Below are positions 1 to 64,000 of a stretch of 64,000 bases of DNA, in pieces. The number at the start of each line of letters is the position of its first letter. The first letter of the stretch is position 1. Where the stretch lies: the NCBI GenBank assembly GCA_947561585.1, contig CANNZV010001047.1:62001-126000 (forward strand), written 5' to 3'. The translations under genes were made by a program, and so were the position numbers. The stretch is from Caprella mutica. Its lineage: Eukaryota; Arthropoda; Malacostraca; Amphipoda; Caprellidae. The notes beneath the pieces are model-generated. The model saw only the letters and a program-made list of their open reading frames with translations, did not search any database and had not been told where the DNA came from.

Positions 1-440
1 GCAATAAATATGATAAAATTATATATCCTTCAAATTTTATAATTTCAAATTTTGTGAATGGGTTCAACGTGGATGATTTTTTTGACGAATTCAATGCAAT
101 ATGAAGAGGGCCAATATCGAATTTCACTGAGGATCAAAAAGAAAATAGAAATACATATATAAGTAATTGAATAAACTCCTTTGTGCTAGTGTTCATGAAT
201 GTCAAAAAAGTTACTTCGTAAAGAGTAAAACAACGAGATATAGAAATCATTACAATTATAATTAAGAATTGTAAGTATAAGTACCATACCCTATGTTACT
301 GTATCCTGGTGAAACCAACAGCTAAAGTAAAAAAAGGTAAAAAGTAAAAACCGTTTTCATTACCAAAATGAAGATACCTACTTAAAGTGAAAATGAAACA
401 CTAACAACAACTACCGATATTGTTGTTTCTTTCACTGGAA
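1..440. other. AT-rich sequence, no feature recognised
   Basis: No open frame, splice-flanked exon or repeat could be recognised. The G+C content rises abruptly at about 445, where a decayed retroelement begins. Confidence 0.5.
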
Positions 441-444
441 AGGT

Positions 445-1740
445 TTGATCTCGTCTCCGTCTAAGGGGGAGAGTCGAGTGATGGAGGGACAGGGGAGGAG
501 AGACTGTAATGAGGGAGAGGGGGGAAGGATTTCCGAGGGAGGTCTCGAGAGATGTCCGAAGTTAGGAAGTGTGAGGAGGTTGTCCGCTACTTCCCCGGGG
601 TCCGATCAAAAGTCAACCGGAGAGAGAGAAGAGGTGCTTGCTCTGCAGCTGAATACGTGAAGGATATCCTGGTTTGTCAGGCCGCAGTCAGGACAGGTCA
701 GTGACATCGCGCTACCGATTCGGAACCTGTAGTCTCCAAGCCTGGAGAAAAATCCAGATCTCAGCTGGGATAGTGTGAACCTGGTAGAACGGGGAAGGCC
801 GGTCTCTTAAGGGCAGACGATAGGGGCGGGGCTTGCACCACACGGTTGTGCCGCAGTCCAGCTATGCAGTCCGTGACGTACCCCACGTGGACTAATCCGA
901 TGGCTTCCCTGTAAGAGTGCTCAGGAAGGATTCCGTCGACCAAGAAGTGAGACACGTCGGTGAGTTACAGGCAGGATAGGGTGTTTTTCATAGCTCGGGG
1001 ACCTCCGAAGAGGAGAGAGTTAAGAGGTACTGCTTGCAGAGGAGGTTGAGTTGCTGGGTGTCAAGGAAGACCATGAATTCAGAGTGCAGATGGTCCGATG
1101 CGGCCATCTGAAGGTTGCTCACACCCGACGGTCATGATTTTGGAGTCATTGCAGACTTTCGGGCAACAGAATAGGGAAGCATTCGTGGTGATGGGATGTA
1201 TGAGGGCCTTATATGGAAGGAGGAGGATCTCCTTTTGGAGACTCCTCGTATGCCAGCCAGGTCCTTGAGAACACCAAGGTGGCCTGAAGCTCTGGTGATG
1301 ATGGACTGGATGTTAGCGAGGGGGGGGGGGGGGGGTGAGGGATAAAGGATAAGTAAGTGCGTGGAGAAAGTGACTCTCAGGATATTGGGGGTCTTACATA
1401 GGAGAAGGAGGGTGATATCTTGATTGGGCTGGGTCAGGGGTGACCAAGGTTTTAGCGGGCGCGATTGTCAGGTTTTTAGAAGCTGCCCATATGGACACCT
1501 TGGCCAGTCCCTCGTTCAACTTCTTTGGTGACCAACCAACTGTTTGCAGGGTGGAGAGCAGTTGGACACGAGGAATTTGAATCGGACAGGAGAAATAACT
1601 GAACCATGCGGGACTCCATCCCTAACATGCCGGTGTCCTGACAGGGCGTTCCGATAGGTGGTCACTGATAGACGGCCCCTCAGATAGGCGGCAAGCCATC
1701 TCACCGTACTTGCCCGGAGGGACGAGGATGCTAGTATGCG
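445..1740 (-). pseudogene. Decayed Jockey-type non-LTR retrotransposon, 3' part
   Basis: This GC-rich island is the remnant of an ORF2 read on the minus strand. Around 1704-1560 the frame gives reverse-transcriptase block 5 (GVPHGSVISP; the family form is GVPQGSVLSP), preceded by WLAAYLRGR, the usual spacing for this clade. Around 800-640 another minus frame gives LPRSTRFTLSQLRSGF followed by CPDC and HVFSC, the zinc-knuckle tail typical of Jockey-type ORF2 proteins. The motif order on the minus strand puts the 3' end near 445-500. Frames are interrupted many times, the YADD block was not seen, and a run of G lies at 1320-1336. It is a dead, 5'-truncated copy with no role now. Confidence 0.75.
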
Positions 1741-4374
1741 AAAGAGGATTGCATGCTACAACGATAACCAAAGATCGTTATTAGAATCATGTTTTGTAGT
1801 TAAATATATAAATACAGCAAAGATGGAAGATATTTTATTATCTGATTTTCACCCTTCTTAATCATTCACAGTTTTTGGGTTGTACATTAATATTGCCAAT
1901 AAAATCATATTCTTTACAACAATTAGACTTCTTATAATCTATAGCTTCAACCAATTTTATAGAAAAAAAAATTGAATTGAAATGAAATGCAATATCCCAT
2001 TCCTGGGATATTTCCTTAATATCCCAGGAATAAATCTTTGTTCCCTGGGATATTCCCCTAATATCCTGGAAACAATTTTTTCTTGTCAGGGTATAGAAAT
2101 TGTAATTTGGCGTGTCTCAAGTCTCACATATTTTGAAAATCAGTATAATTTGAAATTAAAAGACCTTACGAACCAAATTTTCAGCTATGTGACAGAACTC
2201 AAATTCTTATAATTTCATGCCCAGGCTTCCCAAATGAAGTACAGCAGAGTGCTCCATTCTTACTTACCTTATATGTTCTCGACTATCACCATCTGTCAAC
2301 TGAATAGATTATTATAATATACACTCTCATAATGATTACATAACTGATATCTTCTAAATACTACTGAAAACATTGGTTGCAAGGCAGGAAAATCTGTAAA
2401 ATTGTCACTCCAAGGTCCTTCAGGGAAAAAATTCTACCCTGGTTATGTAAGAGGTTAGGTTCGATAACACAGCCTTTGGATCCGAAGAACATGTAGGTTT
2501 GTTACTCAATATTCTAGAGCAACGAAGCTACTGGTGTAGATTCTGGAGGTGATCCGAAGCCAGTCTTATCACTATCGAAAAATATCTATTTGCCAGCATC
2601 CTTTACAAAAGTTAGTAAATCTTCAGTGTAAAATAATACTCACGCATATTCATTCAATCTGATACAAAAATCAATTGACACTCTTCGATTGAAGTATGAA
2701 TTTTCGGATCCATATCATGGAACTCAGCGATGAGGTGAATTCTTGATCAATATGACTGACTATAGATCCACTTGGCACTGTCTTAATTTAGTATCTTCAA
2801 TTCTATCATGGTAGATTTTTCTCTCCTGCCACATCATTCTACTTCAAATAGGCTTGGTAGTTCTTGTTGGGTTTGTTCAACTTTTTCTTCAATAAAGATC
2901 ATCATTATTTCTTATCATTATTCTACTCCTCTCTTTCCATTCTCCTCCACTCCCCAACATTTCCTTAATCATAATTACAGATTGACTGTTACCCAGTATA
3001 TTATGAGAGTCATAGGTCTCCGACTTCTATTCAAGCTGTTTTTACGATTTTTCTCTCCCTTCGGAAACGATGAATAAGGAGCCGCATGACAAGATTAGTA
3101 AGCATCAAAAAAGGGCCGATATAATTCGCCTACTTTGGCTGCAAATAATACAACCGCATGAGGGCAGCGATGGGCGTATAGATGGAAGTAGATATAGCGG
3201 CAAAAACTGTGAATAAGTATTGGATGATTATAGTTTTGTATGTATTAACCAACTCAAATAAATTCAGACGTTTTCTTATTAAAAATAATATTCATTACCC
3301 TTATTATCAATTGTAGGATTTCTCCTGTAAGAATACTATAATTAAGTCTACCAGTAACCCATACATCATTGAATATCAGGACAGATATTTTAATGTTACT
3401 TGGAAAGTGTACCATTGTACAATGTACATATCCCAAATATATTCTGACTAAGAAGCTAAATATTGATGGCTGAATGGGTTTTCCCCAGTCTTTGAAAATG
3501 ATCACGAGAACCCGTTCTGAGATCAAATCATTTGGCAAATATGACCTTCCCGCATTCTGCAAAGGTAATAACTGCTGGGTTGCAAACCCCTTATGAACAC
3601 TCTCAGGAACAATAGTTTGTCCTTTCAAAACTGACAGGCTAGTGTGAGGTTCAAATAATTGGCAGAAAAAGGTCCTTGTCGGTCCTATATTTCGATGTTA
3701 ATTTGAATCTCTCTTCAGTTCAGAAAATATTTTTGAGCAGACATAGCACATCTCTGTATTTAATAACGCTACTGCGCGTGTGCTGATGCTTCGACTAAAT
3801 CAAGAGTCTTCGAAAAACAAACAGAAAGCAATTCGATTTTAGTGTGCTAGTTTTCTAAGCAAGTGTACACTGATACAATTTTGTTTGCGAGTATTTCCAA
3901 GTATATATTATATGCAAAATGGAAATTTATACCTAGATAGTATTCACTCGTATAAAAACCAGAGTGTTTCTAGATAAGGTGGTTACGGGTACCTATACAT
4001 TCCACCTTACTTTACGAGTTAGATTTGGTTAGTCATTAATATTTATCATTTATTAATGTTTTGTATAAGTAACTAGCATTTCCTTTTAATCTAATGTAAC
4101 CTTTTGTTGGCTAGTTACAAGCTGTTTAATTTTTTTTTCACTACACATGTTATAGAACAGAAGAAAGAAAGGTTGTGCGAACGCAAATTATCAGTTTAAT
4201 CTATCCTGAAGCTGCCTTTAATGAATGGAAGAGAAGGAGGTTAGCGTCCCTTGGGCCCCAAATGGTCGTAATTTAGATTATGTTTCATCTGTTTCCATGG
4301 ATATCTTTCTTTAACCGCTACTTGCAGATTTATAGGATAAAGCTAGGTTTAAGCTCTTCAACTATGAGTTATTA
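1741..4374. other. Intergenic AT-rich DNA with a small palindrome cluster
   Basis: No host gene recognised. At 1988-2085 a cluster of short palindromes repeats ATATCCC and its complement GGGATAT around AATATCCCAGGAA-like cores, possibly part of an old inverted-repeat element. A 124-codon minus-strand frame at 3254-3628 resembles nothing I know and has no visible splice context. Confidence 0.4.
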
Positions 4375-4382
4375 GATTTAGG
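4375..4382. repeat. Target-site duplication (left) of hAT-like element
   Basis: The 8 bp GATTTAGG occurs here and again at 6013-6020, directly flanking the inverted ends of the element between them. An 8-bp duplication is characteristic of the hAT superfamily. Confidence 0.85.
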
Positions 4383-6012
4383 CAGAGGTGGCACAGCATC
4401 GCTACTTGTAGCGCGCGCTAATAGTGGCGCTTCTTATTATGTAGCGGCAGCACTACTACTTCTGTGCTAATGTAGCGGTAGCGGCAGCGCCGCTACTTTA
4501 TTCAGAAGCACTTGAGGTTTTCTGCGCTACAGCATTGCCGCTTCTTTTAAAATCAAAAATATTAAAGTTATCTGAGGAATCTAGATAAAAGTGCGCAACC
4601 GTAGATAGCTAATCAGTTGTAAGTGATATTCAGACAAATCCGTGCAGTGCGACCAACTGATATTCTAACAATGATTCATAGTACGACCATAATAATGATA
4701 CGAAATGTGAATATTTGATATTAAGACAAAACCGCCTAATACGATCAACTTACACATCGTCTTACGCTTTTATGCTGATGTGTTGATTGCAATTAAATGG
4801 GTTTAACTCAATGGTTATTTTTGGAAATTTCAGGAAATGTGCATCTACATTGAGAGTAACTAAAAAAATTGAAAGTAATTCAAATAATATTTCGGATACT
4901 ACAATCATTTTACTAAAAGTTACTCATTTTCAGTGTATCAAGCATAACACTAAAAATGCGTAAATAAACGTTTAAACTAATTCTACTGTAATTTTTTTTA
5001 GCGATAGCGTTCATGTGTAGTTTAACTGCTAATTTTAAGTCAATACCCGGTTTCATTTCTCCTCTTTTCCACCATTTTTAAAAGACGCTTATCCATCAAA
5101 TCTGTCAATTTCTGAATTGTATCAGACGTTATCGTCTTACGAGAGTCTTCAGTATCCTTCCAGAGCTCATCTTTCGACGAGAACTGACATTTTCGCACAT
5201 AGTACACATTTTGTTTCAGGATGGACTGAGGTTCTTCAATTGGGTTTGAATCTAGAGAGAGACTGGGCCATACCATCAACTTGTCATTGACGAACTTATT
5301 ACTCCTAATGAAATTCACAGTTCCTTTAGTAGAGTGAGAAGGAGTGTTGTTATGTATGAAAATAAATTTTTTTAACGCAGCAGGTTTCCTTTTCAGCCAA
5401 TGAATAAAGCCACAATTCAAAAAGTTAATATAATTATAAGTTAAAAGTTACTCCTTTTGGAATCATGGAAGATCCGACCAGTTCATTTCCAATAGTCCCA
5501 TCCCAAATTATCACAGCTCTACTTCCATGTTGACGTCAAATTCGTTGGCGATGTGGTGAGGCATGAGAGAGCCATGCATTTCATCTTTGTAGATTACTGT
5601 TTGGTACCTAATCAGTCTTAAGATGCTTCTCCGCCCATAGTAACCTTATGTGTATCCTTCGAAAGAGGCCTGGTAGAAGGTGAAACATAAGAGACAGACT
5701 CTCTTAAAACTGCATCACTAGGTACTTTCCAATGGTTTCCTCTTGAGTTCTCTCTTGATCAAGGACAGTCATGTCTCGTAGCTATTTAGAATTTACTCCT
5801 ATCCTTGCGTGTAATCTTTTTTCATGTGATCAACAATTAATTTCTACTCTGTACGTGGCCGTAAATATAATAAATACAATTTTACAGCATATATGATAAT
5901 TTTTTGGAAAGTAGCGCCGCTGCTTTTCTGAAACTGTAGCGGTAGCGCCGCTACATTATTAAGCATGTAGCGGAAGCGCCGCTGCTTTTCTAAGTAGTGC
6001 TGTCCACCTCTG
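4383..6012. mobile_element. Non-autonomous hAT-like DNA transposon (1.63 kb)
   Basis: The left end reads CAGAGGTGGCACAGCA and the reverse complement of the right end reads CAGAGGTGGACAGCA, a typical hAT terminal inverted repeat. Both ends are flanked by the 8-bp duplication GATTTAGG. Both subterminal regions (about 4400-4550 and 5910-6000) carry many copies of GTAGCGGCAGCGCCGCTAC-like palindromes in GC-rich DNA unlike the surroundings; such arrays often serve as transposase-binding sites in hAT elements, though that is inference here. No hAT transposase frame is present. The centre is occupied by a dead Tc1-like transposase, so the element seems to have received or captured other DNA. Confidence 0.85.
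5040..5650 (-). pseudogene. Tc1-like transposase fragment, inactivated
   Basis: A minus-strand frame of 126 codons (5420-5040) is the C-terminal half of a Tc1-family transposase. WPSLSLDSNPIEEPQSILK matches the WPxxSPDLNPIE block carrying the last acidic catalytic residue, followed by FSSKDELW. The preceding block, normally xDNAPxH, reads HNNTPSHS, so the second catalytic aspartate is Asn. Upstream on the minus strand (about 5530-5430) an interrupted frame gives VIIWDGTIGN, another recognisable family block. Stops and the lost Asp show it is dead. No clear Tc1 terminal repeats were found, so the boundaries are open. Confidence 0.8.
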
Positions 6013-6020
6013 GATTTAGG
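6013..6020. repeat. Target-site duplication (right) of hAT-like element
   Basis: GATTTAGG, identical to 4375-4382, directly follows the right inverted end ...CCACCTCTG. Confidence 0.85.
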
Positions 6021-9000
6021 TAGGTTCGTATGTCACTGATAGGTGACTTGAATCATGGAGCCAATTACCTTTCTGACAGCTCCTTCCAGTCAATTGCATA
6101 GAATTTCCTTTGTTCCGAAACCGACGTTTAACTTCTACTAATAATAAAACTCAACTAGGAGGTCTTCGATTTTTGTTTTGATTAGGCTCGCTGCCTTCAT
6201 TCACTATCACCTCTCCATTTTAGCAACCGATGATTGTGTCTTTTGTAGTCACATTCTTTGGTGAGTAACTGCATTCACTGAGTAGCTATTCTGCATACAT
6301 GAGCTTTTTCAACGACATGAGATAGTTGATTTTCATCATGGAGCCAATTTCTTTTCTAACTGCTTCTTCTAGTCCTTTGTATTAAATTTTTTTCTGACGT
6401 CAGCGATATGACCTTTGGCTCCGAAGTAGACGTTTAAACCCCAACTTAAGTAAATGAATTTTTCACCGGGGTGGAATTTACCTAGAACCAGTGGTTACAA
6501 ATTCAAATATTGTGAAATATTGCACACACACATTCAACTCTTCTAATGGTAACATTGAACTTTCTGAAGTTGTTTTTGAAAAACTTATATATTCAGGGAA
6601 TAAAATTTCCACTTTATATTGGATAGATATTGTATTGATATATATATATATATATCTGCGTCATCCCGGGTTAAGTGACCAGTTTTCCGAAAAATCACCT
6701 AAACCAAAATTGGTTGACTAGAGAAAATGACTGTAGTAACTCGTTGGTTCAATTAAGTGCTGTAATTTAGAAAAGTATGCGAAATAGAAGAGAGACCAGC
6801 GAAATGAGCAGGTTTTTATAGTAACTGATCTTCAAAATTTGTATCTATACATAACGAGAATGCGAAGTTTTAAAACCAGTTATTTGTTTCAAATTTTAGA
6901 TAAAATTGCGCAGACTAACCCATTTCTTTTATCCTCTGCGATTGAGAAATAAGTCGAAATGCTTCCTCTCAGTTTTAATTTTTTTCTTAAGATTGGCAGT
7001 TACAGCAGGGGCACAACTTCAAACGAGTCAACACTACAATATCACGATTTTTAATGATTGATCAAGTACCTACTAAATAGACGAAAAATAAATTTTTGTC
7101 AATAGTGTGAATATAATTTTAATTCTACGCCATTTCAATTTCTGTATACCACCAGAGGAATAGAGAAATGACGTCATAACCTTCTGGTCAGTGTTTACAA
7201 CTTATGACATTCATCGGTCCAAAACTTTACAGCAGGAATTACCAATCTTTCTCTTACAAATTACCCCTTTACTGTTTTGACAACTATATAATCCTAAAAT
7301 TATGAAAGTATATTGCGTTGTGAATTATGACGATACAATTCGTCAACAAATTCCCATGTCTTCATGATGCATGTCCGTATCAAACTAAACCATGTTCAAA
7401 ACTCGATAAATCGACTATCTCTCATGACTTTTATCATGATTGCTCATAAGGTGTTTTAGCAATGCACAAATTATGACTTGAAATTGATATTCAACAATTT
7501 TTAATAATTATATGAATGTTAATTTGAAAAAATTTATGATTCTATAGTTATTCTTCGATTACTTTTCAGAAACCTCAAATGTACCCCCTGAGCCCTTTTA
7601 TAGGCAAATGTACCACTAGGAGAGCATATACGCCAGGTAGAGAAGAGAATTCCTGCTCTATAGCTATCTTTATCATTATAGATATCTTTATTTTTCTTGG
7701 AATATTACATCTTTATTTCTCATTCACGGTTTCATTTAACAAAAACTTAAATGTGTAGCATCCTGGCATACTAGTAAATAAATATATGCGATTTTTTTCT
7801 CAATAAAGAATTTGAATAATAGAGCAACCTAGTTAGCTTTTCCTTAGAAGGTCATCGATATTCGGATGCACTATCTTCAAAGAACTACTCGGCTATAGAC
7901 TGTAGTTCAGCCAAATGAGCAATAAGGTTCCTGGTTAACAGTACATCGAGGATGATCCATGAGGGATTTTCAATGTTCGGAATTCATGCACCATATATTA
8001 CTATTTGACTATTTATTAGAATTGATTATGAGTTCACATTTTTTTGAGTCGAAGAATATTTAGCTTCATATTTGAGCCAGTCTTCCAGAAAGTACGAGAT
8101 TACAGTGAGTGAATATCAAGCCATATGGATTTGAAATCACAGATTGAACTATGAACAAGCACACTGTTGAGTTACATATCAAAGTAAATTTTTCTTTAAC
8201 ATCCACAATGTTTTAGTATCCATCCTCAATTAGCAGCAACCAACTAAAACTATCCATTTATAAAAACTTGTATTTTAGATACTTGCTTCCTAGTAGGTAC
8301 TCAGTATGAGTGAGAAAAAATTAAAGGTTTATCTTTAATATCTTCTTACCAATCACTTTATACTTGGTCGAAGTCTCCAGTCGATAACTTCATGTAAAAG
8401 CTATTCCCTCGATGAATGTTTAACTCCATTAAGCTACCTACTGTATCTATACTATACTTACGTTGAAACCTGAACCTACAGCATCAACTCTTGCCAATCC
8501 TTTGCCTATTATTGATGCTCCTAAATTCCTGTAAAAGTATCACACAATTAAAGAACACATTCCATCCTGGCCATGAAAATTCAAAAGGCGGTGAGAGTAA
8601 GTAGCTAAGTGTTGCATCCTTCTCTCTGCAGTGCATAAGGACCTCAATACTCTGAAACTGTATTTTATTCATATTTTAGGTTCATATGTGTAAATCACAT
8701 TCCACTGTGACTTGAACTGAACACTGGGGAAAATGGAAGAACATTGTTGACAACGAGAGAAGTCTTTCTAACTGCTTATCAGAGAATTAATGTTGAAATA
8801 TAGCTACTATCGAGTATTTCACTAGATATAAATCGTAAGAATTATTAATTGGCAAGAGAAATTCAGTACCATTTACTATCACAATACAATAGCACTAGAA
8901 ATTTTCATCAATCGAATGTGAATAGAAACTAGTGATTGACAAATCACGATATAATTCTAACAAACTTTTACAGAAAAACTATAATACATTTTGGAGCTAA

Positions 9001-9553
9001 TCGAGAAGAAATAGACACCTTACATATAAGGTAGATAAAACTAACAACTAATCAGTAATTACAAATACTTTAAAGATTATATAAACCAAAGAAGATACAC
9101 ACTATACTGAACTCAAAAAAAGTATGTACAACAATGAATGTGATGATTTAAGAAAATTGAAAATAATTTCCATATATACAATCCCTCTTTTGTAATGCAG
9201 TTAACATCCATTTTGTTCAGCAACTACCAATTAAATTTAATAAATAAAACGTTAATTGTAATGTATTTTATACTACATTTAGATAAATAATGTTCAAAAT
9301 CACATTAATTTGTTTATGAACCAAAAGTAGTCCTGACTATCTACATAGTTTGTACGACTCACAATGTGTGAATATTATTCAAAGAAAAAATGTTCAAGTC
9401 AATAAAGATGGATCATTCCAAGTGTTATTCTAGTATCTAACACTCACACACAGTATGAAAATAGATCAACAAATAAGAAAATCTCATCTGTCAATTTGGA
9501 CTGAAGCACAAGTCGAATCTTAAACAGTTTCTAAATATTCTAATGACTAATAT
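6021..9553. other. Intergenic AT-rich DNA, no feature recognised
   Basis: Only short chance frames, a (TA)n run at about 6636-6652 and simple AT-rich sequence were found. The last few hundred bases may hold the 3' untranslated region of the minus-strand gene that ends at 9554. Confidence 0.4.
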
Positions 9554-12500
9554 TCATATTCTGACCTTACCACTGCTTACAAAATGCCCATAGTCTTTCC
9601 TTTTTCTCTTTTGCATAGACATGATTGTCTTACAAACTTCATTAATATCTTCCAAAGCAGGATTGCTAATATCCTTTTCACTGAGAACAGATTTGATATA
9701 TTCCTTCACTTCGGACTCAGAGAAGCTACTGGTGATGGCAGATATGGATTCGTAATCTAAATCATAGGGGTTTATTTCTTTCCTAACCAGAAACTCTATG
9801 AATGTTTTCAACTTCACTATCAAATTAAGGTACTGAACTTTTTCGCCAACGCTGACATCAGGCTTCTCCATGAAATTCTCAATTTTCAACAAAGCATTAT
9901 TTAACATCTTCTGACTTGCTTTCAAGCCGATGCTGCGCCATCCCCATTGAACCTGAAAAGAAAATAATGTTTCATTAGTGGAAACAGAAAATAAAAGGAA
10001 ATTTCTCCCATCAAAAGACTTGAGAATGATCAAAGATGCAGGAACGTCATTCCTGACAATCAACAACTAGTTTAAAATCCTCGGTGAAATAAACTAGTTA
10101 TTGTTGAATAAAGATACTCAATGAGTACACACCTGACTCAGCATCTTTTCCCCTAAGCTTACACCAGTGTTTTTGGTCGTATCTTTATTAACCAAAGATA
10201 TAGATTGCACCCCAACTTTCTTCTTTTTCAGTCTGTTCAGCAATGTTGTCTCAGACAGTGTGAAATTCTGCGACTGGTTATCACTTTTATCTTCTGATGG
10301 TGCGGACTCTTTAAGCAAAGCGAGGTAGGCAGTATCTTCCTCAGAAACAGTTCCTTGTAGATTAACAATCTGCGTCAAGTGTTCCACTCTCTTCTCCCAT
10401 GTCTTCATGAAGCTCTTCTCAAACTGCATATTCCAAAATATGCCCCACATCCTCTCAATGGACTCCATATTCGGTTCTTCACCGTTTTCACGGCTTGTCT
10501 TCATTGCTTGCTGTATGAACGTGCAGTGTTGGTGAGCATAGTTCGGATGTTTCCCAGGGTCTTTACGCAATGTGTCTATCTCTTTCAGGTGAGCATTCTT
10601 CAATGAATCGGCTAGCTGAAGAAGTGAAGCTGAAACATTAGATATATTCACAGGTGGAAGACGTGAAGTTGAAACATTAGCAGATCTATTGGCAGGTGAA
10701 AGACGTGAAGTTGAAACACTAGCAGATCTATTCGCAGGTGAAAGACGTGAAGTTGAAACACTAGTAGATCTATTCACAGGTGAAAGACGTGAAGTTGAAA
10801 AATTAGCAGATCTATTCGCAGGTGAAAGACGTGAAGTTGTAACAATAGCAGATTCATTCACAGGTGGAAGACGTGAAGTTGAAACATTAGCAGATTCATT
10901 CACATGTGGAAGAAGTGAAGCCAAAACACTAACAGAATTATTCACAGGTGGAAGAGTTGAACTCCCAGAAGTATCATCAGATCTGAAATAAATAAGAATG
11001 CCCAGATTAGTAACCTTCAAAGAAGCTAACTAGAGTAATGATACCTTCGTGCTTTTGACAACATAATCAAATCCTACTACAGATATGACTTGCATAGAAA
11101 TCCCATAAGACAAAAGATTGAATTATGTATGACGAGGTTGACCAAAAGCAGGATAATGAACAGAATTTAACCATATATTAATCTAAATTCCAAAGAAACA
11201 AGCATCGTTAAAATCTGATGCAGTTTCAAATCTTCAACAACAGCAGTATATATCTGCCTCTAGAAATGATGTACGAATTAGTGGAAAATACTATATATAA
11301 CTGATTCATCATTAAAAATCAAAATGAATTTAAATACTTTAATGCAGAGTAATCCAAAACTGAGAAACCACAAAACAATTCATTTCATTATAAGTTCTAC
11401 AACATTAGTACTACCAATTAAGGTATTACAATTCCTAGTAGCTACTTTGATATCTAAACAATACGATACCTTGGTTCAAACCTCGACTTAGATCTCCGTT
11501 TTTCATTCTCTTTCATTAGCTTGACCATTTCAATAGCAGCTTCTTGACCAAAATCAGTCCTGGTATCCAAGGAACTTCTTTTCATAGTTTTTTGTTTCAC
11601 CAACATATCTGGTATATAACTAACTTTTATTTCACTAAAAGGGAGATTTTTCTCTTCACTTCCCCATCCTCCTGGAGCTTTTTCCGGTTCAGTATTAGTG
11701 GATAACATGTTACGTAATCCCTTTGAAAGTATTTCACGCAGCTCTGGAACAGCACTATTGCGTTGAGAAGGTACAGCATTCAAAGTGTCATTCGTGTTAC
11801 AGGAGGAGCAACTTGGTTTCTCAATATCAGACCATTCATTAACATTTTCATTATCTGATTTTTGAGATGAGGACAAAACTCCATTACCATTTGTTGTTTC
11901 AAGTTGCTTGGTCTCTGTGAAATGACTGTGCGACCGGGCAACTTTGGAAGTACTGCACGTGTATCTTGAACTCCCAAGGGTTTTATGCTCACTTTCAAAA
12001 TGTTCCTGATCTTCGAAGTTTTTATTACAAAATTCTGTTTCTCTATTTAGTTTTTGTTCAATGTAGAATCTAGATGAACGGTTACCAACCATCGAACTGG
12101 AATCATCATTCTTTGGTTTAGACTCATTTACTATAAGTCTATAATCATCGAACCTAGACTTGGAACTATCAAACCTAGATTGAGAACCATCAAAACTAGA
12201 TTGAGAACCATCAAACCTAGATTGAGAACCATCAAACCTAGATTGAGAACCATCAAACCTAGATTGAGAACCATCAAACCTAGATGGAGAACCATCAAAC
12301 CTAGATGGATAACCATCAAACCTAGATGGATAACCATCAAACCTAGATGAATAACCATCAAACCTAGATAGAGAACCATCACACCTAGATTGTGAACTAT
12401 CTAATTTAGATTGAGAACCTTCAAAACTAGATCGAGAACCTTCAAACCTAGATCGAGAACCTTCAAACCTAGAATTGGAACCATCAAGTTCAGGTTTAGA

Positions 12501-15376
12501 ACTATCAAACCTATATCTGGAATCATCAAAATTTAATTTAGAATCCCTCATCTCATATCTTGGATCACCAAACCTAGATCTAGCATTCTCGAACCTAAAT
12601 CTAGCTCTCTCGAACCTAGATATGGAGTCATCAAAACCAGATCTGGAAACATCAAACCCAGATCTGGAATCATCAAACCTAGATTGTGAGTCATCAAACC
12701 TAGTTTGTGAGTCATTGAAACTAGATTTAATACCATTCAACCGAGATTCGCAATTATCAAAACTAGATTTTGAATCATCAAAACTAGATCTGGGCATATT
12801 AGACCTTGATCTGGAATCAACCAATCCTGAGCAAGAATCATGATCAAATGAAGATCTTTCATCTTCAAATTGAACTGTTCTATCAGTGCAGTCATATTTA
12901 TGGTAAATTTTAGCTCTTTTATTACCAAAATCAACCATTGTATCATGAGAGCAATCTATATCATCATTCCATGTGGATCTTTTAATATTTTGCAAGGATG
13001 TACCGTCACAATCATCCGATACTTTACCACAATGATTTGGTCTTCGATCATCAAAATTCAATTTTTGGCCATTGCTGCTCTGTCTCCTGTCAAAGTTACA
13101 AGATTGACTAGCACTATTTTCTTTCGTTTCAACAGTGTGTGATTTAGGGTCATCACTGAGCTTTAATCTATTTACTGGCTTGACAGGAATATTCTCTGAC
13201 TTTGAAACACTAGTTTCAGAGATTCTATTTGCAGTGATACTAATTTTTGGCTTGTTCTTAGCAATTTGTTTTACATGTTTACGCCAATTGATTGCTTCAT
13301 TAGAAAGAACAGACATATTTCTTACTGTCATCATAATTTTGGCAATAGATGGTGGTGTGGCATCACCCATATTACTTGGTGATATAGGAAGATTGAACTG
13401 CAAAGAACCTAATTTTGATCTTTTATAAAGTGCATTACAAATATCCCAGGTTGGCAATCCTTTGATTCTGTTGTACTGTACAATGTATTTATTAACTTGG
13501 TCACACACGTCCAAAAGGTATTGGTTGATAGTAGTTAAAACTTCATTATCAGGAGCATCTAGTGTATGACGGGAGAGAAAATGAGTTGCTATTTTGGAAT
13601 TGATCATTACTTTGTAGTCAATCGGGCATAGTGTTGTTAAGATTACGTTTGGAGTGTGTGCATAATTTTGCAGTTTTTTACGAACACTAGTCAACCGATC
13701 AAAGAACTCAGTTGATTTGAGGAAAGCTGGGAAGTCAAGCAGCAAAGGATCATGTTGAAGTTCCTCGCATTCACTCATAGAATAACAATGCAGCAACTCA
13801 TGAAAATCAAACCATAGTACAATTATTGCATCTGGCTCAAATAGGATATCCTTGAGGTTTTCCAAAACTTGAGAAGAAGAAACAGATTTCAGGAATATGA
13901 AGTGAGGTTTCTCATGCAATGCCAATTTTGGCCAAAATTGATCCATAAGCAAAAATTTTTGATTGCAGATGAAATAAACAGGGGATTTAGTATCATTATA
14001 TAGAGGAGGATTGTTCTTCTCACTATATGCTTCAATTAATTTGGATATTCTAATACCAATATTAGGAAGCATTTCATAGTTGGGATTTAATCCATCATTC
14101 AGCAATGGAATAGTGATAATGTCATCATTCTCTTCAATTTCTACAGGATTCATGAATAATTCCCAAGGAGGAAGGTGTCTCAATCTAGATAAGTTTTCCA
14201 CCATCATGTTTTTAGAAAGAAGGTAAGTGAACTTGAAAATTTTCACAGCCGATTCATTTAATCTACATTTAGTTTGTTCAGATAAAATTTCTTTCTGCAA
14301 CTCAGCCATTTTAATGAAATCTACAGGAAGAATATCTGTAAAGAGTAGATCATGTTGTTCACCAAAATAATCCTTAAATTCTTTTTGTAGCCTCTTCATT
14401 TCATTGATTGTATCATCAATAGTCAGGTAAATACCCTTCTCATCAATAGTTCTAACAACATCTCTAATACCAACACTGCATATAATCAAGGCTCTACCTT
14501 TTTCCAGTTTAACTTTTGGGATTGATTGAACAAAAAAATCCATTAAAGAGAACAGAGAAAGATTGTCTAGAATATGAAGGAAAGGCTTCTTCATCTTAAC
14601 ATCCTCTTTGCTGGAAAATATGTTGCGCAAACGAGAGTCTCCAACTAGGAAGATTGATTTGTAATTCTTCCGAAACAATGGACTTCCGCTTTCCTGAAAT
14701 AATGAAAGATCAATTAATATTTGTGATACTACTAATATAGATAGCTCTCTGAAATAGAAAAAAATACAAACATATTATTTCAAGAAAGGCACCAATATGT
14801 AGCTAATTTAACAAAACTTGAAGGAACAGTAGAAAATTAAATTCATATATATCAACATAATTGCCCAAATCTGAAAAAGTGGTTCACCTTATACAAAACT
14901 TTATGATCCGTTGAACTTTGTATGAGATTCACAAGGAATATGCGGTGTTGCTGTAAATCAAATTCATCCAGTCCAAATGTATGGGCGCATTTCTTATCAT
15001 GAATTTTCAGAGCATGGTTTTTCAAATTCTCAATGAATTCAGAATATTTCCCATTAACTACAGGCTTCTTACATATTTCAATGGGTTCACCAAATGTTTC
15101 CTTAGTATAGAAATTTCCCTCTTCACTTAATAGATCTTTACTGTTAACCTTTTCTACAGACACATCTTTCTGAAATGCTTCAGAGCAAAATTGTAAACTG
15201 GCTGAATTGCCATTTAACTCATCAACATATGCTTCCTCCTTAAAATACTTCCAGTTGAATTTGAATGCTGAATCAAGATTGGGAGTAATGTATGGTAATG
15301 AAAATTTCTTCTTCTGAGCTTGTTGACCATGATCAGGAAATGGCTGGTTGTGAGTTTCACATTGATAGTTACTCAT
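9554..15376 (-). CDS. Unidentified 1653-aa protein, two SGNH-like domains and repeats
   Basis: Four exons join in frame on the minus strand: 15376-14888, 14693-11470, 10982-10133 and 9952-9554. All introns are GT-AG (AAG|GTGAAC, AAG|GTATCG and CAG|GTGTGT donors; TTTCAG acceptors) and phases match (0, 2, 0). The long exon starts SIFLVGDSRLRN (GDS at about residues 181-183), then CSVGIRDV and DILPVDF, an order recalling SGNH/GDSL hydrolase blocks. Residues about 400-615 look like a diverged second copy (VLWFDFHEL, TLCPIDYK, then RIKGLPTWDIC beside RLRHLPPWELF of the first) without the GDS. Residues about 795-1010 are 7-aa FDGSQSR-type repeats and about 1245-1350 are 14-aa RLSPANRSANVSTS repeats, both likely disordered. 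The final 130 residues are predicted helical. I do not recognise the family. The ATG at 15376 is the first in frame. Hydrolase activity is inference. Confidence 0.75.
10640..10965 (-). repeat. 42-bp coding minisatellite (14-aa repeat)
   Basis: About eight imperfect 42-bp units inside exon 3 of the gene at 9554-15376 encode RLSPANRSANVSTS variants. The unit is a multiple of three and the frame is kept throughout, so copy-number change would alter length without breaking the protein. Confidence 0.85.
12145..12800 (-). repeat. 21-bp coding minisatellite (7-aa FDGSQSR repeat)
   Basis: About thirty 21-bp units lie in exon 2, most regular at 12170-12440 and degenerate toward 12800. They encode a Ser/Asp/Arg/Phe-rich heptad-length repeat. 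The reverse strand and other frames are also open across the array only because of the 21-bp period. Confidence 0.85.
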
Positions 15377-17419
15377 GTTTCTTGAATATTTTATAAATGA
15401 ATATACAAACTAATATCTGTAGAAAAAAAATTATTAGCTATTTCTTGGAAGTTGTTAACTACCTCTCACAAACTAGCTATACTGATACAAAGCTGCAATC
15501 TTAATTCATACTGGAATAATAATGATAGGACAATTGTTCAATACAGTTTTGGGGATCAACCCATCAAATGAAAAATATTGCTAAAAAGAGTCTTCAGGTT
15601 CCCTAATTTTTAGGGACTATGAGCACTAGAACCTTCTCACCCTACATGAAAACCAAAGGCAGTATTTGAAACCTTAAACCATTTCTAATAAAAGTAGGGA
15701 CAATTTCTTTCCTTTAACAATTTCTTATTTTCATCAGAGTTCAAAACCGAAAATCTAGATTTTCTTAAAATTTTGGTTAGGTTAAACAAACAAAATGTGT
15801 TACATATACCTTGCCAATTTCTGAACAATCAATCACAAATAAAAAGTTTTCTGAAATATGGGTTGATCCCTAAGATTAAGCAAAAAATATAGCAATTAAA
15901 AAAAAGATATGGTATTCCATCAGTTTATTACTTCCATAATCATATATTTGAATGAAAAAATACATTATACCTAGAATTATTTGTACTTTTACTTACTTGA
16001 AATTTAATCGTAAATATAGATCACATCTAAGAATTTATCAGACACTAGTTATCCCATCTAACCAATATTTTTACCAGTTTACTCCTATTTCATTTTATGA
16101 ATCATATAAGAATGAAAATTGAAAAAGAAAATTGATTTCCTATTGATTTGTTTGAAGGGTATTTTAGCCACATGAAACTTTCCATTAATTATGTGAACTT
16201 ATTGGAAATCTAATGAAGGGAAGTAATAGTTCCATGTTTCAGAGTGCATCATAAAGCCAGTTAACATTGTAAGACTCAAAATTCCAGATACGTTTAACTG
16301 GCTTTAAATTTTCATGGGGTGATTAATCGCTGTTTTATAAAAGATGGACATATTTTAAAAGATTGTATGCATAAACTAGTGTAATTTCCTGTGAAGGATA
16401 ACTGGTTGCCAATAGAATAAATATTGGTGTAGCTTACCCTGTTAGAAGTATACTTCATTGTTATGTAAAAATATACTTTTCTAAATATTCCTCACTTCTG
16501 TTAATAATCTAACCTATTAATACCCTACATGATTTTATTTATTTATTTAAAAATATAAATTATCTCAAAATATTTTAAGAGTATGTATTCATGATACAGC
16601 TTGTCATAAATGTATATAATTTTTTTTATTTTATTTCACGACAGATTGTTCTGAAATTTGCAAAGTAGCTACCTAAATGTAACTTGAATAAACGCATTTT
16701 GTTTGAGTGACTTTTTTCACTTTTTTCCTCCTTAAAACAGATTAAAATATTGGTTTTGGCAACTGTAAAATTGTAAAATTCAAGTATATCTCTTTTAGAA
16801 ATCATTTAAGGATTACAAAACTGACTGGTTTTCTTGTAACATAAAAATTCATCTATTTCTATTCATATTTAGGTGAAAAATTCACATTTTACAGGTAATC
16901 CAAGAACAAGTACTTAAATCATAGACAAAATTAAATAATTAAATAATAATAATAATGGATTTTTGATGGAAAGATATTGTCTTTAAAAAAAAAAAAAAAA
17001 AAAAAAGATAATAACATGAATACTTCCTTTGAGCAGATGGTAGAGCTTCTATATCCAAAAGAGTTAGGACAATAAAGAACCCAGTATGTATTTGGTGCTC
17101 TGTAATCATTTTCAAAAATCTGGCAAATATCTGCCAATCTTCTTTATTTAGCTAATCCTCCAACATTTCTCTCCAAAATTGATGGCAATATAATGGTAAA
17201 AAGCGATAAAAAAGTAAAAGAAGTCAGACATGCAGGTAAATTACCATGCACCCTACTTCTTATACAGTGTTCCACCAGTCAAATCAGTCTTAAATTACAA
17301 ATTAGAAGCACTTACAATTCATAGAAATAAACTTTTAATTCTTATGTATATATTTTAATGGTAGAGTATACTTTTAATGAGTCATGCTCATGTTAAACCA
17401 TATTGATACTATTGAAAAC
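15377..17419. other. Intergenic AT-rich DNA with one small hairpin
   Basis: This region lies upstream of the minus-strand gene that starts at 15376 and should contain its promoter, but no element could be assigned. At 16256-16305 the arms AAAGCCAGTTAA and TTAACTGGCTTT form a short inverted repeat of about 50 bp. A run of about 20 A lies at 16986-17006. Confidence 0.4.
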
Positions 17420-17421
17420 TA

Positions 17422-20400
17422 GGGTAATGTCTCAATGATCGTTCTGTAACGGGTTCCCATACATTAATAAAGATATTAATTGTCAGTAGCGCCTCACCAT
17501 CTGTTCGTACATGTCAAGAGTTAGCCAAGACATTATTACCCCGAAATATCATCATTTAAAGGCAAGTTCTGTGTATATTGACAATTAAATACTATAGAAA
17601 TAAGTTCCGTCATTACCGTACGCTTAAATTGTCACAATTAAGTTATGATGTGACGAGAAATTGTGATTTACTATTGTGTTATTTTTCGAGTATCAAGATG
17701 GCGGGAACGTCAGAGTGAATAAAAATGTTTACAGTTTTGTGTGTGATAAGTGTATCTCTTAAGTTATCTCCAAATTTCCTTTATATTAGCGTAAATTATC
17801 ATTTGTTAGTCAGTTCGTACATAGGGTGTACGGTCCTGTGATACATGTCACATGTTGCGTACACCAGATGTACAAACTAGTGACACAGTATTATATGATC
17901 GTACATTAGTAATAGTTTATAATTTACGTTGCAGATGGCTCCTAAACGAAAGTGCTGTGAATATTCTGAAGAAGATCTTTTGAATGCAGTGGCAGGAGAG
18001 ACATTCCTAACTTGGTAAAAAATATTCTTGACAGAGCAGAGACTGAGGACAATTATGCACTCCTTTCAGGTGCCAAGTTCATTAATAATAAACCAAGTAG
18101 GACCTGAGTCTACAGATTCCTCGCTAGGCATCCAGAGATCAGCGTCAGAACTCCTGAAAACTTTGGTTTTCAACGCTCATACCTCACGGAGGACATCATT
18201 AGGTCATGGTTCTCCAATTTGGAGAAGTTTTTCCAGAGTGAGCATGGTTTGGTGGCCAAGGATTTTTTCTCTGAACAAATGCTGTGCGAATTTTCAACTT
18301 GGATGAGAGCGGTTTCCCTCTCCAAGGAACGAATGGCAAACTGAAAATAATAGCTGAGAAGGGAACGAAAAGCCCATTTGTACTGAACTCGGACACTAAA
18401 AAGCAAATTACAGTGCTGGCATGTGTTTCTGCAGGAGGTACATATTCCAAACCTCTCGTTATTTATCCCAGTCTGAACACCCCGAAGTACAATTTTTCTG
18501 GCGTCAATGAAGAGGACTACAACGTCAGATTTACTCCCAATGGATAGATCTCACCGGACTCGTTCTTCACATGGCTATCGAGTCTATGGTATTTATCCAT
18601 TGAGAGAAAAGTATCTTTCCCAGTCATCTTCTTCATTGACGGACACACTTCTCGCATCAAATTAGCAGTGTCAGAATTCTGTAGACATGAATATCATCCT
18701 GTACTGCTTCCCACCACATGCAAGCCATATTCTCCAGCCCCTGGACGTCATGGTATTCGGACCACTGAAGAAGCTGTGGAACACAGCCGTTGATGATTTC
18801 AAAAGAAAAAACCGAATAGCTGTGTCGAAACACAGTTTTTTCCAAACTTTAGATGCATGTGCTCAGAAGAAGCACAGCATTGCTGGTTTCAGAGCGACTG
18901 GTTTGGTGCTATTCAACCCGAATGCCATTGACTACAGCAAAGTAGTTAAGTCGAAAGCAGCTCCTCCTCCCTCGTATTCGAAGTCGCACCTAAATATGGA
19001 TCAAAGGCTGGGGATTACGATGTCTTTGAATTCCATTAAAGCTATTTTGTCAACATCTCAAATTGAACTGTACAAGAGGCACATTGTAGAGCATTATGAC
19101 TTGGTAGACAACACAGATGGGAATAAACTGTGGAGGATCTATAAAACTATCAAAATGATGCATATCAACAAGAGACATGACTCAGATCAATCCTCCTCTG
19201 ATGATAATCAAGATGACATGAATGAAGAAGATGAATCTGACGTTGAAGCTCCCATGATTCCCAATGATGAGGGAGAAGCTCCTATGATTCATAATATGAT
19301 CACGGTGAAGCTCCTGTAATTCATAATGATGTTGATAGTGAAGCTCCCACAATTCCCAATGATGATGCTGGTGAACGTCCCATGGTTCCCAATGATAAAG
19401 CTCCCGTGATTCCCAATGATGATGACAGCGAAGCTCCTGTGATTCCTGATGAAGAAAGAATTGTAAGTACTCCAAAAAAAGGGTCCAGGGCTGAGTTTGG
19501 AAACACTAGTACTATTTCAATTATTGATCATGCGTCGTTACCAGCTGCAGAAGACATCGACGAGCCCTCAACCTCTTTAAACAGTTTAGACAATTCCCCC
19601 TTTAAGAAGTATCTAGTAATCTCCAATACTACCATAATTCCATCGAGAAAGGAGCCCAAAAGAAAACCCAAAACACCGACAGCACTTGGTGCTAAAGAAT
19701 GCGTTGAACATTTTAGGAAAGGGAAGAAGAGCTGAAGGTGAAAGAAAGGAGGAAACAAGAAAGAGAAGAAAACATAAAATCAAAGAAAAACCACAACAAA
19801 AAGAGAACACAAAAAAAACGAACAAGATGTGCTGGTAACACGGATGAAGATGGAGAAGAAGACGATGAAGATGACGAAGAAATATCTGAAGTAGTTTATG
19901 CAGGATCATCCGATGAATTAGAAGAGTTTCCGAACAGAGGAATGAATGTGGAGCATGCGAGGGGAATGAAGAATGGGAAGTTGGTGAAAACTGAACAGTG
20001 GATAGGGTGTTGCAAATGCCCTCACAAGAAATGTTTGCCCATAGAAATCGAACAAATGATTGATGCTGAACTCAGGAAACTTCAATACATTTGCATTACT
20101 TGCCGGAAGGAAACCTCAAAATAAAAAAAATAACCCATCTCTCTTAAAGGATCTTTTTTATGAGGAGTTATTTTAAAGAATAATTTAGTTAGATATTTAT
20201 GTTGCACTAATGATTATAGGAGATAAATGTGTTAATTGTGAATAACAAACTTCAAATAAATTTTGTTTCTACACTTTCATAAAGATAATTATTATTTTCC
20301 CCTGTCGTGATTATCGTGTAACTCTTGCTATGCATCATAGAAGGAAATTTCTGAAAAGAACTCTTTCGTTGTTTCCCAGACATTCGATTTTGAGTCATAG

Positions 20401-20722
20401 TTGAAGTAAGTTGAAATGTACCTTATTGTATTTGAAAAATAAAATTTGAGCATACGAGATCTTGGTGTACGATCAATGTTACACGTACGATGTGAGTAAA
20501 TCAACCGTGACACTGTACGATCTCAGTGAAAATCAATTATTTCATTTTGTAGGAAATTTTTTTTATTTCTTCTTTTGTGAAACCGGTGTAGTAAACATCC
20601 TACTCCTACTTTTTTCCGGAATCTTAGACGCATCTGTCTGTAACATGCATGTTTGAATCTGACTTTTTGTTCTTAAATTATCGAACTTTTAGTAATGGTG
20701 TACTATGATCGAGACATTACCC
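17422..20722 (+). mobile_element. Pogo/Tigger-type DNA transposon, 3.3 kb, ends intact
   Basis: The ends are inverted: GGGTAATGTCTC at the left and GAGACATTACCC at the right, each next to the dinucleotide TA (17420-17421 and 20723-20724), the target duplication expected of the Tc1/mariner/pogo group. Subterminal stretches on both sides repeat GTACGATC-like words. The interior carries a broken pogo-family transposase on the plus strand. The clean ends suggest fairly recent insertion, but the transposase has stops and frameshifts, so movement would need an enzyme from elsewhere. Confidence 0.9.
17935..20124 (+). pseudogene. Pogo-family DDE transposase with acidic, zinc-binding tail, broken
   Basis: The start MAPKRKCCEYSEEDL at 17935 runs into a stop at 18016. 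The next pieces in shifting frames give ARHPEISVRTPE and SYLTEDIIRSWF (about 18120-18230), then NLDESGFPL (from 18299; first catalytic Asp), FFIDGHTSRI (about 18630; second) and SHILQPLDVMVFGPLK (about 18722; third), the DDD arrangement of pogo/Tigger/CENP-B-like transposases. At least one in-frame stop (18545) and frameshifts near 18290 and 18680 break it. The tail has an EAPMIPND-type repeat (about 19230-19460), a basic stretch, an acidic stretch, and CKCPHKKC ... CITC near 20010-20105, which could bind zinc. A function for the tail is inference. Confidence 0.85.
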
Positions 20723-20971
20723 TAGTTATTCTTTAAGGGGAAAATATACTAGTTTATACATACAATATACAACCTCTGTAAAATACATCAATCATCATCC
20801 CCATGAACTGTGCAGTTATTCCTCTCCCATAACCTTTTTCAAACTTAGGGTAATTGCATTACTTGTCAGGCAGTAACTACCATAATAAATGATATATTTT
20901 AAAACCATTTACAACATTCTGATGGCATACTTTACAATTGTACTAAAGTAAATTTTGATTGGATTTCATGT

Positions 20972-22066
20972 GGTGTCCGGAAAACTGCCAGTCACTTACT
21001 GAATTTAATGACTTTAGTCAGTAATAACATTTTGATTTATAAAAAACGACGTTCGCCCTTTGTTAAAAGGAGTTAAGGGAACATTCATTTTTACTTAGTA
21101 TTCAAAACAAAAATATTGTTTTTTTCTTTAGAAAAATACATAAAATATATTATTATATGAATGTTACAGTAAAAATATAATACATGATATAAATTGAAAA
21201 ATAAAACCTTTCTTAGAAAATACTAAAAGAAGAAACAAAGAAATGATTGTATTAGGAACAGAGTACAATTTCTTTATTTACACAACGCATCTCTACATTA
21301 TCATTTTATAACAGGTTTAAAGTGTCTAATTATTTCATTTTTGTTTATAATTTGATAATTGAACAAGCCTTCAAGCTTAATATTCGCTTGTACTCATTAT
21401 AAAACAAATTCGGTGGATGCTTGTGAAATATTTAGAATTTGCAACACATCATCTATGATAATCAAACTGCTATTACCTACCTATTTCTCTGATAATTTCA
21501 CCCAATCGAATTGGTTTGCATATAAATTAATAATACTTTTACAAATAAATGAAAATTGTAAAAATGAAGGTGTTAATGCTATGGAGAATAAAATTGTAAA
21601 TGAAATAAATATTGAACAAACATAAAAGTGATGTAACATACACTTAATTTATAATTTACAAGATATAAATTATAAATCTTAAAAACATGCAAAATCCTAT
21701 ATAGATATACATATATATACATGTTTTAAAATGTATGTGATTTAACAAATAAGTTAAAAATGGGAATTATAATTTCTTTTTGTGTACTTGGTTTAATGTG
21801 TGTTTAATAAAGTAGCTTTGTTGAAATACTATTTTCCATTGAATAGCAAGTAATTCAATAATCTTTATACTCTAGTTATAACTGTAAAAAATAAATATCT
21901 TCTTTATCACTTTACAAATGACTAACACTATTTTTATAATTAAAATGTTCTTAGAATGTGTTTATCAAAAGTAAAAAATACATAAATTGCCAATAAGTGA
22001 CTGGCAGTTTTCCGCTTGGCAGTTTTCCGCTTCCGCAGTTTTCCGCCTGGCAGTTTTCTGTGCACC
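20972..22066. mobile_element. Non-autonomous inverted-repeat element, 8-bp TSD, 1.1 kb
   Basis: The left end GGTGTCCGGAAAACTGCC pairs with the right end, which reads GGTGCACAGAAAACTGCC on the other strand. TTTCATGT flanks both sides (20964-20971 and 22067-22074), an 8-bp duplication pointing to hAT or a similar superfamily. The right subterminal region has three CAGTTTTCCGC repeats (21999-22050). The interior is very AT-rich and has no transposase frame. Confidence 0.8.
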
Positions 22067-22074
22067 TTTCATGT

Positions 22075-23487
22075 ATAGATGTTACACCCATTGTTAAAGT
22101 TGTGGGATTTTGGTATAATCTAAAATAAAGTTTTTTGGGACTTACTTTAAAAATATTCTCTTTGCTGTATATTTTAGTATACTTAATTCAATGAACAAAA
22201 TAAGATGCAAATTACTAGATGTATAGAATGAATTACAAGTTTTCCAATATATTGGAAATCCAAAATTTACTTAAAATGCAGGTTTTTCACTAAAAATTTT
22301 TCACTAAATAATTAAAAGACAATATACTTTTAAAATTCAAACATATTTCCAATTAATCTGTGGTTTAACCAACATTTTCCCTATGTTGCCACCAAATATC
22401 AATGATAACATATGGATAAATAGCTAAACATCAACCAACTTTGCAAGAATATTATTTTCAAAAAGCAGCAAGTCAATGGAATTTACCATGGAATGCAGTC
22501 TGGTATAATTAGTAACTACATGTATTTTACCAAAAACAGAAGCCGAAATGGAGGATTTCTGGAGATTCATCATATCATATTTTAAGATCGGGGAGTCGGA
22601 TCGAATTTTTGCGTTTCAAAGGAGTCATATTTCGCAACTGGCCAATGTAGATATTTGGCATATGTGAGGGTAGCGTAGCGTCTTAAAATAAAGGGCTTGT
22701 ATTCGTGGGTAAAGAAATATGCCCACTTTGATGCCACAGATAATTTACTGGTATATATTATTTTGTAATATTTGAATTACAGGTAGGTCCCACTTTCATG
22801 AGAGTGGTACCTACTTATTTTGAGTTATGTCTCAAAATAAGTGCCGTTCGTTGACATAGAAAACGAATACAAGTATTTGTGATTATTTCAGGGTAACTAA
22901 AAAAACATCAAAATTATGATCCAGATGAGGTTATTAGAAGCAATTGGTTCAGAAATTCAACATATCCCATTTTAGTGTAAGTTCCGTGTTATCGCACAGT
23001 TACATATTTTCGAACACGTGAAAATCTCTATATAATTATTATTTAACTTTTATTTCAATTAGCTATTCATGATACCAATTACTGATTAGAATAGAAGTTA
23101 AATAATAATTATTATATTTTCATTTCAGACGTGTTCGAAAATTAATTGTAGAACCAATCAATAACTTGGATCGAACTTAGTATACCCAACTACCAAATAT
23201 ATTTCATAGACATAGAGCATTCAACTGCTGTTTGTTCAATGTAACACAATAATTATAGAAATATATGATAATATATATGTAGTGGAATAAGTATGATCAC
23301 GACAGTTTTCACTAGTTAGATAATTTAATTATTACGTAATGCTTTTATTGTGAAATTCAGATATTTATTTCAAAAGAAGCAGCTTCAAGGTAGAATATTA
23401 GATGAACTATTTAAGCTACCAATAAAATTTGCTAACTATTGCATCATATTACCTGTCTAATTAGGAACCGTGGTACCTAACTATATA
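22075..23487. other. Intergenic, dispersed repeats, no gene
   Basis: A dispersed repeat lies at about 22365-22520 (see the entries at 25185 and 49915). A second family covers about 22785-23165 and recurs, diverged, at about 36840-37330; the shared signposts are a TGTTATCG...CATATTTTCG word, an ACATAGAAAACG word and an AATAATAATTATT stretch. Near 23010-23125 CGAACACGTGAAAA and its complement form a roughly 140-bp inverted repeat. Confidence 0.45.
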
Positions 23488-23726
23488 GGGTCACGCAGAT
23501 AAATTGCGGCCCCTTTATTTTTAATAGCGGCCCTATCAATAGAGTCTCTAAAACATTCTGAACCGATATTACATTAAAATCGCATAGTAGCTATCAAAAT
23601 AAGCGCAGGCATGCTATAATTTATTAATTTATGTTTTAAACTTGTATTTTGAAGCTATGATGTTTCTGTTGTTACAGGCCGCAGTTAGTTAGTGTGCCGC
23701 AATTTAACTGCTTGACCGGTTGACCC
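23488..23726. mobile_element. Short TA-flanked MITE (239 bp)
   Basis: The left end GGGTCACGCAGATAAATTGC and the complement of the right end (GGGTCAACCGGTCAAGCAGT, then TAAATTGCGGC) are similar inverted repeats, and TA lies outside both. The family is unknown. There is no coding capacity. Confidence 0.65.
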
Positions 23727-24009
23727 TAGAGGAAATTCGTAGGTGCTAAATATATATAACTCATTAATACTATAATGCGGAATCACAGTGTCTATTTCAA
23801 ACGTTGGGTATCACCAGACTGAAGGAACTGGCCAGATTGCATTCTTTGTGAATTTTTTTCGAAACTCGCGGTCTTCTAAAAGACATTTATATAGAGTTTC
23901 AAAACTTTGCGGCTCATCAAATGTGAATTTCCACTTGATCAAATATTCCCGGTCTGTTAATAAGTAACTAAATCTAGGTAGTAATTGCTCCTTCCACCAC
24001 GGCTCGCTT

Positions 24010-24265
24010 TATATCCCATTGCTTGTAGTTTTTATCCCACAGCTCACATTTTTTATCCAACGACTTGCATTTTTTATCCCACGGCTCTCATTTTTCATCC
24101 CACGGCTCTCATTTTTCATCCCACGGCTCCCATTTTTCATCCCACGGCTCATTTTTTTTATCCCACGGCTCATTTTTTTTATCCCACGGCTCGTATTTTT
24201 TATCCCACGGCTCGCGATTTTTATCCCACGGCTCAGATATGATATCCCCACGGCTCTTCAAATAA
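24010..24265. repeat. 21-bp minisatellite, about 12 units
   Basis: Units of the type CCCACGGCTCTCATTTTTCAT repeat in tandem with a 21-bp period. Because the period is a multiple of three, frames stay open on both strands, but no gene context or splice sites surround it, so it is probably not coding. Confidence 0.85.
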
Positions 24266-24369
24266 CCTTTTGGTGAAATGGCGGCTCTTAGACAACAACT
24301 AATGCAATCTGGGAAACTGGTGAACTGTTCTCCCAAGAAAACTTCTATTTTGGCGGCCCAGGTAATAAA

Positions 24370-25765
24370 GCATGTCCAAACTCGCCATTTTAGTGGCGAG
24401 TTTGTGGCAGACTGGCAGTTATTTTGAGCCCTTCAATTGCAAATGGTGAGAAATATCTAATACTCTCCTATGCTACAATGTTATTTTGGAGAGAATTTAT
24501 GATAATTTGATCATTTTGGAGAGAAATTGGGTGAATTTTGGAGAGAGCTGAGGAGACAAATGGAGAGTTTATGAGACATATTATTTTACTCGAATTACTT
24601 GGTATTTTGGCTTCTATTCTCAGTTAAATACATGTAAATATAGGAGGAAATTAAGGATTGTTCACACAGAAAATCATGAAAATGTTAAAAATGTCCCATA
24701 TTCTGCAGAGCCAGACTGGGCCGGTAACGATTACGAGCGAGCAGAAATGAGTAAAAAATGGTTAAATATGATATAACTTGGACCAAAAATATACCTAAAT
24801 TACATAACTGGGGTTATTTCTTAATAAAGCTATAATATGAAATCACGCACTAAAATTACTTTAGTCTCTCCTCAAAAGTATTTCTATGAAATATTTTATA
24901 AAGAAAATTAATTTTAGCATAGACTCTTGTAAAATTTCTGTCAATGGGTCATACGTTTTATAGCGATTATGGGGCGAAACGAGTGTAAAATGGTTAAATA
25001 TGATATCATTTAGACCATATATTGGCCAAATGTATAACTAAATTACATAAATAGGGATATTTCTAACTAAAACAACTCCTATCCAATAATCCAGTAATTC
25101 ATGCTCCGTTCCGGTAATTCATGGTCCGTTCCGGTAATTGTATTTGTATGAACATTGAACAGATAAATTTCCAGTAATTTGGCTAGTTTACCAACATTTC
25201 ACCCATTTTTCCACCAAAAATTAGTGGCAACATAGGAATAATTAGCTAAAAATCCACCAACTTTGCCAGAAGGCAGAATATTATTTTCAATGGACAAAAA
25301 TTCCAACAAGTAGCTAGGTGGAATTTACCATGAATTTATGAAATACAGTCTGGACTGTATGGGGATGAATACCTAACTAGAACTCCCCCAACATTGCAAG
25401 AATAATTATTTTAGATATTTATGAAGTCCTCTGACATGTTAGGTGAATTTACCATGAAATACAATCTGTCACTTGGATAGATTAGATATGGAGCTTCGAA
25501 TATCTTATACCCTTTGGGATTCTTCTTCTTCTTCTTCACAATTTTGGTGGCTTTAAACCAGAGTCTAAAGACCACCTAAAGCTGTTGGATAACCAGGATG
25601 GTTATTCCGTTCTGCCTGGAAACTTCTAGGATTAAAACAATATTAAAAGGTATGCAGAATTCAATCAAAAGTGGTAAGATTGTTATAGGAAACAAAAATA
25701 TAATATAGGAAACAAAAAATAAAAAAAAGTCTAAATAAAACAAAAGATAACATGTTTTAACAATA
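24370..25765. other. Intergenic repeats, no gene
   Basis: At 24379-24404 the arms AAACTCGCC and GGCGAGTTT form a perfect hairpin. A dispersed repeat lies at about 25185-25360, and part of it again at 25380-25470. CCAGACTGGG at 24713 and ACAGTCTGG at 25343-25351 could be the ends of one hAT-like element, but no target duplication was seen. Confidence 0.4.
25185..25360. repeat. Dispersed 170-bp repeat, one of at least three copies
   Basis: The same diverged sequence is at about 22365-22520 and 49915-50085. Shared signposts in order are CCACCAAAAATTA, AATAGCTAAAAATCCACC, ACTTTGCCAGAATATT and TGGAATTTACCA, ending in ATACAGTCTGG. The CAGTCTGG end resembles some hAT-like termini. No coding capacity. 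Confidence 0.6.
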
Positions 25766-26340
25766 TATACAGACTCAACTATCAGGTTCTCTTCCACATC
25801 TTCACTCTACTGACAGCAAGATGAAGAGTGTACTGGGACAGACACAACTACCAGGTTCTCTTCCACATCTTCACCCTACTGACAGCAAGATGAAGAGTGT
25901 ACTGGGACAGACACAGCTACCAGGTTCTCTTCCACACTTCACCCTACTGACAGCAAGATGAAGAGTGTACTGGGACAGACACAACTACCAAGTTCTCTTC
26001 CACATCTTCACCCTACTGACAGCAAGATGAAGAGTGTACTGGGACAGACACAACTACCAGGTTCTCTTCCACATCTTCACCTTACTGACAGCAAGATGAA
26101 GAGTGTACTGGGACAGACACAACTACCAGGTTCTCTTCCACATCTTCACCCTACTGACAGCAAGATGAAGAGTGTACTGGGACAGACACAGCTACCAGGT
26201 TCTCTTCCACATCCTCACCCTACTGACAGCAAGATGAAGAGTGTACTGGGAGAGACACAACTACCAGGTTCTCTTCCACATCCTCACCCTACTGACAGCA
26301 AGATGAAGAGTGTACTGGGAAAGAGACAATTAAATAGTTC
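25766..26340. repeat. 69-bp minisatellite, eight units plus partial
   Basis: Tandem 69-bp units, one with a 1-bp deletion near 25937, cover this span. Identity between units is very high. The period is 23 codons and the plus strand stays open for 135 codons (25958-26365), but there is no start or splice context and coding is unlikely. The array ends about 190 bp beyond the 3' stop of the retrotransposon ORF2 that reads toward it, so it may be part of that element's 3' end or its target. Confidence 0.9.
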
Positions 26341-26532
26341 TCTTGACTGGTTCATATCCCATTAATATGGGTTGAACCTTAACCCACCCTTTATTAGGGG
26401 ACCTAGCTTACCTACCATGTTAAGGTTCAAGAATCACATAAGTGAAATTAGTTTAATAATATAAATGCTAGGTCCCCTTTAGCTTGCAACAACATTTACT
26501 GTGTAAATGTTGTTACAAAAATATATAAATTG

Positions 26533-29500
26533 CTACAGTTTAAAAAATTTTCCAGACATTAATACATAATTAATAACTAATTTATGTATCTTCATTTGAA
26601 TTTTTTCATCAAACTCTCCCCCAAGGAGAATATTAGTCATGTTTAATGTCACTCCAAGTTGTCCAAGATTATTTTGTAGTTCAGTTCTAATATCACTGAA
26701 TTCTACACATTGCATCAGGAAATGCTCCACAGTGTCACACTGCCCACAATAGTCACATCTATCAGACTCGCTCATCTCAAATCGATGCAAGTGACTATTA
26801 ACACCCACATGACCAATGCGAAGCCTTGCAGAGACTGTTTCCTGAAGCCTTGATTTCATTCCAAGCCATAGTCTGTATTTTGGTCTTTCTTGGTGACTAC
26901 TCAGGAATCTACCTTTTTGAGTAGACAGAACCTTTTCTTTCCAAAGTCTAACCCAATAGTTGAAGAAATGAGCTTTAATCTGTATCACTATCTCGTCATA
27001 GCAAAGGGAACTCAGAGTAGAAAATAAGTTGGAATGACCCTGGTTTGCTGCTCTATCAGCTGCCTCATTGCCAATTATTCCAATATGGCCTCGCACCCAC
27101 TGCAACTCAACTCTCTGTCTTAGGTTTAACAGTTGATCCTGGATCTTATGAGCAATATGTCTATAAGATGGGTTTGTAGAGTTTCTAACAATAAATAGAG
27201 CTGATTTTGAATCAGTTAAAATGACAAAATGTCTATGGAAGAACTGAGGATTATTTTCAATAAATTCTAGAGCTTTGTGCAATCCAAACAGCTCCGAACC
27301 AAGAACAGTGTGTTGTGGGATCAATTTAAATGATGTAGCCACATTCAATGAGGGAACATATATCCCTGCTGATGTTGAACCATCCTCCAGTTTAGAGCCG
27401 TCTGTATATATCTCTATATAATCTTCAAACTTTTGATTCTTAGCTTCAGAGAACATGGCTAATTTAGTTCTGTTGTCAGAGACATTCTGTTCTCCATCAA
27501 ACATATCCATATGTATTATAGAACACAAGTCAATTTCTGGTGAAACAGGTGATAGGTATGATGTTGGTACTCTCTTTGTAATAGGGAGACCAATGTCAGT
27601 GAAGATAGACTTTGCTCGTACTGTAAAACAGTTATTGTTACCAAGAGGAATGATGCCCATTTCTTGAGAGATTTCTGCTTTATCACTATTTACTGGAGAA
27701 AGCATCATTTTAGAGAACCATTTGATGAATAAAAGTTGAAATCTCAGATCAATCGGCATGATGTAGGATTCAACTTCTAATGACATGATTGGTGAGGTTT
27801 TCCTTGCCCCCAAGATTGTTCTGAGGGCACCATTCTGGATTGTATTTAGCTTTTGGATTTGGACTTTTGTTAATTTATCTAAAATAATGCTACCGTATTC
27901 AAGCTTACTTCTGATAAAACTGATGTAAACTCTCCTCAGCAAGTTCCTTGATGCTCCCCATTTGTTTGAAGATATGGACCTAAGGATGCATAATCTTCTT
28001 GAGCAGTCATCTTTAAGAGTTTTGATGTGGGCATTAAAAGAAAGTCTTGGTGCATCCAAGATGACTCCAAGGACTCTCTGGTTTTCCTTTCTACTTATAT
28101 TCTGGTTCAAAATTGAAAGATTAACCTGTGGTATAGATCTCTTATTGGTGAATATCTGAAATGCACACTTATTAGGGTTAATTTTAAATTTCCACATATC
28201 CAACCATGCAGTTAAAGTATCCAAATAAAGTTGCATATTTGTAGAGGCTTCTTCAGCAGTTTTTGCACTGCAAAATAAAGTTATGTCATCCGCATATGAA
28301 AGCACCTTTACATCATCCGACTTGGGAATATCACTTAACATGGCATTAAAAAGTATTGGAGATAGGACTGCACCTTGAGGTAGCCCTCTAGTCAAGACCC
28401 TTTTTTCTGAAAGTTCTTTGCCCACTCTAACCCTAACAGATCTATTAGTGAGATAATCTGTCAGCCATCTAAGTAGAAAAACATTGGTGCCAATTTCCTT
28501 CAATTTGTATAACAGGCCTTCATGCCACACACAATCATATGCACTATCTAAATCAAGATAAACTATAATGCATATATTTTTCTTCTCTCTATTCAGATTT
28601 ATCAAGTGCTTAAGGATGGCTAAAGTGTCAACAGTGCTACGGCATTTTCTGAAGCCACTTTGTGTAGGAGGAAATGCCAACTGGGTTTCGAAAAAGTGTT
28701 CTATCCTTTGTTTGATCACCCTTTCCATGAGTTTTCCCATGCATGACAACATGGATATGGGCCTGTAGGAAGAAATAACTGAAGGGTCCTTTCCTGGTTT
28801 TGGGATGGAACAGATAACTCCATCCTTCCAATCCTGAGGTACTGATCCACTAAAGAGACTTGAATTAAATAGATAAGTAATTTCACTTAAAATGTTAGGA
28901 GGGACACGTTTCAGGAAAGAATTACATAGTAGATCTGGTCCAGGAGCAGTGTTTTTCAATTTTATCAAACACTTCAACACTTCTGATTCAGATATTGGAT
29001 TGTAGTCAATATTTACAATATCAAAGTTTGAAGTCCTTGCTTCTGCATCATGTTCAGTTTGATATCTTGAAAAATGGCCAACCAACATATTAGCCTTATC
29101 AACATTAGATGCAAATACATTTCCTATCGGCATGTTCAATTTTGGAGCAGTCCCATTGATAGCTTTGATGGTCTTCCAGACCTTTGCAGATGGAGTGTTA
29201 CTCGTGAGAGTGGTGGCAAATTCCTTCCAGCAGTTCCTTTTCTTTTTCCTAGTAATATATTTAACAATAGCCTGTAGTTTTTTTAAATTTAACAAATTCT
29301 GTAATGTGGGGTGTTGTACTAATTGATATTTTGCATTGTTACGATTTTGAACAGCCTCCCTACACTCTGTATCCCACCATGGAGTATATCTTTTTATTTG
29401 TTTTTTGCCTTTAGATTTTGGAATATATGTATTTGATACTTCTATTATTCTATCTGTCAGATTCTTATTATGGGTATTGGGGTCAAGTGGGAGATAAGAT

Positions 29501-30294
29501 TGATGTTCATTTTTATTACCAAGTTCCTTAACCCAACCTTTCCAATCAGCTTTTCTGAGTTGCCATCTAACATTGGTTTCTAGATCACTTTTTGGGACAG
29601 AAACTCCTATATCAATTTCAATAGGGAAATGGTCACTTCCCAAGTCCTGTCCCCTAGTGAAGTTAGCATTATTTGATAGGCTCTGAGCAGTGATGCATAA
29701 ATCTAGACACGAGGTTCTGCCAGTAAAATTATTTATATAAGTTGGTGAATCAATATCATTCAAAATGCTTACATTGAGATTTTCCAAAATGAATTCTATA
29801 TTTTTTCCTGTGCTATTACTCCTACCCTGAATATCCCATACTGGAGAGTGTGCATTAAAATCCCCTATCATGATGCTGCGATTTCCTAAAATATCTAGAT
29901 AGTATCTGAATTCAGGGACAATAATGGTTTTATGAGGATTATATAAATTTGCTAATCTAATTTTCCCTAGATTTGATGCTATTTCTATTATCTGTAGTTC
30001 CAGACCACCATTTTGAAATGGAACAAAATTAATCTCTTGAAAATTGATGTCATTTCTAATTAATAGGGCTAAGCCCCCTTTTTCACCAACACGATGTTTC
30101 CATATTGGAGTATATCCTACAAATTTTGGCTCCTTGTCCTTTATCATTGTTTCGCAGAGGCACATAATATCTGGTTTTTTAGTGTATAGATAGATTTTAA
30201 TTTCAGAGAGTTTATTATTAAGAGAGTTACAGTTGAGTTGGAAAATTGATAAGGATTTTTCTAAATGTTCTGACCTCTTTAGTTTGTTGAGCAT
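26533..30294 (-). CDS. Retrotransposon ORF2: endonuclease-RT-RNase H, 1253 aa
   Basis: This polyprotein nicks target DNA and copies the element's RNA onto it. The APE-type endonuclease is at the N terminus (LNCNSLNNKL, CET near residue 48, GDFNAHSPVWD near 142, SDHFPI near 218). The reverse transcriptase has SSYRPISML, QSGFRKCRS, DLDSAYD, GLPQGAVLSP (near 634) and SYADD (near 667) with both aspartates. RNase H follows (YTDGS near 961, ELFGLHKALE, TDSKSA, RGHIGIIGNEAADRAA near 1066). The tail has CDYCGQCDTVEHFLMQC, the zinc motif of the group. No stop or frameshift interrupts it, so it could be functional. It starts 27 bp after ORF1, so translation probably depends on re-initiation or the shared RNA. 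Confidence 0.93.
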   Translation of the reverse strand: MLNKLKRSEHLEKSLSIFQLNCNSLNNKLSEIKIYLYTKKPDIMCLCETMIKDKEPKFVGYTPIWKHRVGEKGGLALLIRNDINFQEINFVPFQNGGLELQIIEIASNLGKIRLANLYNPHKTIIVPEFRYYLDILGNRSIMIGDFNAHSPVWDIQGRSNSTGKNIEFILENLNVSILNDIDSPTYINNFTGRTSCLDLCITAQSLSNNANFTRGQDLGSDHFPIEIDIGVSVPKSDLETNVRWQLRKADWKGWVKELGNKNEHQSYLPLDPNTHNKNLTDRIIEVSNTYIPKSKGKKQIKRYTPWWDTECREAVQNRNNAKYQLVQHPTLQNLLNLKKLQAIVKYITRKKKRNCWKEFATTLTSNTPSAKVWKTIKAINGTAPKLNMPIGNVFASNVDKANMLVGHFSRYQTEHDAEARTSNFDIVNIDYNPISESEVLKCLIKLKNTAPGPDLLCNSFLKRVPPNILSEITYLFNSSLFSGSVPQDWKDGVICSIPKPGKDPSVISSYRPISMLSCMGKLMERVIKQRIEHFFETQLAFPPTQSGFRKCRSTVDTLAILKHLINLNREKKNICIIVYLDLDSAYDCVWHEGLLYKLKEIGTNVFLLRWLTDYLTNRSVRVRVGKELSEKRVLTRGLPQGAVLSPILFNAMLSDIPKSDDVKVLSYADDITLFCSAKTAEEASTNMQLYLDTLTAWLDMWKFKINPNKCAFQIFTNKRSIPQVNLSILNQNISRKENQRVLGVILDAPRLSFNAHIKTLKDDCSRRLCILRSISSNKWGASRNLLRRVYISFIRSKLEYGSIILDKLTKVQIQKLNTIQNGALRTILGARKTSPIMSLEVESYIMPIDLRFQLLFIKWFSKMMLSPVNSDKAEISQEMGIIPLGNNNCFTVRAKSIFTDIGLPITKRVPTSYLSPVSPEIDLCSIIHMDMFDGEQNVSDNRTKLAMFSEAKNQKFEDYIEIYTDGSKLEDGSTSAGIYVPSLNVATSFKLIPQHTVLGSELFGLHKALEFIENNPQFFHRHFVILTDSKSALFIVRNSTNPSYRHIAHKIQDQLLNLRQRVELQWVRGHIGIIGNEAADRAANQGHSNLFSTLSSLCYDEIVIQIKAHFFNYWVRLWKEKVLSTQKGRFLSSHQERPKYRLWLGMKSRLQETVSARLRIGHVGVNSHLHRFEMSESDRCDYCGQCDTVEHFLMQCVEFSDIRTELQNNLGQLGVTLNMTNILLGGEFDEKIQMKIHKLVINYVLMSGKFFKL

Positions 30295-30321
30295 TTGAGA
30301 ATCTGTTATTGGAAGAGGAAT

Positions 30322-31869
30322 TTAGGATTTTTTATTTTTGCAGGCACGTTCTATAGAGGATCTACCCGATTCCCTTTCGCTCTTCTTTCTTTTTTTCTTA
30401 TTCTTTTTTTTGGTGGCTCTACTGCTTCTAATTTCCACCTCTGATGATAATACACCCAGTTCTGACTCAGATTGAGTACTCAAATCTTCATTATTAGTTG
30501 ATGTATGGTCCAATTTTTTCAATTGTCTGGCAATGGCTATGTCAAGTTTCTCTGATGTTTTAGGTTCTAGTTGGAAGGACTTGAACAACTCTTTCAGGCA
30601 CTCAGAAATTCCAACCAAGAATTCTGAAATGCATTCCTTCACTATCTTTTTGCACTCACTGCGCAAAGTTGAATCTATTGATGGTTTAGGTGATTTCCCT
30701 TTAACTATGTTACTGTAAGTCTGTTCTTGATTCACTGATGACAAAGGAATTAGGTTTTCTCTATTATTATTAGAGTTCACTATGTTTTGTACAACGGGTA
30801 ATGAATTTCCTTTGTATTTACTGTCAATTATTTTTTTCGCATTGAAAAATGAATTTCCTTTTTTGACTAGGTTTGAAATTTCTAGTGATTTTTTGTTGTA
30901 TATACATTCTTTAGAGCTTGCAACATGTTTGCCATTACAATTAGCACACTTCGGTGACCCTGAGTTTGGACAATTATTCTTTTGATGTTCCCCTCCGCAG
31001 ACAAGGCATCTCATTTTTGCAGTACAGCCACCAGACATATGTCCAAACCGTTGGCATTGATAACATCTTAGGGGTGGCACATTAAACTCCTTCACAACAT
31101 AGGAAACATAGCCCAGTTTTACTTTGGGAGGCAAAACCTGTCCCTCAAAATCTATTTTTATGGCTAGAGAGTCTTCTCTAACTCCATTGCTAAATTTTGG
31201 CAACCTGCTCAGCCTCAGTATTGTGCATGATGATTTAATCATCTGCTTCAGTTCATTCATGTCAGCTTCTTGACTGATCGGACCAATGACTCCACTACAG
31301 TGAACTCCTAGATGCTCTTCCGTGGGTTTATATCCCTTAACTAAGAAAGTAGAAATCTTTTTAATGTCCAAAAGTTTTCTAAAATTATCATCAGTAGGGT
31401 TTGCCAATTGGACTGCCAAGATGTTACGTCTCCTGTTAATTCTAATGTCCTCAATATCCCTTTCAGGAAGCAATTCTGAGAAACACTTGGCAATACCAAT
31501 GGCATCTCTAGAAAGAAGATGCCCCCCTGAACCCTCATTAGGCATAATAACTTGTTTAAATAGAACCGTATTCTTATTATTTGTGTTCATAATGGTGTTA
31601 TTAATTGGAAAACTCTTATTTCCATCTAAAGTCCCTGGTAAGGGAAATGTTTCAGGAATTTCCTGAATATTTAGAATATTGCTGGGACCAGCTACATTTT
31701 TACTAGGAGTACTCTGGGATTGATCGAATGTTTGAGTCTCCGGTAGAGGGAAAGTTTCTGGAATGCTAACATTCCAATCTACTGCCTCTGCTTCTTCTTG
31801 AGCAGATGGCAGATGTAGGTCACTTTCAGACATATTTAACAAGTCTAGAGCATATCTATCATTCATCAA
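30322..31869 (-). CDS. Retrotransposon ORF1: gag-like nucleic-acid binding protein, 515 aa
   Basis: The protein packages the element's RNA into particles with ORF2. Residues about 269-312 hold three zinc-knuckle motifs in a row (CYQCQRFGHMSGGC, CLVCGGEHQKNNC, CANCNGKHVASSKEC), the usual arrangement in insect gag-like ORF1 proteins. A gag-like region precedes it, and the C terminus is strongly basic (KKKNKKKRKKS), suited to RNA or nuclear binding. The frame is unbroken from the ATG at 31869. It lies just upstream of ORF2 on the same strand. Confidence 0.9.
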   Translation of the reverse strand: MMNDRYALDLLNMSESDLHLPSAQEEAEAVDWNVSIPETFPLPETQTFDQSQSTPSKNVAGPSNILNIQEIPETFPLPGTLDGNKSFPINNTIMNTNNKNTVLFKQVIMPNEGSGGHLLSRDAIGIAKCFSELLPERDIEDIRINRRRNILAVQLANPTDDNFRKLLDIKKISTFLVKGYKPTEEHLGVHCSGVIGPISQEADMNELKQMIKSSCTILRLSRLPKFSNGVREDSLAIKIDFEGQVLPPKVKLGYVSYVVKEFNVPPLRCYQCQRFGHMSGGCTAKMRCLVCGGEHQKNNCPNSGSPKCANCNGKHVASSKECIYNKKSLEISNLVKKGNSFFNAKKIIDSKYKGNSLPVVQNIVNSNNNRENLIPLSSVNQEQTYSNIVKGKSPKPSIDSTLRSECKKIVKECISEFLVGISECLKELFKSFQLEPKTSEKLDIAIARQLKKLDHTSTNNEDLSTQSESELGVLSSEVEIRSSRATKKKNKKKRKKSERESGRSSIERACKNKKS

Positions 31870-32187
31870 GTTGTTTAATTTACCTAAAGAGTGGTGATCT
31901 ATAGTTATAAACTATATGTACCTACCCAAGGGCAAGGCTAAATTTTAATCAATAAAAAAGAAAAGAAAAAATTATGGCTTTTACCTATAGTCTAGGTAGG
32001 CCCGCCTAAAGTCTTCAATAAATATAAGAATATATACAGCAAGGTTAGGTATATATAAAAAATATATACCCTACTATCTAGGTATGTGAATTACCACTAG
32101 ACTCCCCCCCGACACAGAGTCGGTAGGGCTATGGTAATCTATACAGATGCACACTAGATACTTATTAAGGTACCTAAGCCATAAGTA

Positions 32188-32704
32188 TCTAAAAGCTGAG
32201 CGGCGCACCACATTACGGCGCACTACAATACGGCGCACCACTGTACTTTCTATTAATGACCTCAATGTGAAAAGCTGTTATGTAGTGTGTTGTATCCGCT
32301 AGTTTGTTGTTCAGCACACTTCATGATTGTTTAATGACCTGGCAGGGGGGTTCGGGGGGCGGCACGCCCCCCGATATATCTACCTAACGGCTAACTGATA
32401 AGTTTTTATTTACACCTCAGACTGAAAGTTTACAATAGTTACCCCATAAAATTACAGTTTTCTATGATGAATTTTATTTTCTATTCCAAATTAAACATCT
32501 CAATCGAATAATTAAACTGTGTAGTATAAACATTGGATTCAGGTACCGTCAGGCGTCAGACATGAATTTGATACGACAATTAGGTACCTATCAAATTCAC
32601 TCCATTTATCATTAATCTGTATTCAAATTACCTATCTAATAGAATGTACAGTGGTGCGCCGTAATCTGGTGCGCCGTCCTGGTGTGCGCCGCTCAGCTTT
32701 TAGA
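32188..32704. mobile_element. GGCGCACCA MITE, copy 1 (517 bp)
   Basis: The inverted ends TCTAAAAGCTGAGCGGCGCA and its complement are flanked by TA on both sides (32186-32187, 32705-32706). Subterminal repeats GGCGCACYA occur on both arms. An inner hairpin at about 32344-32374 pairs GGGGGGCG with CGCCCCCC. The second copy, at 48994-49511, is in the opposite orientation and nearly identical. No transposase is encoded. The TA flanks suggest a Tc1/mariner-type mover, but this is not proven. Confidence 0.85.
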
Positions 32705-33519
32705 TACGTATCACCTAAGCCTTCGTAGATTAATAAACAAATATAGAAGATTAATCAAAGCAACGGTTATTGCGTTCACTTTTCAGAATCTGCCTTTCAT
32801 TAATCAGGAGCTTCTCACATCCACAACCAGTCAATGTCAGAGCTACCACGACCCCCTTTGGGATTCTTTCTGTAATGCTATGGCGCACTTAGAAAACTCT
32901 AATTTGTGGAAGCGTCAAACGTTGCGATAAACCTCATGTATTCTTCATTAGATACAGCTAAAAGGCCCATACTATACTGGCAGTTTCATCGCCGCGGTGC
33001 TACTGCTTCTTAAAATCCAAGGACCAAAGTATACTAGGCGGTGAGTACCTTTACTAGGGTGTGAAACCGCGCAAGATACGTTTAGCAGTGTTTTTGTAGT
33101 CTATACAGTGTTTTAAAATCAATTGGCATTACAGATTATTAAAAAGATGTTAGGGATATAAGCTATGCAAGTGAATGATTCTTCTAAATTTGCTATTGGT
33201 CATATATCAACCTATAGCTACTACCCTATAAACAACGGGTCTAGGACATCTCGTCCACGGACATTTCGTCCACGCACATTTCGTCCACGCACATTTCGTC
33301 CACGATTGGCTTTATTTTGTATTTTAAAGTGTTTATGGAATAAATTATATATTATTTTTCACTATTACATTAATAGGCATGTGTAAATATACAATAATAT
33401 AATAGTGATTTAAGCCGTATGTGAATTAACACATAAAAATGTTTTTCTATCGATTACAGTTATAAAATTAAATATGCTAAACGGGTTGACTGTATTTTTA
33501 AGTTATTTACCTCGTTTAA

Positions 33520-34481
33520 AAGTCCTCTCCAGGCTCCAGGAAAAAAAATGAGTTTATAACATAATATTATAGAACTAATGTCTACGATCATTATTCTGCA
33601 AACCGCATACAATTCGGTTCAGTATATATTTTATAATTTGTTTTTAAAGTTTTTTAATACTCTGTGAGCAACAATTGAGCGAATCACTAATCTGATGCTC
33701 AAGAAGAAGATTGTACACTCTTTTTTTTTATTACAAATTTGAATTTTATAAACAAACCATGCGTTTTCGGCCTTTATATAAATTATTTTAGATATTAATT
33801 GTTTCCTAAAGTATATAAACTTTTCTATTATAAGTTTATTCAATTTTATACCTTTACAAGAATATTAAATGGAATTATTAAAGGTCCCCTCCAAGCAAAA
33901 TTTTTTATTGCTTTATTCAACGAGGCTAATGTTTCTTATCATTTTGCTGCAAACTGCATCGAATTTGGTAGCATATTTTTAATTTTATATGTTTTTAAAG
34001 ATTTTTATAATCAAAACTCTACAAAACCTATTTAACTTCCGACTTACTAATTTAAGAAATTTTCAGCCTGAAGAAAAAGAATGTACACCATTTGTTTTGA
34101 TTGTCAACTAGGTATAAGGTTTAATAAATCCATTTAATATTCGTGTAAAGGTATAAAATTGAATGAACTTATAATAGAAACGTTTATATACTTTAGGAAA
34201 CAATTAATATCTTAAATAATTTAAATAAAGAACGAAAACGCATGGTTTGTTTATAAAATTCAAATTTGTAATCAAAACAAAGAGTGTACAATCTTCTTCT
34301 TGAGCATCAGATTAGTGATTCGCTCAATTGTTGCTCACAGAGTATTAAAAAACTTTAAAAATTAATTACAAAATATTTACTGAACCGAATTGTATGCAGT
34401 TTGCAGAATAATGATCGTAGACCTTAGTTCTATAATATTATGTTATAAACTCATTTTTTTCCCGGAGCCTGGAGAGGACCT
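33520..34481. mobile_element. TTAA-flanked palindromic element 1 (962 bp)
   Basis: TTAA at 33516-33519 and at 34482-34485 brackets inverted ends AAGTCCTCTCCAGGCTCC and its complement GGAGCCTGGAGAGGACCT. The arms pair for over 300 bp around a central insert that itself begins AGGTCCCCTCCAAGC (33883). TTAA targets point to piggyBac-type movers, as an inference. No coding capacity. Confidence 0.65.
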
Positions 34482-34485
34482 TTAA

Positions 34486-34806
34486 AGGTCCACTCCAAGC
34501 AAATTTTTGTATTGCTTAAATCAACGAGGTTAATGTTTCTTATCATTTTACTGCAAACCCTATAAAATTTGATAGCATATTTTTAATTTTATATGCTTTT
34601 AAAGATTTTTTTAATCCAAACTCTACACAACCTACTTTAATTCCGACTTTCTAATTTTCAGTCTGAAGAAGAAGAATGTACACCATTTGTTTTGATTGTC
34701 AACTAGCTATTTGGTTTAATAAATTTATTTATTATTCGTATAAAGGTTTAATTTTGGATAAACTTATTATAGAAACGTTTATATACTTTTAGAAACAATT
34801 TATATC
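34486..34806. repeat. Fragment of the same TTAA-flanked family
   Basis: It begins AGGTCCACTCCAAGC directly after the TTAA that closes element 1 and runs to the TTAA at 34807. Its sequence recurs inverted at about 35065-35395 inside element 2, and its start resembles 33883 onward. Confidence 0.6.
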
Positions 34807-34810
34807 TTAA

Positions 34811-35653
34811 AGGTCCTCTCCAGGCTCCGGGAAAAAAATGAGTTTATTACATAATATTATAGAACTAAGGTCTATGATCGTTATTACGCAAACCGCATAC
34901 AATTCGGTTCAGTATATATTTTATTATTTGCTTTTAAAGTTTTTTAATACTCTGTGATCAACAATCGAGCGAATCTCCAATCTGACGCTGAGAAAGAAGA
35001 TTGTACACTCTTTGTTTTTATTTCAAATTTAGATTTTTAAACAAACAATGCGTTTTTAGCCTTCTTTTAAGATATTAATTGTTTCTAAAAGTATATAAAC
35101 GTTTCTATAATAAGTTTATCCAAATTTAAACCTTTAAACGAATAATAAATAAATTTATTAAAACCAAATACCTAGTTGACAATCGAAACAAATGGTGTAT
35201 ATTCTTCTTCTTCAGACTGAAAATTAGAAAGTCGGAAGTAAAGTAGGTTTTGAAGAGTTTGGATTATAAAAATCTTTAAAAGCATATAAAATTAAAAATA
35301 TGCTATCAAATTTTATGGGGTTTCCATTAAAATGATAAGAAACAATAACCTCGTTAATTTAAACAATAAAAAAATTTGCTCGGAGGGGACCTTTAATAGA
35401 AGGCTAAAAACGCATTGTTTGTTTAAAAATCTATATTTGAAATTAAAACAAAGAGTGTACAATCTTCATTCTCAGCGTCAGGTTGGAGATTCGCTCGATT
35501 GTTACTCACAGAGTATTAAAAAACTTTAAAAGCAAATAATAAAATATATACTGAACTGAATTGTATGCGGTTTGCGGGATAATGATCGTAGACCTCAGTT
35601 CTAAAATATTATGTAATAAACTCATTTTTTTTCCCGGAGCCTGGAGAGGACCT
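34811..35653. mobile_element. TTAA-flanked palindromic element 2 (843 bp)
   Basis: TTAA at 34807-34810 and 35654-35657 flanks perfect inverted ends AGGTCCTCTCCAGGCTCCGG. A roughly 330-bp insert (about 35065-35395), ending GGAGGGGACCT before TTAA, lies inside and belongs to the related AGGTCCCCTCC subfamily. This gives three levels of nesting within 2.1 kb. Confidence 0.7.
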
Positions 35654-36254
35654 TTAAGCTAAGGATGGATTCTAAAACATTTGATAAATGCATGACTTTA
35701 AACTTTTTCGTCACAGTCACAATCAATGAAAGACTGTACAAATTTGGTCACAATTATCAAAAAAACTGTTATCTACCCGACTGCATCTATCTATTATTAA
35801 TAATATAGGGTGATGCTTTATACGTTTTACTCCAATAATAAATTTTCTTTTTATAACTCATAGAAAATGAGGTATAAATCAAGGAGTGACAATTATAAAT
35901 TTCTTGTTACTTTTATTCGCTTTAGTTGCCGTTTGGTAACTAAACTGAGTCCTGATTTGCTAACTAAAGCAGGAGATGCCTGTAAAGCAATTCTTGGACG
36001 AATTGTCCGTGGACGAAATGTCCGTTGGACGAAATGTCCGTTGGACGAAATGTCCGTGGAAGAGATGTCCGTGGACGAAATTGTCCGTGCACAATAAACA
36101 ACGTATATCGATTCGATTTGTTTTCGATTGCTGGGATATAGCGAATCGATGGTTGTTCCATCGAATTGACAGACCGAATTGCAACCGGTGCTACTTCGGC
36201 GGTGTTATATGTGTCCAGATGCGGTGTCACCGCCTAGCGCCGTAGCAACGCAGA

Positions 36255-36380
36255 CTGCCATGGCGGTAGCACGGTCAGTATACTATGCAACTTTGCTTTT
36301 ACATTCATTTAACCGTAATTAATTGGAGATGCGTTAACAGGGCAGTGGCACCGCGGCAACTGTCAATATAGTATGGGCCT
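36255..36380. repeat. Small GC-rich repeat, partner at about 32955-33000
   Basis: The word AGGCCCATACTATA with GCCGCGGTG occurs here on the minus strand and at 32958-33000 on the plus strand, so the two lie inverted about 3.4 kb apart. It may be the end of an older element disrupted by the insertions between them. Confidence 0.45.
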
Positions 36381-37793
36381 AAGTGAAATAAAGTAGATAC
36401 CTACATCCTCATATATCTAGCTACTGTACTTGAATGAGTCAATGGAATTTGATAAAAATAAGTTAGGTATTTTATGTATAATGTATCTAGGTGCTTGATA
36501 GGTAAAATTGTTTTATTACCTAGGTATGATGAATTATTAGGTAACTATATAGGTTACCGTGCACGGACAATTCGTCCACGGACATTTCGTCCAACGGACA
36601 TTTCATCCACGGACATTTCGTCCACGGACAATTCGTCCACGAATTGCTTTATTTTTCATTATATTTATTGTGTGCATTTATATTATATTATTTATATATA
36701 TTCTGCAATATAAAAGTATTTAACACCCTTATTTGATGGTAATTAGAAATGTATGGTCTTTGCCTTAATTTTTATTGCAATCTTTTTATCCCTTTGCTGG
36801 CATCAGTAAAATAATAAAAATGATTTTTTTTAATGATATACAGGCAGGCCCCGCTTTTATTACACCCGAGTCTTATAAAATCTGTAATAATTACCTGGCA
36901 TGTATCGATGTTTTTACAGTACATAAACATAGAAAACGGAGATATTTTTTGTTGTGTTTATTTCACAGTAACTATAATAATCATCAATAGTAGTATTCAG
37001 ATTAAGTAATTAGATGCGCAATATTGGTTCATAAATTAGTATTTTCTGACAGAAATTTTTTTACAGTGATTACCTAAATTACATACATAATAATATGCAA
37101 AGATGAAAAATTACTAGTAAAAAGAGATGAAAAATTAGCTAGTTATTGATACTTTTTAGTGTTACGTTTAATTATTTAAATAACATAGACACGTCCATGT
37201 TATCGGACTGTTTCATATTTTCGGACTTATACTCATATAATAATAATTATTATTATTTACCCCTATTGTAATTACTTTAATTCCTACGTATCCACACATT
37301 CATTCTTGTTAGGACCCTGTTATTTCAGTTTTAAATTTTAGATACTCATAATTCATTAATTAATATTAATGAAAATATTGAAATGAAAAGGTAAATAACT
37401 AAAAATACAGTCAACCCGTTTAGCATATTTAATTTTATAACTGTAATCGATAGGTAAACATATTTCTATGTTTTAATTAATTCATATACAGCTTAAATCA
37501 CTATTATATTATTGTATATTTACACCTGCCTATTAATGTAATATTGAAAAATAATATAAAATATATTCCATAAACACTTTAAAATACAAAATATAACCAT
37601 TCGTGGACGAGTTGTCCGTGGACGAAATGTCCGTTGGACGAAATGTCCGTGGACGAGATGTCCTAGATCTATAGGTTACATGCCTAGCAGGTAGGCCTAC
37701 GCACCTTTTTAAAGGTACATTCAATCAGAGAGGTATTAGTTTTTCATCATTCTATCTATTTACCTAATTAGTCAATCAATCTCAAGAAATGTA

Positions 37794-38484
37794 GGGTAAG
37801 TTCCAAATTATCTGTCATTACTACAACCACAGTACAGAGAATATATAGTATCCCAGAGCTATAGGGGGGATATTACGAGTGTCCCGGTAGGCTGTGACGT
37901 CACATGTCAACAATGGTGCGTACGTTTGTACGTACAGTACAAACACAAAAGATGGCTGCAACACACCCAACTTTTGTTAAACAACGTTTTCGGTGATATT
38001 TTTTTAATTCCACATTACCGCATGCTAATATCCTATCTTTATAGTCATACGGACGAAAATTAAAAAATGACTGTTGATGAAATTGCTACTGGTCTTTTTA
38101 CACCCAAAATAGTAACAAATTTTTAGTCTTGAAGAAGACGATTTATTCAAGATAATTAGATCATTAGTCAGATCGGTCGCGTTGGCCGCCATCTTAATTC
38201 TCTATTCCACGTGACCCACAGCAATTCTGTTTACTATGACGTGACCTCTTGTTTACATACATGACGTCACAGCCTACCGAGAATAAATTTGAATAATACA
38301 TGTAACTGGGGTACTATACTATTCTATGTACTGTGCTACAACTTCGGTTAGGTATATAAGAGAAAACTATATAAAAATTGTTATTACCTAGATAACTTAG
38401 CACTGTGTAATCATAATAATTTTTATACAGTTTTTTCTTATATGACCGAAGATGTAGTACTGACCGATAATTTGGAACTTACCC
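37794..38484. mobile_element. TA-flanked MITE (691 bp) with a nested element
   Basis: Inverted ends GGGTAAGTTCCAAATTATC and complement are flanked by TA (37792-37793, 38485-38486). Nested inside is a second inverted-repeat unit at about 37885-38279 with ends CGGTAGGCTGTGACGTCA and its complement. Neither carries a transposase frame. Confidence 0.8.
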
Positions 38485-38891
38485 TAATTAATTTTGAAAT
38501 TAAAGTCATTTATTCATAGATACTAGCTAGTGAGTAATCAGGTAGGTATTACCATAGTAAATAAATAGTTAGGTAGGTATTACTTATACGGGTATTACCG
38601 TATAAGTTTGTTCATTCATTAGGTACTATATTTTTTCAAAATATTTATGATTTTTCAATTTTAATTAGGTAGATTAAGAATTTAATGAGTTTCGTGTATT
38701 TGGTCCCACAGTAAATATATTCTAATCATCGGACTCGTCAGTCGTCACTGAGGATCCAATAGTTTTTCTAGTCAGCTGTTTGAGCAGCTCTGATTCTCAT
38801 CGCGAAGAAGATATGAATCCATGACTGACTGTCGATACGAGAATGTGCACTTGAGAGAATTTTATTCAATCTATTTTGGTTGATATTTATT

Positions 38892-39122
38892 ATGAATCAC
38901 AGTAAGATTCAAAGAAGTGTTCTTCAATTATACAAAGAGTGTCTGAGAGCATCTAAGTCAAAACCTGGTATAACAGACAATGTAAGGTATCAATTCCGGA
39001 AAGACAGTAAGATTTCCAAAACAGATGTGATGAGAATAGAGCACTTGCTGAGATTTGGTGAGAGAAAACTGAAAATGATCAAAGATCCCTTTGTTAGTGG
39101 AGGTGGCACATTTACCAAATAA
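38892..39122 (+). CDS. SDHAF1: Succinate dehydrogenase assembly factor 1 (LYR protein)
   Basis: This 76-aa mitochondrial matrix protein belongs to the LYR family and helps deliver Fe-S clusters to the iron-sulfur subunit of complex II. The N terminus SKIQRSVLQLYKECLRA carries the LYR-type motif as LYK (residues 13-15), followed by KPGITDNVRYQFRKD, KTDVMRIEHLLRFGERKL and a C terminus GGGTFTK, matching the order and length of SDHAF1 in animals. It is a single exon. The ATG at 38892 was chosen because the family begins a few residues before the LYR helix; an in-frame TTG at 38880 is not a likely start. LIPT2 begins 68 bp after its stop on the same strand, with no AATAAA visible between. Confidence 0.9.
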   Translation: MNHSKIQRSVLQLYKECLRASKSKPGITDNVRYQFRKDSKISKTDVMRIEHLLRFGERKLKMIKDPFVSGGGTFTK

Positions 39123-39190
39123 TTACAATTGATAACTCAATTTTAGGCTATAGCAAATTTTATTATTTGCTTGTTGATCAATAGTTAGGT

Positions 39191-41876
39191 ATGTCACAAT
39201 CCAACTTGGCTCGAAATCTGATAAAAGTTATAAATATTACTGATAATGTTGATTATAAAACTGCCTGGAATGCACAAAAATGCATTGCTGGTGCTCTAGC
39301 TAATGATGGGAAGAAATCATCTAATGTTATTCACTCTTTAATCTTGCTTCAACATCAACCAGGTAGGTACCTAAATTACTGTAATTCGAGTTTCTACTAG
39401 TCTACCTATATATCTATTTTAATTTTGATTTAGCTAACTATAGCCTAAGCCTATAAGCTCATGTCCTATAGCTATTAGTTTGGGCCTAGGTTAAAGCAGG
39501 TTAGTTGTGGACATTAATTAGATAAAATGAATTAATTATACCTACCATGCATTGTGCTTCTTTGGATATTCATTATTAAACATTTCAATATGAATTCAGT
39601 TTAGCATGACTTACTAGAGTCTAGAGAGGGCAGCAATGGAAACTGAAAGGGCTTCTATTTTCCTGTGTAACCCTACATAGCTTTTTATTTAAAGAAAGTT
39701 AAAAATCTAATCTACTTTGGAAAAATAGGTATTTTCTGATAATCATGTTTATTTTAAAATACAATAATGGAAAGTTTAGAATATGCATCATTAAGCTTAT
39801 GTATTATTCATCTAGGTAGCTGTTAGTCTCTAGAATTTTCCAGAGTGGAATTGATGAAATATCACAAAGTTATTTTTTTATCCATCTCTTTTGTAATGAT
39901 TATGATAAAGCTATTTCTTTCTTTCAGTTTACACTATTGGCATCAGAGACCAGAATTATTCCATTGAGGATGAGAATAGACTTCGCAAATTAGGAGCAGA
40001 TTTTGTCCGTTCTAATAGAGGAGGCTTGATCACATTTCATGGACCAGGGCAACTGACAGTATACCCTATTTTGCATCTACCGCTCATGAAACAAACATTA
40101 AGAGGGTAATGTGACATATATCAATGTGGTACAATGTTTATTGTTTATATTCAGTTGAATATTACAACTTAATATCAATACCCTTTTTATACATAGCTAT
40201 GCATATTTGCTCTAAAATATTGATATCTCTAAATGATAACACTTCTGTTCCAAATGGTTGTAATATGTATTGTGGATTTTCTTATTTACCATTTATTGCA
40301 GATATTTTTCAAATTTTTAAAGCTATTGGAAATATCTTTTCAAAGATAGGAGTAGCAATTAGGGTTATGTACTGAACCTACTTGGTCATAGACTTTTGTT
40401 TTTGGTAGGCTCTTCATTTTCCTCTTCCAACTGTGAGTCACATTCTTTGGTAGTTAAGTGACTGATTTCAAGAAGTAGCCAGTTTTTCAGCATCCAAAAA
40501 ACATTGTCACAATGTTGCAATGGAAGACTTTGTTCATGGATCCATTTTACTATCTGACTGCTTCTTTAATGTCCCTTATATTTATTTTTCTTCTTGTTTT
40601 CAAGGATATGTCGTTTTGATCAGAAGCAGATATTACTAGCCTACTGAATTAAATTAATTAGATACCTTCACCATTACTAATTAGCTCTCTAGAGGATATA
40701 AACCTCTAAAAATAATTCATATATAACTAGCTAATTGAGTTTTCTCACTGCAGTCCACAATAAATAAACTTATTGTATTAGTGTTGAAATTTATTTAAAA
40801 TTTTGTTCACTCATAGCTGACTGTTCTTTTGATTATATTTTGTAGTTGAATTACTGATAGCTATTGAAAGAATTGTTATATTTAATACCAAATGTTTTTC
40901 CAAAATAATATTTTGTACTAACATAATAACTTTCTGCCAATAACTTCATTTACTAACTTTCTTTTCAGTTATATCTGTGCTCTTGAAAGAAGTGTTATCA
41001 GAACTTGTCGCTTAATGGGAGTTGAAACGCACACTTCAAAGGATACTGGTGTGTGGGTGAATGACACTAACAAGATATGTGCTGTTGGTAAGTAGCTATT
41101 AGCTACGTTTGGAGGAGTGTAGATTGGGGAAAATTTTTCACTAGTCCTATCATTGCCAGTGTAAGAGATAACTAGTTATAACACTCCTTGATGTTAACCC
41201 TATATGCTTTGGGCTATTCAGTATCCATTTACTGATGGGAAAAGAAGAGTAGATTGCTACAGGATTATCCAAAATTTGAAAACTTACTGGATATTATTAT
41301 ACTAGGTAGCTAAAGCCCGAATGTTTTTAAAATCAGCTAATAGTTTCATTGACTGAAATAATTGACAGTCTGGGACCTAACTTTTCAAATTGGACAACTT
41401 TATTTTTGTACTATCAGAACTATTTTCATGGACAGATGATATCATTTCTTGTCACTAACTGCATCCGGACTTTAATCTATGAATACAGTTTCATTATTAG
41501 CTTAATGTTTATACTTCTGTAACACAGAATTAGGAGAGGTATTAGCTACATCATGACTTAAAAAAATTGAAGTAGATGTTTTGCACCATATTGTGATTTA
41601 TGAAAACCTTCAGGTATCCAAGGGCGGAGGGTCACAACGCACGGGATTGGGTTGAACTGCAACACAGACTTGCGTTGGTTTGATCACATTGTACCTTGTG
41701 GCATTGAAGGAAAAGGAGTCACTTCTCTTTCCAAGGAATTGAAGAGGAATGTTAACTGCCAAGAAGCTGCAACTCACTTTCTTCAATGTTTTAGTGAAAT
41801 ATTTCAATGTGAATATTTAGATTCTAATGTGAAACATTCTTCAGAAGTACTGAAAGATATTGTTAAGGATTCTTGA
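39191..41876 (+). CDS. LIPT2: Mitochondrial octanoyltransferase (lipoyl(octanoyl) transferase 2)
   Basis: The enzyme transfers octanoate from acyl carrier protein to lipoyl domains, the first step of mitochondrial lipoate synthesis. Exons 39191-39362, 39928-40105, 40969-41087 and 41614-41876 join in frame (phases 1, 2, 1; GT-AG throughout) to 243 aa. The LipB signature RGGLITFHGPGQLTVYP is in exon 2. The conserved Lys lies in NKICAVG (exon 3), followed across the junction by GIQGRRVTTHGIGLN, and the active-site Cys is in FDHIVPCGI with GVTSLS (exon 4). Length and order fit the family. A short N terminus (MSQSNLARNLIKV) could serve as targeting sequence but is not strongly typical. It sits 68 bp downstream of SDHAF1, which raises the possibility of one shared transcript. 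Confidence 0.95.
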
Positions 41877-43271
41877 TTTTATTATAGGGTAAAGAATCAG
41901 TTACTCTATGCACCTATTTTCTTGCAATTTACTGGATGGAAATATTCATCAGCATTACTAAAAAATTGTACTATCTAAGTACATATATAATGTGCAGAAG
42001 AAGCTGGTATATACACTAGACTCAATATATGTAAATACAACGCTCATTTGAAAGTTTTCCATTCAGTAATGTGTAAAGAAAAATCAGCCTCTTGTTATTG
42101 GTTCATTACCCTACCTCTGTAAATAATTGATTCATATATTTGAAATCTATTTAGGAATGGTTTCATTCACCATGTTCTTAGGTAAGTGAAACTCATTTAC
42201 AGCTAATAAGGTTAATGAAAAGCTTAATTTTGCGAACATTAATTGAAATGATGCCAGATGCACCATCCCGATACTGTTATCATTAGAAAATCTACAAATA
42301 AATACATTTCTAAGAATCTGTTGATATAAATATATATTGACACACCATTTAATAGACTAATAGCTATATTCAAAAAGCAATTACTTCCAAGAGATTCGAA
42401 TTATTAATACCTACATGGAAACTGAACAAATGGAAGCATATAAAAGATAATTTAAAACTAAGAAATTTTTCTACAGTTGTTCAACATTGCACATAGGAAT
42501 AGTACTCGAGTAGAATTAATTTACATTCATAACAGAAAGCTTATGAAATAAAACTGACGATTAAAATAGATAATAACCCAGGAACTACCATCAGGCCTCA
42601 GAGGCAGAGTCCGATTTGAAACCTTGATCCATAGTCAGTGACTTATTTATGTGTAGTCGTATTTCTGCATGGCAATTAAATGTTATAAAACTGAAATAAA
42701 ATTTACCACATAAATACACCTTGGACAATTAAAGCTCGGATTTCCAGCAACTCAAGTCAAGTGTATAATGTATAAATCTATTTCCAACCAGAACAAGGAT
42801 CTCCTACACTCTAGTCGTACCAGGGTTAAAAATAATTGATTAACCTGAATAATTAACAGGTGGTAGCTACTATTTGTCATCTTCACATTCAAATACAATT
42901 TGCTACAAACTTAACTTAACTAACTGAAATGGAATACTTTCTATGCAATAATCAGATTGGCTCTCTTAATTGATATCAAAAAAATACAATAAAAAAGATA
43001 AAGCTATAAGAAAAAAATTAAAACATAAAATGTTAACAAAAGTACTCTTCATTCACCCATTTTATATTATTATCTCTTCAATTCTTAATACAATGAGAAG
43101 ATGGTTCATATTAGGGGAACGTCGCAGTCACTTAGGCATTCAGTACTCGAAAAGTGGGTGATATGTCAATCAGACATGTCTAAAGGTGAGATTGGTTCAT
43201 GACCATGTTAATGCCCACTTTCCGAGAACTGAGTGTTCCCCTTAGGAAAAGCTGTCGCAGTGAAATGCAAT
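41877..43271. other. Shared 3' region of LIPT2 and AP3M
   Basis: The two genes converge here. It should hold both 3' untranslated regions; a candidate AATAAA for LIPT2 lies at 42297-42302. No other feature recognised. Confidence 0.4.
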
Positions 43272-46200
43272 TCAAGTCCTTATTTGGAATTTACCAGCCT
43301 TGGTAGCGTATTTGACACCTTTGAAAGGCTTGTACTTCTCACCATAAATATCAAGTCTGTTGACTTTCAGTCCCGATACAGCAAGTTGCAATATTGTGAA
43401 GTGAACCTGAATAAAAAAATAACAATTAGTCACTCGTTAAATTGATTTCAAACTAGAACATAAATGGGAGAAAAAATTAACATAGCTACATTGATGGTAG
43501 GGATGGTGTGAATGTTACTTACATTGATGGTAGGGATGGTGTGAATGTTACTTACATTGATGGTAGGGTTGGTGTGAATGTTACTTACATTGATGGTAGG
43601 GATGGTGTGAATGTTACTTACATTGATGGTAGGGATGGTGTGAATGTTACTTACATTGATGGTAGGGTTGGTGTGAATGTTACTTACATTGATGGTAGGG
43701 ATGGTGTGAATGTTACTTACATTGATGGTAGGGTTGGTGTGAATGTTACTTACATTGATGGTAGGGATGGTGTGAATGTTACTTACATTGATGGTAGGGT
43801 TGGTGTGAATGTTACTTACATTGATGGTAGGGTTGGTGTGAATATTACTTGCATTGATGGTAGGGATGGTGTGAATGTTACTTACATTGATGGTAGGGTT
43901 GGTGTGAATGTTACTTACATTGATGGTAGGGTTGGGTGAATGTTACTTACATTGATGGTAGGGTTGGTGTGAATGTTACTTACATTGATGGTAGCGTTGG
44001 TGTGAATGTTACTTACATTGATGGTAGGGTTGGTGTGAATGTTACTTACATTGATGGTAGGGTTGGGTGAATGTTACTTACATTGATGGTACGGTTGGTG
44101 TGAATGTTACTTACATTGATGGTAGGGTTGGTGTGAATGTTACTTACATTGATGGTAGGGTTGGTGTGAATGTTACTTACATTGATGGTACGGTTGGTGT
44201 GAATGTTACTTACATTGATGGTAGGGTTGGTGTGAATGTTACTTACATTGATGGTAGGGTTGGTGTGAATGTTACTTACATTGATGGTAGGGTTACTCTC
44301 TGGTAAAGGGGCTCCACTTTGCAAACTTATCTGTAAATATAAACTAGTTATATTTCTGTTGCATCAAATATATAAGTAATTTTCAATAATTTCATTTTTA
44401 AAGCTCAACAAAAGAAAATTAAAGAAAAGCTCAAACCAAACAAAAGTTATGTTACTGGATAAAATCATTCAATGTGAAATATATTTAACAGTTTTAACCG
44501 TGAAGAATTAGGAATTCTATCAAGAACAGCAATTTTTCAAAAGAACCAAAGACCTATTAGAGTTACTCACCCCGCCCCTAATGTTAGGCAGCCTGGATGG
44601 CTCTATTTTTCCTACATCCCAGTGCAGGACTCTCGTCACAGGGTCAAAGGAATGCTTGCCCTGCGTCACAGTGAGATTGCAGCTCAGAACACTCTTAGGC
44701 ATCGGCACTTCAATCTTAACATTCTCAACCTTTTGAGCAAAGATAGAAGGGTGAGGATAATAAATATTTTCATCGAACCTGAAATATGAGTGCTTAAACA
44801 GGGTAATATTGAAGTCTGGAACCGTACATCACCAAAGAAATCACTCCAGAGCTTTCTATATAATGTATCACACAGTACTATCTAAATAAACCAAAAAAAT
44901 GCATACCCAGTGACGTCATACTTTTTTTATTAAGATACGCGGTTGAAGTTTTAATAAATGTACGAATGGTGGAATAAACTCTTGTTGTTTATAACTAACC
45001 GTTCTTCCCATAGTCTGCTTAGGTCCCACAGTGATGTCCAACCTCCCTCCACTCGTCTCCTTGAAGGAAATGTTGTGTTTAATATACACAGGAATTGCCA
45101 CAACAGACTGGGAGGAGATGTGGTACGATAACAACCGGAAGTTACCGTCAGGAGGGATAAATGAGAGAACCTTCTCATCCTGAAAATGACATATCACAAA
45201 GATTTACATATATTCACTAACTAGTCTGTTAAGAAGTCTACATTTTTGGACACTTCTGTTGATCATAAAAACAACTAGACTAGAAATCTTGAAAATGCAC
45301 TCTGATATTTAGGAGAGAATTTTCAGTATTATATTGTTAATTCATGATGAGAATATTTGCTCACCTCCCATCGTCTGAGTCGAATGCAAGGATGGAAAGA
45401 GACGTCATCAAAGAGTCTAGGGTTGGTGAAGGTAAGAGTGAGATCCGGCATGCCACTCAGACGAGCAAAACAATCAATCTGTGGTGAGAAAGGAGGAAGC
45501 ATGAAGTCTGCAACTATAAGATTACCTAGTTTAGCCATAAAAGTACCGAAATATATTTTAAGTTAGCGAATGCTATTTGCTTACATATCCCTGTATCTCC
45601 GAGGTGACTGTACTGCCACTCTTATCAATGATGACATCCACCTCCTCTGTGAGGTCCAGGAAAATGTCATTAGCAGCGTACTTGACATCAGATCTCCTCC
45701 AAGGGACGTTACTAAGTTGACTGCTAGGCAGGGTGACGCTCATGCTAAAGGGAGGGACTAATTAACTACCCTTGCATCAAAACAATCCACCAATAAAAGT
45801 TTTCAATATTTACAGCTCAATGGTATTTTAGTAGCCAATATTAATCTTCACTCCTTCAATAGCTAGTTGAGAGACTTATGGAACAAAAAACAAGTATAAA
45901 CAAAGTAAATTAACGGGTGTCCAGTAGACACAAACTTTATGTTTACATATATTTATTCATTTATGCTTTCAATGTTCTACTCAAACAGATAATATAGTAA
46001 ACTAGTGTACTTTCCCATTTAAAATAACAGGTCATCATCAATACCAATTTATTACCCGTTATTAGGTTACTTTTGATGAATTCAATAGAAATTAAAAAAA
46101 TTAAAATCATTACATTTTCTGCATAGTCTAATTTATTTTGTAGATAAAATAAATTAAAAATTTAATAAAAACAGGGGAATTTAAATATCAAGAAAATATA

Positions 46201-47963
46201 TTCCCGTTCGTATCATAGTTACATTCTTCATGTTTAATACCCGTCATGTAAAAGCGGACACCAAATAAATAAATAAACACACTACGGGTATTATTAGTAT
46301 AGATAGATACAGAGCATTACATATTAACTATGTAAATTATTAGTTTCAACTAACTTCAAACTAGCTGTACCAATGTCTAGAGATCTGTATTACTTTAAAC
46401 TTTCAGCTTAAAATCAAATATTAGATCTTTTACTACATGGCTAAAAATAACTAAATAGCAAACTAATTGTATGTTGAATCTCACCCATCATCTCTGAACA
46501 TATAAACAGAAAAAAATTAATATATTAGCTATAATAAAAATCAAGAACAAAAAATGCTTACTTCAGTTCCTAAGTTTGAAATTTTATAAATAACATACAG
46601 CAAAATTAGTTAAACAGTTGAGCAAAGCTTTAAAATTAATCAACTATACACTTACTTTGTTTTACCAGTAACTGTGTTTGCAATTGTCCTAAGAATGTTG
46701 GGAGGTTTGATCAATTCTTTCAGCACATTGCTCTCAGTTGCTAGAGGAAATCCATTATCCAATAGTTCATCCAACAGCTAAAAATTAGAAATAGGAAGTA
46801 GCTATGTCAAAATTATTTCAGAAAAAGCTAACAAATTAAAGATGTGCTGTAGACAATATATGTTGAAACTAGCTATTAATTGATTTCCAATAGTTTTTGA
46901 ATGAAGAATTAATAGCTGAAAGTTGTATTCAAGACTAACCTCATACACCACAACATAATGCTCCTTGATGGTAGACTCATTGCAGTCTCCAAAGTAGTCA
47001 GCAAAAATGTCAACAGCTCGATGGAGGAACTCAATTACAAATAGAGGAGGTACTGAAATATAGGTTATTGATCTGGATATATGTTCTTTATCTTATCTCT
47101 AATTTCCTTAATATAATAGAAAGGATATGTTTATTGGGATAAATATATATAGCTATATCATCTATAATCTCAAATAAAATCAGTATATATAGTAAGATAG
47201 TTAAATTAGCATGAGTTAAGATAACCATACTCAGTCTACTTTAAATTATTACTGTCAATTAACAACACGGAAGTGCTAGCTATATCTAAAATAGAAAGGT
47301 AATTCTAATTTCAGTTTCAAATGTTGGAGGATATTTTAGAATTGAACACACCTTCAGTCATGCAGACTGCAACGTAGAAGCAATTGTTGCGCAGTACAGA
47401 GATGAGGTAATGGTGTGGAGTTGTGATGACAGGTGGGATATCTTCACTTGAATTGGCTTTCCTCTGAGCATCAAAGAAGTAATCACAAACACATCTTGGA
47501 ATGACACTCTTCCAATGCTTTTCCATGAATACATCACTAATATAAGAGATATGATATTCATGAGATATTAGCTATCAAAATAATATTTAGAAATTGAAAT
47601 ATGAACTCAGTATAGGATAAGCAATTTAGCTATTTCAAACTAATTTAACTAAACACATAATAACTTTCTATTTCCCCATTAGAATTTCCAATCCAGTCTG
47701 CAGAATATGCGAGATATTTGGGATATTCTCTCCGAACAATTTTGAATTAATTCCTATATTTACATTAATTTTGCTACGAACACTTCTGAATTAATTCCTA
47801 TATTTACATTAATTTTGCTACGAACAGATTAAGAGATCTCTACGAACACTTAACCAGTTTCTGCAGACTGGTTTCCAATAAATAATATTATCGACAATGT
47901 GTCATTTCTTCATACAGTATAGACTTACCCAGCAGTATTTATTATGAATAAACTGTGAATCAT
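43272..47963 (-). CDS. AP3M: AP-3 adaptor complex subunit mu
   Basis: This is the medium subunit of the AP-3 adaptor, which sorts cargo with tyrosine-based signals to lysosomes and related organelles (Drosophila carmine, vertebrate AP3M1/2). Ten minus-strand exons join in frame to 417 aa, the family's usual length (about 418): 47963-47929, 47536-47352, 47052-46940, 46777-46656, 45744-45585, 45478-45365, 45179-45000, 44729-44571, 44330-44280 and 43406-43272. The longin-like N part has MIHSLFIINTAGDVFMEKHW and STPHHYLISV-type sequence (here TTPHHYLISV); the mu-homology domain has KSGSTVTSEIQG, LSGMPDLTLTF, DDVSFHPCIRLRRWE and FIPPDGNFRLLSY; the end is GLKVNRLDIYGEKYKPFKG. Exon 9 (QSGAPLPESNPTIN) ends at a splice donor copied many times by an adjacent minisatellite. 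The acceptor of exon 8 (AAAAG) is the weakest boundary. Confidence 0.95.
43490..44295 (-). repeat. 33-bp minisatellite repeating the AP3M exon 9 splice donor
   Basis: Twenty-five tandem units (33-bp period, two units with a 1-bp deletion near 43930 and 44063) begin at the end of AP3M exon 9 and extend into intron 9. On the gene's strand each unit is AACCCTACCATCAAT (the last 15 nt of the exon) then GTAAGTAACATTCACACC (intron). Hence almost every unit recreates the junction AAT|GTAAGT. The unit starting at 43853 has GCAAGT instead, and the outermost (43490) has decayed. The intronic 18 nt contain no stop in the exon's frame. Confidence 0.95.
47693..47871. mobile_element. Short hAT-like MITE in AP3M intron 1 (179 bp)
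   Basis: Inverted ends CCAGTCTGCAGAA and its complement are flanked by the 8-bp duplication TTTCCAAT (47685-47692 and 47872-47879). The interior contains two tandem 47-bp copies (about 47735-47827). The last bases of the window (63986-64000) read CCCAGTCTGCAGA and may begin another copy. Confidence 0.8.
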
Positions 47964-48993
47964 GGTTTCTCTTTCTCAATACTTATCGAATTGAAGAATA
48001 AAGTATTCTGAAATAGCTGAAAACTAAAAAGCAGATGGTTAGTACCTTACTTCATAGTACAATATTTATTAATACCAATAATTACTTATTTTTCATACCA
48101 AGCTACTGCATCACCATTTTGATAAATTGCATCAAAAAACATCATAACATTAACATATGAACATTATACAGTATGAAACAAATAACAATATTTGTAATTG
48201 TAAGTCACATTGTAGCTATAATTTGTATTCCAAATACAGATTTATACCCCTGAAACTGACTCACCGAACCCCTGGGGTTCGATCGAACCCAGGTTAAGAA
48301 CCACTGCTCTAAACACAACACACTAATAAATATTAAAATATAATAGCTTCAAATCACACACTAAATAAAAAAAACTATACCTAACAAGTGTGTGACACAG
48401 TGGCACTGGCGTACGGTAGGTAGTTACCACTTACCACCCTTCTCAAATTAACTAAGACATTATTACAGCAAGATGAATCTTTGTTTAGTAACAAAATGCT
48501 TCTTCATAGATTCTATAATAGAGCACGAATACATAATTATGTTACACAGTTACATAGGTATTTACTATTTAACTTTATAAAAAGTTCCGAGAATGAGTAA
48601 TGAGTATAATGATACTATGTTTTGACAGTAGTCGCTCGCACAGCTGCCGACTCTAGTTGTGACAATGCAGTGTTTTGTATACGTGACGTCATCAAAGCAA
48701 CACACTAAATTTATAAAATAGAGATCTAGCTGTTTTTATAATTGAAACTTCTTTTATATTTTAATACAATCACAGTAATTGAACGGTTTGGATAGCTTTA
48801 CACTCTTAAATTAATCTTTAATTATTTCTTTGATGACGTGACATATACAAAATACCTCTATTGTTTAGTACAGAGGTAGATATATATTTTTACTAAAAGG
48901 TGGAAATTGTTAGAGAGTGCCAAAGGATGGAATTATTATGGAGAATGTTTGGATGTAATTTGCGGCTTTTCCCTCACTACTTATGGATACGTA
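47964..48993. other. Upstream region of AP3M, repeat-derived
   Basis: This should contain the AP3M promoter. At about 48285-48307 the sequence GGTTAAGAACCACTG is a typical hAT-type terminus, its partner uncertain. At about 48672-48862 TTTTGTATACGTGACGTCA and the near complement TGACGTGACATATACAAAAT form a roughly 190-bp inverted-repeat element carrying a TGACGTCA site. Confidence 0.45.
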
Positions 48994-49511
48994 TCTAAAA
49001 GCTGAGCGGCGCACCAGATTACGGCGCACCACTGTACATTCTATTAGATAGGTAATTTGAATACAGATTAATGATAAATGGAGTTAATTTGATAGGTACT
49101 TACCTAATTCTAATTGTCGTATCAAATTCATGTCTGACGCCTGACGGTACCTGAATCCAATGTTTATACTACACAGTTTAATTATTCGATTGAGATGTTT
49201 AATTTGGAATAGAAAATAAAATTCATCATAGAAAACTGTATTTGTAATTTTATGGGGTAACTATTGTAAACTTTCAGTCTGAGGTGTAAATAAAAACTTA
49301 TCAGTTAGCCGTTAGGTAGATGTATCGGGGGGCGTGCCGCCCCCCGAACCCCCCTGCCAGGTCATTAAACAATCGTGAAGTGTGCAGAACAACAAACTAG
49401 CGGATACAACACACTACATAACAGTTTTTCACATTGAGGTCATTAATAGAAAGTACAGTGGTGCGCCGTATTGTAGTGCGCCGTAATGTGGTGCCCGGCT
49501 CAGCTTTTAGA
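48994..49511. mobile_element. GGCGCACCA MITE, copy 2 (518 bp), inverted relative to copy 1
   Basis: It has the same ends and interior as 32188-32704 but in reverse orientation, with only scattered differences, and TA flanks both ends. It lies between the divergent AP3M and CIAO2A genes, about 245 bp before the CIAO2A start codon. Confidence 0.88.
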
Positions 49512-49755
49512 TACTTATGCTACTTATAGACTATAGTTTCATAAATATGAAACAAAATATTTATTCCTAACCAACCGAATGTGATAGCCTGATAGGCCAT
49601 TTCTCAGGTTCTGTTCATTCTCTGATTCTCGTTCTTCCTTGATTCAATTGAGTGATTGGGCCGTAGACTTCTAGCCTTAAGTCCTACACTCCTATCCACC
49701 TATACCTACTTCTTTGAAGTTCTTCAGCTATATAAGATATAAACTCTAATCAATT

Positions 49756-52700
49756 ATGACTGAAAATTTTACTGAATTAGCTGCAACAGTCTATGGTGAG
49801 TTACCTATTTGAAGGAATTTAGGTAGGTTACAGTACCTAACCAGCAGTCTATATTTGGTGCAAAAAATCCCAATGACTTTTTCAGAAAGCTGAAAAAATC
49901 CACCATAAATTTCCAGTTATTTGGCTGATCCACCAACATTTTCCCAATTTATCCACCGAAAATTAATGGTAGTAACATGAAATAAATAGCTAAAAATCCA
50001 CCGACTTTGCCAGAATATTAATTTCAAAGTGGAAAAAATTTCACCGACATGTCGGTGGAATTTACCACGAAATACAGACTGGGACGGTGACCGTCACCGT
50101 CACTCCGAGCCTGGAGGTCATGTCCTGTGAATCCATATTTTAAAGTATGGACAAAGTCGCCAGTATATTGGCGACTTTTGAGAAGTTAAATAAGTTGGAA
50201 AACCTTTAAATAACAAGTAAATCACTCCTAAAATAGTCTCAAGAGATACACATGCATCAGACATGAAGCATAAGGATGTTTCCTAGTGTAAAATTTTCAC
50301 TAGGAAGCCAAATTTGTCCTTTAAAGTATCTTAAATGTGGCGACCTGGATCCATTTTTTCATTAAACTGGCGACTTCCTTGCCACACTTTAAAATATGGC
50401 TGTGAATATGCAAGGAAAACCATTATAGAGAATTTAGATAAATTAATTACAATTGGTTATAATTATGTTGGAACTTAGCTCAAGCTATAGCCTATAGGCT
50501 ATACCTAGTAACATTAAACATAGGTAACTTAGTTAAGCTTTCAAGGTAGCAGAAAATAAAACCAATGAAGAAAACAGTAAATGGAGATTGCTACTGTTAA
50601 TTGCAGAAAGCAGAATGAGATTAAATGTTTTTCAAATAAATCATTTGCTCTCTATAATTAACATGTAAATGTCACGCGCGTTTGAGTGATCTGCAATATC
50701 GACCGATTTCGCTGCGCAATCTGTTGATCATCAGTTTGCGCAGCCATCGATCGATAGCGCAACCATCGATCGATTTCTGCTCGTTCGAATGATACAGGTT
50801 TTCTCTGTTTATTCATTTAATTAATTGTTTTGTTTTTACTGGAAAAATACTTTTTTTATATTTAATAAGTCAACCATCTGTCGATTGTTACGCGTTTGAA
50901 TGATATGGATTTTCTTAGTTTATGCATCTAATTGTTACATTTAATAGAGAAACCATCAGTCGATTGTTGCGCGTTTGAATGATATGAATTTTCTTAGTTT
51001 ATGCATCTAATTGTTACATTTAATAGAGAAACCATCAGTCAACTGTTGCGTGTTTGAATGATATGGATTTTTTTAGTTTATGCATCTAATTGTTACATTT
51101 AATAGAGAAACCATCAGTTGATTGTTGCGCGTTTGAATGATATGAATTTTTTAGTTTATGCATCTAATTGTTACATTTAATAGAGAAACCATCAGTCGAT
51201 TGTTGTGCGTTTGAATGATATGGATTTTGTTAGTTTATGCATCTAATTGTTACATTTAATAGAGAAACCATCAGTCGATTGTTGCGCGTTTGAATGATAT
51301 GGATTTTCTTAGTTTATGCATCTAATTGTTACATTTAATAGAGCAACAATCGACTGATGGTCGACTTATTAAATATAAAAAAAGTGTTTTTATAATAAAA
51401 ACAAAACAATTAATTAAATTAATAAACAAAGAAAACCTGTATAATTCGAACGAGTAGAAATCGATCGATGGTTGCGCTATTGATTGATATACGCTATAAA
51501 ATGTGCCAATTTGAACTACAAACTAAAAAAAATCATATCATTCGAACGTGCAGGAATCGATCGATAGGACAGCCATCGATTGATTCCTGCGCGTTCGAAT
51601 GATAAGATTTTTTTAGTATACGCTATAAAATGGGCCAATCTACAAACTAAAAGAATCATATCATTCGAACGCGCATAAATCGATCGATGGTTGCGCTATC
51701 GATTGATATACGCTATAAAATGTGCCAATTTGATGTACAAACTAAAAAAATCATATCATTCGAACGCGCTAAAATCGATCGATGGTTGCGCTATCAATTG
51801 ATATACGCAATCAAATGTGCGAATTTGATGTACAAATTAAAAAAAATCATATCATTCGAGCGCGCAGGGATCGATCGATGGTTGCGCTATCGATCGATGG
51901 CTGCGCAAACTGTTGATCAACAGATTGCGCAGCGAAATCGGTCGATATTGCAGATCACTCAAACGCGCGTGACATAAACATAATATAGGGATTTAGATTA
52001 TGCCACTGGTTCTTAACCTTGTCAGTGAGTTAGTTTCAGAGTTTTTGCAGTATTGTTCATTTTGTCTTTGGACTAAATTCATGCTTTGTTAGTTTTGTTC
52101 TTAGATCATAATGATTTTGAGTGTAAATGATGCATGTAAAAGTTTATACACTAATGCAGTTATTGCAGTATAAACATATAGTAACATACGTTTGATTTCG
52201 TAATTTTGAAGGAACAAATTTTTTAAATTCTTTTTTCAACTAAGAAATGGAGGAAGGGTGTGATGAAAGCATGTTGCTATGGAACATGTAGGGTTCAGTA
52301 CCTCCAAGGCTCCAACAAGGTTTAAAACCACTAGATTACTCTAAATAAACTTGTAAAATGATAATCAATTAAGTGTAGAGGGTTACTGTGGGTAGATGCA
52401 TACTATGTCAAGTTTATTGCTAACTACAGTAGAGCTACTCTTGAGTCTCATATTTTTTGTGTTGACTGTAGGATAAAGCTTATAAAAACAATATAACCTG
52501 TAGGCCTAATATACAATATAGCCCATCCTTAATTATTGATACCTATTAAAGTTTAAATTAATACATCAATTAAAATTTTCTGATATTTCTGTATATAGCT
52601 ACTTAAGAGTTAGAATTGGTTTATTCACTTCAAAAAGAATGAGTGAGACTGCAAAATTTGTTTCAGAAGCAACTGAGATTGAAATCCTAAACTTATGGTT

Positions 52701-53798
52701 GTTTGATGGGCTACCATACCTGCTGAAAATATAATTTGTTGGTTATTCACACAGATTGCATCAAGTTTGTTAGAGATCCTGAAAAAGATGCAACTCTAGA
52801 AGATCTAAATGTGTTGCAAGAAGACAAAATAACGGTAATTACTCAATATTTGTGAAGTAGCTAGCTAGCTGCAGTAAAGAAATCAGCTTATAGCATCAAA
52901 AAAACTGAAATGGTCACCATACATTCTCTAATATAGATACTTTAATTACTGTAATTCATCTTTAATATAATTAATGAAAAGAGGAAGATATGATTGATTA
53001 TTCAACATTAATAGATTGCAATAAAAATAATGGAGATTTTAATATACTTCAATTTAACTATGTTTAGCTACTACACAAAAACAATTAATTACTAGCTTAA
53101 GTTTGTAAGAGTGAATTTTAAAAGTCCTTGCTAAATAAATAACCTATTTATTTGTTCCAACTATATAAATATTCATAACATGTTTGTAAATAATTCAATT
53201 TTAAGCTATTTATACATATAATCAGATCCATTTAAAACATATCCATTATTTCAGATCAGCAAATTCAGCTCCTCCAAACACCTGGTTGAGGTTGAGTTTG
53301 TGCCCACTGTTCCCCACTGCTCCCTAGCTACTCTCATTGGTCTCACTCTGAGAGTTCAGTTGTCCCGCACACTCCCATTCTCCCACAAACTTAAGATTAA
53401 GGTAGCTGATGGGAGTCATGACAATGCAGATGAAGGTTAGTGGAATTTTGAGCCAAGATTCAATCTTAGTAAATTAGATTTACATTTCTAATTCACAATC
53501 TTTAAGATCATTCTTTATAAGCCAAAATAATGCAGAATTTTATTTCAATTAATTTATATGAAATTTCATATTGAATGTAATAGCTATTTAATCACAAAAT
53601 ATCTGCACAGACATTGAAATGATCATACAGGTGACAATTCCTTGTTTAGAAAAGATGGTCCTCCCATTTGAGTGTAACTAACTAAATCATATCTTATTTT
53701 CAGTCAATAAGCAAATTAATGACAAAGAGAGAGTAGCAGCTGCTTTGGAGAACCCAAATTTGTTAGCTATTGTGGAGAAATGCCTGGCTGAGGAATGA
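49756..53798 (+). CDS. CIAO2A: Cytosolic iron-sulfur assembly component 2A (MIP18 family)
   Basis: CIAO2A is a targeting factor of the cytosolic iron-sulfur assembly machinery; in vertebrates it works with CIAO1 on maturation of IRP1. Exons 49756-49795, 52755-52834, 53255-53435 and 53704-53798 join in frame (phases 1, 0, 1) to 131 aa. The MIP18 domain is complete: [20 protein letters not shown], then [16 protein letters not shown] with the conserved Cys, [16 protein letters not shown], and [30 protein letters not shown] and the HKL motif favour the 2A over the 2B paralogue. Intron 1 (about 3 kb) holds a 267-bp MITE, a 1.3-kb foldback element and a hAT-like MITE. The N terminus is short, as expected for 2A without its leader; an upstream start is not excluded. 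Confidence 0.93.
49915..50085. repeat. Dispersed 170-bp repeat, third copy
   Basis: Matches the repeat at about 25185-25360 and 22365-22520 in order and wording (CCACCAACATTTTCCC, AATAGCTAAAAATCCACC, ACTTTGCCAGAATATT, TGGAATTTACCA, ATACAGACTGG). It lies in intron 1 of CIAO2A. Confidence 0.6.
50133..50399. mobile_element. MITE with 8-bp duplication in CIAO2A intron 1 (267 bp)
   Basis: Inverted ends CCATATTTTAAAGTATGG and CCATATTTTAAAGTGTGG (other strand) are flanked by CTGTGAAT at 50125-50132 and 50400-50407. Inside the left end AAAGTCGCCA and TGGCGACTTT form a hairpin, and TGGCGACTT recurs at the right end. The 8-bp duplication suggests hAT. Confidence 0.8.
50669..51975. mobile_element. Foldback element with internal tandem repeats (1.3 kb)
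   Basis: The first 60 bases, starting ATGTCACGCGCGTTTGAGTG, are repeated inverted at the end (...CACTCAAACGCGCGTGACAT). Inward on the left arm come about six 79-bp tandem units (50885-51350) containing ATGCATCTAATTGTTAC and CATCAGTCGATTGTTGCGCG. On the right arm come about five units of roughly 94 bp (51430-51880) rich in ATCGATCGATGG and TTCGAACGCGC. Inverted ends with internal tandem arrays are the layout of foldback (FB-type) elements. There is no transposase and no clear target duplication. It lies in intron 1 of CIAO2A. Confidence 0.8.
52003..52334. mobile_element. Probable hAT-like MITE (332 bp)
   Basis: The left end CCACTGGTTCTTAACC and the right end, CTAGTGGTTTTAAACC on the other strand, resemble hAT termini of the CAGTGGTTC type. 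Flanks AGATTATG and ATTACTCT match only partly, so the duplication is not secure. Confidence 0.5.
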
Positions 53799-55339
53799 AC
53801 CGGGATATAACTATTATGGACTAACTGTTTTGTTATTCGATTTTTAATAATCTTTGTGTTGGGATCAAATTTTAGATAATAATATTGACGTGAATGGTTC
53901 AATTCCCCTCCAGCAGAGAATTGAAGTACAGATGCTGAAGATGAAAATGTAATTTAAAGTAACCTTTTCAAATGAAAGTCTAGAGGTGTCAACATGTATA
54001 GCTTTTCTAGTTCAGACAATCATTTCAACAGATGAAAGTAGTATATAAGTGTGAGGATAATTTTTTAGATCATGAGGCATTTACTAGCAGAGTTTTGCAT
54101 AGATCCTTGGTAGCAGCTATTGAGCTGCACAATGCTACATTACAAATAATCTCTAATAGTATCACAACCTACCTAACCCAGATGAGAAATACATGCTGCT
54201 ACAAAAAATGTGCATTCCCTTCACACAAAGTTGAATTGGAAGAAGCAGTTCTGGCAACTACCATATCACCATTAAACGAAGGGACTTTTGTAACCATTGC
54301 TATCTGGATAAATATGGTTTGGTCGAATTCAGTTAATTATGTGTTAAGTAGTTCCTGACACTTAATTCATAGATTAGTTAGCATATCTATATTGTCTTTG
54401 TCAAAGTTTTCTTTTATTTTCCATCAGAAACAATGAGATTATTGGACTACTTTCCAGGCACTGTAGCTGCTGAAAGATTTTGAATTGATTAACACCAAAA
54501 CTAGCAGATGTATGAACAGGTAGTAGCTACTTTTAATTTGATTATGTTCAAAATGAAGCTACTTGTGATTAACACAAAGAATATAGGTTGTAAATATTTA
54601 TTTCAAAATATTTATTTTTGTATATATTTTCAATATTGTACTTAATAGATAAAAGGTTGCATTAATTAAGGTATAAAGTTTATATTATAACACTTGTTAT
54701 TACATACAACTCGTTTTCTTTTTAATCTCTAAACCCTCCCTGATACTATTTCGCACTATAACTAACTGTCTATTGATAGTAAATCTTCTTAGTCAATAAT
54801 TTTTCCTACCCTGTAGTGGCAATATTCAAAACTAATGTAATATCATTTTGAAGAAATTGGTGATGCCCTTCTGGACAAATTTTTTGTTTTTTAGCTATAT
54901 AAAAAAAAATTTAACACCATTTTTCATTTTTAGAAGATAGTGATAGGGCTATAGAATTAATCTATGGGGTTTAGGAATTTTGAATACTTCAGCTTCATTT
55001 CAGAGTCTGTGCTCCTTGCTTGGTATTTAATGGAGTAGCTCTTCTGCATCACCCCTAGCACCCCAGCCACAAGGAGTAACTTTTAGTGGTGTCATTTTAT
55101 TGTCCGACTGGTTTATAAAGGTTTGTATTTCAACTATATGAATTTTAAATGACTCCTAATTCTATAGTAAGTCGGAAGAGTTAGTATATACAGAATAAGA
55201 GAAATACAACTTACTGCAGGATTTAAACCAATATAGAGCTAGAAATTAATTGAACAAAATCAGAAATGTGGATCTAATTTAACGACAATTTGTATAGCAT
55301 TTATTTTCTTTTATAGTCTCGTGCGAATTATCCAAACTA
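53799..55339. other. Region downstream of CIAO2A, no gene recognised
   Basis: It begins with the CIAO2A 3' untranslated region. A 108-codon plus frame at 54032-54358 has no recognisable motif or splice context. Confidence 0.4.
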
Positions 55340-56068
55340 TAGCTACCCCATAAATTAAATAGTTAGAAGGATACTCTCACTCGACAGAAATACCGACGAA
55401 GAAAAAGAAGGTGACGTCACTTGGAATACGATTTGAAGGTTCTTGCCTTATTTACTTTGAGTCTGTAGCTCAATACCAGCTTTTCTGTAGCTTAATACCA
55501 GTTTTCAGAATACAGCTATTAGCTACTTTATTCTATACAGTTCTTTTTTTTATTCATTTTGTTAATTTGTATATATTATGAACAACAATATAAAGCTAGT
55601 GATCTATGATTTTCATTCATTCCTTAATTGAAGAAATCCACCGACAAATATTATTAATTATATATATTTCACCATATCGATTTTATCGTGATAAATAGTT
55701 CTTATACCTACATTTTTATATTTGAAATTATTCTATATAGTTCTTCAATTTCAATCATTGTTGGAGAATACACAATCGATCGTAGTCAATACAAATCCAA
55801 TTATTATTGAATATCATCTGAGCTAAATTCAATAAATGATTTCAGTATTAGGTATATATATAATTATATATAAACATTTACGATGCATTTAATTATCTAT
55901 TTGACCAAGTAATCAAAAGTTATTTCATGAAGATCTATAACCAAATATTTCCGATGCGAGTATCTGTATACCAGGTGACGTCATGAGTCGCTCGCGTGAC
56001 GTCACACTTTTGCGTCATTTTCAAGTGTGAGTATCCTTCTAACTATTTAATTCATGAGCTACCCTATG
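55340..56068. mobile_element. Inverted-repeat element (about 0.73 kb) with CRE-like sites
   Basis: Ends pair over about 45 bp, from TAGCTACCCCATAAATTAA through TAGTTAGAAGGATACTC (55369-55385) and the complement at 56031-56047 out to GAGCTACCC (56056-56064). TGACGTCA occurs near both inner ends (about 55412, 55977 and 55998). No coding capacity; the exact edges and duplication are unclear. It lies just beyond the 3' end of ALKBH7. Confidence 0.7.
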
Positions 56069-56144
56069 GCAACATGATAAGCCTTATTAATATAAACGTA
56101 CAGAAAAATATCATTCCAATTGAAACACTAATGAACAGTTATTT

Positions 56145-59100
56145 TTAAGGTTCATTTCGACAAACCACTGATATTCTCCTTGTTTTAGGTACGGGTCTGT
56201 CTCTATGAACAGGATTGACACTATTACTCAAAATTTCGTGAGTGAAGCTGTACCGCGATGTATCTCTGTAAATAAAAAATATTAACAGGTTAGATTCAAA
56301 CAGGATTAGAGTAATGTTTAAAATTGTTAGTTTTTTACTGTTAGAACTATCATATTCTCAAAAATATAGTTAACTGGAGACATTAATTGAAGTGCAAATA
56401 GAGTAAAGCATCTATCTTAAACAGAAGATGAGCCCATAACAATTTCGCTTACTCTAACTTCAAAATAAAAGATTATTTACCACTTGGGCCTTTCCTCACA
56501 CATGATAGAGAGGTCTTTTACCCCATTGCCAGTGAATTGTTATCTTTACCTCATAATGTATAGAGATCTTCTTGGCAGTAAAACATCTACTTTCTCCTCC
56601 TTATTTTCCTCTCTCACTAACCGCATCACAGACTGACTACCGAGAGATAAACCTGCTATGATGTTACCGCAGAACTGAAAACAAGAAGTCTTTTTAGATA
56701 ACCAACAAATAATCTATCCACACAAGAATATTTCACTATGTTAACTGGTATATATGTGTGCCATTCGGAGTGAAAGGGTATGAAGAACCTACCAATGAAG
56801 TGTTGGTTATCTTTCTAAAAAGAAACCTTGGCTAATATATTTTACAAGAGGCCCTTAAATTATAAATAATAGGTTTAATAATCACGAGTATAGCCTTCAC
56901 ACACTTTGGAATTAGGTTTTAATTAGCCTCTAAAATTGAACTATTTTATTTTTCTATATGATCATTTAAAGTTTAGCGTTGGTGACGTCATTTCCTTGGA
57001 AATATCTCGCTTTAACCCGTACAAGGTTGCTTTATCTAAATCTACAGATTACTGTCCCAAAATAAGGCCACCCTCCGTGTACGGGTTAATAGTCTTCACT
57101 GACCCTGACACTATCCACATGGGGGTAAATAGCCCCATCTTCCTGTAGGTCGAGTACATGTGTGTACAGCAGCACATTGGAGTCAGGAGAGCAGAAGGAG
57201 TGGCTCTTTAACCTTTGGATTGCATCATCGCATGAAGAGGGCCACCGAGATATCTCTGTTTCGCGATACCCTTGGATTGCCTGCCACAAAAAATATTCAT
57301 AATCTGGATCATTTTCACTTACAGTTAATGAATAATAAAAAATAAATTAGGTTAATTTTATTCTAATATTTGTATGAAATGAGTGTCAATATTATTGTAC
57401 TAGAAAATAATAGCTATTTTTTTAATTAAATAGGTAATTTTCCTAATACATTGCAAGCATCCACTTGTCGAATTGTTTCTCCTAACTGGAAGCTATTGAT
57501 TTTCTTACATTTCAAACTATGATATGATGTAAAAATAACACAGGTAAACCTTACAAAAATTTCCCATCTTATTGTCCTTTACTAATATTTCGTTTATAAG
57601 TATGCGCTATAACTTCGCATGTGATGTGATTAGAATATCATGGAATCATTGATGGATTAGCTACTTTTATTAATTTACTAAATATTAGTTTTAAATGTAA
57701 ATAAAACAATTTTCCATTAATTTCAACAGAAGGTAATTCACAGATTGAAATTTTTCAAAAAATAATTTTTAGTATTTATCTTGAACTAGCTATTATATTT
57801 AATTAGTTATACACAGCATATTTAACTCTTTAACGATGGGACACCAAGTAACCCACTTATTTAGTTACATTTATTGCATGGTGGGGCACTATGTATCCCA
57901 CCTTACCCTAGTGACTGGTCCAGGCGGACCAGTACTCATGAAAAAATGTTAATTTTATTTTTAAACCGATTTAGAAGCGTTCTTTGCGTGACTTTTACTT
58001 TTCAACATAAAGTACATACAAAAAAATATGATAAATGGCAAGACTTTCATATTATGAGCATTTATTCAAATACACGGGTGTCTTTAGAAAAACTGGAACA
58101 CAACTGTAAGTTAGTATATTTCAAAATTCATTAAAGGTGCACATTTCTTTCCACAGTTAAATTTTCCTAAACTTTTATTCATTTTTGTGAATGTTATAAG
58201 GATTTTATTGATAGGTGGTGAAAATGACTTTTGCACAAATAGTTAAAAAACCTAAAAAAAAATTGTTACTTATCTTTGCTTGTTAATTTTTTTTAAATAG
58301 ATAATTATTCTTCAGCATTTACCAATGGATAAGTTAATATCAAATGAAGGTTTTTATAAAGACAAAATATCGAAAAGTCAATTTGTTGAGATTTTATAAC
58401 AGTTGTAGTGAGGACTGGTCCGCCTGGACCAGTCCCTAGGTTACTGAGCAAACTTTTAAGGGCTAGGTTACTAGGGTCAAAAGTTTCATTTACAATCACA
58501 AGTTAGACTATACACATCCTACCCTATAACGCTAATAATACAGTAGGGTGGGCCAAAAAATAACGTTTTGGATATTAGTTATTGAATAGCGATATAAAGT
58601 TGATATGACAAGTAAAGGTACGTGTACTGAAATTTGAGTGAATTCTGACATTATTAACAGTTGCCAACAAGCGATTCAAATATCAGAAAAGTAAGATTTT
58701 TAGTGATTTTTACTACATTTTGGTAAAAAACTCTATTTTTATCATTTAGAATAGGAAGATAGCTGTAGAAGAGCTTATTTTGGTGTCAGTGCCGGAAAAT
58801 CAGACAGGTACGACAATGTTTACAGTTGCCCCCACCCCTCCAAATGGTACGAATTTAGACACCGCTGGAGACTGTAGTCAATGTAGTGCTACACACATAT
58901 GGAGGTCTGGTGCTCAATGAAGAGCATAATAGAGTATTATATGCAATAAATTGATAAAAAAAATAATAATTGATTAATAAACCAATATTTCAATATTTGG
59001 TACACTTGGTAATTCAAAAAAGTTGACAAAGCGAATTGCATGTGTTATTATTTAATTGCTAAAATCCGAGTAAATTCGAAATTTTTGCAATACGAAAATA

Positions 59101-60774
59101 TTAATAAATGCTTTTATAAAATGAAATCAATACAATTCACTAAGTTATTTAGAGAATTAAATTACTTCTATCTTATCACAATAACATCATAATTGCTCTA
59201 GAAGCTAAATTTTAAGAGAAATATTGTAATATTAATATATTTCACAAAAAAAGGGCTCGGGGCAACTGAAAAGTATCAAAAATTAATCTGCAGTTTTGCA
59301 AGTTGTGTTTTTTCGTACATTGCCAACTAATTTTACCTATTCCATAGAAAAAACAAAATCGAATATTTCAGAATTGATGGGAAAATATCATTTTGTACAA
59401 AATTTCAAATGTTTTGGGGCAACTCAATTATATCCAGAAATAGCCTGGAAATTTGCATGCAATGTTCTTTTATAACGTATCAACTTATTATAGCTATTCC
59501 ACACTGAGATTCTGAAGTTTGTCCGAAACCCATATTTTTTGGCCCACCCTATTTATTATACAGTGTGTTTCAACATTTTTGAGATGTTTCAGTGGCTTTT
59601 ATTCATAGTTATACTGGCGAACAAAAAAATAATAATACACAAAAATGTTCAGGAAGAATGGATTTTTAATGATCAATAACAAGAAATACATATTATAGAA
59701 GGTGCTGGAAGAGGCCTCCATTTTGCCGCACACAGAGATTCGCTCGCTTCAAAACATTAAGTGCTACACTCTGAAGGACATTCTCACGATGTTCTTCTGA
59801 AAATCTCTTCACAACATTGATAAGTTCGTACACTGTAGTTGGTTTTGCAGAATACACTTCTTTTCGAGCTAAGGCCCAATAATAAAAATCCAAAGGATTC
59901 TAATCTGGAGAATGTGCTGGCACCTTCTATAATATGTTAGTAATCATTAAAAATCGACTCTTCCTGAACATTTGTGTATTATTTTTTTCAGTCAGTATAA
60001 CTATGATTGAAAGCCACTGAAACATCTAAAAAATGTTGAAACACACCGTATACATCCCACCTCATAACTCTTAGAGGCACCTTATACCTCAAAAAGTTTA
60101 AGAACCAATAGATATCAAATGTCGGTAATGAAGGACAGTAAAACTCCTGAGTTATGACGCACGCAAGAAATGAAGGACCTGAATTATGAAATGCAATCGA
60201 GTTATGAAGTTGTTCTCTATGTTTTAATTGTAGAAAATGATATACATCAAGAATTTCGTCACAGTTATCATTCAATAGCCATAAAATTAGGATTTTAATC
60301 ATAGAAAACTATCTAGTGCACCCGAGATATGAAGTTGTTTCGAGTTATTAAGGAACCAATACTTCATAACTCAGGAGTTGAAATACTGACATCGTCCCAA
60401 TGATCTTGTTGGTACTGCATGCGACTGAGATGAGGCTCAACGTGACGCAATATGCTAGCCTCTTCCTTCTCGTCAATAAAGTCGAGAACCACTTCAAAGT
60501 CTCTGTGTATTTTCTCTATGGTCTTAGAAGAACACAGAGCGTGAAAAGATAAGCAGTCTTCAGCACTTCCAGGAACTATATCATTCATAGAAGGAGTGCT
60601 AATTTGATTGAAAGATCGAGCAGTGAAAAATATGGATCTCAAAGGTGGAAATTGTAAGACTGGTTCAGTGGTTTCATTGAGAAGTGAATGGGTTCTGATA
60701 TTGCACTGTAAAGAACCGATATGTCTACAATTGGACATCAAAATAGAGTGCGAGAGTTTTCTAACTAGAAACAT
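56145..60774 (-). CDS. ALKBH7: Mitochondrial AlkB-like dioxygenase ALKBH7
   Basis: ALKBH7 is a mitochondrial Fe(II)/2-oxoglutarate oxygenase linked to programmed necrosis and fat metabolism. Four minus-strand exons, 60774-60391, 57280-57104, 56674-56550 and 56265-56145, join in frame (phases 0, 0, 2) to 268 aa. The core matches: RDFEVVLDFIDEKEE, HWDD|AIQGYRETEISRW, VLLYTHVLDLQEDG, then YPHVDSVR with the HxD metal ligands, FCGNIIAGLSLGSQSVMRLV, SLYIMR|DTSRYSFTHEIL with the distal His, and TRRISVVCR with the 2-oxoglutarate-binding Arg. The roughly 100 residues before the core, rich in Arg and Ser at the start, may be a targeting leader and are longer than in vertebrates. Exons 1 and 2 both use GTCAGT donors. 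Intron 1 (3.1 kb) is filled with transposon remnants. Confidence 0.93.
57829..58480. repeat. Paired palindromes ACTGGTCCAGGCGGACCAGT in ALKBH7 intron 1
   Basis: ACTGGTCCAGGCGGACCAGT at 57914-57933 and its near complement at 58413-58433 (GACTGGTCCGCCTGGACCAG) lie about 500 bp apart, inverted. Outside them are AAGTAACC (57847) and GGTTACT (58438 and 58465) words, suggesting the arms of an old inverted-repeat element. Exact ends not found. Confidence 0.5.
58546..59549. mobile_element. TA-flanked MITE in ALKBH7 intron 1 (1.0 kb)
   Basis: Inverted ends GGGTGGGCCAAAAAATA and complement are flanked by TA (58544-58545, 59550-59551), as for Tc1/mariner-type elements. The interior is AT-rich and has no transposase frame. 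Confidence 0.8.
59561..60050 (-). mobile_element. Mariner-like deletion derivative (490 bp)
   Basis: Long inverted ends of about 110 bp (CAGTGTGTTTCAACATTTTT on the left; CGGTGTGTTTCAACATTTTT on the other strand of the right) are flanked by TA. Between them the minus strand keeps only the C terminus of a mariner-type transposase: an NPLDFYYWALARKEVYS block, then FSEEHRENVLQ and NGGLFQHLL. A stop lies just before NPLD. The element lost most of its transposase by internal deletion. Confidence 0.8.
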
Positions 60775-62056
60775 GTTGTAATTTAGGATTGAAATCTGTA
60801 AAAAAAATCTGTGGCTGAAATATTATATTGCCAATGCCGTTATTATTTAGTCTTTTCATCTACTTTAAAATGAAGTATAAAGAAGGAGACCTTACAAATG
60901 CTCTTTTAATGACGAACTACTCAAAATAAATAATATACTTGGGGGTTTAAAGTCTGTTTCCAAACATATCAGTCATCAAAGGGAAATTAAGTACAAGTGA
61001 CTGGAAAAGAGACAAAACACAATTTGTAAATTCTCCTGTCTAGTTTTTTTTCAAATGCTGGGTTTCTAGGGATAGCAAACATCACCCTAAGATGATAGTT
61101 AGATAATTCATTCTCATCAAAATAAAGCTATGCTATTAATTAGAAAGAAAATGAAAGATATGTAAAGTTTTCATTACAGTTACTTCATTGGATGAAGTGT
61201 TTGTCTAATTTATGAAGTACCTGAACTATCATCCCCCTGAGATGCAATTCAAAATATTGGGAAACTGATTCAAAAATTTATATCACAAGTTTATTTGCTG
61301 TAAAGAAATTGTATCGAAATGGTAATACGTACTTAATTGAGAAATAAGTCCTCTTCATTGAAGTTTGAACAGAGCAATCCATTAATAACTCATTTAGAAA
61401 ATAATAAAATATAATTGAACACTATTTGTGTGGTAAGACATTAAAGTGAGAAAAACAATTTACTCTTATCATCACAATTGGAATGGAATGAATCTAAGAA
61501 CAAATGAAATAAACTAACTAATCAACTAATAGAAGTTACTCGTACATCTATTATCTGATTATTTTAATTGTAGAGGCTACCACGGCCTCTAGAGAGATCT
61601 GCACAATTTGACTGGAATGAATCTGAAAAAAAAAGAGAAACAGTTCAACTCGCTTATTAATAGACATATGCCTGGTTAAGATTAATGATTTAATTCTTGA
61701 ATAGTTTCATATTACAAAACATCAACATTGGATAGAGTAAAAAAAATAGATACTTTCAAATTATGAAGAATAAAACAATTGAAGTAAAATCAAAAGGTTC
61801 TTCATAATCATTGATGATTTGATCCACCTTGGCAAATACCAAGAAATATTTCATGTACCAAAATTAATGAAGTTGCCTAAATTCACTACTAATTATTGAA
61901 GAAAAAAAAATTTCATATTTTTTTATAGGTACACAATTAGCTAATCAAGCTTTCGATATTTTACTGAAATAGAAAATAAATGCAATATCATTTAGCAGAC
62001 ATTGTTTAATATCTACTTCGACCATAGGTCTTATCTGTAACTACTTGACTGACCAG
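60775..62056. other. Upstream of ALKBH7, no further gene recognised
   Basis: This region should hold the ALKBH7 promoter and the 3' region of the MYCBP-like gene. Two diverged direct repeats of GGAATGAATCT type lie at about 61480 and 61605, with a short palindrome AGAGGCTACCACGGCCTCT at 61574-61592 between them. Confidence 0.4.
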
Positions 62057-62987
62057 TTATGATTCAGGAGGAGGTAAAGTTTCTTCCTTTGGCCGCAGCT
62101 TTCTCAGTTGCTCCTTCAGATTTTCGTTCTCATCTTCAAGTTCTTTTATCTGTAAAATAAGATATACTATAGTACCAAATATGATACATACTAAATAGAG
62201 TGAAAATAAAAATACATAAAGATTGATTTTGGAGAATCAAGCAAAGTTTTCAGATGAGTTGCTAATTAAATTTTAATTTAATAGCTACCTACAATTACCT
62301 TCAGCTCTTATGGGGCAATATCAGTACAATTTTCGATTTTAGTAGGTGTTTAATGTCTGCTTCAGCAATATCGTTAACTACATCGCTGACAACAAAATGA
62401 AATTAAATATCTACAAGGAACTGGAAGAAGCAGTCAGAAAGGAAAGTGAATGCAGTCACTAACCAAGGAATGTGACGAAACGAGACGCAAGCACCAGTGA
62501 CTGCACTCACGAATAGAAGAGAAAAATGAAGAGGTAATATTAATAAAGCCTACGAGACTACCTAGCACAAAATATAAGACCTCGTAGTAGGAGAGCACAA
62601 CTCTATCCTTATCCTCTAAAACTGCAAGTAGCTACCATTAAAAAGTGATAAAGATGGAAATAGACAATTCATAATCCAAATTACCAAAATTCAGAGCCCA
62701 AGGGACAACACCTCTCTCCTCTTCCATTCATCAAAGATGGCATCTGTTTCTAGACCTAACTAACATATATCTAGTTCTTACCCTATCTTCTAAAATTGGG
62801 ACCTGAAGCTGGTTGGCAGAGTTTTTATCAAGAGCCTCTTTAATGTAATCCACAGCATTTTCAGGTCTTTGTGGTAGTTTATAAAGCTTCACAAGAATAT
62901 CAGTGAGACTGGACATCACGCCACTCTTCTCACAGTAAACACGGAACTTTTCACGTTCACTATCCATTCTGACTGTAGTTTTAAAAT
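62057..62987 (-). CDS. MYCBP: c-Myc-binding protein (AMY-1)-like, first exon missing
   Basis: MYCBP/AMY-1 is a small helical, coiled-coil protein that binds c-Myc and AKAP-family anchors in vertebrates. Two minus-strand exons are visible: 62987-62782 and 62149-62057, joining in frame as LEDR|IKELEDENENLKEQLRK. Exon A carries DSEREKFRVYCEKSGV, LTDILVKLYKLPQRPENAVD and YIKEALDKN, which follow the family closely; exon B ends PKEETLPPPES and stop. Exon A begins after a TTGCAG acceptor in a phase that needs one base from an upstream exon, which I could not find in 63000-64000 and which probably lies beyond the window or is very short. The in-frame Met before DSEREKF is an alternative start. Confidence 0.85.
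62445..62515. repeat. Short inverted repeat in MYCBP intron
   Basis: GTGAATGCAGTCACTAACC and CAGTGACTGCACTCAC lie inverted within 70 bp and could fold as a hairpin. Confidence 0.45.
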
Positions 62988-63160
62988 CTGCAATTATCAA
63001 TCAGTAGTAAATAAATTATGATTAAGATATACCAATATCTTAATATCTGGAAGTCAAGAGATATTTAACAGATTAATCTAATTTTAATTTAAAAAAAATT
63101 AAATATATCTAATAGCTAAATATTTTCTAATTCTTGATAATGATATTAAACAAAATATGA

Positions 63161-63898
63161 CAAAATTCACAATTTTATGATCTTACAAATTTTTGAGGAT
63201 CAATTACCAATCCCTATTTGTCAAAGCTCAAAACTTAATGAAAAGATGAAAACTTCTATTTCATTAAAAAAAAATATAGATATATGCTATTGAAATGAAA
63301 TTAAAATAAAGCAGCTTTAGAAAGAAATTGAGGTGAAAATTACAAGATAATCTATGATAGCTATTTGATAGATAATTTATCATAATCAATTATTAATGAG
63401 AACATTTAATTGAAGCAAAAGTAATTATTAGAGTATATCATTACAAATTGAAAAGAAATTAGAATAAATGAAATATACCCAATAGTTTCAAAATTTCTAA
63501 TAAGCATTATTATAAACTATGATGGCTTCACAAAATTCACAATTTTATGATCTTACAAATTTTTGAGGATCAATTACCAATCCCTATTTGTCAAAGCTCA
63601 AAACTTAATGAAAAGATGAAAACTTCTATTTCATTAAAAAAAAATATAGATATATGCTATTGAAATGAAATTAAAATAAAGCAGCTTTAGAAAGAAATTG
63701 AGGTGAAAATTACAAGATAATCTATGATAGCTATTTGATAGATAATTTATCATAATCAATTATTAATGAGAACATTTAATTGAAGCAAAAGTAATTATTA
63801 GAGTATATCATTACAAATTGAAAAGAAATTAGAATAAATGAAATATACCCAATAGTTTCAAAATTTCTAATAAGCATTATTATAAACTATGATGGCTT
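63161..63898. repeat. Direct tandem duplication of 370 bp
   Basis: The block starting CAAAATTCACAATTTTATGA at 63161 is repeated from 63531, apparently without differences over about 365 bp. Contents are AT-rich intron or upstream sequence of the MYCBP-like gene. It is either a very recent duplication or an assembly error. Confidence 0.85.
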
Positions 63899-64000
63899 AT
63901 GATCATCAAAATGCATTCATTGCGTAGATACCAGATTCAAGCTTCTTCTACATTAACAAAAGGAAAGTATCTTTGTAGCCAATATTTCCCAGTCTGCAGA

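Follow-up and report, generated by a model that had tools for sequence, protein, structure and literature searches.

A 33-bp minisatellite repeats the donor boundary of AP3M exon 9 in Caprella mutica, probably as a mainly neutral 'mirage' with slight in-frame leakage

Tandem repeats lying across exon-intron boundaries were termed 'mirages' in the amphioxus Adh3 gene and were described again in amphioxus globins, where the number of units differs between haplotypes and regular splicing was reported to be undisturbed (PMC3087553). In human ABCA7, the exon 18 donor is the starting point of a 25-bp VNTR of intron 18 (23.7 units in the reference), and the next unit acts as a donor at about 2%, independently of array length, if this is how the source's '14 and 2%, respectively' for two frame-shifting isoforms is to be read (PMC5954066). 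The same source reported that PTC-bearing transcripts increased with cycloheximide, that longer alleles associate with exon 19 skipping and reduced expression, that alternative transcripts together exceeded the canonical transcript in 90% of BA10 brain samples, and that expression in cell lines was 33% lower with the largest diploid VNTR combination than with the smallest (PMC5954066). The exon 19 skipping and lower expression mean that boundary arrays are not always harmless. In human IFI6 (6-16/G1P3), two downstream units of a minisatellite serve as donors and three mRNAs are formed (PMC4526556, citing Turri et al., 1995), while boundary minisatellites in human segmental-duplication genes were reported to alter gene structure, with alternative transcripts (PMC2812944). 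Multiple U1 occupancy was found to change donor choice and not splicing efficiency unless the sites are sterically close, a spacing of 33 nt not being addressed in the relevant passages of that source (PMC5389562). The boundary-spanning minisatellites found in the literature are a handful (amphioxus genes, IFI6, ABCA7, and human segmental duplications), and a literature search on duplicated proximal donors found nothing.

The window, i.e., the whole 64,000-nucleotide stretch of a Caprella mutica contig that was analyzed, contains a gene for AP3M whose ten exon ends were placed by hand using splice signals and homology. The parts of the gene model that concern the present analysis are:

43272..47963, minus strand: AP3M coding region, ten coding exons (exon table and identity to AP-3 complex subunit mu-1)
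44280..44330, minus strand: AP3M exon 9 under canonical splicing, 51 nt, 17 codons, phase 0/0 (homology and splice signals)
43272..43406, minus strand: AP3M exon 10, the last coding exon, VHFTILQLAVSGLKVNRLDIYGEKYKPFKGVKYATKAGKFQIRT* (alignment and exon table)

The joined coding sequence gives 417 amino acids without a stop. Its mu-homology domain is orthologous, the C-terminal strands included, and matches the best solved AP-3 mu-1 chain at E = 1.1e-127 (query residues 4-265). Across the exon 9/10 junction, alignment with the solved AP-3 mu-1 chains, which are mammalian, proceeded without a gap (NPTIN/VHF vs. NPNLN/IQF, the slash marking the junction). None of the 15 aligned AP3M relatives, chosen out of 120 listed, has an insertion at this position, and the best of 1094 database relatives was a protein of the amphipod Trinorchestia longiramus, with 82% identity. 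Based on these alignments and the splice signals, the gene model and the exon 9 boundary can be regarded as secure, the gapless junction and the uninterrupted 417-residue frame bearing out the exon 9 end given in a preliminary description of this DNA. The same description called the gene essential, which is doubtful because flies and mice can live without normal AP-3, their mutants being viable. Skipping of exon 9 would be in frame and leave 400 residues.

On the minus strand, exon 9 ends AACCCTACCATCAAT/GTAAGT (44280/44279) and its last 15 bases (44294-44280) constitute the first exonic part of a tandem array (TRF period 33, 97% matches, score 1518). The repeat unit consists of 15 exonic bases (AACCCTACCATCAAT) followed by 18 intronic bases (GTAAGTAACATTCACACC), with the donor GTAAGT in 23 of the 24 full units and GCAAGT in the remaining one (unit 14), before a terminal partial unit that carries GTAGCT. 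Individual elements of the array are:

43487..44294, minus strand: 33-bp minisatellite, 24.5 copies (TRF and unit table)
44274..44279, minus strand: donor 1, GTAAGT, giving the conserved 417-residue protein (unit and exon tables)
44050..44081, minus strand: unit 7, 32 bp with a 1-bp deletion, where the in-frame ladder stops (unit table)
43919..43950, minus strand: unit 11, 32 bp, with a 1-bp deletion identical to the one in unit 7 (unit table)
43847..43852, minus strand: donor of unit 14, GCAAGT, with weaker predicted U1 pairing (unit table)
43484..43489, minus strand: terminal degenerate donor GTAGCT, with an intron of 83 nt to exon 10 (exon table)

Spacing between the 23 GTAAGT sites was 32-33 nt (66 across the GC unit). 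From the frequency of GTAAGT in the window and a 200-kb genome sample, this array included, about 0.3 such sites would be expected on one strand over 808 bases. Most of the preliminary description thus stood: the approximately 24-fold donor multiplication, the division of each 33-bp unit into exonic and intronic bases, the 11-codon step that adds 11 residues per unit, and the single GC donor (unit 14, 43852) were all recovered. The in-frame range that it gave proved exact (last exonic base 44280 to 44082, donors 1-7), and the frame is lost, as stated, after a 1-bp deletion that lies in unit 7 (44081-44050); the second 1-bp deletion, in unit 11, was absent from it. The unit types follow one another as AABAABCADACAEFAEAEAEEAEE, a pattern that resembles turnover in which several units are copied at once, e.g., in the alternating AE run of units 15-20. 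Repeated unit types and the high level of matches characterize the interior of the array, the 3' edge is degenerate, and the first unit on the exon side is identical to the consensus.

A search of the 903-Mb assembly (7200 contigs) with the 21-mer AACCCTACCATCAATGTAAGT, allowing at most one mismatch, returned 23 matches and all 23 were in this array. The array is unique in the assembly and a shared satellite family was rejected on the same result. When 265 amino acids of AP3M were compared with the assembly, the seven matches comprised five exons of the locus and two weak ones (31-40% identity) on another contig; a retrocopy recording isoforms was absent from these seven and that candidate was also rejected.

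The choice of donor would determine the product, and the alternatives to donor 1 fall on either side of the unit 7 deletion:

44076..44246, minus strand: donors 2-7 (G at 44246, 44213, 44180, 44147, 44114, and 44081), in frame, adding 11 to 66 residues (exon table)
43484..44049, minus strand: donors 8-25, out of frame (exon table)

Proteins of 417, 428, 439, 450, 461, 472, and 483 residues are predicted for donors 1-7, with no stop within this in-frame ladder. The 1-bp deletion of unit 7 places donor 8 out of frame, giving a frameshifted C-terminus with a stop in exon 10, and because the deletion in unit 11 is identical, the frame is still lost downstream. For donors 9-25, a stop occurs inside the array, between 29 and 556 nt ahead of the last junction, and in donors 10-25 it lies more than 55 nt before that junction, such that their transcripts are predicted NMD targets under the 55-nt rule. 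In a simple and rough duplex model, predicted U1 pairing was equal for all 23 GTAAGT donors (-5.1 kcal/mol), and the donor sequence itself therefore gives the first no advantage; the corresponding values were -1.1 for the GC unit, -1.0 for the terminal GTAGCT, and -4.3 to -10.1 for the other donors of the gene. The fold of 44150-44330 was no better than that of shuffled sequences (z = 1.13; 174 of 200 fold at least as well) and RNA structure at the donors was rejected on this test. Each unit of the first seven donors ends NPTIN (NRTIN in two), so that the residues immediately before VHFTI would be nearly constant in every in-frame isoform and the extra residues would fall ahead of them. In a search with the 66-residue insert both flanks still aligned to AP-3 mu-1 chains, and the stretch ahead of NPTIN is one residue longer in AP-1 mu. 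The insertion place is probably a loop before a strand of the mu-homology domain.

Variation among units was used to look for constraint. The donor hexamer was changed in 1 of 144 cells compared to 13 of 648 in the rest of the unit (p = 0.48), these cells not being independent as variants spread by copying, and selection on the donors was rejected as the hexamer was not detectably better kept. Little difference was observed between units 1-7 (3 of 231 cells changed) and units 8-24 (11 of 561), and of the 10 changes in 360 exonic cells (4 in 432 for the intronic columns) seven represent one variant common to seven units. Judged by its unit sequences, the array shows no sign of function.

Tandem arrays with a period of at least 10 and a score of at least 100 were counted in 20 stretches of 10 kb spaced about evenly across contigs C20 to C1000. 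A few of these stretches may be bacterial, as the assembly has many long stop-free COX1 frames. They covered 33,780 of 200,000 bases (16.9%; n = 66) and included 13 arrays of at least 20 copies, 23 with a period divisible by three (near the 1-in-3 expectation), and six that reached 800 bp or more with a match level of 95% or better. Arrays of the size and purity seen in AP3M are therefore ordinary in this genome, and some are to be expected on exon ends. GTRAGT was present in the unit of 8 of the 66 arrays vs. 2 of 66 for the reversed control; this excess is small and runs opposite to the genome-wide pattern count, where three GTAAGT at array-like spacing matched 68,621 times, a single array often giving many matches, and the reversed control matched more often (84,812). 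By the same measure, arrays make up 7.3% of the window and the AP3M array is the only one of 14 there to contain GTRAGT. The functional role proposed for the donor ladder in the preliminary description is accordingly weakened by the lack of detectable hexamer constraint, by the commonness of arrays, and by the fact that the kind is already known.

Further repeats and mobile elements were noted in the window. Minisatellites with periods divisible by three lie at 12146-12789 (21 bp x 30.7) inside a 1106-residue minus-strand frame and at 10619-10955 (42 bp x 8.1) inside a 303-residue minus-strand frame, both frames being without a Pfam match, and their location in long frames suggests that coding sequence may also hold arrays. 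Two 370-bp tandem copies with 100% matches (63160-63898) either arose by duplication very recently or were doubled in the assembly. A non-LTR-type retrotransposon occupies 26533-31911 on the minus strand, with a 1262-residue frame containing endonuclease, reverse transcriptase, and RNase H domains that is preceded by a 529-residue frame in which zinc-knuckle-like motifs were read by eye. On the plus strand, a frame at 18666-19422 has a partial match to the DDE_1 transposase and its end is overlapped by a 33-bp array (19238-19422). Elsewhere in the assembly, the 31.6-kb mitochondrial contig (C5068) has two COX1 copies 15.4 kb apart and looks like a doubled circular assembly, while 16 near full-length, stop-free COX1 matches outside it suggest bacterial contigs from a symbiont or contaminant. 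The mitochondrial COX1 is 96% identical to an entry under the name Cyamus ovalis, representative of a 20-sequence cluster, and 91% at most to the other 119 hits listed; by this marker the animal would most likely be a member of the Cyamidae, the amphipod family of the whale lice.

The reading that best accounts for these observations, with a probability of roughly three in four (0.76), is that the array is mainly a neutral mirage in which donor 1 dominates and slight in-frame leakage occurs. The array would have begun when a segment spanning the end of exon 9 and the start of intron 9 was duplicated in tandem, and would then have expanded to 24 units through slippage or unequal exchange. By analogy, the spliceosome would act mainly at donor 1 and yield normal AP3M, while a few per cent of transcripts may pass via donor 2 or 3 and gain 11 or 22 residues, which would be placed just ahead of the last mu-homology domain strands and lengthen the preceding stretch. 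Rare mRNAs from distal donors would be removed by NMD and the array would not be maintained for function, being presumably tolerated because it is intronic, its first donor is usable, and the nearby donors are in frame. That the donor 1 product is exactly the conserved protein is a point in favor of this reading, and the equal predicted strength of all 23 GTAAGT donors would count against the dominance of donor 1. The small GTRAGT excess among the sampled arrays and the more frequent changes in the exonic than in the intronic columns of the unit also weigh on the opposing side. When equal donors are duplicated in vitro, the copy closest to the 3' splice site is often preferred; in the AP3M array this donor would be out of frame. 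The extent of leakage may also exceed that of ABCA7, where the 2% refers to a frame-shifting and NMD-sensitive unit, as an in-frame unit could accumulate more.

A functional ladder of length isoforms, in which donors 1-7 are all appreciably used, the mix of 417 to 483 residues is set by repeat number, and cargo sorting is altered, would fit the seven equal in-frame donors without a stop and has a precedent in the two downstream donor units of IFI6 (PMC4526556). It is nevertheless unlikely, as the 15 aligned relatives have no insertion, the donors lack excess conservation, and the amphioxus mirages reportedly leave regular splicing intact (PMC3087553). Still more doubtful is a damping of expression by which donors near the acceptor generate NMD targets and longer arrays reduce AP3M output. 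The premature stops of donors 10-25 would suit such a role, as would the introns of donors 20-25 (83-248 nt, with 106-911 nt for the other AP3M introns) and the lower ABCA7 expression with the largest VNTR combination (PMC5954066), but the length-dependent splicing change reported for ABCA7 is skipping of the next exon, which in AP3M is the last coding exon. A similarly improbable proposal treats the array as a heritable, rapidly mutable dial, where the count of in-frame donors depends on how many units there are and on where the frame-breaking deletion lies and individuals would differ in their isoforms and in productive AP3M.

It is hardly credible that the array is a U1 snRNP trap or a buffer against donor mutation kept by selection. 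Its 23 identical GTAAGT sites are what such a device would offer, yet no constraint was detected on the hexamer, multiple U1 occupancy was reported to leave efficiency unaffected except at sites that are sterically close (PMC5389562), and units beyond 7 could not replace a lost donor as they are out of frame. An assembly or base-call artefact that affects the count of units or the pair of 1-bp deletions has to be weighed as well, given that there is a single assembly, that tandem arrays are prone to error, and that the deletions decide the frame. This too is very improbable: the array is internal to a 187-kb contig and has unit-specific variants, and the identity of the deletions in units 7 and 11 is as expected if one real variant had been copied.

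The value of the AP3M array lies in its being an unusually clean case, in which a gene of wide conservation carries 23 identical donors at a constant in-frame step that is cut off after donor 7. This makes it a natural test of how the spliceosome chooses among equal donors. The richness of this genome in minisatellites also leads to the expectation of more boundary arrays, and further cases would permit a genome-wide test of when splice-site arrays are tolerated and of whether they contribute to intron gain. Should the dial be true, many exon ends may carry one, the six large and clean arrays per 200 kb extrapolating to tens of thousands of comparable arrays.

The IFI6 minisatellite has a 12-bp in-frame unit. 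By their frame, donors 1-7 of the AP3M array could act as in-frame donors of the IFI6 kind; the two cases differ in gene and phylum, and unit use is a reported observation for IFI6 and a possibility for AP3M. As in the amphioxus mirages, the tandem units of the AP3M array extend over the border of an exon and its intron, and many of them combine bases from both sides with splice signals (PMC3087553). In amphioxus, the Adh3 units measure 10-72 bp and are homogenized internally with the cluster edges excluded, BflGb6 has 150-160 bp units at the acceptor boundary of exon 2 (six and three in two haplotypes), and BflGb9 has a 157-bp duplicate of the exon 2 3' boundary (PMC3087553). In contrast to the globin cases, the AP3M array lies at a donor boundary, has 24 units with an in-frame 11-codon step, and occurs in a crustacean. 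ABCA7 resembles it in having about 24 units that run from a coding-exon donor, but that VNTR begins at the GT itself without exonic bases and its 25-bp unit shifts the frame (PMC5954066). The AP3M array begins 15 bases inside the exon with a step in frame for seven donors, and it is not of the ABCA7 type. The human segmental-duplication cases are recent paralogues averaging about four units of 30 bp, with no donor ladder in the passages that describe them (PMC2812944). The kind itself is thus known, and what the AP3M array adds to it is a crustacean host, an in-frame 11-codon step cut off after donor 7, and a setting in a minisatellite-rich genome.
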